NCBI RefSeq assembly: GCF_001898575.1
Contig: NZ_MKUD01000058.1
Coordinates: 1-64,000 of the forward strand
DNA length: 64,000 nucleotides
Direction: 5' to 3'
Source: Spirosoma sp. 48-14
Lineage (GTDB): Bacteria > Bacteroidota > Bacteroidia > Cytophagales > Spirosomataceae
Shown: piece after piece, positions 1-64,000 of the stretch
Layout: each line of letters starts with the position of its first letter
How positions within the stretch are numbered: the stretch's first letter is position 1
Translations under genes and position numbers: made by a program
Notes under the pieces: model-generated
What the model saw: the letters and a program-made list of their open reading frames with translations, nothing else
What the model was told of the DNA's origin: nothing
Database searches by the model: none

Positions 1-220
1 GCTTCCCGAATGGCTAAGGCTTTCAGATCGTACTCCAGGCGTTTGTTGTTCTCCCCCAGGGCACCATAGCTAACGGCAATGTTGCTGTACGATAGGGCCA
101 GATCAGGATGGGTAGCAGGCAACACCGCTTCCCGAATGACTAAGGCTTTCAGATCGTACTCCAAGGCTTTTCTATTTTCGCCCAAAGCCCAATAAATAGT
201 TGAAATATTACTATAAAGTA
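1..220 (-). repeat. tandem 126-bp TPR-coding repeat
   Basis: The stretch starting at base 1 (gcttcccgaatggctaagg) recurs at base 127 with few changes, a period of 126 bp or 42 codons, equal to one kinesin-light-chain-type TPR unit. Similarity is strongest over the first 50 bases of each unit and fades after about 200. The array probably continues beyond the window edge. Confidence 0.8.
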
Positions 221-2276
221 TTGTTACCGGACCGTTTTGGTCTTCCTGAAAAACGGTTAACAACTCATCTCCATAAATCAGGTAAGGCTGCGCGTCAAGC
301 GGATTAGTATTGCCAACTTGGTAAAATAACCTTGTGGTTGCATCAAGCAGGTTTTCACAATTGTCATACGTTGGTTTCAGCTTCTCTAATACTACCCACT
401 GTACCAACCCATGTATTGAGAAATACCCCGCTCCCGGATTATCCAACCAGGCGGTTAATGCCAGTTTTTTTAACTGGGAAGTTAACGCCCTTTGGTCATC
501 GGGCGTTGTAAGGTTTAACAGATCGCGTAGGTGCTGAATGGGAATGTCAACGGCGGGCAGTACAGCAAAATACCGTAGCAGTTGCTTCTGGCCTTCAGGT
601 AGCGAGTCGGTATTGAACAGATCCAACAGGATACTGTAGATAGTTTTAGCCTGCTCATCCGCTTCGTCGGGGTAATTGATTTCATCATCGCCATACCGCT
701 TTTTATCAACGATGGTTTTTACGGCGTCCAGCGTCAGCAAGTCATTCCGGCGTATCTGGATCACAATGACCTCAATCAGTTTCGGATGGTAAAATGCTTT
801 GTGCAGAATGGCTTCGACCAACGTTGTTTCACCAGGCAGCAATGGTCGCCCGTACAGCTTCGTAAACAATTGCAGGGCGTCGGGCTTAGGCAGTGCTTTA
901 ACGGGTATCAGTTGGTGAGCCAGCACAAATCGGTCGGGTCGGGCGCGGCTTGTAACCAGGACTGTCGCATGCAGGCTTTCGAGGACTTCTTTTCGGGCCA
1001 GCAGGTCGGTTGGGTTGTTGGCATTATCCAGTACTAGCAGCACGTTGGGAACATGGCGCAAAACCTCCAGCAACCCAAGAAAATTTTCTTCCGCAGTCTG
1101 GTTCGCGTCATACGTAAAGGGCACGTCTGTCGATGTACCCAACTGGCTGAGCATGGCCTGCGCAATGGTATCGACCACTTCAACAAATGCAATATGTGCA
1201 TACTGTTCGGCATTCCGGCTGATGTACGCTCTGGCCAGCGTCGATTTGCCAATACCACCCATACCCTGCAAAATAAGCAGTCGGTGATGCTCGAATTGCT
1301 GTTTTATATCACTCAATTCACCCTCACGACCAACGAAATTAGTTAGATCGTAATGCGGAAATCGGTTGAGGTATTTCGAACGGGTCGGGGTTGCGGGCTG
1401 GAGTCTGTCTACTTTTTTATGCAGTTGCTCCAGGCTCTCATTGGATTGCTCTACACCTGTCTGTACCGTACCGAGCTGGTTTCCGAACTGAATCAGCAGG
1501 TCGAGTAGCTCATCCAGCCGCAGCATCACTTCGTCAAATCGTTCGGCCAGGGGTTGCATGGCAAGGCTAATCTGATTCGCCAGTTCAGTCAGTTGGCCCA
1601 CTGATAGTGTAATTTCGGGCACCTTGGCCTTCAGTTCCAGTAACAAATCGGTTTGAATAATCGTACTCAGCCGACTGTTTGTTTTAAGGTCTTCGGTAAA
1701 AAAAGCACATAGCAACTCATACCAGTCAACCGATTTATCGTCATCTGTCCAGCCCGTCCGAATCGCTCGTTTCAGGTCATCTTCGGCGCATAAGTTGGCC
1801 TCCTCAAACTCGTGCAATACGCTTTCACGCAGTTGTTGTTTTAGCTCAAGTACGCGCTCCTGCGCCGGTTGGCCCTTAGGTTGCAGTAAAAACCGATACA
1901 CCTCATCGGCCGGATTGGCCTGTGCTATAAATTGTGCCGTCTTCAGTTCCTTCAGCTGTTTTTTCAGGTAACTGATTATCTCTTTCAGATCATAGGTAGG
2001 CAGATGAAACCGACGGTCGATCCAATTATATTTTTTATACAGCAAGGTTTTACACGCCATGAGCGTAGCCTTCAGATAGGCTTCCCGTACGGCCCGCTGA
2101 ATATCGTGATTGACAGGAGGTTCAATCTGGTTCTTTAACCGCTCGTAAATAACCTCTCCTGTTTTGCATAAAAGCACATCACTCCGATTGCCAAGCCATC
2201 CCCCAATTATACTGCTGATAATTTGAGAGGTAGCTAAACTTTGAGTAATCAGGCTTACGGTAATTGGTTCGAACAT
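1..2276 (-). CDS. NB-ARC/TPR STAND ATPase (5' part of gene; 3' end outside window)
   Basis: The frame is open from the ATG at 2276 to the window edge, giving about 758 residues with no stop. The N-terminal 330 residues match no family I know; they are helical-looking, with a leucine-rich stretch at about 200-290. A perfect P-loop GMGGIGKST lies at residues 338-346, followed by a Walker B-like VLLVLDNA about 75 residues later and a helical winged-helix-like stretch. The visible C-terminal end is made of tetratricopeptide repeats of 42 residues (LEYDLKALAIRE type). This is the layout of STAND NTPases, which couple ligand sensing by the repeats to nucleotide-driven oligomerisation; bacterial members act in signalling or phage defence. 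The role here is inferred only. It is transcribed away from the gene at 2388. No defence partner is visible in the window, but the downstream side is missing. Confidence 0.85.
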   Translation of the reverse strand, partial: MFEPITVSLITQSLATSQIISSIIGGWLGNRSDVLLCKTGEVIYERLKNQIEPPVNHDIQRAVREAYLKATLMACKTLLYKKYNWIDRRFHLPTYDLKEIISYLKKQLKELKTAQFIAQANPADEVYRFLLQPKGQPAQERVLELKQQLRESVLHEFEEANLCAEDDLKRAIRTGWTDDDKSVDWYELLCAFFTEDLKTNSRLSTIIQTDLLLELKAKVPEITLSVGQLTELANQISLAMQPLAERFDEVMLRLDELLDLLIQFGNQLGTVQTGVEQSNESLEQLHKKVDRLQPATPTRSKYLNRFPHYDLTNFVGREGELSDIKQQFEHHRLLILQGMGGIGKSTLARAYISRNAEQYAHIAFVEVVDTIAQAMLSQLGTSTDVPFTYDANQTAEENFLGLLEVLRHVPNVLLVLDNANNPTDLLARKEVLESLHATVLVTSRARPDRFVLAHQLIPVKALPKPDALQLFTKLYGRPLLPGETTLVEAILHKAFYHPKLIEVIVIQIRRNDLLTLDAVKTIVDKKRYGDDEINYPDEADEQAKTIYSILLDLFNTDSLPEGQKQLLRYFAVLPAVDIPIQHLRDLLNLTTPDDQRALTSQLKKLALTAWLDNPGAGYFSIHGLVQWVVLEKLKPTYDNCENLLDATTRLFYQVGNTNPLDAQPYLIYGDELLTVFQEDQNGPVTILYSNISTIYWALGENRKALEYDLKALVIREAVLPATHPDLALSYSNIAVSYGALGENNKRLEYDLKALAIRE

Positions 2277-2387
2277 GGTGGATAAACGGTATAGAAACGT
2301 TCCTGAAAATTAACGATTTTGCAACCGATTTGACAACTCAATTTATCCGGGAACGTTATAAGGACGACCATCTATTCGCGACCTCAA

Positions 2388-2948
2388 ATGCCTATACATA
2401 AGCCGAGCGGAAATTTCATTACTGGACTACTCACCGTTCTATTGTTACTTGTTCAACTGGGGAGCTACGCCCAAAGTCGACGCGACGACGATACCTCTCA
2501 TTATCGTACAGTTCCTATTCCTGCTCACCTGCTCCCGATCGAACGGGCTTATGGCTCTTCCTCGCTGGGAAGTGTTTATTTTTATGGTGGTAAAAAGCTG
2601 TCGTCGCCTTATTCGCTGGAAATACCCTTCTACGAACTGAACGACCCGGAGGTGAGTCATCGGTTTAAGGCGTTTCGAACGTTAACGACATTGGGGCGTT
2701 TGACGGCGCTGGTCCCGCTGGCGTATATCATTTTGAGTAGCAACAAAAGTAATGGCACGTACTGGACCGTTTATGGCGGCTCTATCGCTGCAACGCTCAC
2801 CTTCACGATTGTGGGTAATGGGCAAATCAACAAAGCAGTAACCCGTTATAATGCGCTTCTTCGGCAGCCCCGGCTTGGCTTTTCTGCTGCTCCCGTACCG
2901 CTGACAGGTATGCACGCCATAGGTGCAGGTGTAGCCTGGTCATTTTAA
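2388..2948 (+). CDS. exported protein of unknown function, 186 aa
   Basis: I do not recognise the family. The N-terminus looks like a signal peptide, with a hydrophobic core at about residues 11-24 (ITGLLTVLLLLVQL) ending near YAQS. Two further hydrophobic stretches at about 103-117 and 130-145 suggest that the mature protein contacts or spans a membrane. The ATG at 2388 follows a 111-bp gap from the divergent NB-ARC gene, so the two promoters probably share that gap. The next gene, an M28 peptidase, starts 73 bp downstream on the same strand, so cotranscription is possible. The reading frame is uninterrupted and the codon use resembles the neighbours. Confidence 0.65.
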   Translation: MPIHKPSGNFITGLLTVLLLLVQLGSYAQSRRDDDTSHYRTVPIPAHLLPIERAYGSSSLGSVYFYGGKKLSSPYSLEIPFYELNDPEVSHRFKAFRTLTTLGRLTALVPLAYIILSSNKSNGTYWTVYGGSIAATLTFTIVGNGQINKAVTRYNALLRQPRLGFSAAPVPLTGMHAIGAGVAWSF

Positions 2949-3021
2949 GCAGTAACCCCCTTTTATTTCCGAGGATGGCGCTTTTTTGTTAGTTTAGCTA
3001 GTCCAATCATCAAACAAACTC

Positions 3022-4410
3022 ATGCGCACGACTACCTTAGCGTCCTTCCTCTTTTTTGCGTTTCTTTTCTCCCCATTTGTCAATGCTCAAACTGCCATCA
3101 TTAACCGTGACCAGCAAATCGCTGATCTGGTAGCCCAAATTTCGGCCGACAGTTTACGGGCACATATCAACGGTCTGGTCAGCTTTGGTACCCGTCATAC
3201 GCTAAGTGTACCGGCCGACGCTTCCGCTCAGGTTAGCAAAAAAGGACTTGGTGCTGCCCGGCAATGGATTCTGGGCAAATTCAACCAATACGCCAAACAG
3301 TCGAACGGACGCATGACCGCCACGCTCGATACGTGGACGCTCCAGCCCGACGGTCGCCGGGTCGACAAACCCGCCAACATGGGGAATGTGATGGCCACCC
3401 TTAAAGGTACTGACCCCAACGACAACCGGATTTTTATAGTTCAGGGACATATGGATAGCCGGGTTACCAACGTCATGAACCGCGAGTCGGATGCGCCGGG
3501 CGCAAATGACGATGGATCTGGAACGGCTGCCGTTATTGAACTGTGCCGGGTCATGAGCAAATCGTCGTTTCCGGCTACAGTCATCTTCGTCACTCTAACC
3601 GGCGAAGAACAGGGCTTGCTGGGCGCTGAACACCTCTCCGAACGTGCACTTAAGGAAAACTGGAATGTAGAAGCGGTGCTGAACAACGATATTATGGGCA
3701 GCAATAACAGCAGCGATACCCGCATCATCGACAATACCCGGTTGCGTGTGTTTAGCGAAGGGTTACCATCGAGTCTGCTGAAAGATACAACCGGACGCAT
3801 CGGACAGATTCAGCGGTTTGGCAACGAAAACGACGGAAAGGCGCGTACCCTGGCCCGTTACCTGAAAGAAATTGGCGAACGCTACGTCGAAAATCTGGAA
3901 GTGGTTATGGTTTACCGGAATGATCGGTATCTGCGTGGTGGCGACCATACACCCTATGTTCAACGCGGTTTTGCAGCCGTTCGAATCACTGAAATGAACG
4001 AGAACTACGAACACCAGCATCAGGATTTGCGTACCGAAAATGGGGTTGAATACGGCGATTATCCGAAGTTTATGGATTTTGAATACCTGCGCAAAAACAC
4101 GGCTGTCAACCTGGCAACGCTGGCAAATCTGGCCAAAGCACCCGCTGTTCCTCAGAAAGTAACGGTCGATGTTCGAAACCTGACCAATGCTACCGTGCTC
4201 TATTGGCAGGCTCCGCAGGCGGGCAAAGTAAAAGGGTATTATGTGCTGATGCGTGAAACGTACTGGCCGTTCTGGCAGAAGAAGTTCTTCACCACCAAAC
4301 TTGGCATGACACTCCCCTTCTCGAAGGATAACTATTATTTCGCCGTGCAGGCCGTGAGCGAAGATGGCAATGAAAGTCTGCCTGTAATCCCGGTCCCGAA
4401 TCTGCGGTAA
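3022..4410 (+). CDS. secreted M28 family zinc metallopeptidase
   Basis: Co-catalytic two-zinc exopeptidase, expected to release amino acids from peptides in the periplasm or outside the cell. A signal peptide covers residues 1-22 (ends FVNAQ). Zinc ligands of the M28 fold are all visible: His143 in GHMDS, Asp163/164 in GANDDGSG, the Glu195-Glu196 pair in TGEEQGLLG, Asp223 in NNDIMG and His331/His333 in YEHQHQ. The last 80 residues after about 375 look like a small fibronectin III-like beta domain (VLYWQAP, YYFAVQAVSEDGN), common in secreted members. The length of 462 residues is normal. It is followed by an exported aminotransferase and an S9 peptidase on the same strand, suggesting a peptide-use group. 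Substrate is unknown. Confidence 0.9.
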   Translation: MRTTTLASFLFFAFLFSPFVNAQTAIINRDQQIADLVAQISADSLRAHINGLVSFGTRHTLSVPADASAQVSKKGLGAARQWILGKFNQYAKQSNGRMTATLDTWTLQPDGRRVDKPANMGNVMATLKGTDPNDNRIFIVQGHMDSRVTNVMNRESDAPGANDDGSGTAAVIELCRVMSKSSFPATVIFVTLTGEEQGLLGAEHLSERALKENWNVEAVLNNDIMGSNNSSDTRIIDNTRLRVFSEGLPSSLLKDTTGRIGQIQRFGNENDGKARTLARYLKEIGERYVENLEVVMVYRNDRYLRGGDHTPYVQRGFAAVRITEMNENYEHQHQDLRTENGVEYGDYPKFMDFEYLRKNTAVNLATLANLAKAPAVPQKVTVDVRNLTNATVLYWQAPQAGKVKGYYVLMRETYWPFWQKKFFTTKLGMTLPFSKDNYYFAVQAVSEDGNESLPVIPVPNLR

Positions 4411-4438
4411 AATGAACCAACTACCTCTTTTAGTATAA

Positions 4439-4504
4439 CCCCGTTGAGGTCAAAGGTTTATAGAAATAAAGATCATCGCTATAGACATTTGCCCCCCAGC
4501 GGGG
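4439..4504. repeat. imperfect intergenic inverted repeat
   Basis: Arms 4439-4463 and 4479-4504 pair over about 25 bases with roughly five mismatches; the outer parts are ccccgttgagg and cccagcgggg. It lies in the gap between the M28 peptidase and the aminotransferase gene, and could form a transcript hairpin. Confidence 0.6.
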
Positions 4505-4551
4505 TCATACCAAATCACTGAAGCACTCCTTGATAAAACCACCGTACTATC

Positions 4552-5832
4552 ATGCCCAATCTCTCCAAACGTCAGTTTCTAAAATCCCTTGCCGGGGCTA
4601 CAACCGTACTGGCCGGTGAATGGGCGGCACTGGGCGAAACCTTGGCAGGCTCAGCTTATGTAAAGCCCGAAATACTGGCAATGGATGACAGTTTCTGGAC
4701 AAAAATCCGGGCGGCTTATCCCGTTACGAAGGAGTTCATTCAGCTCGAAAACGGCTATTATTCGCTGGCGGCTCAGCCTGTTCTCGACAGTTACCTGAAA
4801 CACATTCAGCAGATTAATTCGGTATCGTCCTATTATATGCGGACGCGCCAGTTCGACGATAAACGGGCGTCGCAAACGCAGCTTGCCAATCTGTTAGGCT
4901 GCTCACCTGACGAGCTAATTATTACACGCAATACAACCGAATCGCTGGATACGGTAATAGCCGGATTGACCTGGAAAGCGGGCGACGAAGTAATTATGGC
5001 CCAGCAGGATTATGGCGCAATGCTCGATATGTTCAAGCTTCAGGCCCGTCGGCATGGCATCGTCAACCGGATGATCTCGGTTCCGGCCCACCCAAAATCG
5101 GATGACGAGATTGTCAGTGCCTACGAAAAAGCCATTACGCCAAAGACCAGGCTACTAATGGTTTGCCATATGGTGAACATCACCGGACATATTCTGCCCA
5201 TTCAGAAAATTACGGAAATGGCCCATCGGCATGGTGTAGAGGTGATGGTCGATGGAGCCCATGCGTTCGCTCAATTGAACTTTAAAATCGGCGATCTGGG
5301 CGGTTGCGACTATTATGCCAGTAGCCTGCACAAATGGCTGGGCACTCCGCTCGGCGCCGGAATGCTTTACGTCCGTAAAGACAAAATTAAAGGTATCTGG
5401 CCGCTCTTTGCCGACAGCAGTTTTGCCGATGACGATATTCGAAAACTGAATCATACCGGAACCCACCCGGTAGCTACCGATTTAGCCATTCAGGACGCTA
5501 TTCAGTTTCACCAAAGCATTGGTATTGAGCGGAAAGAAGCCCGATTACGCTACCTGCAACGCTACTGGACCGACCAGATTCGTCACCATCCGGGAATTGT
5601 TCTGAACACCCCCGACGACCCAGCCCGCTCCTGTGCTATTGCCAACGTCGGCCTGGAAAAAATTGCTCCTGCTGATCTGGCTAAAACCCTGTTTAATAAA
5701 TACAAAATTTTTACGGTTGCCATCGATAGCCCGGCAGCTAGTGTGCGCGGCATTCGGGTGACTCCACACGTTTATACCACTACTGCCGAGTTGGATGCCT
5801 TTGTAAAAGCCCTGAAAGAACTGGCGGCCTAA
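4552..5832 (+). CDS. exported class V aminotransferase-like PLP enzyme
   Basis: PLP-dependent fold type I enzyme of the aminotransferase class V group (isopenicillin N epimerase / cysteine desulfurase-like). The PLP-binding lysine is Lys261 in SSLHKWLGTPLG, preceded by the cofactor Asp in VMVDGAHAF. The N-terminus SKRQFLKSLAG followed by a hydrophobic stretch resembles a Tat signal with Lys-Arg in place of the twin arginine, so export is likely but not certain. At 426 residues the length is typical. It lies 33 bp before an S9 peptidase, probably in one transcript. The precise reaction (epimerase, desulfurase or lyase) cannot be read from the sequence; isopenicillin epimerase labels on such proteins are usually only by homology. 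Confidence 0.85.
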   Translation: MPNLSKRQFLKSLAGATTVLAGEWAALGETLAGSAYVKPEILAMDDSFWTKIRAAYPVTKEFIQLENGYYSLAAQPVLDSYLKHIQQINSVSSYYMRTRQFDDKRASQTQLANLLGCSPDELIITRNTTESLDTVIAGLTWKAGDEVIMAQQDYGAMLDMFKLQARRHGIVNRMISVPAHPKSDDEIVSAYEKAITPKTRLLMVCHMVNITGHILPIQKITEMAHRHGVEVMVDGAHAFAQLNFKIGDLGGCDYYASSLHKWLGTPLGAGMLYVRKDKIKGIWPLFADSSFADDDIRKLNHTGTHPVATDLAIQDAIQFHQSIGIERKEARLRYLQRYWTDQIRHHPGIVLNTPDDPARSCAIANVGLEKIAPADLAKTLFNKYKIFTVAIDSPAASVRGIRVTPHVYTTTAELDAFVKALKELAA

Positions 5833-5865
5833 CTTCCTTCTTATCAACCGACTATCATTTCGATT

Positions 5866-7860
5866 ATGAAAACCTATTCGCTTCTTATTGGCTCCCTATG
5901 CCTGTTAAGTTTGACAGGCATAGCGCAAACCCCTGGCAAAAAACGACCGATTTCGCCCAAAGATATGTACCGACTACAAACCGTCAGCGATCCACAGGTA
6001 TCGCCCGATGGCAAGTGGATCAGCTACGGCCTATCTACCGTCGATACAACGAAGGACAAGCGTAATTCAGACCTGTGGATGGTCAGTTGGGACGGTAAAG
6101 AAACGGTTCAGCTTACCAACAGCCCTGACGGAGAATCAAGGGCCCGGTTCAGTCCCGATGGAAAATACCTTTCGTTTGTATCGGCCCGGCAGGGCGCTAC
6201 CAAGGGGCAGATCTGGCTGATGGATCGTCGCGGTGGCGAAGCGAAAAAATTAACCGATCTGAAAACCGATCTGGAAGATTACGATTGGTCGCCGGATGGT
6301 AAAAAGATCGCCCTGGTGCTGCGCGACCCCGATTATGCGGACTCGGCCAAAACCAAAGTTCGGAAGCCTTACGTACTGGATCGTTACCACTTCAAGGCCG
6401 ACATTAAAGGGTATCTGGAACGCAGCCCGGTTCATTTATACGTCTTCGATCTGGCCACTAAAAAGCTGGATACGCTGACTACGGGCGCTTATGATGAAAC
6501 TTCACCTGTATGGTCGCCGGATGGGCAGTACCTGGCATTCGTCAGCAATCGAACTGAAGACCCCGACCGGAACGAGAATACCGACATCTACGTCATCGCG
6601 GCTCAAAAAGGTGCCCAGATGAAGCAACTGACTACCTGGACAGGCTCGGATAATAATCCCGCCTGGAGCCCCGACGGGAAACGAATCGCCTATTTGCGCT
6701 CTACCTCGTCGAGCAATTTCATCATGTACGATCAGCCGGTCCTGTGTGTTGTCGCCCGCGATGGTGGTGAACCTACCTTACTGTCCAAATCGCTGGACCG
6801 TCCGGTACGAACGCCCATCTGGGCCAAGGATGGCCAAAGTATTGGTGTCATCGTGCAGGACGACCGCCAGGCCTATATTGGTCAGTACACCCTCGATGGT
6901 AAATTCAGTAAAGTAACCAGTGGCAACCGGGTATTCAGCAACCTCAGTGCCAGCACCGCCGGAAACTGGGTAACCCTCATGAGCGAACCGCAAGTACCCG
7001 GCGAAGTGTACGCCATCGAGTCGGGCAATAGTCGTCGGCTTACTCATGTACACGACGCCTTTCTGGAGCCTCTCGAACTGGCAACAGTAGAAGGGTATAC
7101 CTCGAAAAGCAAAGACGGTACGCAGGTTTCGAATGTATTGTACCGACCCGCCAACACGCCTGCCGGAAAAAAGCTACCAACCATCTTCTATATTCACGGA
7201 GGCCCTGTATCACAGGATGAGTTTTCATTTGACCTGACTCGTCAGCTTCTGGCAGCCGGTGGCTATGCCGTGGTTGCTGTTAATTACCGGGGAAGCAACG
7301 GCCGTGGGATCGACTTCACCAAAGCCATCTATGCCGACTGGGGCAATAAAGAAGTGCAGGATATTCTGGGCGCGGCCGATTATCTGGTTGAAAAAGGCAT
7401 TGCTGATCCTGATCGGTTAGGTATTGGCGGCTGGAGCTACGGTGGTATTCTGACCAACTATACAATTGCTACCGACACCCGGTTTAAAGCCGCTGCCAGC
7501 GGTGCCGGAAGTTCACTGCAACTGAGCATGTACGGCATCGATCAGTATACCAACCAATATGAAAATGAACTGGGCGCTCCCTGGAAAAACCCCGAAAAAT
7601 GGCTGAAGCTGTCGTATCCATTCCTGAAAGCCGATCGGATCAAAACCCCGACGCTGTTTATGGCCGGAGAGAAAGACTTCAATGTCCCCGCAGCCGGTAG
7701 TGAGCAAATGTTTCAGGCGCTCCGCTCGCTGGGCATTCCAACGCAGCTCATTATTTACCCCGGCCAGTTTCACGGTATTACCGTACCCAGCTATCAGAAA
7801 GACCGGGTTGATCGGTATTTGCAGTGGTTTGATAAATATTTAAAACCCAAAAACCTTTAA
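5866..7860 (+). CDS. secreted S9 family prolyl oligopeptidase-like peptidase
   Basis: Serine peptidase with an N-terminal beta-propeller and a C-terminal alpha/beta hydrolase domain, 664 residues. A signal peptide covers about 1-21 (ends TGIAQ). The propeller shows repeated SPDGK motifs (WD40-like/TolB repeats) at about residues 45-300. The hydrolase domain starts near 410; the triad is Ser524 in GWSYGG, Asp604 in AGEKDFNVP and His636 in QFHG, all in the family order. Such enzymes act in the periplasm or outside the cell on short peptides, often after proline or with acyl-aminoacyl preference. The gene follows the exported aminotransferase by 33 bp. Specificity cannot be told from the sequence. 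Confidence 0.93.
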   Translation: MKTYSLLIGSLCLLSLTGIAQTPGKKRPISPKDMYRLQTVSDPQVSPDGKWISYGLSTVDTTKDKRNSDLWMVSWDGKETVQLTNSPDGESRARFSPDGKYLSFVSARQGATKGQIWLMDRRGGEAKKLTDLKTDLEDYDWSPDGKKIALVLRDPDYADSAKTKVRKPYVLDRYHFKADIKGYLERSPVHLYVFDLATKKLDTLTTGAYDETSPVWSPDGQYLAFVSNRTEDPDRNENTDIYVIAAQKGAQMKQLTTWTGSDNNPAWSPDGKRIAYLRSTSSSNFIMYDQPVLCVVARDGGEPTLLSKSLDRPVRTPIWAKDGQSIGVIVQDDRQAYIGQYTLDGKFSKVTSGNRVFSNLSASTAGNWVTLMSEPQVPGEVYAIESGNSRRLTHVHDAFLEPLELATVEGYTSKSKDGTQVSNVLYRPANTPAGKKLPTIFYIHGGPVSQDEFSFDLTRQLLAAGGYAVVAVNYRGSNGRGIDFTKAIYADWGNKEVQDILGAADYLVEKGIADPDRLGIGGWSYGGILTNYTIATDTRFKAAASGAGSSLQLSMYGIDQYTNQYENELGAPWKNPEKWLKLSYPFLKADRIKTPTLFMAGEKDFNVPAAGSEQMFQALRSLGIPTQLIIYPGQFHGITVPSYQKDRVDRYLQWFDKYLKPKNL

Positions 7861-7999
7861 TTTCCGTTAACCTATACAGAGAACCGTGCATCAAAAAGTC
7901 GGTAACTTGCGTACTATTTAGTGTTGCATTATTCGTTTTTTTTGTAGTTTACAGTTCCTTGTTCTGTTTTAACTCAGAATCCCTAAAAATCAACTGATT

Positions 8000-8452
8000 A
8001 TGAAGCGTTACGTTTATCACCTGTATGTAGTCTGCCTGGTGGTGTCCTTTGTAGGCCTGGTTTCCTGTAGTAAAAGTGATCCCGCACCTGCCTCACCTGT
8101 TGTAGGGCGCTGGACGTTAAACAAAGGGGTACTAAGTGGTTTTCCAACATCCGCCACCTCGAATGTAAATGGAGCCGGTATCGATCTCTATTACTTCGAA
8201 TCGTACGGTTCAACCATCGATATTTTTTCTGACAATACATTTAATGAAAACTATCGTTCAGCAGTTGTTGATGATGCTACCGGGACATGGGATTTTAGCA
8301 GTAATACATTGACTCTGAAGTATGATGCAGGTGGGCAAGATACTTACACATATGCTAAAAATAAAAATATTGAAGAACTAACTATAACCACACCAGCACC
8401 TTACACTCTGGGTACGGCAGTAGGTAAAGTTCAGCTAGTTTATCGGAAGTAA
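8000..8452 (+). CDS. lipocalin-like lipoprotein, 150 aa
   Basis: Small lipoprotein. A signal peptide is followed by a lipobox LVSC with the lipidated Cys23. The mature part starts with a serine/proline linker, then VVGRWTLNKG and a run of alternating beta strands (STIDIFSDNTF, GTWDFSSNTLTLKYD), which is the pattern of the lipocalin-like family common in Bacteroidota. No enzyme motif is seen and the function is unknown. It has its own terminator at 8477-8505 and a 139-bp upstream gap, so it is probably a single-gene unit. Confidence 0.8.
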   Translation: MKRYVYHLYVVCLVVSFVGLVSCSKSDPAPASPVVGRWTLNKGVLSGFPTSATSNVNGAGIDLYYFESYGSTIDIFSDNTFNENYRSAVVDDATGTWDFSSNTLTLKYDAGGQDTYTYAKNKNIEELTITTPAPYTLGTAVGKVQLVYRK

Positions 8453-8476
8453 CCATTACCTTAGTAAGCATTCATG

Positions 8477-8505
8477 AAGCCAGTGAAAATTCACTGGCTT
8501 TTTTT
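8477..8505 (+). terminator. intrinsic terminator after the lipocalin-like gene
   Basis: Perfect 10-bp stem aagccagtga/tcactggctt with a four-base loop, followed directly by a T run. It lies 24 bases after the stop codon of the lipoprotein gene. Confidence 0.9.
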
Positions 8506-8612
8506 ATTAACGCCCCACTTCCTCACTATTTCAGGAAATTCAGGTAGCCTTTCGCTTGATGTGGGTTGGGTTAGGGAGAACTATGTCCAATTTTCAAAAA
8601 ATCCAACTTCGT

Positions 8613-8879
8613 ATGAAAAAGGCAGTAGTTATTGCATCCTTGCTGGTCGGATTAGCCAGCCTGGATAGTCAGGCGCAAACAACGCCCCAAAGTCAGAATA
8701 GTCGCCCAAACCGAGACTCAACGACCAGCGGTTCCATGAACAATACGAATAACCGTCGTCAGCCATCAACGATGCAATCCGATTCGGGTACGTCGACCTT
8801 ACCGGGAAACAGTGGAACGAATCGAAGGAACCGCACAGCACCCAATCGAACTGGTACACCACGGCGGGATACGACTTAG
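8613..8879 (+). CDS. small secreted low-complexity protein, 88 aa
   Basis: A signal peptide (MKKAVVIASLLVGLA, ending near SQAQ) is followed by about 65 residues rich in Ser, Thr, Asn, Arg and Pro with no predicted fold. The ATG at 8613 was chosen because it begins a classical signal peptide; the frame is open 57 bases further upstream, but that part looks non-coding. Similar small exported disordered proteins are common in this group and have no known role. The coding call rests on the signal peptide and clean frame only. Confidence 0.55.
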   Translation: MKKAVVIASLLVGLASLDSQAQTTPQSQNSRPNRDSTTSGSMNNTNNRRQPSTMQSDSGTSTLPGNSGTNRRNRTAPNRTGTPRRDTT

Positions 8880-9004
8880 CCGTATCAGTCAATAGCCGCA
8901 AAACCGTTACGATTCAGGAACCTGAGCTACTTTTCGGGTACCTGAGTCGTACGTCGCCTTATATCAGACCCTCTCCTCTTTTGTATTTGTATTGCTCAAC
9001 GCCT

Positions 9005-9487
9005 ATGTTGCCCACAACGTTTTACGAACAAATCCGCGCTAACTTCAAGCAACCTAAGCTACTGATCATTGACAACGACACCGATCATAGCCCATTGATT
9101 GCCAAAGCCATGCAGCAATGCCTACCCGAAGTTGCGCTGGTTTATGTAAATCAGCCCGACCAGGCAATCCACTTGCTTCGGGAATGGAGTACGCAGGAAT
9201 GGGAATTACCAAAACTGATTTTACAGGATTTATTTCTGCCTACCCGCGACGATGGCTGGAATGTACTGCGCCAGATCAAAGCATTACCAGCGGCCTGCAA
9301 TCGCATACCTGTAGTGATTCTCAGTTCATCGAGCCAACGGACGGACGTAGACGAAGCCTACCAGCAGGGCATAGCTTCCTACCTGATCAAACCCGTCGAT
9401 TTGCGGGGTTGGCTTCGGTACTTTATGGCGCTACGCTCATACTGGTGGGAAACCGCCACCCTGCCGCCCGTCCAGTTTTCAGTCTGA
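9005..9487 (+). CDS. single-domain response regulator
   Basis: Stand-alone receiver domain, 160 residues. The acidic pocket is Asp23/Asp25 in IIDNDTD, the phosphoacceptor Asp75 in LQDLFLP, the conserved Ser107 in VILSSSS and Lys129 in LIKP. No output domain follows. It probably acts in a phosphorelay or by protein contact. The ATG at 9005 was preferred to an upstream in-frame start because only eight unsupported residues would be added. It is convergent with a LytTR-receiver gene whose stop is 16 bp away. No kinase is adjacent. Confidence 0.85.
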   Translation: MLPTTFYEQIRANFKQPKLLIIDNDTDHSPLIAKAMQQCLPEVALVYVNQPDQAIHLLREWSTQEWELPKLILQDLFLPTRDDGWNVLRQIKALPAACNRIPVVILSSSSQRTDVDEAYQQGIASYLIKPVDLRGWLRYFMALRSYWWETATLPPVQFSV

Positions 9488-9500
9488 CAAGCGGCAGGGT
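9459..9500. terminator. candidate shared hairpin between convergent genes
   Basis: Perfect 10-bp stem accctgccgc (9459-9468) with gcggcagggt (9491-9500), overlapping the end of the response-regulator gene. The loop is 22 bases and a strong T run is missing on both strands, so termination is inferred from position. Confidence 0.5.
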
Positions 9501-9503
9501 TAA

Positions 9504-10325
9504 TTAATTGATTGCCATGCTTGGCAGGGTAACTATACGCAGCCAATACTGCAATACTCGGTCAAAAATAGCCTCAACAAAACCCGTTCCAGGTGGTATG
9601 GCTACTACTGAGTTGGCCTTATACTGATAGCCGTTCACAACAGCCTGATCGGTTGCTGAGGTTAACAGAATTACTGGAATCCGACCAAGCAGTTTATTAT
9701 TCTTCAACCGTTGAAGCGTGTTCAACCGCTCCAGGGTAATGGTTCGGGCATCGAGCATCAACAAAGCAGGGTGCTCATTTACTGGCAATTGCCCCAAAAT
9801 ATCGGGCAGCATAACACTGTTGGCACTGGTTTGGCATACGTAGCCGGGCCACTTCTTCTGCACAACATGTTCTACCGACGTCACCATTTCCTTGTCCTGC
9901 GAAATCAGCAGAATAGACCGAGCTGTCTGTACGTGTGCCCGTGCAATCAGGGGTGGTTCAGTACCCTCCTGCAAAGGCGACTGAATGAGTTCGGTAGTAG
10001 CCAGTGCCGCCGTTCGGCTCTCTAAAGCATCGACAACCTGCTGCCACCGACGACGGCTAACGGGAAACATGTCACCACTAGTCAACTGCACCTTACCCGA
10101 CATTTTTCGATGCGGTGGCTCTTGCAGATTCTGGACATAAGCAGGATTGATCAACGCTGTTTTATGGACACGTATAAAATCGGGCAATTGATCTTCCAGA
10201 TAACTGATTGGTTTGGCGAGCAGTTTTTTCTCTCCATCCTGAAAACAGATCCAGCTATAATTATTAGCGCCAGCAAGGTAAACGATGCGCTCAGGATACA
10301 ATAGGGCAGGTTTGATTACACTCAT
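9504..10325 (-). CDS. LytTR DNA-binding domain fused to a C-terminal degenerate receiver
   Basis: Residues 1-105 form a LytTR DNA-binding domain (ERIVYLAGANNYSWI, then FIRVHKTALINPAYV and FPVSRRR). After a linker, residues 135-265 look like a receiver domain: RSILLISQDKE, the candidate phosphoacceptor Asp192 in LLMLDART, then Thr222-Ser223 in LLTSA. This is the reverse of the usual receiver-LytTR order. The conserved Lys before the final Pro is replaced (Ile243-Pro244) and the acidic pocket is reduced to SQD, so normal phosphorylation is doubtful. It probably acts as a DNA-binding regulator with a sensory or dimerising C-terminus. No histidine kinase is adjacent. Confidence 0.8.
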   Translation of the reverse strand: MSVIKPALLYPERIVYLAGANNYSWICFQDGEKKLLAKPISYLEDQLPDFIRVHKTALINPAYVQNLQEPPHRKMSGKVQLTSGDMFPVSRRRWQQVVDALESRTAALATTELIQSPLQEGTEPPLIARAHVQTARSILLISQDKEMVTSVEHVVQKKWPGYVCQTSANSVMLPDILGQLPVNEHPALLMLDARTITLERLNTLQRLKNNKLLGRIPVILLTSATDQAVVNGYQYKANSVVAIPPGTGFVEAIFDRVLQYWLRIVTLPSMAIN

Positions 10326-10583
10326 AATAAATTGTTACTGGCAAAACCAGGTAGTCAACAAAAAAGGAAGTCAAAAACATAACCTCGCCTACCAGCGAAA
10401 GTTAGCCCGGCTTAACATGAAGAATCGTTTATATTCAAATAATGAGGTAATGGTCCAACGACCAGGCATCAGGCTTGAAAAAGACCCAAAATTTAGCTTG
10501 CTTCCGCTTGCCGAAACAGTTGTTTTATAAATGGTTATCAATAACTTACTAACCAAATTACCAGTCACTTGATCAACTTATTT

Positions 10584-11639
10584 ATGTACAACCTCTTTAC
10601 CGTAATCGTTTTATTTCTTATCCATTTTGCCGCTCTGGCACAGACCTCCCCAACGAGTCTGACTACCTCAACCCCAACCGATTTGTCTGAGCGTGTTCGC
10701 ATGCTTGAAGAAAATACCCGCTTTTCCGACCAGAGCCTTACGAAAAGTATTGATGATTTACTCTGGTATCAGAAGCTCGGCGATGTGGCGGTTATCGACA
10801 AGATTCGCTATACCAGCAAACCGCCCCATGTGGTTCGTAATCCAACAGGTCAGGGCGCTAATAACCCAGTTATCATTCCGGCCTACACCTTTGCGCCCAA
10901 GAAGTTTGCTTCTGCCAAAAAACTGCCGTTAGTGGTCTTTGTACATGACGGGGTTCATGGTGATTTTAGCACACTTTATGTGCATATCGTGCGAGAATTG
11001 CTCGACCAGGGCTATCTGGTCATTGCGCCCGAATACAGGGGTAGTATCGGGTATGGTGGTACATTCTACAACCAGATTGATTACGGCGATTACGAAAACG
11101 ACGACGTGCTGGCAGGCAAACGCTGGGCTACCGAAAATATGCCCCAGGTAGATCCCGACCGTATCGGTATAATAGGCTGGAGTCATGGAGGTATGATTAC
11201 GCTGATGAACATTTTTGACCATCCCGACGATTATAAAGTTGCCTATGCCGGAGTTCCCGTCACCGACATTATTGCCCGTTTGGGGTATAAGCCCGCCAAC
11301 TACCGGGCTATTTTTTCGGCCGCTACCCATATCGGTAAAGACCCATCCGACAATGTAGCCGAATACCGCCGTCGGTCGCCCGTCTGGAATGCGCAAAAAT
11401 TGAAAACGCCCCTGTTGATTCATACCAATACCAACGACGAAGATGTAAATGTGCTGGAAGTTGAATCGTTGATTAATGCGCTAAAAGCACATGAAAAAAA
11501 GTTTGACTACAAGATTTATCAGGATGCCCCCGGTGGCCATAGCTTCAATCGACTCGACACGAAACTAGCCCGCGAATCGCGTGAAGAAATTTACCGCTTT
11601 CTAGCTCGTCACCTCACTCCGCCCAGCCCTATAAAATAA
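10584..11639 (+). CDS. secreted S9-like alpha/beta hydrolase
   Basis: Prolyl oligopeptidase-type hydrolase domain without the beta-propeller, 351 residues. A signal peptide covers about 1-20 (ends AALAQ). The nucleophile lies in GWSHGG (about Ser200), the acid in NTNDEDVNV and the histidine in GGHSFNR, in family order. An upstream TTG at 10569 is possible, but the ATG at 10584 starts the signal peptide cleanly. It is probably an exported peptidase or esterase. The coding sequence is isolated, with 258 bp of AT-rich sequence upstream in which I see no clear feature. Confidence 0.87.
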   Translation: MYNLFTVIVLFLIHFAALAQTSPTSLTTSTPTDLSERVRMLEENTRFSDQSLTKSIDDLLWYQKLGDVAVIDKIRYTSKPPHVVRNPTGQGANNPVIIPAYTFAPKKFASAKKLPLVVFVHDGVHGDFSTLYVHIVRELLDQGYLVIAPEYRGSIGYGGTFYNQIDYGDYENDDVLAGKRWATENMPQVDPDRIGIIGWSHGGMITLMNIFDHPDDYKVAYAGVPVTDIIARLGYKPANYRAIFSAATHIGKDPSDNVAEYRRRSPVWNAQKLKTPLLIHTNTNDEDVNVLEVESLINALKAHEKKFDYKIYQDAPGGHSFNRLDTKLARESREEIYRFLARHLTPPSPIK

Positions 11640-11735
11640 GGGGCTGGCAACAGGCTGTGGATAACTAGGTGAATATTGCCGGATAGCCGAATTGCTGAAA
11701 CTTGGTTCGATGGCACCCATAAACCGCAAAATGCG

Positions 11736-11743
11736 TATCTTTG
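11736..11743 (+). promoter_or_regulatory. candidate Bacteroidota -7 box (TATCTTTG)
   Basis: TATCTTTG fits the TAnnTTTG -7 consensus of the Bacteroidota primary sigma factor. It lies 16 bases before the start of the receiver-only gene. No good TTTG -33 box is placed at the usual distance, so this is tentative. Confidence 0.4.
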
Positions 11744-11759
11744 GGTAACCCTCTTGATA

Positions 11760-12140
11760 ATGATGAAAATTTTAGTCGTTGACGACGAAGTTGATGTTAA
11801 AGATCTTTTTGAACAGCGATTCCGGCGCGAAATCCGTAATCACGAATTCGAACTGGATTTTGCAAACTCTGGCGAAGAAGCGTTAAACTATCTGAATGGT
11901 CACTCGTCGGAAGTTATACTAATCTTATCCGACATCAACATGCCGGGTATGAGCGGTTTTGAACTCTTACGACATATCCGGCAAGATTTCAACGCTCCAC
12001 CACCTCCTGTTGTGATGATGATTACAGCCTATGGAGACCCCAATTCACAAGAGGAAGCCATTTCGCTGGGAGCCAATGACTTTCTCACAAAACCCCTTGA
12101 TTTCGCACTTCTGAAACAAAAACTTCGTGAGTTAGCATGA
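11760..12140 (+). CDS. receiver-only response regulator
   Basis: Single receiver domain of 126 residues: acidic pair Asp8-Asp9 in ILVVDDE, phosphoacceptor Asp58 in LSDINMPGM, Thr89 in MITAYG, and Lys111 in FLTKPLD. All catalytic residues are intact. Its stop overlaps the next ATG (ATGA), so it is translationally coupled to the receiver-cyclase that follows. The two receivers are clearly related (both have FRR.IR near residue 22 and DINMPGM), pointing to a tandem duplication. Two adjacent ATGs (11760, 11763) are possible starts. It probably relays phosphate or competes with the receiver of the cyclase. Confidence 0.88.
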
Positions 12141-13183
12141 AGGCTAAAATATTAGTAGTTGACGACGAAACCGATCTTGAGTTACTCATAAAACAGAAAT
12201 TTCGACGGCAGATCCGGGAAAAACAATATGAGTTTATATTCGCCCACGACGGTGTAGAAGCGCTGCAAACGTTGGCTCAGGAACCTGATACAGACATGGT
12301 TCTGACCGACATCAACATGCCGGGTATGGACGGGCTCACGCTACTGGTTAAGCTCCACGAAACCAATCCCATGCTGAAAGCTGTCATCGTATCGGCTTAT
12401 GGCGATATGGATAACATCCGAACCGCCATGAACCGGGGGGCGTTCGATTTTGTGACTAAGCCCGTCAATTTTGAAGATCTGGAAGTGACTATGCAGAAAA
12501 CCATGCAGTATGTTGCCCAGATCCGTCAAACGCTCCAGGCTATCAAGGAAAACAATATCTTACGGATGTATGTCGACGAATCGGTGCTGACGTTCATGAA
12601 CCGGCCCGAATTCGAAACGGCACTATCGGCCAGTGAGACGGTGGTAGCTACCGTTCTGTTTATCGACATTTGCGGCTTTACGGCTATTTCCGAACGCGAA
12701 TCGCCCGACACTGTCGTGAAAATGGTGAATCGCTATTTCGATGTGATGGTCAAAGAAATTATCGCGCAAGGTGGTCTTGTCGATAAGTTTATGGGCGATG
12801 CCATAATGGCTGTTTTCAGGGGCGAATATCATCTCGACCGGGCTGTTGAAGCAGCTCTGGCTGTGCGGACCCAAATCGCCAGGATTGAAGAAAACCTGTT
12901 AAGTCATCCGGGCTATCATCCTGAAGTATCGATCGGTATCAACAGTGGCGAAATGGTATCCGGTAATATTGGTTCGACTACCCTCCGGCGGTTAGATTAT
13001 ACCGTAATCGGCGATGCGGTCAACACAGCCCAACGGCTCCAGTCGGTTGCCCGGCCGGGGCAAATCGTTATCGTTGAGTCGGCCCAGCAACAGATCGCTG
13101 AATCGTTTTCCTGTGAGCGAATTGGCGAAGTAAGCCTGAAAAATAAGTCAGAGCCAGTGGTTGTTTATAACGTCCTGGGCTAA
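12137..13183 (+). CDS. response regulator with class III adenylate cyclase output
   Basis: Phosphorylation-controlled cAMP-producing enzyme, 348 residues. Receiver at 1-120 with Asp58 (LTDINMPGM) and Lys108 (VTKP). After a helical linker, the class III cyclase domain runs from about 168 to 345. The metal aspartates are Asp177 (FIDICGFT) and Asp221 ([11 protein letters not shown]). The purine-selecting pair Lys217 and Asp287 ([12 protein letters not shown]) indicates ATP rather than GTP, and the transition-state residues Asn296 and Arg300 are present, so it should be active. It is soluble, with no membrane segment. It overlaps the receiver-only gene by 4 bp. No partner kinase is nearby; a cyclic-nucleotide-binding protein is encoded at 41-44 kb. 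Confidence 0.92.
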
Positions 13184-13789
13184 TGTTACCATATTAAACA
13201 CAAAGTCTCAATAGGCTAAACAAATACAATAATACAGGAACAAAAAGTGTGCTAGATGCATAAACTCTCTCAAACTGCCTGATCCAGCAATTAACTTTTT
13301 ACACTTACAGAACTTTTTGACAAACAGATAATTAGCTAATTAAAGATACTATTTTTAGACTTTTTTCTCCTTACTAAATAATTTAAAAACCAGATGGCAT
13401 AATAGTTGTAAATAGAGCTATCGACCAGCAAATACGAGCCTTCGCAACCGTCTTTTGGCGATGGAGTTTCTACCGGTTTGCAGTCAATTTCATAGCTTTA
13501 GCCAACTCAGTTTCAGATATGTTATGTGCGCATGCTAGCCCAGCTTGTTTGGGCAATAATTCGCGATAAAGACATATTCCATAAATGTAACTGGGAGTTT
13601 TTAAAACTCACATCTGATTCGCAACGAGCCGTTGATTTCAGGCAGATATGAGCTTGGCGTCAACGGCTTTTGTGTCTATATACCTGCTACAGTATCCCAG
13701 AACCTTTCAATTAGGTACAGGTTCTCTATATCCGCTCCATTAGCTCTATTCTGTCTGCTTAATAACTCATAACATGTAATCCATGCGGT
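13184..13789. other. 606-bp AT-rich intergenic region with hairpins
   Basis: No credible gene on either strand. A bulged hairpin pairs gcaaccg with cggtttgc at about 13445-13486. A short one, gccca/tgggc, lies at about 13538-13553. A longer one pairs agccgttga (13627-13635) with tcaacggct (13660-13668) and is followed by a weak T run. Together they could form a structured leader ending in an attenuator about 120 bases before the secreted protein gene, but the pairing is modest. Confidence 0.4.
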
Positions 13790-14758
13790 ATGGAACGGAA
13801 CAAACTATTCCCTTTACCCACATACTCAGGTATGTCCAGTAAGGCTATTGCCTCGGCGTTGCTCAATCTACTAATCATGTGGACAATTGGATATGCCGAA
13901 GCATCTACAACAAGACTAATCCAGGTGCCCACCTCAACTGATAGCCTGGCCCTTACACTTACTTCATGTGCACAGAATTTCAGCGTATTATCGTCTTTTT
14001 CAGCGGTTGGCTCAGGGCAGATTGACCCAACGACACTTACGATTGTCAACCAGCCTACGACCGGAAAAGCGAGTATCAACGTAGATGGCACCCTTCGTTT
14101 TCAGCGAACAACCGTAGCTTCTGGTACCGCCACATTTACGATCACGGCCGCATCGACTCTTACTGATACAACAACACAGCGATTTCTAACGACAACCGGA
14201 CTCACCGTGAGCAGTAATCTGGCTTGCGAACCCATACCGCTGGCCACCTTTTGCCCAATTGTAAATCGTAACAACATTACCTCAACCAGCCTGACCGATT
14301 TTGCTCACCTCGAGCAAACCGTACTGTTAGGCGAAACCACCCTGAAAGCCTCCCTTAGTGGAACGGGAAAACCAGGCGATCTGGCCGGATTTGTGATCAG
14401 CAACCCAACACTAACATCGACCACGGCTTTCCCAACCTACACCATCAATACGTATTTAAGTACTGACCCTACGCCTACCATTCGGGATACAAAAACATTT
14501 GCGAACCTGTCAGATATCCAGCTCTTATCCAATGGATTACAGGAATTGAGCTTCCCGGCAACCCAGGCGTTCGACCAGCTTGAACTAATCATCACCTCTA
14601 CCGATAGTCAGCTACTCTCCAACGACATTTACTATGGGTTCAGCAAGCCCGCAACAACAACGCTCCAAAAAGTTGTAACCATTCACTTTAATGCCGACTG
14701 TAGTTGTGCCGGATCGGGTTGTCTGCCGTTACAGGTCACTGTTATTCGCTACCGATAA
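13790..14758 (+). CDS. secreted Ser/Thr-rich protein of unknown function, 322 aa
   Basis: I do not recognise a defined family. A hydrophobic signal-like segment occurs at about residues 20-36 (SALLNLLIMWTIGYA), and the mature protein is very rich in Thr and Ser. Residues about 75-135 (DPTTLTIVNQP...GKASINVDGTLRF) resemble an Ig-like or cadherin-like repeat of surface proteins. The end contains a short cysteine cluster (CSCAGSGC). There is no catalytic motif. It could start at ATG 13790 or at 13832, which would give a tighter signal peptide. A 606-bp leader precedes it, and RNase HII follows 52 bp downstream. A surface or matrix role is inferred only. Confidence 0.6.
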   Translation: MERNKLFPLPTYSGMSSKAIASALLNLLIMWTIGYAEASTTRLIQVPTSTDSLALTLTSCAQNFSVLSSFSAVGSGQIDPTTLTIVNQPTTGKASINVDGTLRFQRTTVASGTATFTITAASTLTDTTTQRFLTTTGLTVSSNLACEPIPLATFCPIVNRNNITSTSLTDFAHLEQTVLLGETTLKASLSGTGKPGDLAGFVISNPTLTSTTAFPTYTINTYLSTDPTPTIRDTKTFANLSDIQLLSNGLQELSFPATQAFDQLELIITSTDSQLLSNDIYYGFSKPATTTLQKVVTIHFNADCSCAGSGCLPLQVTVIRYR

Positions 14759-14810
14759 GTAGTGTTCAGAGAATCAGTTATTTTTACAGTTTGTACATGA
14801 ACTGATACAC

Positions 14811-15386
14811 TTGTTACGCTCTTACTATAACGCCAACGCTATTGAAGCGGGGTTAGACGAGGTGGGTCGAGGTTGTCTGGCCGGGCCGGTTGTAGCGGCT
14901 GCGGTTATTCTACCCAAAAACTATACGCATCCCATCCTGAACGATTCGAAGCAACTATCCCGCTCCCAGCGTGAAATCCTACGCGTGGACATTGAGCGGG
15001 ATGCACTGGCCTGGGCTATTGCGGAGGTATCGCCCGAAGACATTGACCAGATCAACATTCTGAAAGCAAGCTTTTTAGCGATGCACCGCGCTGTAGATGC
15101 CTTGAAAATTCGCCCGGAACATCTCTTAGTTGATGGGAATCGGTTCGTACCCTACCCAATGATCCCGCACACGTGCTTGATCAAAGGAGACGCCCATTTC
15201 CTGTCGATTGCCGCTGCTTCGGTTCTGGCAAAAACCTACCGGGACGATTTGATGGAAAAACTGGGTACTGAGTTCCCTGCCTACGGATGGGCCAAAAATG
15301 TAGGTTACCCTACTCCCGTCCATCGGGAAGCCATCCGGCAATTCGGCCCCACCAAACACCATCGAATGAGTTTTCGGCTGGTATAG
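14811..15386 (+). CDS. rnhB: ribonuclease HII
   Basis: Endonuclease that removes ribonucleotides and RNA primers from DNA-RNA hybrids. The signature [13 protein letters not shown] gives the first two acidic residues; the third lies in LLVDGN and the fourth in the YRDDLM stretch after AASVLAKT. All four family acidic positions are present and the length of 191 is normal. No ATG fits: the start that matches the family N-terminus is the TTG at 14811, since the ATG at 14797 is out of frame and hits a stop at once. A weak start codon is therefore likely. Confidence 0.93.
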
Positions 15387-15429
15387 ATTTGTTTGCTCAA
15401 TCTACTAGTGGCCGGTAGGGCCTGATCGT

Positions 15430-16623
15430 TTACGATTCGTCTGGTAGTAGGTTGCCTCCCCAAACAAAATTCTTAAATTCACCAGGAGCCGCATGGCGTC
15501 CCACCAACAGTATATTGTTCAGATTTATAGAAGAAGCTCGTTTTTGTAACGTTATCGCATCTCCCGATGTAGGGGTCTCTTTGACTTCTATAGCCACCTG
15601 TTCATTTAAAATAAAATCTATTTCCTGTCCAGTTTTACGTTGATAAAACTGCACTTTCCCTAACCAACGAAGTTGATTGGCAATGGCATTTTCAAATATC
15701 TGGCCACTATTTAATCTAGCCAATTGATTTAGCAACCCGGTATCAGAAAGGTACAATTTACGTTGCTGAGAAATTTCCCGGTCTACATTCCGGCTAAAAG
15801 CTGATACGCTTTGTATAAAGTATGTGTATTCAAGCAGAGTTAAATAATCTTTGATCTTATTTCGATTGATGCCCAGTAAACTACCCAGCTTCTGATAATC
15901 TATTTTACTTCCTGTGTGGGCCGCAAGCAACCTTACTAATCGAACCAGATCATCACTAACTGAAAAATCAGCGAGTAGGCGGATATCCAATTCGATATAG
16001 GCATTGATAATATCGTTCAAGTAGCTTGTTTTGTCAACCTCTGTCTCCGCCAGAACTACTTCAGGAAATCCACCATAGCGTATAAACTCTTCATATAACT
16101 GCCTATATTTCTGGTAATAGCTAGATTGATAAGGCTGGCGGGCAAGTTGTTTCAGAATAACCGTATTTTCCCCATGAAAAGCTACGAACTCAGAAAAGTT
16201 CAGGGGAAACATTTCAAAGATACGTTTTCGCCCTGCCAGACTCTCTGAGAAGTGGTTTTTCAGATAGTAGGAACTAGACCCTGTAAGTAAAAATTTAATG
16301 TCATATGTGTCGTAAAGATACTTGATAACGCTCGGAGCATTCTTTACTAACTGAATCTCATCGATAGCAATTACGGCAGATTGCGTAAGGTCAATACCCT
16401 GGATTTGTAAGTCTAATTCAATATCTCGATATAGCGGCTGATTTAATAGATAGCGATTATCAGCCTTTTCAAGATCTAGAAATAGCTTGTTATCGTGTGG
16501 TACTTTATCGAGCAAGTAGCGGATCGCTGTTGTTTTTCCAACCCGACGCATACCGGTGATTACGGTAGCTTGCTTCTTCGACAAGTGCGCTTCTAACTCT
16601 TTATGTAATGCCCTAAAAAGCAT
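15430..16623 (-). CDS. AAA ATPase with DUF4143 C-terminal domain
   Basis: P-loop ATPase of the AAA_14/DUF4143 type, 397 residues. Walker A GMRRVGKTT at 24-32, Walker B AVIAIDEIQ with Asp88-Glu89, and a sensor-like LLTGSSSY near 130. A winged-helix-like segment follows at about 230-280. The C-terminal part resembles a PD-(D/E)XK nuclease fold (QEIDFILN then VAIEVKE). Such genes are widespread and mobile; the role is unknown, with links to nucleic-acid handling or toxin-like functions suggested for the wider group. The ATG at 16623 lies inside the left arm of a large palindrome. A TTG at 16644 would add seven residues inside the loop. The gene stands alone, convergent with rnhB. Confidence 0.85.
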   Translation of the reverse strand: MLFRALHKELEAHLSKKQATVITGMRRVGKTTAIRYLLDKVPHDNKLFLDLEKADNRYLLNQPLYRDIELDLQIQGIDLTQSAVIAIDEIQLVKNAPSVIKYLYDTYDIKFLLTGSSSYYLKNHFSESLAGRKRIFEMFPLNFSEFVAFHGENTVILKQLARQPYQSSYYQKYRQLYEEFIRYGGFPEVVLAETEVDKTSYLNDIINAYIELDIRLLADFSVSDDLVRLVRLLAAHTGSKIDYQKLGSLLGINRNKIKDYLTLLEYTYFIQSVSAFSRNVDREISQQRKLYLSDTGLLNQLARLNSGQIFENAIANQLRWLGKVQFYQRKTGQEIDFILNEQVAIEVKETPTSGDAITLQKRASSINLNNILLVGRHAAPGEFKNFVWGGNLLPDES

Positions 16624-16672
16624 AAAGTAATACTTTGTGCACAAATATAATGCGCAAAGTATTACTTTATGC
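16620..16672. repeat. 18-bp-arm perfect palindrome over the DUF4143 ATPase start codon
   Basis: gcataaagtaatactttg (16620-16637) pairs perfectly with caaagtattactttatgc (16655-16672); with one wobble the stem grows to 21 bp around an 11-base loop. A second nested palindrome, tttgtgcacaaa, covers 16634-16645. The ATPase start codon (16621-16623 on the minus strand) sits in the arm, so the element could be an operator or a hairpin hiding the start. Confidence 0.85.
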
Positions 16673-16722
16673 TAATAGATTTTAACTTGCTTTGAGAATT
16701 TATGACAAATCAACAGATAACG

Positions 16723-17196
16723 TTACTTGAGCCAGAAATTATCTTCCTGGGCAATATCGGCCGAGTACACGGTAGCCTGAACGATTTTTCCGTTCTCAAC
16801 GGTGTACACATCGATGTTATCGACATCCAGGATACCACCGTTGGGCTGAACAGCTTTCCAGTGAATCAGGCAAGCCACCCGATTACCATTTGCTGTCAAC
16901 GTTTTTATATCTGTTAACGCCAGGCTATTATCCGTTGCCTGAAACATGCCTCCGACCATCTGAAAGACCTCAGCACTTGATTTTTTTGTACCCGAAAAAC
17001 GGTTAGTACCCGGCTGGTCCCACTGAATATTGAGGTGAATAATAGCCGCTAGTTTAGCCTTATTGCCTTGTTGGACGGCCGTAAGAAATTCCTGAACAAC
17101 TTGAATTGATTGAGTTTCCATAGTGTTTGCGTTGGTTACCTGTTGGTTTTTGAACTGGCTCATGATGAGCATAAGGGTAATGACGAGTACGTTCAT
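16723..17196 (-). CDS. NTF2/SnoaL-like protein with N-terminal hydrophobic segment
   Basis: About 157 residues. After a short hydrophobic N-terminus (MNVLVITLMLIM), residues 30-155 match the SnoaL/NTF2-like cone fold: VQEFLTAVQQGNKAKLAAII, then IQWDQPG and FSGTKKS, and closing strands with VDNIDVYTVENGKIVQATVY. Such proteins bind small molecules or act as isomerases or hydrolases; no specific substrate can be read. The start at ATG 17196 lies 14 bases after a good -7 box (TACCTTTG). An ATG further in (METQSIQ) would give the bare domain. It is divergent from an AraC regulator, which may control it. Confidence 0.75.
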   Translation of the reverse strand: MNVLVITLMLIMSQFKNQQVTNANTMETQSIQVVQEFLTAVQQGNKAKLAAIIHLNIQWDQPGTNRFSGTKKSSAEVFQMVGGMFQATDNSLALTDIKTLTANGNRVACLIHWKAVQPNGGILDVDNIDVYTVENGKIVQATVYSADIAQEDNFWLK

Positions 17197-17209
17197 GGCG
17201 TTTTTTTGA

Positions 17210-17217
17210 CAAAGGTA
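17210..17217 (-). promoter_or_regulatory. candidate -7 box (TACCTTTG) for the SnoaL-like gene
   Basis: On the minus strand TACCTTTG matches the Bacteroidota TAnnTTTG consensus, 14 bases before the chosen ATG. A clear -33 box at normal distance is not seen. The same gap holds the AraC promoter in the other direction. Confidence 0.45.
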
Positions 17218-17284
17218 CCGGGTGCCTAAAGCCCAGGTTTTACCTTCATCCGCCAACCCATTACCACTTCGCGCCATTGAAAAA

Positions 17285-17311
17285 TTGGCACTGAATCGTT
17301 CGCTACTTTTA
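17285..17311 (+). promoter_or_regulatory. candidate promoter of the AraC regulator gene
   Basis: TTG (17285-17287) and TACTTTTA (17304-17311) are 16 bases apart and resemble the Bacteroidota -33/-7 boxes with one mismatch. The regulator ATG at 17316 follows only 4 bases later, so the transcript would be nearly leaderless. Confidence 0.35.
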
Positions 17312-17315
17312 CGGC

Positions 17316-18335
17316 ATGCAAGACTATCAGAAACAGCTCGTACTCAATTTGCTGGCCTACGCCGTTCAGAAAAACGTATCGCCCGAAGAACTCTGTGTCC
17401 GTTCTGGTTTAGAACTGGATCAGTTGAAACGAGCCGAAAGCGACGCAATCCATCCAGAACAAGTGGCTTCGCTTTGGCGCAACGCTACTCACTTAAGCAA
17501 CGATGCGCTATTTGGGCTCCATTTTGGCGAATCTCTACAGATTGCAGCTTTAGGTGTTGTGGGTGAACTCATCCGACATAGCCAAACGGTGGGTGAAGGT
17601 CTGACCCATGCCATTGCGTTTATCCATCTGATTACGGATGTTGTTGACATAGCCCTAATCCATACAGATCGAACGTTCGACATCCGGCTGACGCCTAATA
17701 CGACCTACCTGGCCAATACGCCAGACGTGATTCACCAGATGATGGATTTTTTCATGGCGTTTACGCTCCATGAAGTGGATGGCCTAGTTCTTAAGAAAGT
17801 TCAGCCGGTTTCGGTAAAATTGCCTTTCACCGAAACCAATCAGTCCGAGTATGAGCGTGTTTTCCGATGTCGGCACCTGGTCAATAGCGCTGACTATGCC
17901 CTATCGTTCGAGCGTGGGTACTGGGATGAGACGATCCTGACCGCCGATTATGAATTACAGCGTGTGTTTTTACGGAAGGCAATTACGCTGAATGATGCGT
18001 TTCGGCAGGCACGCGGCTTATCCGAACGGATTACGAACTTTCTGCTAACGAATGCTTATTTAGGTATACCTACGCTCGAGGCCATTGCCGCGAACCTGAA
18101 CGTCAGCAGCCGAAGTTTACAGCGTCGATTGCAGCAGGAAGGGGTAACGTATCAGCAGCTCACCGATTCCATCCGCAAGTCATTGGCCATTCACTATCTG
18201 ACTTCGGGGCAGTATCCTACCAAAGAAATATCGTATATACTGGGCTACAATGAGTTGAGCGCATTTAATCGGGCCTTCCGTCGCTGGACCGGAACAACAC
18301 CTGTAAACTATCAGAAAAGGAGTGTGAATGGATGA
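17316..18335 (+). CDS. AraC family transcriptional regulator
   Basis: 339 residues with the layout of the OruR/ArgR-like AraC subgroup. An N-terminal ligand-binding domain of the arabinose-binding_2 type (about 1-200) is followed by the two-helix-turn-helix DNA-binding domain at about 235-335. The first HTH is at AIAANLNVSSRSLQRRLQ and the second at KEISYILGYNELSAFNRAFR, closing with WTGTTPVNYQ, the family signature. The gene is transcribed away from the SnoaL-like gene through a 119-bp gap, so autoregulation and control of that neighbour are plausible. The effector is unknown. Confidence 0.92.
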   Translation: MQDYQKQLVLNLLAYAVQKNVSPEELCVRSGLELDQLKRAESDAIHPEQVASLWRNATHLSNDALFGLHFGESLQIAALGVVGELIRHSQTVGEGLTHAIAFIHLITDVVDIALIHTDRTFDIRLTPNTTYLANTPDVIHQMMDFFMAFTLHEVDGLVLKKVQPVSVKLPFTETNQSEYERVFRCRHLVNSADYALSFERGYWDETILTADYELQRVFLRKAITLNDAFRQARGLSERITNFLLTNAYLGIPTLEAIAANLNVSSRSLQRRLQQEGVTYQQLTDSIRKSLAIHYLTSGQYPTKEISYILGYNELSAFNRAFRRWTGTTPVNYQKRSVNG

Positions 18336-18361
18336 TGTATGAACCAGCTATTCACACTCCT
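18318..18361. terminator. candidate hairpin between convergent AraC and fadB genes
   Basis: aggagtgtgaat (18318-18329) pairs perfectly with attcacactcct (18350-18361), overlapping the last codons of the regulator. There is no T run, so termination in both directions is inferred from its position. Confidence 0.5.
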
Positions 18362-18366
18362 CGCCC

Positions 18367-20535
18367 CTAACCCTTTCTTAAAGCTACCTGCTCACGCAAT
18401 TGGGCCGTTGGTCGGAAGCGTTCTCCGTAGGTATCGGCCAGCCGGTCGAGGGTGTTGACGAACGTTTCAAGCCCGATAAAATCCACAAACGACAGCGCTC
18501 CTCCTGTATAGGCCGGGAAGCCCCAACCCAGAATAGAACCGAGATCGGCATCGAGTTTGGTACGAACAACCCCTTCCTCAAAACAGCGGACAGCTTCGAT
18601 GGCCTGCCGATACAGCAGCCGGGTCTTTACTTCATCGAGCGTCGGTTGCGAGTCGGCCAGTGGGAATAAATCTTGTAAACCCGGCCACAGTTTCTTACTC
18701 CGGTCGTCGGCATACTCATAAAAACCAGCTTTGGCTTTCTTACCCAAACGGCCGAGATTGACGAACTGTTTGGCAATCTGGTAACTCGTATCCGCTTCAG
18801 GAACAGCCCCATCCTGAATCCCCTGCCCCGAAATTTTGTACACCAACTCCAGCGATACTTCATCGGTTACGGCCAGTGGTCCTACCGGCATACCCGCATC
18901 TTTGCCCCCATTTTCGATAAGTATCGGATTAACACCTTCTTTAAGCAACTCCATCCCTTCGGCCGTGTAGGTACTGAAACAGCGTGAGGTATAAAAGCCT
19001 CTTGAGTCGTTGACAACGATGGGGGTTTTCCGGATTTTTCGAACATAATCCACGGCTACGGCCAGCGCATAATCCGATGTCTGCCGCCCCACAATGATTT
19101 CGACCAGCGCCATTTTATCGACGGGCGAAAAAAAGTGAATGCCAATAAAATTTGCTGGGTTCGCGGCTGCCTGCGCTAAGCCACTGATCGGTAACGTCGA
19201 TGTATTGGACGCAAATACGTTCAGACCCTCATCGGCCAGCATGGGTTCAGCTTCCCGCGTCACTTGCGCCTTCAACTCCCGATTTTCGAAAACGGCTTCG
19301 ATGATCAGATCACAACCGCGCAAATCTTCCGCTTGCGCCGTCGGTTTGATCAGCGTAAGAACACGTTCGGCGGTTGCCGCATCAACTTTGCCCCGCTCCA
19401 TACCTTTCTGAAGCAACGTTTGTGAATAGGCCTTCCCTTTCTCAGCTGCTGCGATGGATACGTCTTTCAGAACGACTTCGATACCGGCCTGTGCCGATAC
19501 ATAGGCAATCCCGGCACCCATCATACCCGCTCCCAGAATACCCAGTTTTTTTACGTCCGTTTTCGGAATATCTTTCGGGCGACTGACGCCTTTGTTCGCT
19601 TCGTTCAGCCCCAGAAACATCGTCTGAATCAGGCTTTTGGCCACTTTTGAGGTCGCTACTTCAGCAAAATAGCGGGATTCGATCACCAGTGCCCGGTCGA
19701 TATTCACTTGCAATCCTTCATACACGCATGACATGATGGCCAGCGGGGCGGGATAATTCCCCTTTGTTTTATCCATGAGCATAGCCGTTCCGGCACTAAA
19801 CGTCTGCACACCTACCACACTCTGAACGGTACCACCCGGCACTTTGAAATTATCTCTGCCGACAATCTTCCCGGTTTTTCGATCAATCTCGTCCCAGGGT
19901 TTTACGGGTTTGGGCTGGTCGGACGTTCCGTTCGCATCGATCCAGGCACGGGCCTGGGCCAGCATCTCGTCAGGCGTATCGGCAATAGCATCGACCATAC
20001 CCAGATTTTTCGCTTCCTGAACACCTACTTTTTTCCCTTCCAGAATTAAGGGTAAAGCCGCCTGCATACCAATCATGCGGGGCAATCGCTGCGTCCCTCC
20101 TGCTCCAGGCAGTAGTCCAATGGTTACTTCAACCAGGCCGATCAGGGTTTTAGGATTATTTAGTGCCACACGGTGATGACAGGCCAGACAGATTTCGTAA
20201 CCCCCGCCCAACGCTGTACCATTGATGGCGGCTACAGTCGGCTTGCCCGATGTTTCTATGCGACGAAAAACCCGGTTCAGCTCCAGCGAAACCTTCTGCA
20301 TCTCGGCAGGATCTTTATCGTTGTTCCGCAGAATCATTTTGAGGTCGGCACCAGCCACAAACTCAGGCTTATTCGAGCTGATGATGACGCCCTTAACCGA
20401 ATCGTCAGTATAGGCCCGTTGCAGAGCCGCTTCAAATTCAGGAATCGATTCATCATTAAGCACGTTCATCGGGCTGGTTGTCATTTCCCAGATAATGAAC
20501 GCTATGGTATCATTGACAGAATAGTGAATTGCCAT
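18367..20535 (-). CDS. fadB: fatty acid oxidation multifunctional alpha subunit (enoyl-CoA hydratase / 3-hydroxyacyl-CoA dehydrogenase)
   Basis: 722 residues. The crotonase half (1-200) has the oxyanion segment VAGADLKM and both catalytic glutamates, Glu114 (GGGYEIC) and Glu136 (GLVEVTIGLLPGAGG). The NAD-binding dehydrogenase half starts with LGILGAGMMGAG at 331-342 and has the catalytic His in GIHFFSPVDKM near 470. It carries out the hydration and oxidation steps of beta-oxidation. The thiolase for the last step is encoded 137 bp upstream on the same strand. The pair probably form an operon, although a 21-bp-arm inverted repeat lies between them. FadB and FadJ types cannot be told apart here. 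Confidence 0.92.
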   Translation of the reverse strand: MAIHYSVNDTIAFIIWEMTTSPMNVLNDESIPEFEAALQRAYTDDSVKGVIISSNKPEFVAGADLKMILRNNDKDPAEMQKVSLELNRVFRRIETSGKPTVAAINGTALGGGYEICLACHHRVALNNPKTLIGLVEVTIGLLPGAGGTQRLPRMIGMQAALPLILEGKKVGVQEAKNLGMVDAIADTPDEMLAQARAWIDANGTSDQPKPVKPWDEIDRKTGKIVGRDNFKVPGGTVQSVVGVQTFSAGTAMLMDKTKGNYPAPLAIMSCVYEGLQVNIDRALVIESRYFAEVATSKVAKSLIQTMFLGLNEANKGVSRPKDIPKTDVKKLGILGAGMMGAGIAYVSAQAGIEVVLKDVSIAAAEKGKAYSQTLLQKGMERGKVDAATAERVLTLIKPTAQAEDLRGCDLIIEAVFENRELKAQVTREAEPMLADEGLNVFASNTSTLPISGLAQAAANPANFIGIHFFSPVDKMALVEIIVGRQTSDYALAVAVDYVRKIRKTPIVVNDSRGFYTSRCFSTYTAEGMELLKEGVNPILIENGGKDAGMPVGPLAVTDEVSLELVYKISGQGIQDGAVPEADTSYQIAKQFVNLGRLGKKAKAGFYEYADDRSKKLWPGLQDLFPLADSQPTLDEVKTRLLYRQAIEAVRCFEEGVVRTKLDADLGSILGWGFPAYTGGALSFVDFIGLETFVNTLDRLADTYGERFRPTAQLREQVALRKG

Positions 20536-20584
20536 TAGTGAAAACGTATAAAATCCTATTAATCAACTAGTCAGTCACAAGAAC

Positions 20585-20666
20585 AGAACGCAGATTGTTA
20601 TGATGCCGGTCCGCCGGAGCGATTATGATTTACACAGATCTTAATCATCATAACAATCTGCGTTCT
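20585..20666. repeat. 21-bp-arm perfect inverted repeat, family shared with 56.8 kb
   Basis: agaacgcagattgttatgatg (20585-20605) is the exact reverse complement of 20646-20666. The inner right side (about 20630-20653, gatttacacagatcttaatc) is nearly identical to a stretch in the repeat at 56779-56842. It lies between the thiolase and fadB genes, so it could weaken read-through. It looks like a dispersed palindromic element rather than a gene-specific signal. Confidence 0.85.
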
Positions 20667-20672
20667 ATCCAT

Positions 20673-21881
20673 TCAGTTTACGCGCTCAAAAATGGTCGCG
20701 ATTCCCATACCTCCGCCTATGCAGAGTGTAGTGAGGCCAACCTGTTTATCAGCACGTTCCAACTCGTCGATCAGCGTGGCCGACAAAATAGCGCCCGTAG
20801 CCCCCAACGGATGTCCCAAGGCTATTGATCCTCCGTTGACATTCAGTTGGTTATGCGACACCCCAAGCTCATCCATAAATAATAGGGGCACAGCGGCAAA
20901 GGCTTCGTTGACCTCAAACAGATCGATGTCGCTGATTTGCATACCGGCTCGTTTGAGCACCTTGCGGGTAGCCGGAACAGGCCCTGTCAGCATGATGGTT
21001 GGTTCAGAACCGACTACCGCAAACGCCTTGATACGCGCCCGTGGTTTCAGGCCCGTTTTTTCGCCAAATTCCTTGCTGCCAATCAGTAGACCAGCGGCCC
21101 CGTCTACAATCTGCGAGGAATTACCGGCATGGTGAACGTGATTTATTTTATCATATTGAGCGTATTTGAGCAGTGCCAGTGCATCCAGTCCCATCTGGCC
21201 GATTCCTTCGAAAGCGGGCTTGAGTTTGCTCAAACTGTCGACCGTTGTACCGGGCCGTACCCCTTCGTCGCGGTCGAGTAAGGTATTTCCGACAATATCT
21301 TTGATGGGGATCAGCGTTTTCTGAAACCGATTGGCCGCCTGTGCCTCAACAGCTCTCCGGTACGACTCAGCCGCGAAGGTATCTACATCCAGCCGGGAAT
21401 ACCCGTATTTCGTCGCAATCAAATCGGCTGAAATACCCTGGGGAACAATATTGTGCCGGGCCACAATCTGTGGATTCATGAACAAAGCTCCACCATCGGA
21501 GCCCATCGGTACCCGCGACATCGACTCTATGCCACCCGCCACGATGGCATCTACCTGCCCCGACATCACATAAGCCGCAGCCATGTTAATCGCTTCCAAG
21601 CCCGACGAGCAAAACCGATTGAGTTGTACGCCCGCTACCGATTCGGCATAATCGGCCTCAATAGCGGCTGTTCGGGCAATATCGGCACCCTGTTCGCCAA
21701 TGGGCGTTACGCAGCCCATAATTACATCATCGACCAGGGAGGTATCGAGTTGGTTACGATCCCGAAGTTCGCGCAGAACGGTTGTAAGAAGTTGAATGGG
21801 CTGCACGTCATGCAACGAACCGTCGCTTTTACCACGCCCGCGCGGTGTGCGAACCGCATCATAAATGAAAGCTTCTGCCAT
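20673..21881 (-). CDS. fadA: acetyl-CoA acyltransferase (thiolase)
   Basis: Thiolase of 402 residues that splits 3-ketoacyl-CoA in the last step of beta-oxidation, or condenses acetyl-CoA in reverse. The acyl-accepting Cys91 lies in NRFCSSGLEA, the catalytic His in ALGHPLGATGA near 360, and the second catalytic Cys in LCIGGGMG near 390. The start at 21881 (MAEAFIYDAVRTPRG) is the family start; a longer in-frame version with 20 more residues looks non-coding. The fadB-like gene follows on the same strand. Together they form a classical alpha-beta pair in cis. Confidence 0.93.
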   Translation of the reverse strand: MAEAFIYDAVRTPRGRGKSDGSLHDVQPIQLLTTVLRELRDRNQLDTSLVDDVIMGCVTPIGEQGADIARTAAIEADYAESVAGVQLNRFCSSGLEAINMAAAYVMSGQVDAIVAGGIESMSRVPMGSDGGALFMNPQIVARHNIVPQGISADLIATKYGYSRLDVDTFAAESYRRAVEAQAANRFQKTLIPIKDIVGNTLLDRDEGVRPGTTVDSLSKLKPAFEGIGQMGLDALALLKYAQYDKINHVHHAGNSSQIVDGAAGLLIGSKEFGEKTGLKPRARIKAFAVVGSEPTIMLTGPVPATRKVLKRAGMQISDIDLFEVNEAFAAVPLLFMDELGVSHNQLNVNGGSIALGHPLGATGAILSATLIDELERADKQVGLTTLCIGGGMGIATIFERVN

Positions 21882-22025
21882 GATTTTGTTGCCTGAATTA
21901 GTATGCTCGCATACGGTTTTATCAAACAAATGTACAGGCAAAAGCAGAATAGGGCAATGGAAAATAGGAGAGTATTTAGAAAGTCTATATCATGTAACGA
22001 ACAGCTAACTTTCTGTTCTCATAAG

Positions 22026-22084
22026 TATACCAGAACGGGTATAAATCTGGCTTTTTCTACCAAATTTATACCCGTTCTGGTATA
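22026..22084 (-). repeat. 21-bp perfect inverted repeat, probable end of the Hint gene transcript
   Basis: Bases 22026-22046 (start tataccagaacgggt) are the exact reverse complement of 22064-22084, with a 17-base loop. It begins 15 bases after the stop of the Hint-domain gene. There is no U run, so it may be an element of the palindrome class seen across the window that also protects or ends the transcript. Confidence 0.8.
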
Positions 22085-22099
22085 ATTCAAATGCTTATT

Positions 22100-23101
22100 T
22101 TATTTATCGAGCACTACTGTTTCACTAACGAGGTAAGCACCTGATTGAGTAACCAGGTTATATACTTTGTCAACAGAACGAACAGAAGCTTCGAGACGAA
22201 TCACTTTATAGGCTACCACGCCCTGAACTGTGGCATCATAGCGGTAAACGACTTCCCCTACTTTCACATCGCCCAGCGCCTTCCGACCCGTTGCCGTCAG
22301 CACAGGATGATTGGCCGTCGCTTCGAGCAGTGTGGGCGTAGTTAGCGTTGTACGGGTATCGGCCGTTACTTCCTGAACGGGTGCCACCCATACACCAGCC
22401 AACGCGAATGAACCAGTATGCACATCGATCCGGGTAACGTGTGTGGGAGCAAGCGTTTTGGTTTTAGCCTCATAACCCATCACCACATCGTTTACCGTGA
22501 TGTCCTGAATGCCTTTGGACGACCCATCGGCCAGGGTTACCGGAGCATCGGCAGCAAAGCAGAAGTTGTATTCCTCCTTTTTCTTACCACTTCCCTCCTC
22601 CGATTTTCCGGCACCGCCCGACAGCAGGCCAGCCATTTCGCGGGAAAGTACAAAGGTCAACGTCGACATGAGGCCGGGCTCTTTTTCACCAACGTATTTC
22701 AGGTCGTCGATGTAGGCGTCCCAGGCTTTGCGGTCGGCTGAGGCTCCGGGAATGACAAATGGCTTCACCGCTCCCGTTTTCTCGTTTTTATAAATAGCCA
22801 GCAGGCCAAGTTCTTTGGTATCTTCAACGGAGAATACTTTGTAGAGGTAAATTTTCCGGGTGATGCCATCGCTGTAGGCAAACACGTAGGCTGGGCGTTC
22901 TTCATACCGATCCAGGATAAAACCGCCTGATTTGAAGTACGTATCCTTATCGAGATTCGCGATTTTAATGGCTTTGATCGCATTTAACTGCTCAACAGTC
23001 ATGCTGGCAGAAGCTGTTTGTGCCCAAACACGCTGACTAATCAATTGAGTAGCCATGGCGCAACAAACAAAAAGTAAAAGAGAGAGCAGGTTGTTTTTCA
23101 T
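22100..23101 (-). CDS. secreted protein with C-terminal Hint (intein/hedgehog-type) domain
   Basis: 333 residues. A signal peptide covers 1-28 (ends VWAQ). Residues 30-165 form a domain of unknown family (YFKSGGFILDRYEERPAYV), followed by a Gly/Ser/Lys linker. Residues 181-333 are a Hint domain: block A CFAADAPVTLADG with nucleophile Cys181, then VNDVVMGYE; block B with Thr262 and His265 in EATANHPVLT; and a closing strand VYNLVTQSGAYLV. No C-terminal His-Asn pair and no following extein are present, so protein splicing is not expected. Cleavage or ester transfer at Cys181, as in hedgehog or bacterial intein-like domains, is likely. It is the last gene of a possible three-gene run with an amine oxidase and an aminotransferase. 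Confidence 0.82.
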   Translation of the reverse strand: MKNNLLSLLLFVCCAMATQLISQRVWAQTASASMTVEQLNAIKAIKIANLDKDTYFKSGGFILDRYEERPAYVFAYSDGITRKIYLYKVFSVEDTKELGLLAIYKNEKTGAVKPFVIPGASADRKAWDAYIDDLKYVGEKEPGLMSTLTFVLSREMAGLLSGGAGKSEEGSGKKKEEYNFCFAADAPVTLADGSSKGIQDITVNDVVMGYEAKTKTLAPTHVTRIDVHTGSFALAGVWVAPVQEVTADTRTTLTTPTLLEATANHPVLTATGRKALGDVKVGEVVYRYDATVQGVVAYKVIRLEASVRSVDKVYNLVTQSGAYLVSETVVLDK

Positions 23102-23160
23102 AGTTTATTCAGTCAAATCCCAGCGATTTCAAGACCGCTTAGGTTCAGATTCATGACAAT

Positions 23161-24735
23161 TTACTTTTTGGTGTACTCACCCACGCGAGCATGGATGGCT
23201 TCGACCGTACGGCGGGCCGATGTGAACGCTCCGGCCATCCAGGCCGTCAGATACGTGGTATGCTCACCTGCAAAATAGATGTTCCCATCAGGTTCGAGCA
23301 GCGCAGGGTAGTATTTTTTCCGGGTAGCGTCGTCGTAAGTGGCCCAGCCGCCGTTGCTATATGGCGTCCGATGCCAGGCCAGCGAAAACGAATTTTCGAA
23401 CTCAGCCGGATATTGAGGATGCATTTTTCCACCCTGCTCCAGGGCCAATTTTTCGCGTCCGGCCACAGGGAGAGCGCCCACAGCTTCGGCCCGACTATAG
23501 AAATTATAATAGCCGATTAGCACGCCTTTCTTCTCCTGCAACCCAAACGACGGATACCAGATCTGGTTGATGTCCATGTTGGTCCGGGAAATACCGCCAT
23601 AAATACCGTCATCCTCTTCCCAGAACCGACGCTTGAATTGCAGGCCAATCTTACCCGTTTTCATGTACGGGATAAAGTCAGCCGCTCGCTGCACAGTCCC
23701 CGACAGATCCGATTCCAGGTTTTTGAGCATCGGCAACGGTAGTGTACAAACGCAGAATTCGCCCGTCAGCTCAACGGGTTTTCCATCTTTCTGATAAATG
23801 ACCCGTACGCCATTTTCCGTTTTGCGAAGTTCCTTCACGGGCGCGTTGAACAGAATTTTACCCGCCAGTTTTTTCTCAAACGCCCTCGGAATCATATCCA
23901 TCCCACCGACGGGCTGCAACAAAGTAGCCTGCTGTTCATAGGCGTAATCGCCCACGTTGTAAAACACCGGCTGCATAAATCCTGACCGGAGCAGATCGGT
24001 AAGCCCGTAAGGGTCGCTCAAGGTACCGGGTGTATTGCCAGCGCCCGGATCATTTTTGTCTTTATAACCCCGGCGGTTGGTTCCCTTATAGAGATGAGCT
24101 GTGTTCAGATCGCCTTCATTTTTCAGGAAATCGATGAGTTTTTCAACGTCTTCCTTCGTCAATTGCTGATCGAGCGACGACTGGTCGAGGGCTTTGGCCA
24201 GCAGTTCAGACGTATAGCCGCGCATATCGTGGTGATAGTCGCTGATGCGCATCCGTCGGTTGGCAAAATTGCCCGTACCACCATCGTTGTAGAGGTAAGC
24301 CGACTCGTTCGATCCATTGAAAATCTGCAACGGAACCCCTAACTCCCGGCAATAGTGAAGTGTGATCTGGTGATGGTGCGGAATACGGGCGGCTCCGCCG
24401 TTGAAATACAAGCCATCTTCAAACGTGCAGGTTTGTGGCGTTCCGCCACCCAGTTCGGTTTCTTTGGTGCCGCCCCGGATGGTCCAGACCCGGCCACCCG
24501 AACGGGGTCGGGCTTCCAGGACGGTACAATCGTAGCCGAGTTTGCCGAGTTCATAGGCTGCCGTTAATCCAGCGAGTCCGGCGCCTAAAATGATTACTTT
24601 TCGTCCTTTGCCATCCTGCTTCTGTCCATTGGCGGGAAGATCGAATGCCGACGCTGGTGCCGGATGAATCATTCCCCACGCCAACAAACTGGCATAACTG
24701 GCACTGGTTGCATTAATAAAATCGCGTCTTGTCAT
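23161..24735 (-). CDS. Tat-exported flavin monoamine/L-amino acid oxidase
   Basis: FAD-dependent amine oxidase, 524 residues. A Tat signal (MTRRDFINATSASYASLLAW) precedes a cleavage-like APASA. The dinucleotide-binding motif VIILGAGLAGLTAAYELG is followed by TVLEARPRSGGRVWT, the flavin motif of the monoamine oxidase family. The C-terminal FAD segment is IYFAGEHTTYLTAWMAGAF. It should oxidise an amine or amino acid to an imine and hydrogen peroxide in the periplasm. It lies 96 bp after an exported HisC-like aminotransferase and 59 bp before the Hint gene, all on one strand. The substrate is unknown; the Tat signal means it is folded with FAD before export. Confidence 0.9.
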   Translation of the reverse strand: MTRRDFINATSASYASLLAWGMIHPAPASAFDLPANGQKQDGKGRKVIILGAGLAGLTAAYELGKLGYDCTVLEARPRSGGRVWTIRGGTKETELGGGTPQTCTFEDGLYFNGGAARIPHHHQITLHYCRELGVPLQIFNGSNESAYLYNDGGTGNFANRRMRISDYHHDMRGYTSELLAKALDQSSLDQQLTKEDVEKLIDFLKNEGDLNTAHLYKGTNRRGYKDKNDPGAGNTPGTLSDPYGLTDLLRSGFMQPVFYNVGDYAYEQQATLLQPVGGMDMIPRAFEKKLAGKILFNAPVKELRKTENGVRVIYQKDGKPVELTGEFCVCTLPLPMLKNLESDLSGTVQRAADFIPYMKTGKIGLQFKRRFWEEDDGIYGGISRTNMDINQIWYPSFGLQEKKGVLIGYYNFYSRAEAVGALPVAGREKLALEQGGKMHPQYPAEFENSFSLAWHRTPYSNGGWATYDDATRKKYYPALLEPDGNIYFAGEHTTYLTAWMAGAFTSARRTVEAIHARVGEYTKK

Positions 24736-24758
24736 AGTTTATCAGGAGCGAGGAGTTA

Positions 24759-24820
24759 GGAGCGAGGAGTGAGAATGCTCCGCATGACGAGATTGCGCCA
24801 GCATTCTCATTCCTCGCTCC
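24759..24820. repeat. inverted repeat between the oxidase and aminotransferase genes
   Basis: Arms 24759-24779 (ggagcgaggagtgagaatgc...) and 24800-24820 pair over 21 bases with one mismatch. Just outside, 24745-24758 carries a direct copy of the gagcgaggag motif. It lies between two same-strand genes and could separate their expression. Confidence 0.75.
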
Positions 24821-24831
24821 CAATACGTCCT

Positions 24832-26004
24832 TTATCCAACCACTTTTTTAAACCCATCCATGAAAATGGCCATTTCGTCCATCGTACCGACGCTCACTCG
24901 GCAATACGGTTGTCCGTTGAAGTCGCGCGTTTGAATACCGATTCCCTGTGCAAACATCTGGTTGCTGAACGGCCCGGTTTTCATACGAATCGGGAACAGA
25001 ATAAAGTTGGTCGACGATGGAATAACTTCGTATCCCATGTCCGTCAACGCTTTGGTGGTATAAGCCCGTGCTTTTGCGTTCTCGGCCCGGCAATGGTTTT
25101 GCCAATCTTTATCCTGGTAGCTGGCAATACCGGCCATGAGGGTCGTGATACTAACGGCAAAGTCTCCGTTCGTGTAATCACGCAGGGTTCGCAACGTGGC
25201 AGGCTGGGCCATCGCATACCCTAACCGTAACCCAGCAAAGCCGTGAATTTTAGAGAATGTCCGCGCCAGAATCACGTTTAGCCCTTCCGACACCAGTTTA
25301 CCCAGCTTTGGGCGGTCGGCGGGTTCGAAGAAATCAATATAGGCTTCGTCGATAAATACAGGAACTTTGGGCGCTACTTCCCGACAGAAGGCTTCCAGTT
25401 CAGCCGTTGGCACAATCGTACCTGTTGGGTTGTTCGGATTAACGATATAAACCAGTTTCACATCGGGCGTGATGGCAGCCTTGATAGCGGGCAGGTCATA
25501 CTTATAATCCTTCGTCATCGGTAGCGCTTTGATTTTTGCGCCCATCTTCTCGGCCCGCTGCAACAGGTCGTCGTACGTCATCGCACTGGTCAGGATGGTG
25601 CCGCCCCCTTTCGCGAAATTGTCGGCAGCCGCCATCAAAATATCCGACGACCCTGGCGACATCAGGATATGTTCAGTCTTTACGCCTTCATCGGCGGCAA
25701 TTAGTTTCTTCAACTGACCAAACTCCATGAAGGCGTACCGATTCCCAACTTCGGCCGCTTTGACCAGAGCCTCCTTCGCATTGGGCGATATACCCAATGG
25801 GTTTTCATTGGCCAGGAGCCGCGCCCGTAGCTTACCCATTTTTTCGAACGGATCATCGGCAAACGCGAATTCATTTGTAAACGTCGATACAAGCGGAGCG
25901 GCAGGCCGGGCAGCTTCGGCGGGAGTAAATCTACTTAAGCCTAGGCTGGTCGTCAGAAGGCCACTGGCCCGAAGCCAATCCCGGCGAGTTAGTTGTGATG
26001 ACAT
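24832..26004 (-). CDS. Tat-exported HisC-like class I/II aminotransferase
   Basis: PLP enzyme of 390 residues, similar to histidinol-phosphate aminotransferases. The Tat signal is MSSQLTRRDWLRASGLL with an APA-type end before AARPAAP. The PLP lysine is in ARTFSKIHGFAGLRLGY, the cofactor Asp in FIDEAYIDFF, and the YIVNPNNPTGT segment is typical of fold type I. A true HisC would be cytosolic, so the export signal points to another role, transferring amino groups in the periplasm. It heads a run with the exported amine oxidase and the Hint protein. The reading frame is complete. Periplasmic PLP enzymes are uncommon, although Tat export of the folded holoenzyme makes this feasible. Confidence 0.87.
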   Translation of the reverse strand: MSSQLTRRDWLRASGLLTTSLGLSRFTPAEAARPAAPLVSTFTNEFAFADDPFEKMGKLRARLLANENPLGISPNAKEALVKAAEVGNRYAFMEFGQLKKLIAADEGVKTEHILMSPGSSDILMAAADNFAKGGGTILTSAMTYDDLLQRAEKMGAKIKALPMTKDYKYDLPAIKAAITPDVKLVYIVNPNNPTGTIVPTAELEAFCREVAPKVPVFIDEAYIDFFEPADRPKLGKLVSEGLNVILARTFSKIHGFAGLRLGYAMAQPATLRTLRDYTNGDFAVSITTLMAGIASYQDKDWQNHCRAENAKARAYTTKALTDMGYEVIPSSTNFILFPIRMKTGPFSNQMFAQGIGIQTRDFNGQPYCRVSVGTMDEMAIFMDGFKKVVG

Positions 26005-26445
26005 GAGTTTTTGTATTTATCCCGGATAAAATTAGAGTAAAGTCAAATATAACTCCTTAGTAGATAGGGTGTTGTGAAAGTACGAATTAATACTTAGAAA
26101 AAAAGTATCCAAACCACGAAACTCCTGCAAAATAATTCTGTAGTGATACGAAATCTCAAAACTATTATAAACCAACATCAATATTATCAAAATATAGTTT
26201 TTACAATTTTTTGAATACGTTCAGGCAGCCAGTATTTAGGAAGCGGTTTCCAGCCGTATCGAACGGATAACCAAGTTTACTTCAGTAGGAATCGTTCGCT
26301 TAGTAATAGTTGCTCCTGATCTGAACAATATCCGGAAATTACGGAATCGTTAGTAATCAGTCCATTACCTAATACAACCATAACCCTGCTTTAATCAAGA
26401 GTTCATAGTCTGATTCTTACTTTGCGTAAACCAATACGTGCTTGC
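26005..26445. other. 441-bp AT-rich intergenic region between divergent genes
   Basis: No credible gene or RNA was found. The region holds the two promoters of the divergent aminotransferase and metallophosphoesterase genes. Runs of A and T are common at 26090-26220. I found no TAnnTTTG box I would assign. Confidence 0.5.
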
Positions 26446-27378
26446 ATGAATCGTCGACAGGTAGTTAGACGAATGGGTATGGGCCTGGCGGCTCTTTCGG
26501 CCAATGAACTGGCTACGGCTCAGGTAGCCTCAATTCCCAAACAACGGGTTTTACGCATTGCCCACGTTACAGACGTACATATGCAGCCGCTCATCGGTGC
26601 AGCCAAGGGATTTGAAAAATGCCTGCATCATATACAAAGCCTGCCCAACAAACCGGATTTGATAATCAACGGGGGCGATGCCATTATGGAAGCGCATGGC
26701 CGTGGCCAGGATAGCGTTCGGCGGCAATGGAAGCTCTATCAGGAGGTTATCGGAAACGAAAATGCCCTACCGATTCTGAGCTGCGTCGGCAATCACGACA
26801 TCTGGTGCAAACATGAAACCCAGGTATCATTCTGCGATGGCAAGAAATGGGCTATGGACGAGTTACAGTTGTCTAGCCGATATTATAGCCTGACCCGCAA
26901 CGGCTGGCATATCATTGTTCTCGACAGTGTGCAACCCAAAGCTGACGGAAGTTGGTACACGGCCCATCTTGACGACGAACAATTTGCCTGGCTGGAAGCA
27001 GACCTGAAAGCAACACCCGCCGACGTACCTATCCTACTTATTTCGCACGTTCCTATTCTGGCAGCCTGCGTCTTTTTCGATGGCCCTCGTTTCGCCGGTG
27101 AAAACTGGACCATACCGGCCCGCTGGATGCATAGCGATACCGTCCGGCTCACTAACTTATTCACTCGGTATCCAAACGTAAAAGCGGCTCTTAGCGGACA
27201 CATTCATTTGGTTGACCGTGTCGACTATAGTAACGTAAGCTATTACTGCAATGGAGCTGTGAGTGGAGCCTGGTGGTTTGGCAAGTACCATCATACACCA
27301 GCCGGTTATGCTCTCGTCGATCTGTACAATGATGGCACAGTCGTAAACACATATGTAGCCTATAGCCAGTCGGTTTGA
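26446..27378 (+). CDS. Tat-exported calcineurin-like metallophosphoesterase
   Basis: Two-metal phosphoesterase, 310 residues. A Tat signal (MNRRQVVRRMGMGLAALSA, ending near ATAQ) leads to the catalytic domain. All metal-binding blocks are visible: AHVTDVHMQP (D-x-H), INGGDAIM (GD), CVGNHDIW (GNHD), LISHVP (H) and LSGHIHL (GHxH). It should hydrolyse phosphomonoesters or diesters in the periplasm. An upstream TTG at 26422 would add residues ahead of the Tat signal and is unlikely. It heads the phosphate-related stretch that ends with the beta-propeller phytase at 36 kb, so a part in organic phosphate use is plausible but not proven. Confidence 0.92.
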   Translation: MNRRQVVRRMGMGLAALSANELATAQVASIPKQRVLRIAHVTDVHMQPLIGAAKGFEKCLHHIQSLPNKPDLIINGGDAIMEAHGRGQDSVRRQWKLYQEVIGNENALPILSCVGNHDIWCKHETQVSFCDGKKWAMDELQLSSRYYSLTRNGWHIIVLDSVQPKADGSWYTAHLDDEQFAWLEADLKATPADVPILLISHVPILAACVFFDGPRFAGENWTIPARWMHSDTVRLTNLFTRYPNVKAALSGHIHLVDRVDYSNVSYYCNGAVSGAWWFGKYHHTPAGYALVDLYNDGTVVNTYVAYSQSV

Positions 27379-27559
27379 CTATCAATGGATGCGTGACAAT
27401 TCCGGGATTAAGTAATCCTTCCCCCTAATTCACAAAGACCTGCTTACCAAGGCATTAAAAATTAAAACTGGCTTAATATACCCGTCCCTTATATCACATT
27501 CAGGTAATATAGGACACTATAGTTTTGTGCATTTATCAAACACTATATTCCCCTCCTTT

Positions 27560-28870
27560 ATGCAAACACGTTCTATATCCTCTTTCGTGGCCACCGTTGT
27601 CGTTGGTAGCTTACTCGTAGTGGGTTGCGACGACCACCGTATTCCTACCCTTGTCGCCTATCCAACCTTCTCCGAGGCTTCCAATCCGAAAACACTAGCC
27701 GTTTCGCCCAATGGGACGACGATTTACAATGGGGGCTTTGGTTCAGCGCTCGCTCCTGATCCAAAAGATCCGAACGTATTTTACCTATTGACCGACCGTG
27801 GCCCTAATGCAGCCGGTCAGGCCGCCAACTCCATCATCTTCGGCAAAGCGGATTTCACTCCACAAATTGGCCAGTTCCATGTAGTTGGAAATCAACTGGT
27901 TTTGGATAGAACCATTTTACTAAAAAATGCCTCCGGCCAATTACTAACCGGTTTACCCAATCCATCGGGTCAGGGCAGTACGGGAGAAACGGCTCTCGAC
28001 TTAAACGGCCAGCCGATTGCCCCAAATGCTGACGGGCTTGATTCAGAAGGTCTGGTCCTGGCTTCAGACGGCACCTTCTGGGTGAGTGACGAGTACGGCC
28101 CACACATTGTTCACTTCGATGCCAGTGGTAAAACCATCGAACGGATTAACCCATTCGGGACAGGTACGGGTGGCCGAACACTGCCCAAAGTGCTGGCTAC
28201 CCGTCGGCCTAACCGGGGTATGGAGGGTCTGACGATTACACCCGATGGCAAGACGTTGGTTGGCCTGATGCAGTCTCCGCTGTACAACCCCAGCTCAGGA
28301 GCCGTGTCGGGTTCGGTGGTCCTGCGCGTTGTAACGTTCGATATTGCCAGCGGTGCTACGAAGCAATACGCTTATCTGATGGAAAACGCCAGCCTGACGG
28401 GTTGCAGTGAAATTGCCGCTATCACCAACACGACTTTCCTGACGCTGGAGCGCGACGGCGACTATGGCGGTAACCCAACCAAACCCGCTACGTTCAAGCG
28501 AGTCTTTAAAATTGACCTGGCTGGAGCAACCGACATCTCGGACCCATCCAATGGCACGAACGGTAAACTTTTCGGTGGGCTGACGGTGGAGCAGCTTAAA
28601 GATAAAACGGGTTTACAGAATGCGGGAATTACCCCTGTTACCAAAACGCTGGTATTTGATATTCTGGCTGGATTCAACCCTGTTTACCCACACGACAAAG
28701 CCGAGGGTATTGCCCTGATTGGCAATAATATACTGGCTATTTCGAACGATGATGATTTTGGTGTAGTCGATAATGGCAAAAACGGATTTACGGCAAAAAT
28801 TTTACCGGCAACGGGCAAGGTCGATGTCAACCGTATTTATTTTGTCACCTTGCCAACGCCACTCCGATAA
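27560..28870 (+). CDS. esterase-like phytase-family lipoprotein
   Basis: 436 residues. Lipoprotein signal with lipobox VVGC (Cys23). The mature protein matches the esterase-like activity of phytase family, a beta-propeller-like fold: FGSALAPDPKDPNVFYLLTDRGPN, then DSEGLVL and VSDEYGPHIVHFD, then GMEGLTITPDGKTL and HDKAEGIAL. These Asp/Glu-rich motifs bind metal in the family. It is expected at the cell surface or in the periplasm, acting on phosphate or other esters; the real substrate of this family is poorly known. The ATG at 27560 was chosen because it starts a lipoprotein signal. A terminator follows at 28891. Confidence 0.87.
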   Translation: MQTRSISSFVATVVVGSLLVVGCDDHRIPTLVAYPTFSEASNPKTLAVSPNGTTIYNGGFGSALAPDPKDPNVFYLLTDRGPNAAGQAANSIIFGKADFTPQIGQFHVVGNQLVLDRTILLKNASGQLLTGLPNPSGQGSTGETALDLNGQPIAPNADGLDSEGLVLASDGTFWVSDEYGPHIVHFDASGKTIERINPFGTGTGGRTLPKVLATRRPNRGMEGLTITPDGKTLVGLMQSPLYNPSSGAVSGSVVLRVVTFDIASGATKQYAYLMENASLTGCSEIAAITNTTFLTLERDGDYGGNPTKPATFKRVFKIDLAGATDISDPSNGTNGKLFGGLTVEQLKDKTGLQNAGITPVTKTLVFDILAGFNPVYPHDKAEGIALIGNNILAISNDDDFGVVDNGKNGFTAKILPATGKVDVNRIYFVTLPTPLR

Positions 28871-28890
28871 CGACTTCTGTTAGTAGTTTA

Positions 28891-28922
28891 AAAGCCACTT
28901 CTGATTGGGAGTGGCTTTTTTG
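28891..28922 (+). terminator. intrinsic terminator after the esterase-like phytase gene
   Basis: Perfect 9-bp stem aaagccact/agtggcttt with a 10-base loop, followed by a T run, 21 bases after the stop codon. Confidence 0.9.
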
Positions 28923-29041
28923 GCTCTACGGAACTGGTCAGAAAAAGTTTATAGTAATTGGCTGATAAGCCTCTATTTTTATAGAGTTATTGCCTAGCCT
29001 GATTGAGGATGTGTCCACGTATACGTTTCTGGTCGAAGCTT

Positions 29042-30694
29042 ATGCTCCCGAAGCCTGATTGGCTAGTCCTGCTGGTGCTAGTAACCCATGCCGTTACGAA
29101 CTGCTTTGCCCAGAATCTTAGCGCAACCGAACAATTATCCCGGCAATACCCTGATTCCGTTTACCGGGTCATCAAAGCCCGGTTAGATCAGGCGATCAAT
29201 CGACAGGATAAACGATCCGAAGGCGAATCGCTTCAACAAATTGGTCTGCTTTTCTACCATCAGGGCAACTATGCGCAGGCTATAGATTTTCTGTTGCAGG
29301 CGCAAAAAATCTTTTTAGCCGAGAACGATGCCAACCGACTGGCCCGAAATCGCAATGAGCTCGGCACAGTGTATTACTACAATGAGCAGGTCGATCAGGC
29401 GTTAGCCCAGTTTAATGAAGCGTTGTCTTTTTATCAGCAGCAACGTAACCCTGTCGGCCTGGCCCAAACTTACGCCAACATTGGGCATATCTACGAAAAA
29501 CGGCAGTCACCCAACCTGGCTTATCGGTATCAGAAACTGGCTTTCGCACATAGTCTCGCTGTCCATGATACAAGTAGCCTCACCAAGATTTACGAAAACC
29601 TGGGGAGTATTTTTGAAGATGAAGCCCGGTACGACTCGGCTCATTATTATTACCAAAAGGCCTTGCTCCTGGCTCAGAAAACCCATGACGAAATCAGCCA
29701 GCTCGAAATTCTGAACAACCTGGGTGATGTATTTCGAAAAACAGGTAAGTATCAGGACGGTTTGACGTATTCCCGAAAAGCCCTGCGGATGTCGCAGCAA
29801 AAGGGGGAGTTATACCAGATCAGTGCTGCCCTCCGCGACATCGCTAAAACCTATCGGCTGATGAACCAACCCGATAGTGCCTATAATTACATTGAGCGCA
29901 GTCGGGATTTAACCGATGAGATCTACGGTATCGAAAATAATCGCCAGATAACCTTACTCCAAACGCTGTATGAAGTAGAGCGAAAAGACAGTGAGATTGA
30001 CCAACTTAATACCCAGAAGCGTACCGATCTCATTATCCTTATGGCTACCGTAGTGGTGTTGCTGCTGATCGGCATTTTAGGCGCGGTAATTATCAGTCGA
30101 CAACGGATGAAACTCCGAAACCAGCAGGCGCTTCATCAGCAAAATCAGGAGATATTCCGCACCCAGCATGAACTCATTCAGGCCGAGTTAAAGAACAGGC
30201 AGTTGGAAGAAGTCAACCTGAAAAGCCAACTGGAACTGAAAAGCAAAGAGTTAACAGCCCATACGCTACAGATCATTCAGAAAAACCAGGTGCTCGAAGA
30301 ACTAAAAAACGATCTAACGGCCATCCTCAAAGACGACAAACGCGATCAGAAAAAGCTACTTCGACAACTCGCCCAGAAAATCGATCTGAGTTTCAACCAG
30401 GATAAATACTGGGATGACTTCCGCACTATTTTCGATCAGGTACACCCCGATTTCTTCCATTCGCTAACCCAGCAATTTCCTGACCTGACGGCCACCGATC
30501 TGCGACTTATTGCGTTGCTCAAGATGAATATCAACTCGACGGACATAGCTACGCTGCTGGGTATTTCGCCCGACAGTCTGCGCGTTGCCCGCTATCGATT
30601 ACGCAAGAAAATAAGCCTCGCTGAGGGCGAATCGCTCTCGGCCTTCATTCAGCGGTTCCCAGCGCTAATACAATCCTCTTCCGAAAAAATATAA
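29042..30694 (+). CDS. TPR, transmembrane, LuxR-type HTH regulator
   Basis: 550 residues in a layout typical of Bacteroidota. A signal peptide (about 1-24, ending NCFAQ) precedes five to six tetratricopeptide repeats at about 25-300 (LAQTYANIGHIYEKR, IYENLGSIFEDEARYDSAHYYYQKAL). One membrane segment spans about 329-352, followed by a long coiled coil (350-420) and a LuxR-like helix-turn-helix at about 480-545 (LTATDLRLIALLKMN, IATLLGISPDSLRVARYRLRKK). Periplasmic TPRs probably sense a ligand or protein and pass the signal to the cytoplasmic DNA-binding domain. An ATG at 29009 is another possible start. It lies 277 bp upstream of the TonB receptor, the likely target. Confidence 0.88.
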   Translation: MLPKPDWLVLLVLVTHAVTNCFAQNLSATEQLSRQYPDSVYRVIKARLDQAINRQDKRSEGESLQQIGLLFYHQGNYAQAIDFLLQAQKIFLAENDANRLARNRNELGTVYYYNEQVDQALAQFNEALSFYQQQRNPVGLAQTYANIGHIYEKRQSPNLAYRYQKLAFAHSLAVHDTSSLTKIYENLGSIFEDEARYDSAHYYYQKALLLAQKTHDEISQLEILNNLGDVFRKTGKYQDGLTYSRKALRMSQQKGELYQISAALRDIAKTYRLMNQPDSAYNYIERSRDLTDEIYGIENNRQITLLQTLYEVERKDSEIDQLNTQKRTDLIILMATVVVLLLIGILGAVIISRQRMKLRNQQALHQQNQEIFRTQHELIQAELKNRQLEEVNLKSQLELKSKELTAHTLQIIQKNQVLEELKNDLTAILKDDKRDQKKLLRQLAQKIDLSFNQDKYWDDFRTIFDQVHPDFFHSLTQQFPDLTATDLRLIALLKMNINSTDIATLLGISPDSLRVARYRLRKKISLAEGESLSAFIQRFPALIQSSSEKI

Positions 30695-30971
30695 CATTTA
30701 AAAGAACACCGTTTGGCTTCACAGTTAGGAAACACATTGTTAACAATAAGATAATGGCGTTTCGACTAGCGCTTAATTACCTAATTACCAACCAATTAAA
30801 CAACAATTAGAAACTATGTTGCCTGGTTGTTTACGGTCCTAAAGGACATGTTGCCTTTTTGTTCACGGGTCAAATTGGTCTGGTTCTCTTTCCTGCCTTC
30901 ACCTTTGCAGCATCCATCACAAACGGAATCGTGTGGTTGAAACTCAGGGAATACCTTCTTCAGGAAACCAA

Positions 30972-33761
30972 ATGAATCGACTTGTCCTTATTGCTGGTTT
31001 TTATCTATTGACTGCTTCAAGCGCTTGGGCGGGTACAATCCGGGGAAGAGCCATTGATGCAGCTACGGGCCAGCCCGTAATAGGTGCTACATTGCTCATA
31101 GAAAATACGAAACTCTATAATGTATCGGGTCTGGATGGCTCCTTTCTGATTAAGAATGTACCCACTGGCACGCATACAATCCGAATCAGCTACGTATCGT
31201 ACCGGACCATGAGTCGTGATGTCGTCCTTACAACTGATGATCAAACAGTTACGATAGACCTACCCCTCGAAACCGATACAGACCGCCAACTGACCGAAGT
31301 AACGGTAAAGGGCAAACGCGACGGAGCCAGCGACCGCACCGCCCGCGATCTCGAACGAAATGCTTTACAGGTTACCAACATCGTGTCGGGCCGTACCATC
31401 GAACTCTCACCCGACCTTACCGTTGCCAATGTCATCCAGCGCGTATCAGGCATTTCAATTGAACGGAACAGCAATGGCGACGGCCAGTATGCCATTTTGC
31501 GGGGGATGGACAAACGCTACAATTACACGCTCGTCAACGGGGTAAAAATTCCCAGTCCTGACAACCGCTACCGATACGTCCCGCTCGATATTTTCCCAGC
31601 CGAACTACTTGATCGGCTCGAAGTTTACAAAGCCTTGACGCCCAGCATGGAGGGCGATGCCGTTGGTGGAGCCATCAATATGGTCATGAAAGATGCGCCC
31701 GACCACCCCACGATTCTGGCCAATCTATCGACGGGTTATAGCGAGTTATTTGCCAATCGTCCATTCGTCAGTTTCGATACCAAACACATCAATACGCAGT
31801 CGCCTTATGAGCAATTTGGGAGTCAGTATAGCGCCAAATTCGCCGACTTCAACAAAGCTTCTGCAACCTATACCCGCCAATCGCCACCGCCCAATCTGCT
31901 CGGTAGTTTTGCCATTGGCAACCGATTCTTCAACCGTCGATTTGGGATCATGCTGGCGGGTAGCCTTCAAAATACCTACCGGGGCAGCAACAGCCTGTTT
32001 TTCAACGGGGATGTGGTCGATACATTACGGGGTGTTACCCTTAACAAACAAAGTGAGCGTGAATACTCCGAACGGCAGACCCGCTATGGTATTCATGCCA
32101 AGATGGACTTTCGGGTCAATGAACGCAATAAAATCCAGTGGTTCAACGCGCTTATCAGCCTGACCAACGAGCAAATCCGCGAGACCAAATCGACAGAACT
32201 GGGCATTGGCGGTTTCGACCCGGTTCTGGGCAATGCAACCCTGGGTTTTGAAACCCGCTCACGGCTGACGAAGCAGCGGATTTACAACAGCACGCTTCAG
32301 GGAACGCATCAGCTAACGCCCAATTTTGGCATCAACTGGTCGGCGGTTTACTCGACAGCTACGAACGAAGTACCCGATCAAACCTACGTACCCTTGCTGG
32401 GTATCCGCCAGAATTTTGTTGAAAAACGAACGACGGTTCAGGATGGGCAACGCCGTTGGGAGCATAACTCAGATACGGACCTGGCGGGTTATCTGAACCT
32501 GACGCTGAAAACAAACCTGGCGGGTATCGCCGTCGAATGGATGGCCGGTGGTCTATATCGGGATAAACAACGGACTAATTTTTACAACAATTATACCCTT
32601 CGGCCAAGCAACCCGTTTGCCCAATACGGTGTCGATTTCAGCGATTACAACCAGATTGTCTGGAGCATTCAGAATCCCCTTGGCTCTGTTGCCTCGGCCC
32701 TGAATTACGACGCCAGCGAGAAAACAACATCCGGTTACCTTCAATTCCACACTACTGATACCCCCCTCGAAATTACGGGGGGTGTACGGATTGAATATAC
32801 CGATCAGCGCTACGCCATGAAATTCCCGATTGGCGAAGACAACCCAACTGGTAGCCAGGTTTACACCGACTTATTACCGAGCCTGCACGTCCGCTATCGA
32901 CCTACCGAACGTACCAACTGGCGACTGTCGTACTTCCGTTCCTTGAACCGTCCCGGTTTTTTCGAGATCGTCCCCTACCGGATTGTCAACGAGGAATACC
33001 AGGAGCGGGGCAACCCTAATCTGAAGCGAGCCATTGCCGACAATGTTGATTTGCGCTACGAGTTTTTCCCACGTCCGCTGGAACAGTTTATGATCGGTCT
33101 GTTCTATAAGCACATTCAGGACCCGATTGAATACACGCTGCAAAAAGACGCCATTCGCGGTCAGGATTTGTATTACGGACCGGGCAATTTCGGTAATGCC
33201 ACCAACTTCGGCCTGGAAGTGGATGCTATCAAGTATTTCCGGCAATGGGGGGTGAAGGCTAACTATACCTATACCAATTCCAGCATTACTACGCCTAAAT
33301 CGAAGCGCATCCGCAATGCACAGGGCGATCTGGAAACGATTACCGTCAATCAAACGCGGGCGCTGTATGGCCAATCGGCACACGTAGCGAACCTATCGCT
33401 GCTCTACAAAGATACCGAACACGGCTTCGATGGTCAGCTTGCCGCCAGTTACACGGGTGGCCGTATCAACACCGTATCGCAGTTTGTGGATAATGACCTG
33501 TATCAGAAAGGCTTTGTCCAGATGGATGCTTCGCTCGAAAAGCGACTGGGCCGAGCCAATTCAGGCCGGGCCAATCCAGGCGGGGGATTTATGCTCTTTG
33601 CCAAAGCCAATAACCTGCTGAATACGCCTACGGAGATTTTTATCAAGAACGTCAACAGCAAAAATTCAGACATCCCCAATCAGGATATATCGGGCAAAAC
33701 GCTCATCCGCCGTGATTTCTACCAACGCTCCTATGTGCTGGGCATCCGCTACAAATTATAA
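30972..33761 (+). CDS. TonB-dependent outer membrane receptor
   Basis: 929 residues. A signal peptide (MNRLVLIAGFYLLTASSAWA) precedes a carboxypeptidase-like regulatory domain at about 20-105 (IRGRAIDAATGQPVIGATLL), a plug domain at about 125-240 (ANVIQRVSGISIERNSNG, YVPLDIFPAELLDRLEVYKAL, GDAVGGAINMV) and a 22-strand barrel ending QRSYVLGIRYKL with a terminal aromatic-type strand. It imports a substrate through the outer membrane using TonB energy. No SusD partner is present; a beta-helix lipoprotein and a phytase lipoprotein follow on the same strand, suggesting import of phytate or its breakdown products. The ATG at 30972 starts the signal peptide and is preferred over the frame's further extension. 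Confidence 0.94.
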   Translation: MNRLVLIAGFYLLTASSAWAGTIRGRAIDAATGQPVIGATLLIENTKLYNVSGLDGSFLIKNVPTGTHTIRISYVSYRTMSRDVVLTTDDQTVTIDLPLETDTDRQLTEVTVKGKRDGASDRTARDLERNALQVTNIVSGRTIELSPDLTVANVIQRVSGISIERNSNGDGQYAILRGMDKRYNYTLVNGVKIPSPDNRYRYVPLDIFPAELLDRLEVYKALTPSMEGDAVGGAINMVMKDAPDHPTILANLSTGYSELFANRPFVSFDTKHINTQSPYEQFGSQYSAKFADFNKASATYTRQSPPPNLLGSFAIGNRFFNRRFGIMLAGSLQNTYRGSNSLFFNGDVVDTLRGVTLNKQSEREYSERQTRYGIHAKMDFRVNERNKIQWFNALISLTNEQIRETKSTELGIGGFDPVLGNATLGFETRSRLTKQRIYNSTLQGTHQLTPNFGINWSAVYSTATNEVPDQTYVPLLGIRQNFVEKRTTVQDGQRRWEHNSDTDLAGYLNLTLKTNLAGIAVEWMAGGLYRDKQRTNFYNNYTLRPSNPFAQYGVDFSDYNQIVWSIQNPLGSVASALNYDASEKTTSGYLQFHTTDTPLEITGGVRIEYTDQRYAMKFPIGEDNPTGSQVYTDLLPSLHVRYRPTERTNWRLSYFRSLNRPGFFEIVPYRIVNEEYQERGNPNLKRAIADNVDLRYEFFPRPLEQFMIGLFYKHIQDPIEYTLQKDAIRGQDLYYGPGNFGNATNFGLEVDAIKYFRQWGVKANYTYTNSSITTPKSKRIRNAQGDLETITVNQTRALYGQSAHVANLSLLYKDTEHGFDGQLAASYTGGRINTVSQFVDNDLYQKGFVQMDASLEKRLGRANSGRANPGGGFMLFAKANNLLNTPTEIFIKNVNSKNSDIPNQDISGKTLIRRDFYQRSYVLGIRYKL

Positions 33762-33824
33762 CCGCATTAGTGGACACTCCTGCGCTCAACAAAAGAAGAA
33801 AACAGATTCATAACCAACACAACG

Positions 33825-35090
33825 ATGAAACAAGTATTTATCCTGGCTGCGCTATCAGCGGCTGTATTGATCGGCTGTTCGAAGAGCGACGATTCGAATC
33901 AACCCGTAACGCCAACTCCAGTCGTGAAAGACGCCGTTTCGGGCGATGTATCAGGCACCTGGACCAAAGGAAGCACCTATAAAATCACAGGCCATCTACA
34001 GGTTCCAGCCAGCCAGTCGCTGGTTATTGAAGAAGGCGTTACTGTCGTTTTCAGCGATTCGACCGTGAAGCCAGAATTTATCATCAAAGGGAACCTGTAC
34101 GTGATGGGCACCTCGGCCAACCCGGTTAAATTTACCGTTCCCGACGCCTGGAAAACTACCGCCAACCAATGGGGTAGCCTGTGGGGCGGTATCATTGCCG
34201 CACCCACCTGCGCTGAACTATTGCTCGACAATGCCATTCTGGAGTATGGTGGTGCCGTAACAACTGAAAGTTCACCGTCGGTCAAAGCGGGCTTATATAA
34301 GGCAGCCGCTGGTAACCACGTTCCGGCCATTAACTATTCGAATGTCAATGGCAAGCTAGTGATTGTAAATAGCCGCCTGAACAACCAGAACGAAGATGGT
34401 TTCTACATCGAAGGCGGAAAGGTGATCATTGCCAATAACAAGATTTACACGCAGGGCGTATCGGGTGGCGATGCCATCAATATCAAATCGGGCGTTCAGG
34501 CCGACGTAGCCTACAACCTGGTTTATAGCCCAAATACGAATGCGCTGAAACTCTCCAACTCCGGCGATCGCACTCCGCAAGCGTATGTTATTGCCTACAA
34601 TAACACGATTGTGAATGCTGGCTGGCGCCGTCCGACCATTAAAGGGGGATCGATCTGGGTAGAAATAGGCGTTCGGGCTGAGCTGTACAATAACCTGCTG
34701 GCCAATGATCGTTTTGGGGTAAAACGCGATCCGAAAAACCCGGAAGACAGCCGGACCAAAGTGAGCAACAACCTGTATTACGGCTATACGCAGGATGGTG
34801 TAACAGGCTTCCAGCCGTCGACCGAAATTCTGACCGGCACCAACGATGTAATCAGCAAAACCGTTGGCGATAACGATCCTAAATTTGTAAACTATCCGCT
34901 GAGCACGGCGTCATCGAATGCCATTTTCAATACGGCCTGGGATTTCCGGCTACAAAGCGGTTCTCCGGCTATTGGAAAAGGCACCACAAGCTTTACACGC
35001 CTGTATGCCGATGGTATTTCATTTGCCAACGGTACACTGTATAAATCGCCTGCTCCATCGACAACGATTGGCGCTTTCGGAACGAACTAG
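33825..35090 (+). CDS. parallel beta-helix lipoprotein, probable partner of the TonB receptor
   Basis: 421 residues. Lipoprotein signal with lipobox LIGC (Cys18) and a Ser/Asp-rich tether. The mature protein has rung-like repeats of a right-handed parallel beta helix: LVIEEGVTVVFSD, EFIIKGNLYVMGTSANPVKF, ISY-type turns, VIIANNKIYTQG, AYVIAYNNTIVNAG and RAELYNNLLAND. No catalytic set for pectate lyase is evident. It sits 63 bp after the receptor and 122 bp before the phytase, so it probably works at the outer membrane as a substrate-binding or surface protein. Its exact role is not known to me. Confidence 0.82.
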   Translation: MKQVFILAALSAAVLIGCSKSDDSNQPVTPTPVVKDAVSGDVSGTWTKGSTYKITGHLQVPASQSLVIEEGVTVVFSDSTVKPEFIIKGNLYVMGTSANPVKFTVPDAWKTTANQWGSLWGGIIAAPTCAELLLDNAILEYGGAVTTESSPSVKAGLYKAAAGNHVPAINYSNVNGKLVIVNSRLNNQNEDGFYIEGGKVIIANNKIYTQGVSGGDAINIKSGVQADVAYNLVYSPNTNALKLSNSGDRTPQAYVIAYNNTIVNAGWRRPTIKGGSIWVEIGVRAELYNNLLANDRFGVKRDPKNPEDSRTKVSNNLYYGYTQDGVTGFQPSTEILTGTNDVISKTVGDNDPKFVNYPLSTASSNAIFNTAWDFRLQSGSPAIGKGTTSFTRLYADGISFANGTLYKSPAPSTTIGAFGTN

Positions 35091-35105
35091 CTTTTAATGA
35101 TTATG

Positions 35106-35194
35106 ACACAGAGATGCGCAGAGGAAAAGGAGATACACAGAGGTACTTTTTACATTTTCGGTGAATCTCCTTATTTCTCGGTGCATCGCTGTGT
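35106..35194. repeat. 33-34-bp-arm imperfect inverted repeat
   Basis: Arms 35106-35138 and 35161-35194 pair over about 33 bases with five to six mismatches and one indel (acacagagatgc on one side, gcatcgctgtgt on the other); the loop is 22 bases. It lies between the beta-helix and phytase genes. A sub-motif, acacag, repeats inside. A dispersed palindromic element is likely. Confidence 0.75.
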
Positions 35195-35212
35195 AATAAC
35201 TTTTGCCTGCCC

Positions 35213-36250
35213 ATGAAGTTTTATCTAGTTATAACCTTGTCCCTGGTTGCCTGTCAGTCAACTCAGTCAACGGCGCAGCAGGTGGTCAAGCCGGTCATCA
35301 TCACCGATACCGTTCGTCACGACACCGACGACCCGGCTATCTGGATCAATCCAGCCGATCACGCCAAAAGCCTGATTATCGGTACCGATAAGGATCAGGA
35401 TGGCGGTTTGTACGTCTTCGATCTGAACGGGAAAATCGTCAAGGAAGTCCATGATCTGAAGCGACCCAACAACGTCGACATTGCCTACAGCCTGAAACTA
35501 GCCGGAAAACCCACCGATATTGCTGTAACGACCGAACGGTTTACCCATAAGCTCCGTATCTTTTCGCTGCCCGACATGCAGCCTATCGACAAGGGGGGGC
35601 TCGATATGTTTGTGGGCGACACAACCAGTGGCTTCCGCGATCTGATGGGCATTGCGCTTTACAAGGCTCCATCCGGCATATTGTACGCTATGGTAGGACG
35701 AAAAACAGGGCCTACTACGGGGTCATACATTGGTCAGTACAAGCTGGAGGATGATGGGTCAGGCCACGTAAAAGCAACGCTGGTTCGGAAGTTCGGCACC
35801 TACAGCGGTAAGAAGGAAATTGAGTCGATAGCCGTTGATAACGAACTAGGCTACGTCTATTATTCCGACGAAGGTGTTGGTGTTCGTAAATACTATGCTG
35901 ACCCGGAACGAGGAAATAATGAACTAGCTCTGTTTGCCAAAACCGGTTTTGCAGAAGATCACGAAGGCATTTCCATCTACAAAACAGGACCTAAAACGGG
36001 TTACCTGCTCGTATCGGACCAGGGAGCCAATCAATTCCATATTTTCCGACGTGAAGGCGAACCCGGTCATCCGAATGAGCATAAACTGCTGAAGGTGGTG
36101 AAAGTAGCCGCTCAAGTCAGCGACGGCTCCGACGTAACGAACGTAGCTCTTGGTAAACAGTTTCCACACGGGTTATTTGTTGCCATGTCGGAAGGCAAAA
36201 CGTTCCATTATTATCGCTGGGAAGACATTGCCGGTAAGGACCTTAAGTAA
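35213..36250 (+). CDS. beta-propeller 3-phytase lipoprotein
   Basis: Alkaline, calcium-dependent phytase of the beta-propeller family, which removes phosphates from myo-inositol hexakisphosphate; 345 residues. Lipobox LVAC gives a lipidated Cys14. Family motifs: HDTDDPAIWINPAD, LIIGTDKDQDGGLYVFDLNG, RPNNVDIAY, IESIAVDNELGYVYYSDEG, FAEDHEGISIY and LVSDQGANQFHIF. Their acidic residues supply the calcium and phosphate sites. It is expected on the outer membrane or in the periplasm. The position after a TonB receptor and a beta-helix lipoprotein fits a phytate-use operon. It is complete and of normal length. Confidence 0.93.
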   Translation: MKFYLVITLSLVACQSTQSTAQQVVKPVIITDTVRHDTDDPAIWINPADHAKSLIIGTDKDQDGGLYVFDLNGKIVKEVHDLKRPNNVDIAYSLKLAGKPTDIAVTTERFTHKLRIFSLPDMQPIDKGGLDMFVGDTTSGFRDLMGIALYKAPSGILYAMVGRKTGPTTGSYIGQYKLEDDGSGHVKATLVRKFGTYSGKKEIESIAVDNELGYVYYSDEGVGVRKYYADPERGNNELALFAKTGFAEDHEGISIYKTGPKTGYLLVSDQGANQFHIFRREGEPGHPNEHKLLKVVKVAAQVSDGSDVTNVALGKQFPHGLFVAMSEGKTFHYYRWEDIAGKDLK

Positions 36251-36267
36251 GAAACTATTTCAACTTT

Positions 36268-36351
36268 ACGGATTACCCCCAACCCCTTAAAAGGGGCTCT
36301 GCCTCGCTATATTCGACTTAAGCCCTCTTTAGGGGGTTGGGGGTAATCCGT
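36268..36351. repeat. 31-bp-arm inverted repeat after the phytase gene
   Basis: Arms 36268-36298 and 36321-36351 pair almost perfectly over the first 17 bases (acggattacccccaacc with ggttgggggtaatccgt) and then imperfectly. It begins 18 bases after the phytase stop and may end that transcript. The CCCCCAACCCC/GGGGTTGGGG composition suggests a dispersed element family. Confidence 0.8.
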
Positions 36352-36418
36352 AGCCCATCTTGACTGAGTATTGTAAATAGCTTCGTCAAAATGACAAAAT
36401 CAATTCCTATAAATCGCT

Positions 36419-36652
36419 TTAAGCGGCTGTTACAGCGGCTGGCTTCGCTTTTTTCACTTTAGGCGTCGTTTTCTGCTTGGGCTTACCTGCCTTATCGGTT
36501 TTCTTGTATAGTTTCAGCAGTTTTTTAGCCAGTTTGTCGGCCGATTTTTCAATGGCTTTTTTGAATTTCTTCGATGCTGCAGCCGATCCACTTAACTTTG
36601 CTTCGATAGATGTAGCAATCGAGTCGGCAAGCTCCTTTTTCTTAGCTTTCAT
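36419..36652 (-). CDS. lysine-rich histone H1-like small protein, 77 aa
   Basis: 24 of 77 residues are Lys (about 31%). Residues 1-50 look like one long amphipathic helix with few breaks (AIEKSADKLAKKLLKLYKK), and the last 25 are a disordered Lys/Pro/Ala tail with KPKQ, TPKVKKAKPAA spacing, like histone H1 or chlamydial Hc1 tails. This suggests a DNA-binding, nucleoid-associated role; no fold or family name can be assigned with certainty. The gene stands alone, with about 135 bp upstream that is poor in structure. The overlapping frame on the other strand is not convincing. Confidence 0.7.
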   Translation of the reverse strand: MKAKKKELADSIATSIEAKLSGSAAASKKFKKAIEKSADKLAKKLLKLYKKTDKAGKPKQKTTPKVKKAKPAAVTAA

Positions 36653-36787
36653 TTCTGTGTTTTTGTAGTGTCAGAAGGTAACAAAAAAATCTACAAAGAA
36701 ATACGAAAAAAAAGGCACAAACAAAAGGCTAATGTTAAGTTTTTGTTATCAATTTTCGACATAACTACATACGAATCAGCAGATTTA

Positions 36788-38218
36788 TCACTTTGGCGTG
36801 ATACGAAGCAGGGCATCGGGTGTATTGGTCAGCACATATAAAGCACCATCGGGACCCATCTTCAAATCCCGCACTCGTCCATAGCCTTTCAGTAAAACCT
36901 CCTGCTCAATAACCCGATCGCCGTCAATAACCAATCGGCGGAGTTCTTCAAATTTTAAGGCACCCACGAGTAGGTTGTTTTTCCAACGCGCAAACCGGGG
37001 GCTGGTAACAAACTCGATAGGACATACTGCAATTGAGGGCGTCCAGTAGGTAATGGGCTGCTCCATACCCTCTTTGTGGGTCTCGTCGGAAATAGCTTTG
37101 CCGTTATAGTCGATTCCATAGGTGATTACTGGCCATCCGTAATTCGCCCCTTTCTTCAGGATATTGAGTTCATCACCACCCTGAGGGCCATGCTCACTCG
37201 CATAGATCACACCCGTGACGGGATGTTGTGCCAGCCCCTCAACATTGCGGTTACCCCAACTGTATATCGCCTGCAAGTAGTTTTCCTTTCCATACAGTGG
37301 ATTATCGGTCGGAATAGAACCGTCGCTGTTGATTCGGTAAATCTTTCCGGAAGGTTTCGACAAAATCTGCGAGTCCTGGGCGCGGTTCATATCACCGATT
37401 GTGAAGTAGAGGTAGCCCTTCTTATCGAACAGAAACCGGCAACCCCAACGCGTACCGCCACTAACCTGAAGCGAATCGGGGACCTGAAACAAGGTCTGTT
37501 CATCGACCCATTGATGATCACGCACCTTTCCCCGAACAATCTTGGTCATACCTGGCGTTTTCTTGTCGGAGCTGTTTTGTGAGTTATGACTAAATGCCAG
37601 ATAAACCCAGCCGTTTTTGGCATAATCAGGATCGATTGCCAGGTCCATTAATCCACCGACCATATCATAGCCATACACGTGCGGAAGACCAGTAATTTTC
37701 TGAGCGTCCAGTTTGCCATTTGTCATCCAGTAAAGCTCCCCGGTCTTACCCGTGATCAGTGCGTAGTTGGCGTCGACAAACTCAATTCCCCAGGGGCCAT
37801 TCAATCCTTGCGTAATTAGTTTTTCAATTGTCAGCGTGTAGCGCTTTGTTTGTACGGTGAGCGGCAACTCATTATTCTTTACCAGTTCTGGCGATGTTTG
37901 CGCCTTAAGTATGTAGTCTGCGACAGCCTCAATCTGCTTTTCGGAGAGAGTCCCCTCCCACTTAATCATCTCAGTTGATGGAATTCCATTACGGATGGTA
38001 TTCAGCAACGACGCTCGATCACCACCGTGTTTCCATACTTTTTTAAGAAGTGCAGGCGCCACACTACCCTGCAATTGCGCTCCGTGACATCCGGCACAAT
38101 AGGTTTTGTAAACCTCCGCTCCAGTTTGGGCGAGCGAATAAACAGGCACAGCAAAAAAGGAAGCTATCCAAAGGAACAGGCTGAGGTACAGTGCCCTGTC
38201 AGGTAATCTCTGTTTCAT
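36788..38218 (-). CDS. cytochrome c fused to PQQ-dependent sugar dehydrogenase-like domain
   Basis: 476 residues. A signal peptide (about 1-31, ends YSLAQ) precedes a class I cytochrome c domain with heme site Cys41-x-x-Cys44-His45 (CAGCH) and a likely Met ligand in GIPSTEM. From about residue 135 a glucose/sorbosone dehydrogenase-type beta-propeller follows (NGPWGIEFVDANYALITG, TRWGCRFLFDKKGYLYFTIGD, VEGLAQHPVTGVIYASEHG). It should oxidise a sugar or aldose in the periplasm with PQQ, passing electrons directly to its own heme. Transcription opposes the alcohol dehydrogenase across a 214-bp gap. Exact substrate unknown. Confidence 0.9.
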   Translation of the reverse strand: MKQRLPDRALYLSLFLWIASFFAVPVYSLAQTGAEVYKTYCAGCHGAQLQGSVAPALLKKVWKHGGDRASLLNTIRNGIPSTEMIKWEGTLSEKQIEAVADYILKAQTSPELVKNNELPLTVQTKRYTLTIEKLITQGLNGPWGIEFVDANYALITGKTGELYWMTNGKLDAQKITGLPHVYGYDMVGGLMDLAIDPDYAKNGWVYLAFSHNSQNSSDKKTPGMTKIVRGKVRDHQWVDEQTLFQVPDSLQVSGGTRWGCRFLFDKKGYLYFTIGDMNRAQDSQILSKPSGKIYRINSDGSIPTDNPLYGKENYLQAIYSWGNRNVEGLAQHPVTGVIYASEHGPQGGDELNILKKGANYGWPVITYGIDYNGKAISDETHKEGMEQPITYWTPSIAVCPIEFVTSPRFARWKNNLLVGALKFEELRRLVIDGDRVIEQEVLLKGYGRVRDLKMGPDGALYVLTNTPDALLRITPK

Positions 38219-38432
38219 AAACTAACTCTTGTGATAGATGCTTTATTAGCTGCTTCGAATTTATTGACTTTAGGCATCGGTACAAATCATGTGTGGACCA
38301 TGTGCTCACAACATGACCCTCTCGATCGATTTCTGCTTGCTTACCTGGCATGAAATCAACAAAGCTGACCGAGTCAGGTTAATACACAACTAGTTTAAAG
38401 CCCCAACGTTTCTTTTCAATCGTACAAATCAG

Positions 38433-39590
38433 ATGAGAGCAGCCGTATTCCACAAAATTGGCGATATCCGTGTTGAAAATACCGCCGACCCACGTATTGA
38501 AGATGCTCGCGATGCGCTGATTCGCGTAACCTCCACCGCCATCTGCGGCTCCGACTTACACATTTATGACGGGTTTATTCCCCAACTCGAAAATGAGGTG
38601 ATCGGCCATGAGTTCATGGGCATTGTGGAAGAGGTAGGCGCTGGTGTCACGAACCTGAAAAAAGGCGATCGGGTGGTCGTTCCCTTTACCATTGCCTGTG
38701 GCCACTGCTTTTTCTGTCAGCAGAACCTGCAAATGCAGTGTGAGAACTCAAACCATAAACATTATGGCCCTGATGGGGGCCTGCTCAGTGAAAAAGGGGG
38801 CGGTTTGTTTGGGTATACCGATCTATACGGTGGCTACAACGGTGGTCAGGCCGAGTACGTCCGTGTACCGTATGCCGATTATGGGCTGCGACACGTACCC
38901 GAATCGCTGAAGGATGAACAGGTACTTTTTTTGACCGATATTTTCCCAACCGGCTGGAGTGCTATCGAATGGGGCGAACTCAAAGGGGGCGAAACGGTAG
39001 CTATTTTTGGATCGGGACCCGTGGGGCTTATGGCGCAAAAATCGGCCTGGATACAGGGCGCAGGTCGGGTAATTGCCATCGACCCACTCAACTATCGGCT
39101 GGAACGGGCTCGTCGGGTTAATAAAGTTGAAACCCTCAATCCCGACGAGGTCGATGTGGTGGAAGCCATCCGATCCATGACGGGAGGCCGGGGGGCCGAT
39201 GTCTGTGTCGATGCTGTGGGCATGGAAGCCAATCGCTCGCTGCTCGAAAAAGCCAAAGCCGTTATCAATCTGGAAAAAGGCACCACCAAAGTACTGGAGT
39301 TATGCTTTCGGGCGGTACGTCGTGGCGGTATTGTATCGGTTGTTGGCGTATACGGCAGCCCAACCGACAACTTCCCCATTGGCCGCGTGTTCGACAAAGG
39401 CATTACCATCCGAACAGGTCAGTCGTTTGTGCACAAAAATATCGACTATCTACTGGATCTGGTTGTACAGGGCAAGGTGGTGCTGGACGATATCATCTCA
39501 CATATTCTGCCCCTGTCCGAAGCCTCCCGCGCCTATGAACTTTTCAAAAATAAAGAAGACGATTGCACCAAAGTGGTCTTAAAACCCTGA
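38433..39590 (+). CDS. zinc-dependent alcohol dehydrogenase (MDR family)
   Basis: 385 residues, medium-chain dehydrogenase/reductase. Catalytic zinc ligands Cys38 (AICGSDLH) and His59-Glu60 (IGHEFMG). The structural zinc site Cys89, Cys92, Cys95 and Cys103 (ACGHCFFCQ...MQC) is complete. The NAD(P)-binding motif is VAIFGSGPVGLMAQ followed by the acidic end VIAIDP, which favours NAD. The long loop around residues 105-130 resembles glutathione-independent formaldehyde dehydrogenases. Cytoplasmic, single gene, divergent from the PQQ dehydrogenase. Real substrate cannot be fixed. Confidence 0.92.
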   Translation: MRAAVFHKIGDIRVENTADPRIEDARDALIRVTSTAICGSDLHIYDGFIPQLENEVIGHEFMGIVEEVGAGVTNLKKGDRVVVPFTIACGHCFFCQQNLQMQCENSNHKHYGPDGGLLSEKGGGLFGYTDLYGGYNGGQAEYVRVPYADYGLRHVPESLKDEQVLFLTDIFPTGWSAIEWGELKGGETVAIFGSGPVGLMAQKSAWIQGAGRVIAIDPLNYRLERARRVNKVETLNPDEVDVVEAIRSMTGGRGADVCVDAVGMEANRSLLEKAKAVINLEKGTTKVLELCFRAVRRGGIVSVVGVYGSPTDNFPIGRVFDKGITIRTGQSFVHKNIDYLLDLVVQGKVVLDDIISHILPLSEASRAYELFKNKEDDCTKVVLKP

Positions 39591-39598
39591 ACATAAAA

Positions 39599-39666
39599 AT
39601 GAATAATGTAGAATGAATAATGTTCTGTCCACTCATTATCCATTATTCATTATCCATTATCCATTA
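39599..39666. repeat. degenerate inverted repeat of attat/aatga motifs
   Basis: Copies of aatgaataatg on the left (39599-39622) face attatccattattcattatc on the right (39635-39666). It resembles the repeats at 59061-59135 and 59450-59524 in motif, so these may be one family. It lies between the convergent alcohol dehydrogenase and histidine kinase genes. Confidence 0.6.
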
Positions 39667-39670
39667 TCTA

Positions 39671-41041
39671 CTAAGCCGGCAAAGCGATGGTAAAGGTTGT
39701 CCCTTCGCCTTCCCTGCTTTCGACCGTCATGGTGCCGTTATGACCCTTTGTAACAATATCATACGCCAGCGAGAGGCCCAGGCCCGTTCCCTCTCCAGTA
39801 GGCTTGGTGGTAAAAAAAGGCTGGAAGATTTTAGATTGCAGCTCTTCAGGTATACCTGTGCCGTTGTCGCTTACCGAAATAACCGCTTCGTTATCAACGC
39901 ATTGGGTATGCACCGTTACCGTAGGCTGGTAAGCGGGGTCTTCACCTTTCCTCTGACGCTGATGAACGGCATAGAAGGCATTGGTAAATAAGTTGAGCAA
40001 CACCCGGCCTATATCCTGCGGAATGACACTAATGGTACCCAGCGATGCATCCAGTTCGGTTTTAAGCTGAGCGTTAAAGGTTTTGTCTTTGGCCCGTAAA
40101 CCATGATACGCCAAGCGCAGGTACTCGTCGGCCAGAGCGTTCAGGTCCGTTGGCTCGCGTTGCCCGGTGCTGGCCCGCGAATGCTGAAGCATACCTTTTA
40201 CAATGGAGGCTGCCCGGTTGCCATGCTGGGTGATTTTCTGAAGATTTTGTTTCAGATCGGTCAGAAGCTCGGCCTCCAGTTCCACATCCCGGTCGCCTTT
40301 AGCCTGTTCTTCACTTAATTCGTCAATCAGCTCGATGCTGACTTCAGAGAAATTATTGACAAAATTGAGTGGATTCTGAATCTCGTGGGCAATACCCGCC
40401 GTCAATTCCCCTAGAGAAGCCATTTTCTCACTGTGGATCAATTGGCTTTGGGTGGCTTTCAATTCGACCAGCGCCTGTTCAAGTTCTTCTTTTTGACGGG
40501 TAATTTCGGCTGTCCGCTCAGCTACCAGGTACTCCAGCTCGTTCTTTTTAGCCTCAATAATTCGGCGCTGCTCGGCTTCTTTTTCGCGTTCAAGCTGCTC
40601 TTTTGCCAGGGCCTTTTTCTGGCTATTGGCAATAAACAGAAAGGTAGCCAACCAGATAAACGCAAAGGTTGAAGCCGCGTCGAAATAGTCACTGTTGGTT
40701 TTATAAAATGTTCGGGCCAGATGCCTGAGCAAATCCTTGAAGACAATAAGGAACGAATAGGGGGCAATGCCCAGAAGTAACATCTTTGCTGGGCGAAAAG
40801 CAGGTAGTTGCCAGACGGTATAGTAAACAGAACCAATAATGATGAGTTGATACCAGATGAGCCAGGGATCGGGGAACACCTCGCCAAGGGCCATCAACAC
40901 AAAACCGGAGAGCCATACATTTTTGAAATAGATATCCCATCTCGGCAGCCGCGTTTCTGTTTCCAGTAATTTCCGAGTATACCGAATGACGGCTACAGCC
41001 ATGCCGACTGTTATATAGGATTCACCATCTGACCAGTTCAT
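39671..41041 (-). CDS. membrane-bound sensor histidine kinase
   Basis: 456 residues. About four to five membrane segments lie in the first 140 residues with no large periplasmic loop. A strong coiled coil follows (about 140-210), then the phosphoacceptor domain with His219 in GELTAGIAHEIQNPLNF. The ATPase domain has the N box (NLFTNAFYAV), G1 (VSDNGTGIP), F box (IFQPFFTTKP) and G2 (GTGLGLSLAYDIV), all intact. The intramembrane sensor suggests that it detects a membrane or quinone-related signal. No response regulator is adjacent, so it may serve one of the orphan receivers elsewhere in the window. It is 92 bp downstream of the nucleotide-transporter-like gene, on the same strand. Confidence 0.92.
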   Translation of the reverse strand: MNWSDGESYITVGMAVAVIRYTRKLLETETRLPRWDIYFKNVWLSGFVLMALGEVFPDPWLIWYQLIIIGSVYYTVWQLPAFRPAKMLLLGIAPYSFLIVFKDLLRHLARTFYKTNSDYFDAASTFAFIWLATFLFIANSQKKALAKEQLEREKEAEQRRIIEAKKNELEYLVAERTAEITRQKEELEQALVELKATQSQLIHSEKMASLGELTAGIAHEIQNPLNFVNNFSEVSIELIDELSEEQAKGDRDVELEAELLTDLKQNLQKITQHGNRAASIVKGMLQHSRASTGQREPTDLNALADEYLRLAYHGLRAKDKTFNAQLKTELDASLGTISVIPQDIGRVLLNLFTNAFYAVHQRQRKGEDPAYQPTVTVHTQCVDNEAVISVSDNGTGIPEELQSKIFQPFFTTKPTGEGTGLGLSLAYDIVTKGHNGTMTVESREGEGTTFTIALPA

Positions 41042-41133
41042 ATAGGTGCTTTTTAACGATGAATACCGCTTACTGGATAGTTATGATTCGATTCGTTAAC
41101 CATCTACCAAAACTACCAAATCAATCAACGATT

Positions 41134-44100
41134 CTACTTAGCGGCCAATAATTCATTCTGACGTCGGATTCGGCCCGACAGACTCCGAACGATACTCCGT
41201 AATATTTCGCCCCGCTCTTCCATCAGATCGTAGAAATCGTCCTGATCGATTCGCAGCAGCCGCACATCAGTCACAGCTTCGACCGTAGCCGAACGCGCTT
41301 CGGTATCCAGCAGAGCCAATTCGCCGAAGAAATCACCCCGCCCAAAACGAGCCAGTTCCGTTTCGCCATCTAATACAACCACCTCGCCCGTATAGATCAC
41401 GTACATGCCTGTTCCGAGATCGCCTTTATGAAAAACAGGTTCACTGGCCGAGTATTGTTCCTCTTTCATAATGGGCGTGATACTCGCCAGAACATTTTCG
41501 GGGGTATCGGCAAATAGCCGGGTTTGCGACAAAAGCAGCACCCGGTCATAGGCGGCAATCTGTTCGGCCGAATTCGTTGAATGACTCATAAGCAGAGGAG
41601 ATAGGGCAGTAAATCGAGTCTGAAGGGATTCTCGGGCAACCAGGGCTTTGTCGGCAGGCATGTTGCGTAACACCTCACTGATTGTCCAGGCCGAAAAGGT
41701 CGTTTCGCCTTTTCGGAGAATAAAAGCCTGAATCGACTCGGCCCCTTCAAATGGTTCCAGTTCTTTATCCAGAATCGCTACCTTTTCAGGCCGTGGCAGA
41801 TCGTCGACCAGAACCTGTAATGTCTGATACGTAGCTCGGGGAATCAGGTTATCCAGCATTTCAAGGGCATTGGCACGACGTTCACGCGCTGGATGCCCGA
41901 TGCCCATACGGGCTCCGGCAATGGTTTCCGAATCGTACAGTTGAGTCAGTATATCAAACAGCCGCTGAAGCAGTACCGATAGTTCGTAATCAAGCGTTTT
42001 AGCCAGATCCGGTTCGGTCATACTGCCATGCAGTAACCGTTGGGCCAGCAAAATCTCTTCCTGCATCAACGCTTTGAATACGGCATCATCGGCTGGTTCG
42101 TTCGGGAAACGGCGTAACGCCCGCAAGGCCGCCCCCCGAATCAACAGATCCGTTTCCTGCGCCAAACTGTTCAGCAACTGGCGACTTTCGGGCGTATTGA
42201 TACTCCCACTAAGAGCGGCTATCCGTTGGGTAGTCAGTCGATCGGAGCTTGACCGACGAACCCGTTTCAAGGCAGGAATCAGGTCGGGGCCCTGCGCTTT
42301 GAGCGATTGGACCACAATACGACCGATGGTTTCGTCGGTCAGATGTTGCAGCAAATACTGTGTAAGTGCTTCGCTGTTCAAACGACCAGCGGTCAAAAGA
42401 GCCATTTTGGCAATAACTGGATGCGGACTCGCCAAACGCTCTCTGACGGTAGACGCAAACTCATTCAGTCGTAACGCTCCAATCAGATTCAGGGCTATTT
42501 CCTGATGCGCCGGGTCCGTATCACTGGCAAGTCGGGCAAGGCTATGCTGAGCGGCTGTATCATGCGGATTCAGCTCCAGAACGCCTTTTACAGCTCCCTG
42601 CCGAATATTAATGTCAGTATGATTAACCAACGGAGCCAGTTCAGCCGCTTCAACATTGATCCGACGTCCCAGCAGATAAGCTGCCTGCTGACGGAGCGTT
42701 GGTTCGGGATCGGCCAGAGCAATGTGCATAAGCTGACGCGTAGGTGCAGGCTGGTTGGAATGGGCTAATGTAGCCAGCGTTCGTCGTCGTATGGCAGGCT
42801 CAGCATGGGTTAACAGGGCCGGAATATGTGCCGTCAGTTCAGTAGGTTTATGCTGATCAAGCCAGCTTATGGCTGTTAGTACATCATCGGTACGGGCGCT
42901 TTTCAATTGATCGACCAGACTTTTCTGCGCTACTGTTGGCATTGCCAGTTGGTCACGCTCCAGAAAGCGACGGCCAATAGCATCGTTCAGTTCGAGCAGA
43001 TACCGCGTATAGGTGTGGCGCAATAACCAGACCGCTCCCGCCAACAAAGCAATCCAGATCAACGACCCTCTCGATTCGAGGGTTGTGTGCAATACAAACA
43101 GGACCAGGCCAGCAAACCCCAGACCGATTGGTTCATATAGTCCTTTCGCCAGCGTATGTCCTTTTAGGCGCTGGGGTGGTAGCAGCGGTTGAAACAATAC
43201 CAGAAAAACAGGGTCGAACAACGCTCGACGTGCTACTTCAAACAGCAAATACAGCGCACAGAAATACACCAGCAATACGGTTTCTGTAGCTGCCATCATC
43301 CGCAGAATGGTTAACCCGGCCAGTCCAGCCAAAGCAACCCAGGGCAACACCAGCAAGGAACGCTGAACCCCGAATCGATCAAGTACCTTTCGCGACATAA
43401 TCAGTTTGACAAGCATGGCAATGCCATAGGTCAGAGCCAAGACATAGCTCACATACCGAATTACATCGGTCTGATCATGAAAGCGATGCTTTACATTGAT
43501 GAAAAAGTTATACTCGATTTCGGTTGCTACCGATGCCAGAATCGCCAGACTCAGGCACATATAAAAAATCAGCTCGCTCCCGCCAAATCGTTTACCAATC
43601 AATCGGGATGGCTCTCGCCCTACAGCCCGGTCCGACTTGTGCGGAGCATGGACATCGTGCGATTGAATGGTTAGGCGCAACACGTACAGCGAGGCCATAA
43701 ACGCCCCAAAAGCAACCAGCAATAACCGCAATACATCGGCATGTGCGTGTACCAGAGCAGCCAGAATGGCCCCCAGCGCTTTGGCAGGCATATCGCCCGA
43801 GCTAATCACCCCAAACAGTCGCTTACTCTGCCTGGTATCGAACACCACCGCCGATACGCCCCAGAATTCAAGATTGGTCAGTAGATAAATGACCCGGTAG
43901 CCCGTCATAATCGCTACCGCAGCCGCTACCGAATGCCCAACGACTACCAAAACGCCGACGACTATGGTCATAACAACTGCCGACAACAGTACACGGGCAG
44001 CCAGCGTTTGCAGCGTCAGGTGATGTTCGTAGTAGGCATAGATCCGCCCCACTACGATCATAGCAGTTGCCGAAGCCAGGTAAGCAATCGGCAAACTCGT

Positions 44101-44289
44101 TTCGGGATGGTTTTCAAGCAGGATGGCATTAGCCGCTACATAGATCAGGATGGTGCCAATACCCAGCAGGAAATTGTGTATAAAAAATAACCCTACCGTT
44201 CGTCCTTCCTCGGGCCGGATGCCCAGCATACGCTGCCATCGTTGCGTTGAAGGAGGGAGTGGATACGTAGCGTCTGCACCAACAGTCAT
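41134..44289 (-). CDS. ADP/ATP translocase-like transporter fused to HEAT repeats and a cyclic-nucleotide-binding domain
   Basis: 1051 residues. Residues about 25-430 hold roughly 12 membrane segments in the style of the Npt/NTT nucleotide transporter family (FFIHNFLLGIGTILIYVAAN, then a charged loop and LIFYMCLSLAILASVATEIEYNFF). Residues about 440-900 are HEAT-like helical repeats (IRRRTLATLAHSNQPAPTRQ, LRQQAAYLLGRRINVEAAEL). A cyclic-nucleotide-binding domain covers about 935-1040 with the pocket GDFFGELALLDTEARSATV retaining the Glu and Arg that bind the cyclic phosphate. It is a possible cAMP-gated transporter or signal hub. The ATG at 44289 was preferred; a frame 10 residues longer exists. 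It is followed by the histidine kinase gene. Confidence 0.85.
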   Translation of the reverse strand: MTVGADATYPLPPSTQRWQRMLGIRPEEGRTVGLFFIHNFLLGIGTILIYVAANAILLENHPETSLPIAYLASATAMIVVGRIYAYYEHHLTLQTLAARVLLSAVVMTIVVGVLVVVGHSVAAAVAIMTGYRVIYLLTNLEFWGVSAVVFDTRQSKRLFGVISSGDMPAKALGAILAALVHAHADVLRLLLVAFGAFMASLYVLRLTIQSHDVHAPHKSDRAVGREPSRLIGKRFGGSELIFYMCLSLAILASVATEIEYNFFINVKHRFHDQTDVIRYVSYVLALTYGIAMLVKLIMSRKVLDRFGVQRSLLVLPWVALAGLAGLTILRMMAATETVLLVYFCALYLLFEVARRALFDPVFLVLFQPLLPPQRLKGHTLAKGLYEPIGLGFAGLVLFVLHTTLESRGSLIWIALLAGAVWLLRHTYTRYLLELNDAIGRRFLERDQLAMPTVAQKSLVDQLKSARTDDVLTAISWLDQHKPTELTAHIPALLTHAEPAIRRRTLATLAHSNQPAPTRQLMHIALADPEPTLRQQAAYLLGRRINVEAAELAPLVNHTDINIRQGAVKGVLELNPHDTAAQHSLARLASDTDPAHQEIALNLIGALRLNEFASTVRERLASPHPVIAKMALLTAGRLNSEALTQYLLQHLTDETIGRIVVQSLKAQGPDLIPALKRVRRSSSDRLTTQRIAALSGSINTPESRQLLNSLAQETDLLIRGAALRALRRFPNEPADDAVFKALMQEEILLAQRLLHGSMTEPDLAKTLDYELSVLLQRLFDILTQLYDSETIAGARMGIGHPARERRANALEMLDNLIPRATYQTLQVLVDDLPRPEKVAILDKELEPFEGAESIQAFILRKGETTFSAWTISEVLRNMPADKALVARESLQTRFTALSPLLMSHSTNSAEQIAAYDRVLLLSQTRLFADTPENVLASITPIMKEEQYSASEPVFHKGDLGTGMYVIYTGEVVVLDGETELARFGRGDFFGELALLDTEARSATVEAVTDVRLLRIDQDDFYDLMEERGEILRSIVRSLSGRIRRQNELLAAK

Positions 44290-44496
44290 AAGCAAGCAAA
44301 CTAGGCGATTTATGGCCAAATATACGCATCAGTCCACCACATGCTGCCAATACGCTATCAGAATCAGTAAGCCAGAAAGCTTCTTGACGCATTTTGCCGC
44401 CAATACATTAAGCCATTTTTAATGCAGGATTAACAACAGGTTAATCTATTATCGCGATCCTTGTCATGATTTCTCCATGAGTACAACAGTTTATCA

Positions 44497-44676
44497 TGCC
44501 TGGCAACATAATATTGAGCCTGAGTATAACAACTCAATATTTAGTCAGGTAGCGATTTGAATTTAGTGAACAATGCCAGTTGCCCTGTTGATTTGTCCGT
44601 TATCTACCGACAATTGACAAATCAGGTGTTTAGCCATTCCGTAAAAAAAGCCACTCCGCTGGGGTGGCTTTTTTAC
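44497..44676 (+). ncRNA. candidate structured RNA ending at an orphan terminator
   Basis: The 560-bp gap between two divergent genes (44290-44849) holds three hairpins in order with no gene. Hairpin 1 pairs tgcctg (44497-44502) with caggta (44546-44551) around aatattgag/ctcaatatt (44510-44518, 44533-44541). Hairpin 2 pairs gatttgtc (44590-44597) with gacaaatc (44616-44623). A strong terminator closes at 44642-44676. An intrinsic terminator without an upstream gene on that strand suggests a small RNA of about 180 bases or a leader that ends before sucA. I found no match to RNA families that I know. Confidence 0.5.
44642..44676 (+). terminator. orphan intrinsic terminator upstream of sucA
   Basis: aaaaaagccac (left) pairs with gtggctttttt (right), a GC-rich core flanked by A and T runs that work in both directions. 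It lies about 170 bases upstream of the sucA start and serves no gene in the window. Confidence 0.8.
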
Positions 44677-44786
44677 AGATACAATCTCCACAAAATGTGT
44701 TTATATTCATGTCAACTAAAATTCATTTACATCTGTTTTATGTACAAGCGCGTCTTTCTCAAAATCATAGGATAAAAACCATAAAA

Positions 44787-44821
44787 TTTGGGTCAAGTGT
44801 GTAACCGATACACTACCTTTG
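44787..44821 (+). promoter_or_regulatory. candidate sucA promoter (TTTG and TACCTTTG)
   Basis: TTTG at 44787-44790 and TACCTTTG at 44814-44821 match the Bacteroidota -33 and -7 boxes; the spacer is 23 bases, slightly long. The sucA ATG is at 44850, giving a leader of about 20 bases. Confidence 0.6.
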
Positions 44822-44849
44822 CAGGTCAAAACAACGACGCGTCCCCGTC

Positions 44850-47630
44850 ATGGATCAGTATTCATATATTGCCAACTCTGATGCCGCTTACGTCGATCAA
44901 CTCTATCAGTCTTATAAGCAAGACCCTCAATCAGTTGATGAAAGCTGGCAACAATTTTTCAAAGGATTTGAATTTTCATTAACCTACGGCGAAACAGCCG
45001 GAGCGAGTAAGTCAAACGGCACCCCATCGAACGGTATCTCGGCTAATGGAAACGGACAGGCTACAGCCAGTAAACCTGTCGACGCATCGCATGCCGAAAA
45101 AGAGGTTTCGGTAGCCAGTCTGATTAAAGCCTACCGCTCACGTGGACACCTGCTGGCAAAAACGAATCCACTTAGAGAACGAAAAGACCGGCAACCCCGC
45201 GTCGATTTACCCGATTACGCCCTTTCTGAAGCCGATCTGGATACTGTATTCGAATCAGGTAAACTACTCGGCATTGGGCCCGCTACGCTACGGGTCATCA
45301 TGGATTCGCTACGGAAAATTTACGCAGGCGAAATCGGTTTCGAGTATATGTACATCCGTGAGCTGGATGTTAAAAACTGGTTGCGGAATAAAATCGAAAA
45401 GGAAGCGCTCGTTTTTGAACCCACACTCGACGAGAAAAAACGGATTCTTGAGAAACTCAATGAAGCCACTGTTTTTGAAAATTTCTTAGCCACCAAATAT
45501 TTAGGCCAGAAACGCTTTTCGCTCGAAGGGGGCGAAGTAACGATTCCAGCGCTCGATACCATCATCAGCCAGGCCGCCAACATGGGCGTTGAGGAAGTGA
45601 TGATTGGTATGGCGCACCGGGGTCGTTTGAACGTACTGGCCAACATCCTGGGTAAATCCTACGAATCCATTTTTGATGGGTTTGAAGGCAACGTACCCGA
45701 GCAGGTTCATGGCGATGGCGACGTAAAATATCACCTCGGCTATTCAAGCCTGACCGAAACCAAATCGGGCAAGCAGATCAGTGTGAAACTGGCCCCTAAC
45801 CCATCGCACCTCGAAGCGGTAAACCCTGTTGTCGAAGGGTTCGTCCGGGCACAGGCCGACGAAGAGTACAAGGGCGATTTCACCAAAATTCTGCCGATAC
45901 TGATCCATGGCGATGCCGCTGTGGCGGGTCAGGGCATTGTCTATGAGGTTACTCAGATGGCTAAACTAGCGGGTTACCAAACCGGCGGTACTGTCCACTT
46001 TGTGATCAACAACCAGATCGGCTTTACCACTGATTTCGACGATGCCCGTTCGTCGATCTACTGCTCCGACGTAGCCAAAATCGTGGATGCACCAATCTTC
46101 CACGTAAATGGCGACGACCCGGAAGCGGTTATTTTCTGCGCCAAACTGGCCGTTGAGTTCCGAGAGAAATTCAACCGGGATGTATTTATCGACATGGTCT
46201 GCTATCGTCGCTACGGACACAACGAATCCGATGAGCCGAAGTTTACGCAGCCAACGATGTATAACATCATCGACAAGCACGCCAATCCACGCGAAATCTA
46301 CAAAGAACTGCTCATCAAGCGGGGCGATGTAGATGCCGAACTGGCGCAGCGGATGGATACCGAATTTAAGAAACAATTGCAGGACCGGCTGGACCGCGTA
46401 AAGCAAAAAGCCGAAATCCCCTATAAACCCCTTCGACTGGACCGTGACTGGGCCGAGTTACGTTTCAGCGAGCCTGCCGATTTCGAAAAATCACCCGAAA
46501 CTGGTGTTTCGGCCGATGTACTCAACACGATTGGGCAAGCACTGGTTAAATTACCTGAAGGCTTTAAGCCGCTGAAGCAGATCGATAAGCTGCTGAAAGA
46601 TCGGCAGGCTATGCTGAACGACACCAAAACCGTGAACTGGGGCACAGCCGAATTACTGGCTTATGGGTCCATCCTGCTCGACGGAAAGCCAGTCCGGTTG
46701 AGTGGACAGGATGTTCAGCGGGGTACGTTCTCACACCGCCACGCGGTGTTGCACGATGCCGAAACCAATCAGACCTACTCGTCGCTCGACTTCATCAAAG
46801 AAGGGCAGCCGAAGTTTCAGATTTACAACTCGCTGCTGTCTGAATATGGCGTACTTGGCTTTGAGTATGGCTATGCGATGGCTACCCCGAATGCACTTGT
46901 CATCTGGGAAGCGCAGTTTGGCGATTTCTCAAACGGCGCTCAGTTGATTATCGACCAGTTCATTGCGGCTGGCGAATCGAAATGGGGTATTCAGAACGGG
47001 GTTGTGATGTTACTGCCACACGGTTACGAAGGCCAGGGACCGGAGCACTCCAACGCCCGGCCAGAGCGCTATCTGCAATTGTATGCCGAATACAATATGA
47101 CGGTAGCCAACATTACTACACCAGCCAATCTGTTCCACGCTATGCGTCGTCAGTTAGCCTGGTCGTTCCGTAAGCCACTGGCCATCATGTCACCCAAGTC
47201 GCTGCTTCGTCATCCGAAGTGCATTTCTCCGCTCGAAGACCTGACCAAAGGCTCATTCCAGGAGATCATTGACGATAGCTATGCGCAGGCCAAAAAGGTA
47301 AAACGCGTACTCTTCTGCACGGGTAAAGTGTATTACGACCTGCTCGAAAAACAACAGGCCGATCAACGTGACGATGTGGCCATTGTTCGTCTGGAGCAAC
47401 TGGCTCCGCTGCCTAAAACGCAACTGGATACCATCCTGGAGAAGTATAAAAAGGCGGAGAAATTCTGGGTGCAGGAAGAACCCGAAAATATGGGTTACTG
47501 GACGTACTTATTGCGTGTAGGTGTACATTTGCCAATCATTTCGCGCAAGGCTGCGGCTTCTCCCGCAACCGGTTATCCAAAAATTCATACTCAGGAACAA
47601 GCCGATATCGTTCGGAGAGCGTTTGAATAA
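44850..47630 (+). CDS. sucA: 2-oxoglutarate dehydrogenase E1 component
   Basis: Thiamine-diphosphate-dependent E1 of the 2-oxoglutarate dehydrogenase complex, 926 residues. It decarboxylates 2-oxoglutarate and transfers the succinyl group to the E2 lipoyl arm. The N-terminal YVDQLYQSYKQDPQSVDESWQ helix is the E2-docking segment of the family. The TPP-binding region shows GMAHRGRLNVLANI, HGDAAVAGQG and VCYRRYGHNESDEP, and the C-terminal domain has HGYEGQGPEHSNARPERYLQ and FRKPLAIMSPKSLLRHP. The length and motif order are normal. sucB follows after 97 bp, with an inverted repeat in that gap. It feeds the TCA cycle together with citrate synthase at the window end. Confidence 0.96.
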   Translation: MDQYSYIANSDAAYVDQLYQSYKQDPQSVDESWQQFFKGFEFSLTYGETAGASKSNGTPSNGISANGNGQATASKPVDASHAEKEVSVASLIKAYRSRGHLLAKTNPLRERKDRQPRVDLPDYALSEADLDTVFESGKLLGIGPATLRVIMDSLRKIYAGEIGFEYMYIRELDVKNWLRNKIEKEALVFEPTLDEKKRILEKLNEATVFENFLATKYLGQKRFSLEGGEVTIPALDTIISQAANMGVEEVMIGMAHRGRLNVLANILGKSYESIFDGFEGNVPEQVHGDGDVKYHLGYSSLTETKSGKQISVKLAPNPSHLEAVNPVVEGFVRAQADEEYKGDFTKILPILIHGDAAVAGQGIVYEVTQMAKLAGYQTGGTVHFVINNQIGFTTDFDDARSSIYCSDVAKIVDAPIFHVNGDDPEAVIFCAKLAVEFREKFNRDVFIDMVCYRRYGHNESDEPKFTQPTMYNIIDKHANPREIYKELLIKRGDVDAELAQRMDTEFKKQLQDRLDRVKQKAEIPYKPLRLDRDWAELRFSEPADFEKSPETGVSADVLNTIGQALVKLPEGFKPLKQIDKLLKDRQAMLNDTKTVNWGTAELLAYGSILLDGKPVRLSGQDVQRGTFSHRHAVLHDAETNQTYSSLDFIKEGQPKFQIYNSLLSEYGVLGFEYGYAMATPNALVIWEAQFGDFSNGAQLIIDQFIAAGESKWGIQNGVVMLLPHGYEGQGPEHSNARPERYLQLYAEYNMTVANITTPANLFHAMRRQLAWSFRKPLAIMSPKSLLRHPKCISPLEDLTKGSFQEIIDDSYAQAKKVKRVLFCTGKVYYDLLEKQQADQRDDVAIVRLEQLAPLPKTQLDTILEKYKKAEKFWVQEEPENMGYWTYLLRVGVHLPIISRKAAASPATGYPKIHTQEQADIVRRAFE

Positions 47631-47639
47631 ACATCCGGG

Positions 47640-47719
47640 TTTCGGTTTACAGTTTACGGTTGTCGGTTATCCCATTCGATACGACTAAGCTGTAAACCGA
47701 AAGCCGAAAACTGAAAACT
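47640..47719. repeat. inverted repeat between sucA and sucB
   Basis: tttcggtttacag (47640-47652) pairs with ctgtaaaccgaaa (47690-47702), and weaker copies of the accgaaa/tttcggt motif extend both ends to 47719. It fills most of the 97-bp gap between two genes of one complex, so it must be tolerated inside a transcribed unit. Confidence 0.65.
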
Positions 47720-47727
47720 ACAGAAAA

Positions 47728-49359
47728 ATGGCCGTTGACATGAAAATCCCTCCCGTGGGGGAATCGATTACCGAAGTAACTGTTGGCACCTGGTACAAAA
47801 AAGAAGGTGACCATGTAAAGATGGACGAGGTACTTTGCGGCCTCGACTCTGATAAAGCCACATTTGAACTAACGGCCGAAGCCGATGGCATTCTGCACAT
47901 CCTGGCTCAGGAAGGTGATGTGCTTCCAATTGGTGCCAGTATTTGTACCATCGACGATGGCGGTAGTGCCCCAGCGGCAACACCAGCGCCCGAAGCTAAA
48001 GCCGAAGCGCCAAAGCCAGCCGAACAACCTGCACCTGTTGCAGCATCGGCCCCGGTAGCCGTTGCCGAACCCGCCAAACCAGCGACTACCAGCGCTCAGG
48101 TAATTGAGGTTAAAGTTCCGGCCGTTGGCGAATCCGTTACCGAAGTAACGATTGCGTCTTGGAGCAAAAAAGACGGCGATTCCGTCGCACTTGATGAAGT
48201 ATTGTGCGAGCTCGAATCCGATAAAGCAACCTTCGAACTTCCTGCCGAAGCAGCCGGAACCCTACGCATTGTAGCGCAGGCCGGTGAAACGCTGCCTATT
48301 GGTGCAGTAATTGCCAAACTAGAAGTGGGTGCGGGAGCCACGGCACCAGCAGCGCCTGCCAATACGCCTACTCCGCAGCCAGCCGCTACCGAAGCACCTG
48401 CCTCAAACGGGCAGAATGGCTATGCCGCTCATTACCCATCACCAGCAGCCGCTAAAATTCTGGACGAAAAAGGCGTTAATGCACAAGCGGTTCAGGGTAC
48501 AGGCGTTGGCGGACGGATTACAAAAGAAGATGCTCAAAAAGCAACGCCAGCTCCGGCACAGCCAGCTACGCCAACCCCAGCACCAGCACCAGCTCAGCCA
48601 GCCGCATCAAAGCCAGCCACTCCGGCTCCGGCCCCAGCACCTGTAGCAACAGGTGGTAGCCGTAATCAACGTCGCGAAAAAATGACTTCGCTGCGTCGGA
48701 CGATTGCCCGGCGGCTGGTAGCGGTTAAAAATGAAACGGCTATGCTGACTACCTTCAACGAGGTAGACATGAAGCCGATCATGGACCTGCGGAACAAATA
48801 CAAAGATAAATTCAAGGAGAAACAGGGTGTAGGGCTTGGCTTTATGTCGTTCTTCACGAAAGCGGTTTGTATTGCGCTGAAAGACTTCCCAGCCGTAAAC
48901 GCGCAGATCGACGGCGAACAGATCGTTTATAACGATTTCTGTGATATTTCGGTAGCTGTTTCGACCGAGCGCGGTCTGGTGGTGCCGGTTATTCGGAATG
49001 CCGAACAGCTAAGTTTTGCCGGTATCGAGAAAGAAATTATTCGCCTGGCAGGTCTGGCCCGCGACAATAAGCTGACCATTGAGCAAATGACGGGCGGTAC
49101 GTTCACCATCACCAATGGCGGTGTATTTGGCTCGATGCTGTCGACCCCGATCATCAATGCTCCTCAGTCGGCCATTCTGGGGATGCACAACATTGTTGAA
49201 CGGCCTGTGGTTGTCGACGGTCAGATTGTCATCCGGCCCATCATGTATCTGGCATTGTCGTACGACCACCGGATCATCGACGGCAAAGAGTCGGTGAGCT
49301 TCCTGGTTCGCGTGAAGCAAATCCTGGAAGATCCTTCCCGAATTCTATTCGATATGTAA
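47728..49359 (+). CDS. sucB: dihydrolipoyllysine succinyltransferase (E2) with two lipoyl domains
   Basis: E2 core of the 2-oxoglutarate dehydrogenase complex, 543 residues. Two lipoyl domains occur in series, at 1-78 with lipoyl Lys43 (DSDKATFEL) and 124-200 with Lys166 (ESDKATFEL). They are joined by long Ala/Pro linkers. A peripheral-subunit binding domain lies at about 232-268 ([27 protein letters not shown]). The catalytic acyltransferase domain (about 315-543) has His in [17 protein letters not shown]. Most bacterial SucB proteins have one lipoyl domain; two are known in some lineages. It is cotranscribed with sucA and has its own terminator downstream. Confidence 0.96.
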
Positions 49360-49397
49360 TTCATACGTTGCTTGCTAAAAAGCAGCACGAAATTTTT

Positions 49398-49449
49398 AAC
49401 TCCGCGAAAGGCTGGGCGCCCCGTCCAAAACTTTCGCGGAGTTTTGTTT
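49398..49449 (+). terminator. intrinsic terminator after sucB
   Basis: aactccgcgaaag (49398-49410) pairs exactly with ctttcgcggagtt (49431-49443), followed by tttgtttt. It lies 39 bases after the sucB stop. Confidence 0.9.
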
Positions 49450-49530
49450 TCTAGGTATTTGCTTCGTTCTAATGATCGTTTTATGATCAGGTAAGTTTGT
49501 ATATTTGATCAGCCACTAACGATTCCAATC

Positions 49531-50136
49531 ATGACAGGCATTGTATTCCCGATTCCTTTTGAGCCTGGCGTTGACATGTTCGAGCAGATGCGACACATGA
49601 CAGCCGACGAGTTCTACTACTTCTGTCAGGAAAATGCTGATTATAAATTCGAGCGTGATGCGACCGGTAACATATTACCTATGGGACAAACAGGGGGCGA
49701 AACAGGAATTCGCAACAGTGAATTAACAACCGATTTAACGATATGGAATCGATCTACTAGCCTTGGACTCGTCTTCGATTCATCGACCGGGTTCAATTTG
49801 CCTAATGGGGCTACACGTAGTCCTGATGTTGCCTGGGTGAGCCACGATCAATGGAACCGAATCTCGCCCGATGAGCGAAAGAAATTTCCACCGCTTTGCC
49901 CCGAATTTGTCGTTGAGTTGCTAAGCGAATCGGATACTCTCAAAGGAACCGCCGACAAGATGCGGGAATACATGGACAATGGATGCCGATTAGCCTGGAT
50001 GATTGACCCTAAAACGGAGGAAGTGCGCATTTACCGGGCCGATGGATCGGTTAGCGTTGTACACGGTTTCGATACTAATCTGTCCGGCGAGGAGGTATTG
50101 CCCGGCTTTTCATTCAACCTACAATTATTGCGCTAA
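49531..50136 (+). CDS. Uma2 family (DUF820) endonuclease-like protein
   Basis: 201 residues with the PD-(D/E)XK fold of the Uma2 family. Motifs: FNLPNGATRSPDVAWVSHDQW with the metal Asp, PEFVVELLSESD with the metal Glu, then REYMDNGCRLAWMIDP and VRIYRADG. These match the family block order of a nuclease core, but the biological role of Uma2 proteins is unknown. The gene stands alone, convergent with the MFS transporter, whose stop lies 4 bp away. The start ATG at 49531 gives an 18-residue leader before the core. Confidence 0.88.
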   Translation: MTGIVFPIPFEPGVDMFEQMRHMTADEFYYFCQENADYKFERDATGNILPMGQTGGETGIRNSELTTDLTIWNRSTSLGLVFDSSTGFNLPNGATRSPDVAWVSHDQWNRISPDERKKFPPLCPEFVVELLSESDTLKGTADKMREYMDNGCRLAWMIDPKTEEVRIYRADGSVSVVHGFDTNLSGEEVLPGFSFNLQLLR

Positions 50137-50139
50137 TTG

Positions 50140-51399
50140 CTAACCTTCCTCCACATAGTCCATATCTTTCGTGAATGTCTCATCAAGGAACGAGAGAGCG
50201 ATCAAGGCAACAACAATGGTTAAAACACCGACGGTTAAAGCACTGTAGACGGTTCCTAATGATGGCTTCAACTGGACAAAAATGGCACTTAGCGGAATGG
50301 TGGCCGCCCGTACAAAATTCGGAATTGTAGTGGCTACGGTAGCCCGAAGATTGGTGCCGAAGAGTTCGGCCGCAATGGTCACGAATAAGGTCCAGTAGCC
50401 ATTCGCAAAGCCCAGACAAACACAGACCGCATAAAATAACGTCAGACGGCTGATGGGGGCCAACAGATACACCAGGATAAAGACGAAGGAAACCAGCATA
50501 AACAGCCGAATTACTTTTTTGCGGCTCCGCAACGACTGGCTCAGAAAACCACTGACCAGATCGCCCAACACCTGTCCCGAAAAACTCAGCATCACAGCCT
50601 TACCTGCAATAACGGGTTCAGTAAGTCCAATTGCTTTTCCTAACTCAGGGGAGAAGGTAATCAGGATACCAACTACAAACCAGATGGGTAACCCAACCAG
50701 AATGCATTGAAGGTACTTATTCCGACGGACCTTATCGCCAAACAAGGTTTGCACACTCCCTCGGGCGATAGCTCGCTGACTGGTTTTGACGAACAAGCCC
50801 GATTCCAGCACATTAAACCGCAGAATAAGCAACAGCAGTCCCAAACCACCACCGATGAAATAAGAGATGCGCCAGTCGAACAGATCGGCCATGAAATAGG
50901 CCAGAATAGCCCCCAGAACGCCCATCGTCGCCACAAGCGTAGTTCCGTACCCCCGAATTTCTTTCGGTAAAATCTCCGTCACAAGCGTTATACCAGCCCC
51001 TAACTCCCCGGCCAGGCCGATACCGGCAATAAACCGAAGCAGCACATACTGGTTTAGTGAGGTTACAAATCCATTGGCAATGTTGGCAAGTGAATACAAC
51101 AGAATGGAGCCAAACAGCACCGAAAGCCGCCCTCTCCGGTCACCCAGAATTCCCCAAAAGATTCCTCCAATCAGCAAGCCTGCCGTCTGTGTGTTTAAGA
51201 GTAACAACCCATCCCCCAATAGCCGGTCGCCATCGACACCAAGTGCTTTCAGGCTGGGAACCCGTACAACACTGAACAGGAACAGGTCATACATATCCAC
51301 CAGATAACCTAGCGCAGCCACCAGTACCGGAATTTGCAAAAGTTGACTTAGTACCGAGCGATTGGTTTTAATGGGTTCAGGCGTAATGAGAGGCTTCAT
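50140..51399 (-). CDS. MFS transporter, probably for a sugar acid or other organic acid
   Basis: 419 residues, about 12 membrane segments. The family motif A between TM2 and TM3 is GILGDRRGRLSVLFG; YLVDMYDLFLF in TM1 carries Asp residues as in metabolite:H+ symporters. Motif-like ELGAGITLVTEILPKEIRG follows in the TM4-5 loop. It is the last gene in a minus-strand cluster with Gfo/Idh oxidoreductase, SDR, old-yellow-enzyme and GH88 genes, so it probably imports the sugar acid they convert. A 28-bp perfect inverted repeat lies in the gap upstream. Substrate assignment is by context only. Confidence 0.87.
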   Translation of the reverse strand: MKPLITPEPIKTNRSVLSQLLQIPVLVAALGYLVDMYDLFLFSVVRVPSLKALGVDGDRLLGDGLLLLNTQTAGLLIGGIFWGILGDRRGRLSVLFGSILLYSLANIANGFVTSLNQYVLLRFIAGIGLAGELGAGITLVTEILPKEIRGYGTTLVATMGVLGAILAYFMADLFDWRISYFIGGGLGLLLLILRFNVLESGLFVKTSQRAIARGSVQTLFGDKVRRNKYLQCILVGLPIWFVVGILITFSPELGKAIGLTEPVIAGKAVMLSFSGQVLGDLVSGFLSQSLRSRKKVIRLFMLVSFVFILVYLLAPISRLTLFYAVCVCLGFANGYWTLFVTIAAELFGTNLRATVATTIPNFVRAATIPLSAIFVQLKPSLGTVYSALTVGVLTIVVALIALSFLDETFTKDMDYVEEG

Positions 51400-51413
51400 A
51401 CGGAAAGAGTTTT

Positions 51414-51495
51414 GTCTTCCCAGCGAAGGAAGTGTCTTAAACTGTCCTTACCTATTAATTAGGACGATTTAAGACACTTCCTTCGCTGGGAAGAC
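51414..51495. repeat. 28-bp-arm perfect inverted repeat
   Basis: Bases 51414-51441 (gtcttcccagcgaagga...) are the exact reverse complement of 51468-51495, and the stem continues as gtcct/aggac inside the loop. It lies between the MFS and Gfo/Idh genes. It is one of the longest perfect stems in the window and has a long AT-rich centre. Confidence 0.9.
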
Positions 51496-51504
51496 AGAAG
51501 AGAG

Positions 51505-52809
51505 TTACACTTTTTCGGGCACCACAAACGGAGCGCGGTACTTACGGGTAAGCATCTGATTGGCTTCTTTATCGCCAACGAATACTTCATTTTTCGGGTC
51601 AAAATGCAGGGTTCGGCCTAAGCGGTAAGAGATGTTACCAAGATGTGCGATACCCGAAGCGAGGTGTGCCGTTTCGACAGGGCCATTCTGCTTCGACTTA
51701 TCCCGCGAGCGTACACAGTCAATAAAATTGGCGTAATGATCGCCACCTGCTTTTCGGGCGGGGCCGGGCGTGCGTTCCTTGCCTAAGAAGGTTTTGTAAT
51801 CGTCATAGCCATTAATGACCATGTAGCCTTTGTCGCCGTAGAACAGGTTACCAATTTCCACGCCGTCTTCTTTATTGGTCATCCAGGGACGTACCTCAAA
51901 CTGAATCACTTTGCCCTGTGACGGATATTTATAGACGGACGTAAGGGTTTCGGGCGTTTCCTTGCAGTCGTTCCAGAGGAATTTGCCGCCAGACGATGTA
52001 ATCTCTTCGGGGAATCCTACATCCAGACCCCACATGCAAAGATCCGTTTCGTGAATGCCCTGATTACCAATGTCGCCATTACCGTAATCCCAGAACCAGT
52101 GCCAGTTGTAGTGAACGTAGTTTTTGCTGAACTCTTTTTCCTGGGCAGGACCTTGCCACAGATTCCAGTTCAGCTCGGCTGGAACCGGCGATTTGCCCAG
52201 ATCACCAATGCTTGGACGCCATTTAAATACCAATCCTCTAGCCATATAGACCTTACCGATCAGGCCATCCCGCAGGTGTTTGATGGCTTCCTGAATAGCC
52301 TCCGAGCTTCGTAGTTGTACGCCATGCTGCACAATTCGGTTGTAACGAGTGGCGGCTTCGACCAGTTTACGACCTTCATGAAGGTTATGAGCTCCGGGCT
52401 TTTCGACGTACACATCCTTGCCAGCCTGACACGCCCAGATAGCCGCCAGTGCATGCCAGTGGTTCGGGGTAGCAATGCTTACGGCGTCGATATTCTTATC
52501 GTCGTAAACCTGCCTTAAATCGCCGATGGTCTGCACTTTCCGGTTGTATTTCTTTTCAAAATCCGCAGCCCGCTCCTGAAGTACGTTGCTGTCGACATCA
52601 CAAAGCGTAACGACTTCAACATCTTTCAGCTTCGAAAATCCCTGAATGTGATCTTTCCCACGGCCATTGACTCCAATAACGGCAACCCGTACCCGGTCGT
52701 TAGCCCCAAACGCGTGAGCCGGAATGTAAGTTGGTAAGCCGAAGGCAGCTATGGAACCTACGGCAGCCGATTTAATAAATTTCCTACGAGATTCGTTTTG
52801 ACTCTCCAT
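51505..52809 (-). CDS. Tat-exported Gfo/Idh/MocA oxidoreductase
   Basis: 434 residues. A Tat signal (ESRRKFIKSAAVGSIAAFG) is followed by a mature start near HAFGANDRV. The NAD(P)-binding Rossmann fold starts VRVAVIGVNGRGKDH. The sugar-binding motif EKPGAHNLHEGRKL contains the conserved EKP. The C-terminal (alpha/beta) domain includes the HWFWDYGNGDIGNQGIHETD metal/substrate-like stretch. Such enzymes oxidise or reduce sugar hydroxyls with tightly bound NAD, in the periplasm when Tat-exported. It belongs to the sugar-acid cluster. The substrate is unknown. Confidence 0.9.
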   Translation of the reverse strand: MESQNESRRKFIKSAAVGSIAAFGLPTYIPAHAFGANDRVRVAVIGVNGRGKDHIQGFSKLKDVEVVTLCDVDSNVLQERAADFEKKYNRKVQTIGDLRQVYDDKNIDAVSIATPNHWHALAAIWACQAGKDVYVEKPGAHNLHEGRKLVEAATRYNRIVQHGVQLRSSEAIQEAIKHLRDGLIGKVYMARGLVFKWRPSIGDLGKSPVPAELNWNLWQGPAQEKEFSKNYVHYNWHWFWDYGNGDIGNQGIHETDLCMWGLDVGFPEEITSSGGKFLWNDCKETPETLTSVYKYPSQGKVIQFEVRPWMTNKEDGVEIGNLFYGDKGYMVINGYDDYKTFLGKERTPGPARKAGGDHYANFIDCVRSRDKSKQNGPVETAHLASGIAHLGNISYRLGRTLHFDPKNEVFVGDKEANQMLTRKYRAPFVVPEKV

Positions 52810-52993
52810 GTATAATTTTAGGATTTAGACGTTCCGAACGTTTGCATACCGTTCAATTCCTTTTGTCTATCGTAATACGTTAATGGGCTTAAATACGACT
52901 ATAGCAATCCGGCGAATCTGCGATGAGTTTCAGGATATAAAGAGGGGCGACACGGTAAACTAATCGAAAAACCAGCAACTGATTCTCAAAATC

Positions 52994-53764
52994 TTATAAA
53001 CGTGGCAATGTCATACCGCCATCTACCATAATGACCTGGCCTGTCGAATACGGGAAGTCGCCACGAGCCAGCGAAGCAACGGCACGCCCAACGTCGTCGG
53101 GAAGGCCCCATCGCTTTTGCACACACAATCCATCGGCAATCAACTTATCATATTTGGCCGTAACACCCGCCGTCATATCGGTCTGAATAATCCCCGGCCG
53201 AACCTCATAGACCGGAATATCGAACTCACCAAGCCGGGCGGCAAAGAGTTGAGTAGCCATGCTCAATCCAGCTTTCGCGACACAATATTCTCCCCGGTTG
53301 ACGGAAGCGACGGTAGCCGAAACCGACGAAATGGTAATGATTCGGGCCACAAAGTCAGGATTATCCCTTTTTTGCTCGATCATCCAGTTGGCAGCCCCCT
53401 GCGTCAGGAAGTAAGCTCCCTGTAAGTTGGTCGATACAACGTACTCAAAACTTTCTTCCGTGGCTTCCAGAATATCCCGACGCTCTTTGGGCGCAACACC
53501 AGCATTGTTCACCAGCACGTTCAATCGACCGAAATGTGCCTTTATCTTCTCCAGCATGGCCAGTCGATCTTCGCGCGATGCAATATCGCCAGGGCAATAA
53601 ATCACGTCTGCGCCCAGCGCCCGCAGGTTATCCAGTACATCAGTCACCAAGGTTTCGGGCCTAACCCCGTTGATTGCCAGATCGAAGCCTGCCTTTGCCA
53701 GATGTTCGGCAATACCATACCCAATGCCCCGGCTTCCTCCTGTTATAAGTGCAGTTCGTTTCAT
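52994..53764 (-). CDS. short-chain dehydrogenase/reductase
   Basis: 256 residues, classical SDR. The cofactor motif is TGGSRGIGYGIA with a following NNAG (VNNAGVAP). The catalytic Ser is in ITISSVSA and the Tyr-x-x-x-Lys pair is in EYCVAKAGL; the C-terminal end GQVIMVDGGMTL is the family signature. It probably oxidises or reduces a sugar or sugar-acid hydroxyl in the cytoplasm. The start at ATG 53764 was chosen as the longer frame to 53806 overlaps an inverted repeat and has no family support. It lies 184 bp upstream of the Gfo/Idh gene and 97 bp after the flavin oxidoreductase. Confidence 0.92.
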   Translation of the reverse strand: MKRTALITGGSRGIGYGIAEHLAKAGFDLAINGVRPETLVTDVLDNLRALGADVIYCPGDIASREDRLAMLEKIKAHFGRLNVLVNNAGVAPKERRDILEATEESFEYVVSTNLQGAYFLTQGAANWMIEQKRDNPDFVARIITISSVSATVASVNRGEYCVAKAGLSMATQLFAARLGEFDIPVYEVRPGIIQTDMTAGVTAKYDKLIADGLCVQKRWGLPDDVGRAVASLARGDFPYSTGQVIMVDGGMTLPRL

Positions 53765-53779
53765 TCTCAGTGATATCCA

Positions 53780-53860
53780 GTGATGTCGGGTTCTCAAACC
53801 CGACACTTATTTGATACATGTCGGGTTTGAGAACGGCTGCGGCCGACCGCCCGACATCAC
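53780..53860. repeat. interrupted perfect palindrome between SDR and flavin oxidoreductase genes
   Basis: Left arm 53780-53805 (gtgatgtcgggttctcaaac...) pairs with 53819-53833 and again with 53850-53860 (cccgacatcac), with a 16-base GC-rich insert cggctgcggccgaccg splitting the right arm. The insert itself has a small internal stem. It ends one base before the next gene's stop codon. Confidence 0.8.
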
Positions 53861-53861
53861 G

Positions 53862-55307
53862 TTACAGGCTGTCTTTTATGGCTTTAAGCTGTTCGGCTTC
53901 GGGGCTTTTTTTGTAGAGTGTGTCCAGCGGATAGCAGCCCGAAATAAGGCCGTTACGCGGGGCGGTGGTACAGTCGGAGAATGTGCGGCAAATATGATTT
54001 CGGACCAACGACCGGCCCGCCAGCATGTCGGCAGGCATAGTCGGATACGATAACACCATTCGCCCGAATCCGATGCTATCGGCCATATTGTGCCGCAACA
54101 CATACTGCGCCACGTTGGGCAACCACTCCTGCAAATAGGAATAACCGGAGCCGATAATCACTAATTCTGGGAAAGCCTGTTTCAGTTCATGGGTTACGTC
54201 GATTTGCCGTTTTACACCCAGCAGCGGGTCTTCGGGCGGTAAATAACCATCAGAAGGAGGAAACAAAGCAGGGCGCATCAGATGCGGATTATAATACGGA
54301 CTTCCTCCAGTAATGCACACCAGTTGCACACCGAGCGATTCGGCCAGTGCCAGAAAAGCTTTGGTTTCGGTCAGGTCAGGGCCCAGACCATCGGCTGTAC
54401 CACCAAACGCAAATGGATACTCTTCGGCCGATTCGGGAATACCTGTACCCGTTGGCCCTTTTTTGAACGGCAGCATATCGAAAGCACTCAACCGGATACC
54501 GATTTCCAGACCCGGTGCCGCCTGCCGAATACCTGCCACAATGTTTCGCAAATAGCGCGTTCGATTGTCAAAAGAACCACCATACCGCCCCTCGCGACTG
54601 ACCGCACTCAGGAACTCATGGCCCAAATAACCATGGCAGTGTTTGATATCAACAAAGTCGAAGCCCGCTTTTTGGGCCAGTACAGCCGCTGCAATGTATT
54701 GTTCGATGATCTGGTCAATAGCTTCGTCGGTCAGTACTGGATAATCGGGCGTCATCCCGAACTTACTGTTCAGAAATGGGTGGCTATACAGAATCTTCGA
54801 CTCAAAGGCTTTGTGGCTTTTTGGTTTGCAGAATCGCCCGGAATGCGTCAGTTGCAGGCCAATTAGCAGATCGTCGGTGTTTCCAAAGGCTTCGGTATGG
54901 TCCTTAAGGAGCTGTTGACGCAAATCGACAAAGTCCGAAAACGTTTCGGTGTTCAGCACCAGTTGATTCGGATTGGCTTTTCCAGCATGACAGACCGCTA
55001 CGGCTTCACAACCAAACAGTAATTTAGCACCGCTGATGGCAAATTTCTTCCAGCGATTTCGGGTAAAATCGGTAGGTCGCCCGTCCGTTGTTCCATCCCA
55101 GCCTTCCATCGGTAAAATGCACAGGCTATTACCAATCGTTTTGCCCGACTTTAAGTGAATCGGCCGATTGAATGGACTTTCAGCAGGCGGTAAAAGCGTA
55201 TCGTCGAATGGTAACGCAATGTGATTCTTGTCCAGGTAGTTATGCAGGTCAGCAGCCGTTTTTAGCTGGGCCATGCGCGGGTAGGCGGGTTTATATTTCT
55301 CACTCAT
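53862..55307 (-). CDS. NADH:flavin oxidoreductase (old yellow enzyme family)
   Basis: 481 residues, TIM-barrel FMN reductase. Motifs: [13 protein letters not shown] near the start, [27 protein letters not shown] with the family His pair around 230, [12 protein letters not shown], and a C-terminal [11 protein letters not shown]. These match the OYE/2,4-dienoyl-CoA reductase-like group that reduces C=C bonds of enals, enones or unsaturated sugar acids. It sits 11 bp after GH88 on the same strand, so the two are almost certainly coexpressed. It may reduce the unsaturated uronate released by GH88; this is inference only. Confidence 0.88.
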
Positions 55308-55318
55308 GGGCAGAGCAA

Positions 55319-56698
55319 TCAGGCGATGCTGTTAAAGAAGGTATAGTACGGTTCGTTACGGATAATGCGTTGTACATATAGGGCAACTTCGCGGATGTGA
55401 TAATCGCCCCACATGCTCGATTCTCCATTGGCAATTTTACTGCCGGGCGGCACATAGTCCCAGCCATTGGGCTGGTGATAGATCGAATGAAGCAACAAGC
55501 CCTGATGGGATGGATGGGTGCTTAAATACGGTTCGTCAAGTAGTGTGTTGAGCGTTGTCAAGCCAGCCTGATAGTAGCGTTTACCAGCTTCTTCATTACC
55601 CTTTTGTGTTAGATAGTTACCCAAACGCAATAAGCCCTGGGCTCCAATGGCGGCTGCCGTGCTATCGACCGGCTCATAGTCGTTATAGGGATCTGCCGGG
55701 CGGTTAAGGTAATCGCCCAGACGATGGAGATTAGGCGCTCCGGTGTCCCAATAGGGAATGCCGTCGGTAGGCGTGTTTTCAATAAAAAAATCGCAGGTAG
55801 CCGCTGCCGCTTTCAGCATATAGGCTTCGATAGTCGCTCGTCCGCCAAAAGGCTCTAATTCAGCATCGTTGCGGGTAGCAAGCCATTCCAGCTCTTCAGC
55901 AAAGCCACACATAGCCCAGGCCAATCCACGCGTCCAGGTCGTAAAGCCGGAATAACCCTGCTGGGAATTGGGGCAGCGGAAATTCCCATCTTTCACGTTG
56001 AATACACTTTCATGAGCCGTACGACCCCATACGTCGTATGAATCGCGCCCTTCACCGTAAAATACCGAATAATCGGCGGTGGCTTTTATGTGCTGTAAGG
56101 CTCGTTCCAGCAAGCTGATTTTCACATCGCCCTCCCCCTGAAACACATGACCAAGCGCATGGCTCAGGACCAGCGCCCGACAGGAACGAATGGTATCGAC
56201 AAATAGTGAATGGGGGCCATTGAATGAACTGATAAAACCACCGTTTTTAACGGTAGTCCACCGACTGGCCTGAACAGCACCGGAGATTTTCAGGGCTAAC
56301 TCATAAAAATTCTTTTCCCACTCGTTGTGCGGAATCCGGCCTTCCTGCATGAGTCGCAGCAAGTTACCGTAGGTGCTGACGTTATTGAACCCATGGTCAT
56401 GCACACCAATATGACTAATGTGCGGAGCCATTACACTAAGGGTTTTCTGACGACCTATTTCCAGAAAATCAGTATCGTTGGTGGCATCGAACTGTAGAAT
56501 GGCCGAGCCAAACTGAAAACCCTGTGTCCACTCAGTCCAGCCGCGTGTTGTGTATTTACCCGCCCAGGTGAAAACTGGAGAGCCTTTCGAAACGTCGTAT
56601 TCCGCTTCAATCAGGCGTATTTTCTGGCCTGATAGTTCCCAGAATCGGTCAAGTTTTGCACTAAGGTCGGTGGGTTGTAGGGAATAATTAATCTGCAT
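55319..56698 (-). CDS. GH88 unsaturated glucuronyl hydrolase-like protein
   Basis: 459 residues with the (alpha/alpha)6 barrel of GH88 enzymes. The catalytic and binding Asp pair match unsaturated glucuronyl hydrolase: Asp101 in HDHGFNN and Asp168 in FVDTIRSC. Aromatic-rich motifs [20 protein letters not shown] and [14 protein letters not shown] are typical. It removes a 4,5-unsaturated uronate from oligosaccharides left by a polysaccharide lyase. No signal peptide is visible, so it acts in the cytoplasm on imported oligosaccharides. It heads a minus-strand cluster with an OYE reductase, SDR, Gfo/Idh and MFS. No lyase is encoded nearby. Confidence 0.9.
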
Positions 56699-56778
56699 AC
56701 AGTAAGGGAAACGAGGAGATTTCCGGTTTCCTTACTTAAAGAGCAGTTGATAGGACTACTACTTTATAATTAACAATA

Positions 56779-56842
56779 GACCACGGATTTTTATGATGAG
56801 AAAGATTTACGCAGATCTTAGTCATCATAAAAACCCGTGGTC
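56779..56842. repeat. 21-bp inverted repeat, same family as 20585-20666
   Basis: Arms 56779-56799 and 56822-56842 pair with one wobble. The right-hand part, about 56807-56829 (gatttacgcagatcttagtc...), is nearly identical to the repeat at 20.6 kb although the outer arms differ, so two elements share a core but not their ends. It lies 48 bp after the gpmI stop in the 192-bp gap before the GH88 gene. Confidence 0.85.
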
Positions 56843-56890
56843 CACACTTGGTAGGCTCAAAGCCGCTGTCTGTTTGGTTAGACGCGACTT

Positions 56891-58468
56891 TTACGCCTTG
56901 ATCAAACTCACTCCACCCATTTCAGCCGGTTGCGGAATGCCCATCAATTGGAGAATGGTGGGGGCAATGTCGGCCAGTTTACCATCTTTCAGTTCAGGAT
57001 GATAGTCTTTATCGACCAGAATACAGGGAACCAGGTTGGTTGTATGCGCAGTATTAGGCGTACCGTCGTCGTTAACCATGTACTCGGCATTACCGTGGTC
57101 GGCAATGATGATCGTGGTGTAGCCATGGGCAAGGGCCGCTTCCGTAACAGCCTGGGCACAAGCATCGGCCGTTTCGGCAGCCTTCACAACAGCGGAGAAT
57201 ACACCCGTATGCCCAACCATGTCGGTATTGGCAAAGTTGAGACAAATGAAGTCCGTTTCTTCTTTCTCCAGTTCAGGAATGATGGCGTTCCGAATATCGT
57301 AAGCGGCCATTTCCGGAATCTGATCGTAGGTTTTTACCGGAATAGTAATCTGTACACCCCGATCGTCCAGAATCGTCATTTCCTTAGGCGACGGGCATAG
57401 TAGCCGTTTTTCGCCCGCGAAAGGTTCTTCGCGCCCACCCGAGAAAAAGAATGTAACGTGCGGATACTTCTCGGTTTCGGCAATACGAATCTGCTTCCGA
57501 CCTGCATCAGCAACTACCTCACCCAACGTTTTCGACAGGTTATCTTTATCAAAAATCACCTTGACATCCATAAACTCGCTGTCGTAATTGGTCATGGTGA
57601 TGTAGTACAGCGGCAGTTTTTTCATGCCCTGCTCCGGAAAGTCTTTTTGCGTGAGTGCCTGCGTAATTTCCCGGCCACGGTCGGTGCGGAAATTGAAACA
57701 AAGGACCACATCCCCTTCTTCGATAACGGCTACCGGCGAACCATCTGGTTGAGATACAATAATCGGTTTGATAAACTCATCGGTGACGTCGGCATCATAC
57801 GACTCCTGCAATGCTTTGGTGACGTCCGAAGCGGCTACTTTGGCGCCAACACCGTGTACCATCGCATCGTAAGCAACCTTTACCCGCTCCCAGCGGTTAT
57901 CGCGGTCCATCGCGTAGTATCGCCCGACAACACTGGCGATCTGGCCCGTCGTTGCCGTCATATGAGCCTGCACATCGGAGATATACCCAATCCCGCCTTT
58001 CGGATCGGTATCGCGTCCGTCAGTAAAGGCATGAACAAACACCTTCGTCAGATCGTGGGCATGGGCGATAGACAATAATCCTTTGAGGTGATCGACGTGC
58101 GCATGAACGCCCCCATCCGAAACAAGCCCGATGAAATGCACCTGCTTATTGTTGGCTTTGGCATACGTCAGCGCATCGACCAGAACCGGCTCAGTATCAA
58201 GCGTATGTTCATCAACCGCCTTATTAACTTTTACCAGATCCTGATATACCACCCGACCTGCACCGAGGTTCATGTGACCCACTTCCGAATTACCCATCTG
58301 ACCGGCAGGCAATCCAACCGCCAGCCCCGACGCTTCGAGTGTGCTATGCGGATATTTAGGATATAGTGAATTGATAAACGGCGTATGTGCGGCTTCGATA
58401 GCCGACACTTCGCGCTTCAGCGGAATACCCCATCCATCGAGAATGATGAGAATGACTTTTTTTTCCAT
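56891..58468 (-). CDS. gpmI: 2,3-bisphosphoglycerate-independent phosphoglycerate mutase
   Basis: 525 residues, manganese-dependent iPGM. It interconverts 3- and 2-phosphoglycerate in glycolysis. First metal Asp11 in IILDGWG; the phosphorylated Ser61 in MGNSEVGHMNLGAGR; a second metal cluster later in NFANTDMVGHTG and IADHGNAEYM. Length and motif order are standard. It opens a minus-strand group with an LMW phosphatase, an FtsB-like protein and enolase, so gpmI and eno, two consecutive glycolytic steps, lie close together, an arrangement that could help joint regulation. An inverted repeat at 58474-58567 separates it from the phosphatase. Confidence 0.96.
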   Translation of the reverse strand: MEKKVILIILDGWGIPLKREVSAIEAAHTPFINSLYPKYPHSTLEASGLAVGLPAGQMGNSEVGHMNLGAGRVVYQDLVKVNKAVDEHTLDTEPVLVDALTYAKANNKQVHFIGLVSDGGVHAHVDHLKGLLSIAHAHDLTKVFVHAFTDGRDTDPKGGIGYISDVQAHMTATTGQIASVVGRYYAMDRDNRWERVKVAYDAMVHGVGAKVAASDVTKALQESYDADVTDEFIKPIIVSQPDGSPVAVIEEGDVVLCFNFRTDRGREITQALTQKDFPEQGMKKLPLYYITMTNYDSEFMDVKVIFDKDNLSKTLGEVVADAGRKQIRIAETEKYPHVTFFFSGGREEPFAGEKRLLCPSPKEMTILDDRGVQITIPVKTYDQIPEMAAYDIRNAIIPELEKEETDFICLNFANTDMVGHTGVFSAVVKAAETADACAQAVTEAALAHGYTTIIIADHGNAEYMVNDDGTPNTAHTTNLVPCILVDKDYHPELKDGKLADIAPTILQLMGIPQPAEMGGVSLIKA

Positions 58469-58473
58469 TTTTT

Positions 58474-58567
58474 AATGAGTGAAAGAGCAAAAGAGTGAAA
58501 GAGCGAAAGGGTGAAATGCAGGTATAGGCTATTTTCACTCTTTCGCTCTTTCACTCTTTCGCTCATT
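58474..58567. repeat. imperfect inverted repeat made of gaaagag/ctctttc motifs
   Basis: Left arm 58474-58517 and right arm 58531-58567 carry repeated gtgaaagagc and gctctttcac units that pair, with a few inserts. The right arm encodes the last nine or ten residues of the downstream phosphatase (ERKSERAKE), so the element runs into a coding region. Confidence 0.75.
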
Positions 58568-59053
58568 AAGATTATGCTGTTGAATTAAATACGTAAGCAA
58601 TTGTCGGCAGCAGCGCAGGCAAATCTGATACACCTCTTCGAAAACCTCAGGGCCTTCGTAATAGGGGTCCGGTACATCGGGATCGTTACTGACATCGGGA
58701 TCGAATTCGCGCAATAGAAAGATCGTGTCAGTTGTATGCAGGCCGGTACTGCGGTAATTCAGCTTTTCGATGGTTTCGAGGTTTTTCTCGTCCATCGCTA
58801 CAAAGTAGTTGAACTGCGCCAGGTCGTCGCCCGTCAGGCGACGGGCGCGGTGCGTAAGTGTGAGCCCGTGTTCGAGCGCATTCTCACGTGTTCGCAGGTC
58901 GGGCAACTGGCCAATATGATAGGATGATGTACCGGCCGAATCACAACTGATGTATTTTTCAAGCCCTTCTTCGGAGAGGAGCTGTCTGAATACCCCCTCC
59001 GCCACCGGCGACCGGCAGATGTTGCCTAAACAAACAAAGAGAACGGAGATCAT
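58535..59053 (-). CDS. low-molecular-weight protein tyrosine phosphatase
   Basis: 172 residues. Phosphatase loop FVCLGNICRSP at 6-16 with nucleophile Cys8 and the Arg14 of the P-loop. The acid DPD in the later loop SNDPDVPDPYYEG supplies the general acid. This small cytosolic phosphatase dephosphorylates protein tyrosine or arginine. The start ATG at 59053 gives the usual MISVLFVC N-terminus. The last residues, rich in charged Arg-Lys-Ser-Glu, come from the inverted repeat at 58531-58567 and are probably not conserved. It sits between gpmI and an FtsB-like gene. Confidence 0.92.
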   Translation of the reverse strand: MISVLFVCLGNICRSPVAEGVFRQLLSEEGLEKYISCDSAGTSSYHIGQLPDLRTRENALEHGLTLTHRARRLTGDDLAQFNYFVAMDEKNLETIEKLNYRSTGLHTTDTIFLLREFDPDVSNDPDVPDPYYEGPEVFEEVYQICLRCCRQLLTYLIQQHNLNERKSERAKE

Positions 59054-59060
59054 ACTGTAA

Positions 59061-59135
59061 AATGGATAATGCAAAATGAATGATGAATGGACAGCGAACC
59101 GCTCATTTTACAGTATTCATTTTGCATTGTCCATT
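59061..59135. repeat. inverted repeat upstream of the phosphatase
   Basis: Left arm 59061-59081 (aatggataatgcaaaatgaa...) and right arm 59115-59135 pair with one wobble. It belongs to the aatgataat motif class shared with 39599-39666 and 59450-59524. It overlaps the last bases of the FtsB-like gene. Confidence 0.8.
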
Positions 59136-59445
59136 ACTTTTCAAGGGGTTCATTGTTCTCGTCCACGATGACGAACACGTCCTCGCCGGGTTTCTTCATC
59201 AGGTATTTCTCCCGGGCAAATTTTTCCCGAAGCTGATCATTTCCCAACAACTCCCGCCGTTCGGTTCGAACCGCTTCGATTTTCTCCTGATAAAACCGAA
59301 CGTCCTCTTCCAGCACGTGGAGTTTCCACCAGTTTCGAATTTGCGTAGGTAAATCGTTGGCGTCGAAAAAGACCATCCATGCCAAAAGACCTACGCCCGT
59401 GGCAACGTAGAAATTACGAAAGTAGCGGAGGAGACGATTTAGCAT
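59134..59445 (-). CDS. septum formation initiator-like protein (FtsB/DivIC type)
   Basis: 103 residues. One membrane segment at about 13-27 (VATGVGLLAWMVFF) is followed by a coiled-coil stretch at about 45-75 (VRFYQEKIEAVRTERRELLG) and then a short C-terminal segment (REKYLMKKPGEDVFVI) typical of FtsB/DivIC, which help assemble the division septum. It is anchored to the inner membrane with the coil in the periplasm. The ATG at 59445 was chosen; the frame extends upstream through an inverted repeat without family support. It lies directly downstream of eno, so it is probably cotranscribed with enolase as in many Bacteroidota. Confidence 0.85.
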   Translation of the reverse strand: MLNRLLRYFRNFYVATGVGLLAWMVFFDANDLPTQIRNWWKLHVLEEDVRFYQEKIEAVRTERRELLGNDQLREKFAREKYLMKKPGEDVFVIVDENNEPLEK

Positions 59446-59449
59446 GTCA

Positions 59450-59522
59450 AATGGATAATGGATAATGGATAATGAACGGAGCAACAGCCAGCCATTGTTC
59501 ATTACCCATTATTCATTTTTCA

Positions 59523-59524
<2 letters not shown>
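59450..59524. repeat. repeat of aatggat/attat motifs between the FtsB-like gene and eno
   Basis: Tandem aatggataatggataatgg copies (59450-59475) face imperfect reverse complements at 59492-59524. The right side touches the eno stop codon. Motif and composition match the repeats at 39.6 and 59.1 kb. Confidence 0.7.
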
Positions 59525-60821
<1,297 letters not shown>

Positions 60822-61077
60822 TTAACAACAAAATAGCTATCGGTCCGGCGATTCGGTAATCCGGCAGGCCGGTTTATCTGATTTGACGCACAGGCGCTTA
60901 GGCTTATGCACAAATCGAGCACAAAGTAACGAAATAGAGGGCAAAACTTCAGAACCAGAATCGGATTGGTTTGTTACTTAATGAATAATTGATGGTCTTT
61001 ATAGTCCTGAAACAGAAGTTATCAGAAATTTTTGTCTATTTGTGCCCTCACAAGTACCACCAAACTAACCAGATCCT

Positions 61078-61563
61078 ATGCGCGGGTTATTGTATTTTCT
61101 CCTGTTTTTATTAGTTGTATTTGGCGTGCTCTATGCCCTGACCGGATGGAGTTATAGCGACGGCGAACGGGCCGGAACCGTCTCGAAATTCAGTCGGCGA
61201 GGTTTCATCTTTAAAACCTATGAAGGCGTTTTGAACGTTGGCGGATTTTCCGGCGAAACGGGTTCGCTGACCCCACAATATTTTGATTTCTCAGTAAAAG
61301 ATGAAGACGTAGCCAAGCAGATTACCGATGCCGTAAAAACGGGTCAGCGTGTGACGCTTCACTATGAAGAAAAGATCCTGAAATTCCCCTGGAATGGCGA
61401 AACCAAGTACTACATCACAGGGGTAGAAATAGTAGGACCACCCATGCGTCCATACGGCGATACGTCTGCGTATCCGGGTTATCAGCCGGGCCAGACACAA
61501 CCGCAACCAGGACAGCCGCAAGCTGCCACGCAAGCGCCTGCAACATCCGACTCTATTCGCTAG
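61078..61563 (+). CDS. membrane-anchored protein of an uncharacterised Bacteroidota family, 161 aa
   Basis: One membrane segment at residues 4-24 (LLYFLLFLLVVFGVLYALTGW) is followed by YSDGERAGTVSKFSRRGFIFKTYEG, the signature of a small conserved Bacteroidota family often mislabelled 6-phosphogluconate dehydrogenase. There is no NADP-binding motif, so that label does not fit. Residues 80-115 hold beta-type strands (VTLHYEEKILKFPW), and the last 40 residues are Pro/Gln-rich and disordered. The role is not known. It ends with its own terminator at 61581. The 274-bp region upstream is shared with the divergent enolase gene and shows no other clear feature. Confidence 0.75.
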   Translation: MRGLLYFLLFLLVVFGVLYALTGWSYSDGERAGTVSKFSRRGFIFKTYEGVLNVGGFSGETGSLTPQYFDFSVKDEDVAKQITDAVKTGQRVTLHYEEKILKFPWNGETKYYITGVEIVGPPMRPYGDTSAYPGYQPGQTQPQPGQPQAATQAPATSDSIR

Positions 61564-61580
61564 TAGTTATCAATATATCA

Positions 61581-61621
61581 GCCAGCTAATTGCTTAATTA
61601 TGTAGCAATTAGCTGGCTTTT
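61581..61621 (+). terminator. intrinsic terminator after the 161-aa protein gene
   Basis: gccagctaattgct (61581-61594) pairs exactly with agcaattagctggc (61604-61617), followed by TTTT. It is 18 bases after the stop codon. Confidence 0.9.
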
Positions 61622-61682
61622 ACATCATTACTATACTCCTAAAAACCCTCGGATAAAAAGCCCCAACTATTTTCGAAAACCG

Positions 61683-61714
61683 TTTGGTAATCCGGCCATT
61701 TTTGGGTAATTTTA
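61683..61714 (+). promoter_or_regulatory. candidate recA promoter
   Basis: TTTG (61683-61686) and TAATTTTA (61707-61714) are 20 bases apart, close to the Bacteroidota -33/-7 pattern with one mismatch in the -7 box. The start codon is at 61738. I saw no clear LexA-type palindrome around it. Confidence 0.5.
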
Positions 61715-61737
61715 TCTGTTTAAACAACCAGCTTAAC

Positions 61738-62832
61738 ATGGCAAAATCAGACATGGCGCAAGCCACAGCATCTGCTAATGACAGTAAACTAAAAGCCCTT
61801 CAAACCACCATTGAAAAACTGGACAAAGCCTTCGGCAAAGGTACCGTAATGCGCCTGAGCGAAAGCAAAGTTGTTGATGTTCCAGTTATTTCAACCGGCT
61901 CCTTAGGTCTCGATCTGGCTCTCGGTATCGGAGGTATGCCACGTGGCCGTATCGTTGAAATTTATGGGCCAGAATCATCTGGTAAAACCACGCTGACGAT
62001 GCACTGCATCGCTGAAGCACAAAAAACGGGGGGCCTTGCTGCCTTCATCGATGCCGAACACGCATTCGACCGTGTGTATGCAGAGAAACTAGGTATCGAC
62101 ACCAAAAATCTGCTGATCTCACAACCCGATAATGGCGAACAAGCCCTCGAAATTGCCGAACACCTGATTAGTTCAGGCGCTATTGATATCTGCGTTATCG
62201 ACTCCGTTGCCGCACTGGTTCCTAAAGCCGAAATCGAAGGCGAAATGGGCGAAAGCAAAATGGGTCTTCAGGCTCGTCTGATGTCGCAGGCGTTGCGGAA
62301 ACTGACGGGTACTATCAATAAAACGGGCTGCTGCTGCATATTCATTAACCAGTTGCGCGAAAAAATCGGGGTGATGTTCGGTAACCCCGAAACAACCACG
62401 GGTGGTAACGCGCTGAAATTCTATTCGTCGGTTCGTCTGGACATCCGTCGGATTGGTCAGATCAAAGAAGGAGCCGATAATGTAGTAGGGAACCGCACCA
62501 AAGTGAAGGTGGTCAAAAACAAACTGGCCGCACCGTTCAAAGTTGTTGAATTCGACATTATGTACGGTCAGGGTATCTCGAAAGTTGGTGAAGTACTCGA
62601 TTTGGCGGTTGAAATGGAGATCGTTAAAAAATCGGGTTCGTGGTTCTCATACGGAACCAACCGTCTGGCGCAAGGACGCGATGCCGTAAAAGAACTATTG
62701 CTCGACAATCCTGAGCTGATGGCAGAACTGGAAGGTAAAATCCGGGCGAAAATTGCCGAAGATCAGGATGCTCTGCTTGATCCTGTTCTTGAAGGCACCG
62801 ATGCCGACGACGAAGGGTTGCTTGACGACTAA
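61738..62832 (+). CDS. recA: recombinase A
   Basis: 364 residues. RecA drives homologous strand exchange and the SOS response. Walker [12 protein letters not shown]; Walker B-type [15 protein letters not shown]; the L2-loop and filament region at [21 protein letters not shown]; and [19 protein letters not shown]. The N-terminal MAKSDMAQA and the C-terminal acidic tail ([10 protein letters not shown]) are typical. The ATG at 61738 was chosen because the longer upstream frame covers the promoter. It has a two-way terminator at 62850. Confidence 0.97.
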
Positions 62833-62849
62833 TGCATACACGTTTAATG

Positions 62850-62882
62850 AAAAAGGGCAGGATTTGTTTCCTGCCCTTTTTC
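62850..62882. terminator. bidirectional terminator between recA and a lipoprotein gene
   Basis: A 13-bp stem (aaaaagggcagga with its exact reverse complement) has a six-base loop and A and T runs on both sides, so it can serve recA on the plus strand and the convergent lipoprotein gene on the minus strand. It touches the lipoprotein stop codon. Confidence 0.92.
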
Positions 62883-63459
62883 ATTTGGTATAGGTTCCGT
62901 TACTGTATTTTAGCTTGGTCAGGAACTTAATATTTTTGAATAAGAGCGGATTCGGAGCTGCTGCATTCTGCACCTGATCAGGTATCATTCTAACATTAGC
63001 AGTACCTTTGATTTCACCGGAAACCTCATCGAACGACTGAATTGTCAATTGGGTTTCGGAACCAATCACAGGCTTATAGGTCCCCCAGGGTAGTTTATTG
63101 CTTAAGGTTGTGAATGTACAACCAATACTATCGGTTCCGCAATACAGCGTTCGGTAGTCTACTTTGAATTTCGTTAATGAACCTGGCTTTTTCGGGATAT
63201 TAAATAGGGTCAGGGTTGCTAGTTTTTCGCCATTATCAGCGAATTCAGTAATGGTGATGTCGAAGGCATAGGCAGTACATGGCACTCTTGATGCCGCAGA
63301 AATTCGTGCATTGCTTAACTCGTCTCCATGTCGTGTCCCTGTGACAACCCCCCAGTAATTTGTTGAATAAAGACCAGGAATAGGAATAGAAGTTAATTCA
63401 GTAGTACAGCCTAGCGGCACTAAAGCTAAGAGTAAAATAACTTTTGGTACAATACCCAT
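62881..63459 (-). CDS. lipoprotein of unknown function, 192 aa
   Basis: Lipoprotein signal with lipobox PLGC (Cys18). The mature part shows beta-strand-rich sequence (YAFDITITEFADNGEKLATLTLFNI, TQLTIQSFDEVSGEIKGTANVRM) and a Cys pair (YCGTDSIGCTF) that could form a disulfide. No family that I know is recognised. It is probably outer-membrane or periplasmic. It shares a two-way terminator with recA and stands alone between recA and gltA. Confidence 0.7.
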   Translation of the reverse strand: MGIVPKVILLLALVPLGCTTELTSIPIPGLYSTNYWGVVTGTRHGDELSNARISAASRVPCTAYAFDITITEFADNGEKLATLTLFNIPKKPGSLTKFKVDYRTLYCGTDSIGCTFTTLSNKLPWGTYKPVIGSETQLTIQSFDEVSGEIKGTANVRMIPDQVQNAAAPNPLLFKNIKFLTKLKYSNGTYTK

Positions 63460-63588
63460 CTGACTCGTTTACAATAGCATCATACGTGTCGTTAATGCTT
63501 TATTATCAAAAAGCGAGCCATTTAATACACATTATATACTGTATAGTACATTTAAATATTGCCAAACTCAACTTACTATGGGTATGAA

Positions 63589-63615
63589 AAAAGCTACCAT
63601 TTTGTGGTAGCTTTT
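63589..63615 (-). terminator. intrinsic terminator after gltA
   Basis: aaaagctacca pairs with tggtagctttt around a five-base loop. Read on the minus strand it ends in a T run, 25 bases after the gltA stop. Confidence 0.85.
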
Positions 63616-63640
63616 CAGGAAAATATAAATTAAGTATTCC

Positions 63641-64000
63641 TTATCGATTTTCCAGCGAAACAAACTCACGCAGGGTTGGTCCTGTATAAATCTGCCGGGG
63701 CCGACCGATAGGCTCTTTTTGCTCACGCATTTCTTTCCATTGGGCAATCCAGCCGGGCAGACGGCCTATGGCAAACATAACCGTAAACATATTGGTCGGA
63801 ATACCTAAAGCGCGGTAGATAATCCCCGAATAGAAATCTACATTGGGATATAGTTTACGCGACACGAAATAATCATCGTGCAGAGCAGCCTCTTCCAGCC
63901 CTTTCGCAATTTCCAGTACCGGATCGTTGATACCCAGCTTGGATAACACGTCATCAGCCGCTTTTTTGATAATCTTGGCGCGAGGGTCGAAGTTTTTGTA
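63641..64000 (-). CDS. gltA: citrate synthase (3' part; 5' end outside window)
   Basis: Only the last 119 or so residues are visible. They match the C-terminus of type II citrate synthase: the catalytic Asp in [36 protein letters not shown], and the end [15 protein letters not shown]. The enzyme condenses acetyl-CoA with oxaloacetate as the first TCA-cycle step. The frame is open to the window edge. Strand and position agree with the terminator at 63589. The window also holds sucA-sucB, so two TCA genes lie about 15 kb apart. Confidence 0.94.

Follow-up and report, generated by a model that had tools for sequence, protein, structure and literature searches.

The window analysed here is a stretch of 64,000 nucleotides from Spirosoma sp. 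48-14 (contig NZ_MKUD01000058.1), and the genome around it is 8.68 Mb. It carries three co-directional genes encoding an aminotransferase, an oxidase and a 333-aa protein with a Hint domain, with gaps of 96 and 59 bases between them (Table 1). The closest relatives with a name are species of Spirosoma. An earlier note on this DNA had described the protein as secreted and had placed Cys181, Thr262 and His265 in Hint blocks A and B; the three residues are present at these positions of the open reading frame, and the N-terminus has a predicted signal peptide. Just 3' of the Hint gene, an inverted repeat (22023-22087) with two arms of 28 nt, 93% complementary, and a 9-nt spacer is a candidate terminator or operator, judged by its sequence.

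Table 1. Positions in the window of the Hint protein gene, its parts and the two enzyme genes
Feature	Position	Strand	Basis
N-domain/Hint protein gene	22100..23101	minus	333-aa ORF, relatives known
Predicted signal peptide, Sec-type, residues ~1-28	23018..23101	minus	read by eye from sequence
N-domain, residues 30-161, family unknown, strands and helices mixed	22619..23014	minus	model, conservation
Linker, residues 162-180, ending KKKEEYNF before Cys181	22562..22618	minus	pLDDT, conservation
Hint domain, residues 181-333	22103..22561	minus	profile matches and fold
Cys181, block A residue 1	22559..22561	minus	53/53; codons TGC 34, TGT 19
His228, between blocks A and B	22418..22420	minus	53/53; His also in BIL2 alignment
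Thr262, block B	22316..22318	minus	53/53
His265, block B	22307..22309	minus	53/53
Lys333, final residue, most likely at the intein +1 place	22103..22105	minus	53/53; codons AAA 31, AAG 22
L-amino acid oxidase-like flavoprotein, twin-Arg N-terminus	23161..24735	minus	PF01593 2.7e-56; 2jae E 9.6e-108
HisC-like aminotransferase, twin-Arg N-terminus	24832..26004	minus	PF00155 2.4e-37; 3ly1 E 2.8e-48

The oxidase was closest to the L-amino acid oxidase of Rhodococcus opacus (2jae), with homology along the entire flavoprotein (residues 45-520), and the aminotransferase to HisC-like enzymes. Lys252 of the aminotransferase, presumably the PLP lysine from what is known of the family, was invariant in 15/15 sequences. 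Both enzymes begin with twin-arginine sequences as read by eye, and TatC was found in the genome, where the oxidase subfamily (E≤1e-20) and the Hint profile each had a single match. In PADLOC, the oxidase strongly matched a desaturase-type flavoprotein model (2.2e-41), whereas the aminotransferase matched DndA/SspA (about 1e-7) and the Hint protein a homing endonuclease (0.0038) only weakly. We took these matches as general enzyme folds and rejected a defence-system reading.

The window protein alone gave matches below the curated cut-offs: 26.4 against 32.1 bits for PF05203, 22.9 against 29.7 for PF01079 and 21.4 against 24.5 for TIGR01445. PF01079, the Pfam Hint module, matched 26 of 26 diverse members of the family at E≤0.01, and eight of nine relatives scanned singly were above its cut-off (L054 was below). 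Comparison of the family profile with solved structures found inteins, BIL2 and hedgehog, with 26 distinct sequences at E≤0.01. Foldseek search with the AlphaFold model also found inteins, BIL domains and hedgehog, with probability 1.00 and TMt of 0.86 (1mi8), 0.84 (1at0) and 0.81 (2lwy), ranging from 0.74 to 0.89 over the first 21 rows. In the whole-chain model (mean pLDDT 76.7, pTM 0.43) the placing of the two domains is unreliable. Although the window protein alone was weak, the assignment is firm because of the profile matches of its relatives and the fold match, so we regard the 333-aa protein, by profile and by model, as carrying a genuine Hint domain. The Hint domain proposed in the earlier note is thus borne out by both HMM search and fold prediction.

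The N-domain, modelled separately, reached a mean pLDDT of 82.3 and a pTM of 0.79. It had no match in Pfam, and its model had no fold in the PDB at E≤0.001 by Foldseek (best 0.068, SdnG), which agrees with the former statement that its family is unknown; weak matches to SdnG, DnaK and NAC were treated as chance. Among the 33 near sequences, the mean pairwise identity was 84.6% for N-domain residues 48-160 and 54.9% for the Hint part, and among all 53 sequences it was 56.3% against 42.2%. Residues 162-178 of the linker had pLDDT <50 in the whole-chain model, and residues 173-182 showed 98.8% mean pairwise identity in the 33 near sequences. The open frames listed for N-domain matches, from the searches of the phylum and of the window's family, had 306-396 codons, and among these frames, going by their length, the N-domain is never met without room for a Hint domain.

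Scanning of genome contigs revealed 32 relatives, in Spirosoma, Fibrisoma, Larkinella, Rudanella, Fibrivirga and Fibrella and in one record labelled Flavobacterium sp. (L030). The cassette of this last record is 61% identical to that of the window in the best segment; the others, by name, are only Spirosoma and its allies, and the record is a candidate for mislabelling or transfer. Of 395 genomes from across the phylum, 11 matched the N-domain profile, a number that stayed the same when the profile was widened; in the window's family 78 of 222 genomes matched. The window's genome is counted in each case. The window protein, the 32 near loci and 20 distant loci were aligned (53 proteins); the residue-level reading covers these 53, among them part of the 78 family genomes.

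Nine residues of the Hint domain were invariant in 53/53: C181, F182, H228, T262, H265, P266, G272, V313 and K333. The block A Cys and the block B Thr and His claimed before are therefore kept in all relatives aligned. In the N-domain, D78, G79, P118, W127 and Y130 were invariant in 53/53. C181, H228, T262, H265 and K333 were retained in 53/53 through synonymous codon changes. His228 is also matched by a His at the aligned position of BIL2, and it may have a further role in catalysis or metal binding. It lies near the position of the acceptor-activating Asp of hedgehog; to equate the two would go beyond the alignment, which is gapped at that point.

The oxidase gene was directly upstream in all 32 near loci (in three pieces in L004), and the aminotransferase gene was present in 31, the exception being at a contig end. 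Among the 20 distant loci, the aminotransferase was found in 20/20 and the oxidase in 16/20. The four loci without oxidase (L063, L064, L065 and L073) are of one genus, in which the aminotransferase and Hint protein are kept and the oxidase is lost. The gene order was aminotransferase-oxidase-Hint or oxidase-aminotransferase-Hint, and no further gene family was common to more than 7 of the 20 distant loci. One cassette (L072:3444-5886) contained a tandem pair of aminotransferase genes. A link with the downstream thiolase and hydratase/dehydrogenase genes was rejected, as thiolase was found within a 4-kb flank in 9 of 32 near loci and in 0 of 20 distant ones.

Within the 222 genomes of the window's family, the oxidase subfamily (E≤1e-100) was present in 70, the Hint protein in 78 and both in 69. 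In each of these 69 genomes the two matches shared contig and strand and lay 83-328 bases apart. The sole genome with only the oxidase is 71% complete and its match is partial. Eight of the nine genomes with only the Hint protein are from the genus lacking the oxidase, and in the ninth (G596) the match lies 362 bases from the contig start. The neighbouring oxidase and aminotransferase, which the earlier note had called exported, thus belong to a conserved cassette, with a Hint gene adjoining in 69 of 70 oxidase-bearing genomes of the family; their export is predicted. The gene arrangement, with the Lys ending described below, suggests that the Hint protein may be a self-modifying partner of the cassette oxidase and aminotransferase. 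Because the N-domain sequence is near-fixed and the Hint-aminotransferase pair persists where the oxidase is lost, the N-domain itself may be a partner of the aminotransferase or a factor in its maturation. Titles and abstract beginnings of the literature among the matches listed described neither a Hint domain with +1 Lys nor this cassette of Bacteroidota.

The His-Asn pair at the C-terminus of inteins was absent from all 53 aligned relatives, as had been reported for the window protein. The former view that nothing follows the Hint domain needs revision, since the chain ends on the invariant Lys333, which is aligned with the intein +1 residue. The endings in the family were ...VVLDK, ...VVLEK, ...VMVMQK and similar. 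The stop codon is directly after Lys in 46/53, one extra residue follows in 7/53, and 1-3 residues follow in three loci of further families. Up to three residues may therefore follow the Lys, and so the side chain, not the chain end, is conserved. Lys333 is under selection as an amino acid, as read from the coding sequences, because its codons vary between AAA and AAG (Table 1).

For the register of this Lys, we aligned the C-terminal 36 residues of all 53 proteins with the C-termini of 18 inteins taken from genomes of Bacteroidota. These inteins were picked by a pattern requiring His-Asn/Gln and +1 Cys/Ser/Thr, and thus mark register and not frequency. The Lys column of the family coincided with the intein +1 column. 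The intein Asn column held D 38, Q 7, E 5, V 1, A 1 and K 1, and the column of the penultimate His held L 45, M 5, S 1, R 1 and K 1 (n=53). The model has a hairpin turn at 326-327, and matching this turn to the Asn-Gly/Asp turn of inteins gave the same +1 register. When the protein was aligned with the Mtu RecA intein alone and the alignment was carried on to its end, Lys333 fell on the Asn place; we rejected this placing, which neither the joint alignment nor the hairpin turn favours. Hhalign of short C-terminal pieces was confident only until the residue preceding Asp332 (local probability 56.7, global 1.8). By alignment and model, Lys333 most likely occupies the intein +1 position, that of the second nucleophile.

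Hint domains ending in Lys were also found on other proteins. Across the phylum, 17 of 296 genomes gave a match to the Hint profile at E≤0.001. One of these matches (L133:5783-7480) comes from a different family within the order and is a frame of 566 codons with an unrelated Gln-rich N-domain, for which export is predicted, and with the ending ...GGLLVGAK. In an alignment of 15 sequences, this protein had C, F, H, T, N, H, P, G, V, V and the Lys in common. Of the other, weaker phylum matches, five were read: four (L123, L125, L126 and L128) had His-Asn and then more residues, and one (L124) had neither.

There were 34 Hint matches, 29 of them strong, in 140 genomes of that second taxonomic family; the five weak ones were left uncounted, and in three of these (L161-L163) the pattern found no such domain. 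Loci were obtained for 27 of the 29 strong matches, and 27/27 have the Lys ending; the first N-domain type accounts for 20 of them and the second for seven. A further family of 122 genomes gave 11 matches; two were already counted and the remaining 9/9 have the Lys. In total the Lys was present in 89/89 distinct loci read (53+27+9); in the 36 further loci it was placed by eye from sequence ends, except one that was aligned. Ten loci taken from the 20 of the first type had both enzymes in 10/10 (each in two pieces in L164), with the Hint gene on the opposite strand facing the enzyme pair in 3/10. The second type (L133, L154-L160) forms a second exported protein family of 566-609 codons, with a Gln-rich N-domain unrelated to the first and a Lys-ending Hint domain. 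Oxidase or aminotransferase neighbours were found in 0/7 of the second-type loci within 1.5 kb, and across 15 kb of one locus there were none.

In the Hint superfamily, the first step is an N-S acyl shift at residue 1 aided by block B. Inteins resolve the resulting thioester by the side chain of the +1 residue, and the known nucleophiles of this second step are Cys, Ser and Thr; C-terminal cleavage requires Asn. The amine of a +1 Lys would yield a stable isopeptide.

From the fold, the invariant residues, the place of Lys333 and the cassette found here, we infer the following export routes, chemical steps and role of the N-domain. The Tat-type oxidase, the Tat-type aminotransferase and the Sec-type N-domain/Hint protein, as their export routes were read by eye, would meet outside the cytoplasm. 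Thioester chemistry at Cys181 is likely, judging by the conserved residues: the bond preceding Cys181 would undergo an N-S acyl shift with assistance of Thr262 and His265, leaving the N-domain as a thioester on Cys181. Since the His-Asn for C-terminal cleavage is gone and the +1 residue is an invariant Lys, Lys333 would directly help resolve this thioester, most likely through attack of its epsilon-amine, by which the N-domain would be moved onto the lysine as an isopeptide. D/E/Q on the Asn column in 50/53 and L/M on the penultimate-His column in 50/53 are in favour of such Lys chemistry. The working product would be the conserved N-domain, which probably partners the two enzymes, and the Hint domain, which changes faster, would be its processing device. 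We put this full explanation, an exported three-gene module in which the Cys181 thioester is resolved with Lys333 and the N-domain passes onto the lysine, close to an even chance. The +1 Lys could instead be a general acid/base or structural; by its position it would offer a built-in amine acceptor alongside water or alcohol.

The recurrence of the ending on two unrelated exported N-domains may mean that the Lys-ending Hint domain is a portable module acting by itself as an isopeptide ligase, with +1 Lys replacing Cys/Ser/Thr. This reading is tentative, and in our view it is unlikely to be right.

Plain N-terminal autocleavage, as in B-type BIL domains, we also consider unlikely, if a serious rival. 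In such a protein the Cys181 thioester would be hydrolysed and the N-domain freed, and Lys333 would be merely structural. Every residue that catalyses the first step is retained, and B-type BIL domains, which lack the C-terminal motif, cleave on their N-side according to PMC7765530, but autocleavage leaves unexplained why Lys333 is among the nine invariant Hint residues (53/53) and why it recurs in the second family.

Improbable in our estimate is a route like that of hedgehog or BUBL, in which the N-domain would pass to a protein, amine or lipid acceptor from outside and Lys333 would help to activate this acceptor. The conserved partner enzymes are predicted to be exported, the solved structures nearest to the domain include hedgehog and BIL2, and His228 lies near the acceptor-activating residue of hedgehog, with the alignment gap given above. 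Against this, an acceptor-recognition region is absent after the Hint domain, and we know of no acceptor. The hedgehog-like ester transfer suggested earlier thus gained no specific support, since the Hint domain has no further region behind it. That the Hint domain is chemically inactive and now acts in binding or folding is similarly doubtful: the His-Asn pair is lost and the domain changes faster than the N-domain (54.9% against 84.6% mean pairwise identity), but its few invariant residues include the catalytic ones, kept despite synonymous codon changes.

If the +1 Lys is the acceptor favoured above, a bacterial Hint domain would make an intrachain isopeptide, a chemistry reported for one ciliate domain (PMC8616854). 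Acting as an isopeptide ligase outside the cytoplasm, it would leave the protein branched for good and need no energy source, and protein ligation might profit from it. Study of the conserved, exported oxidase/aminotransferase/Hint cassette of Bacteroidota would then also have a starting point.

Compared with known systems, the domain shares with class 1 inteins blocks A and B with Cys, Thr and His and the block F pattern; unlike them, it lacks the penultimate His and the terminal Asn, has Lys at +1 and has no C-extein beyond 0-3 residues. The Hog domain of hedgehog has the same Hint fold (1at0, TMt 0.84) and is likewise a C-terminal Hint domain behind a secreted N-domain, and the Pfam Hint module is the family matched by most members (26/26). 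However, the sterol/adduct recognition region of hedgehog is missing here, where the chain ends 0-3 residues past the Lys, and the two N-domains are unrelated by Pfam. The oxidase of the window differs from that of Rhodococcus opacus (2jae) in its twin-Arg N-terminus and its cassette setting.

The A-type BIL domains as described in PMC7765530 have a C-terminal His-Asn, which is absent from the Hint protein here. The description of B-type BIL domains in that paper, with N-side motifs present and the C-terminal motif absent, resembles our protein; compared by this description, B-type domains lie in variable regions of non-conserved proteins, whereas the Hint protein here is conserved and stand-alone, in a conserved cassette and with an invariant +1 Lys. 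BIL2 of the Tetrahymena thermophila BUBL1 locus (6y75, 6tmm) shares the Hint fold (Foldseek rank 2), was matched by the family profile over model positions 8-155 of 160 (E 8.2e-7) and has a His at the place of His228. It differs in being eukaryotic and flanked on both sides by ubiquitin-like domains, and its acceptor Lys is in the following domain, not at +1, by the account in PMC8616854. There the providers of the BIL2 structure report that the domain joins an isopeptide to the epsilon-amine of a Lys and is able to attach a ubiquitin-like domain to other proteins. As BIL2 ranks with the best matches of the family in both sequence and fold, it is a precedent for the proposed Lys333 chemistry, and the +1 Lys here would be compatible with such acyl transfer.
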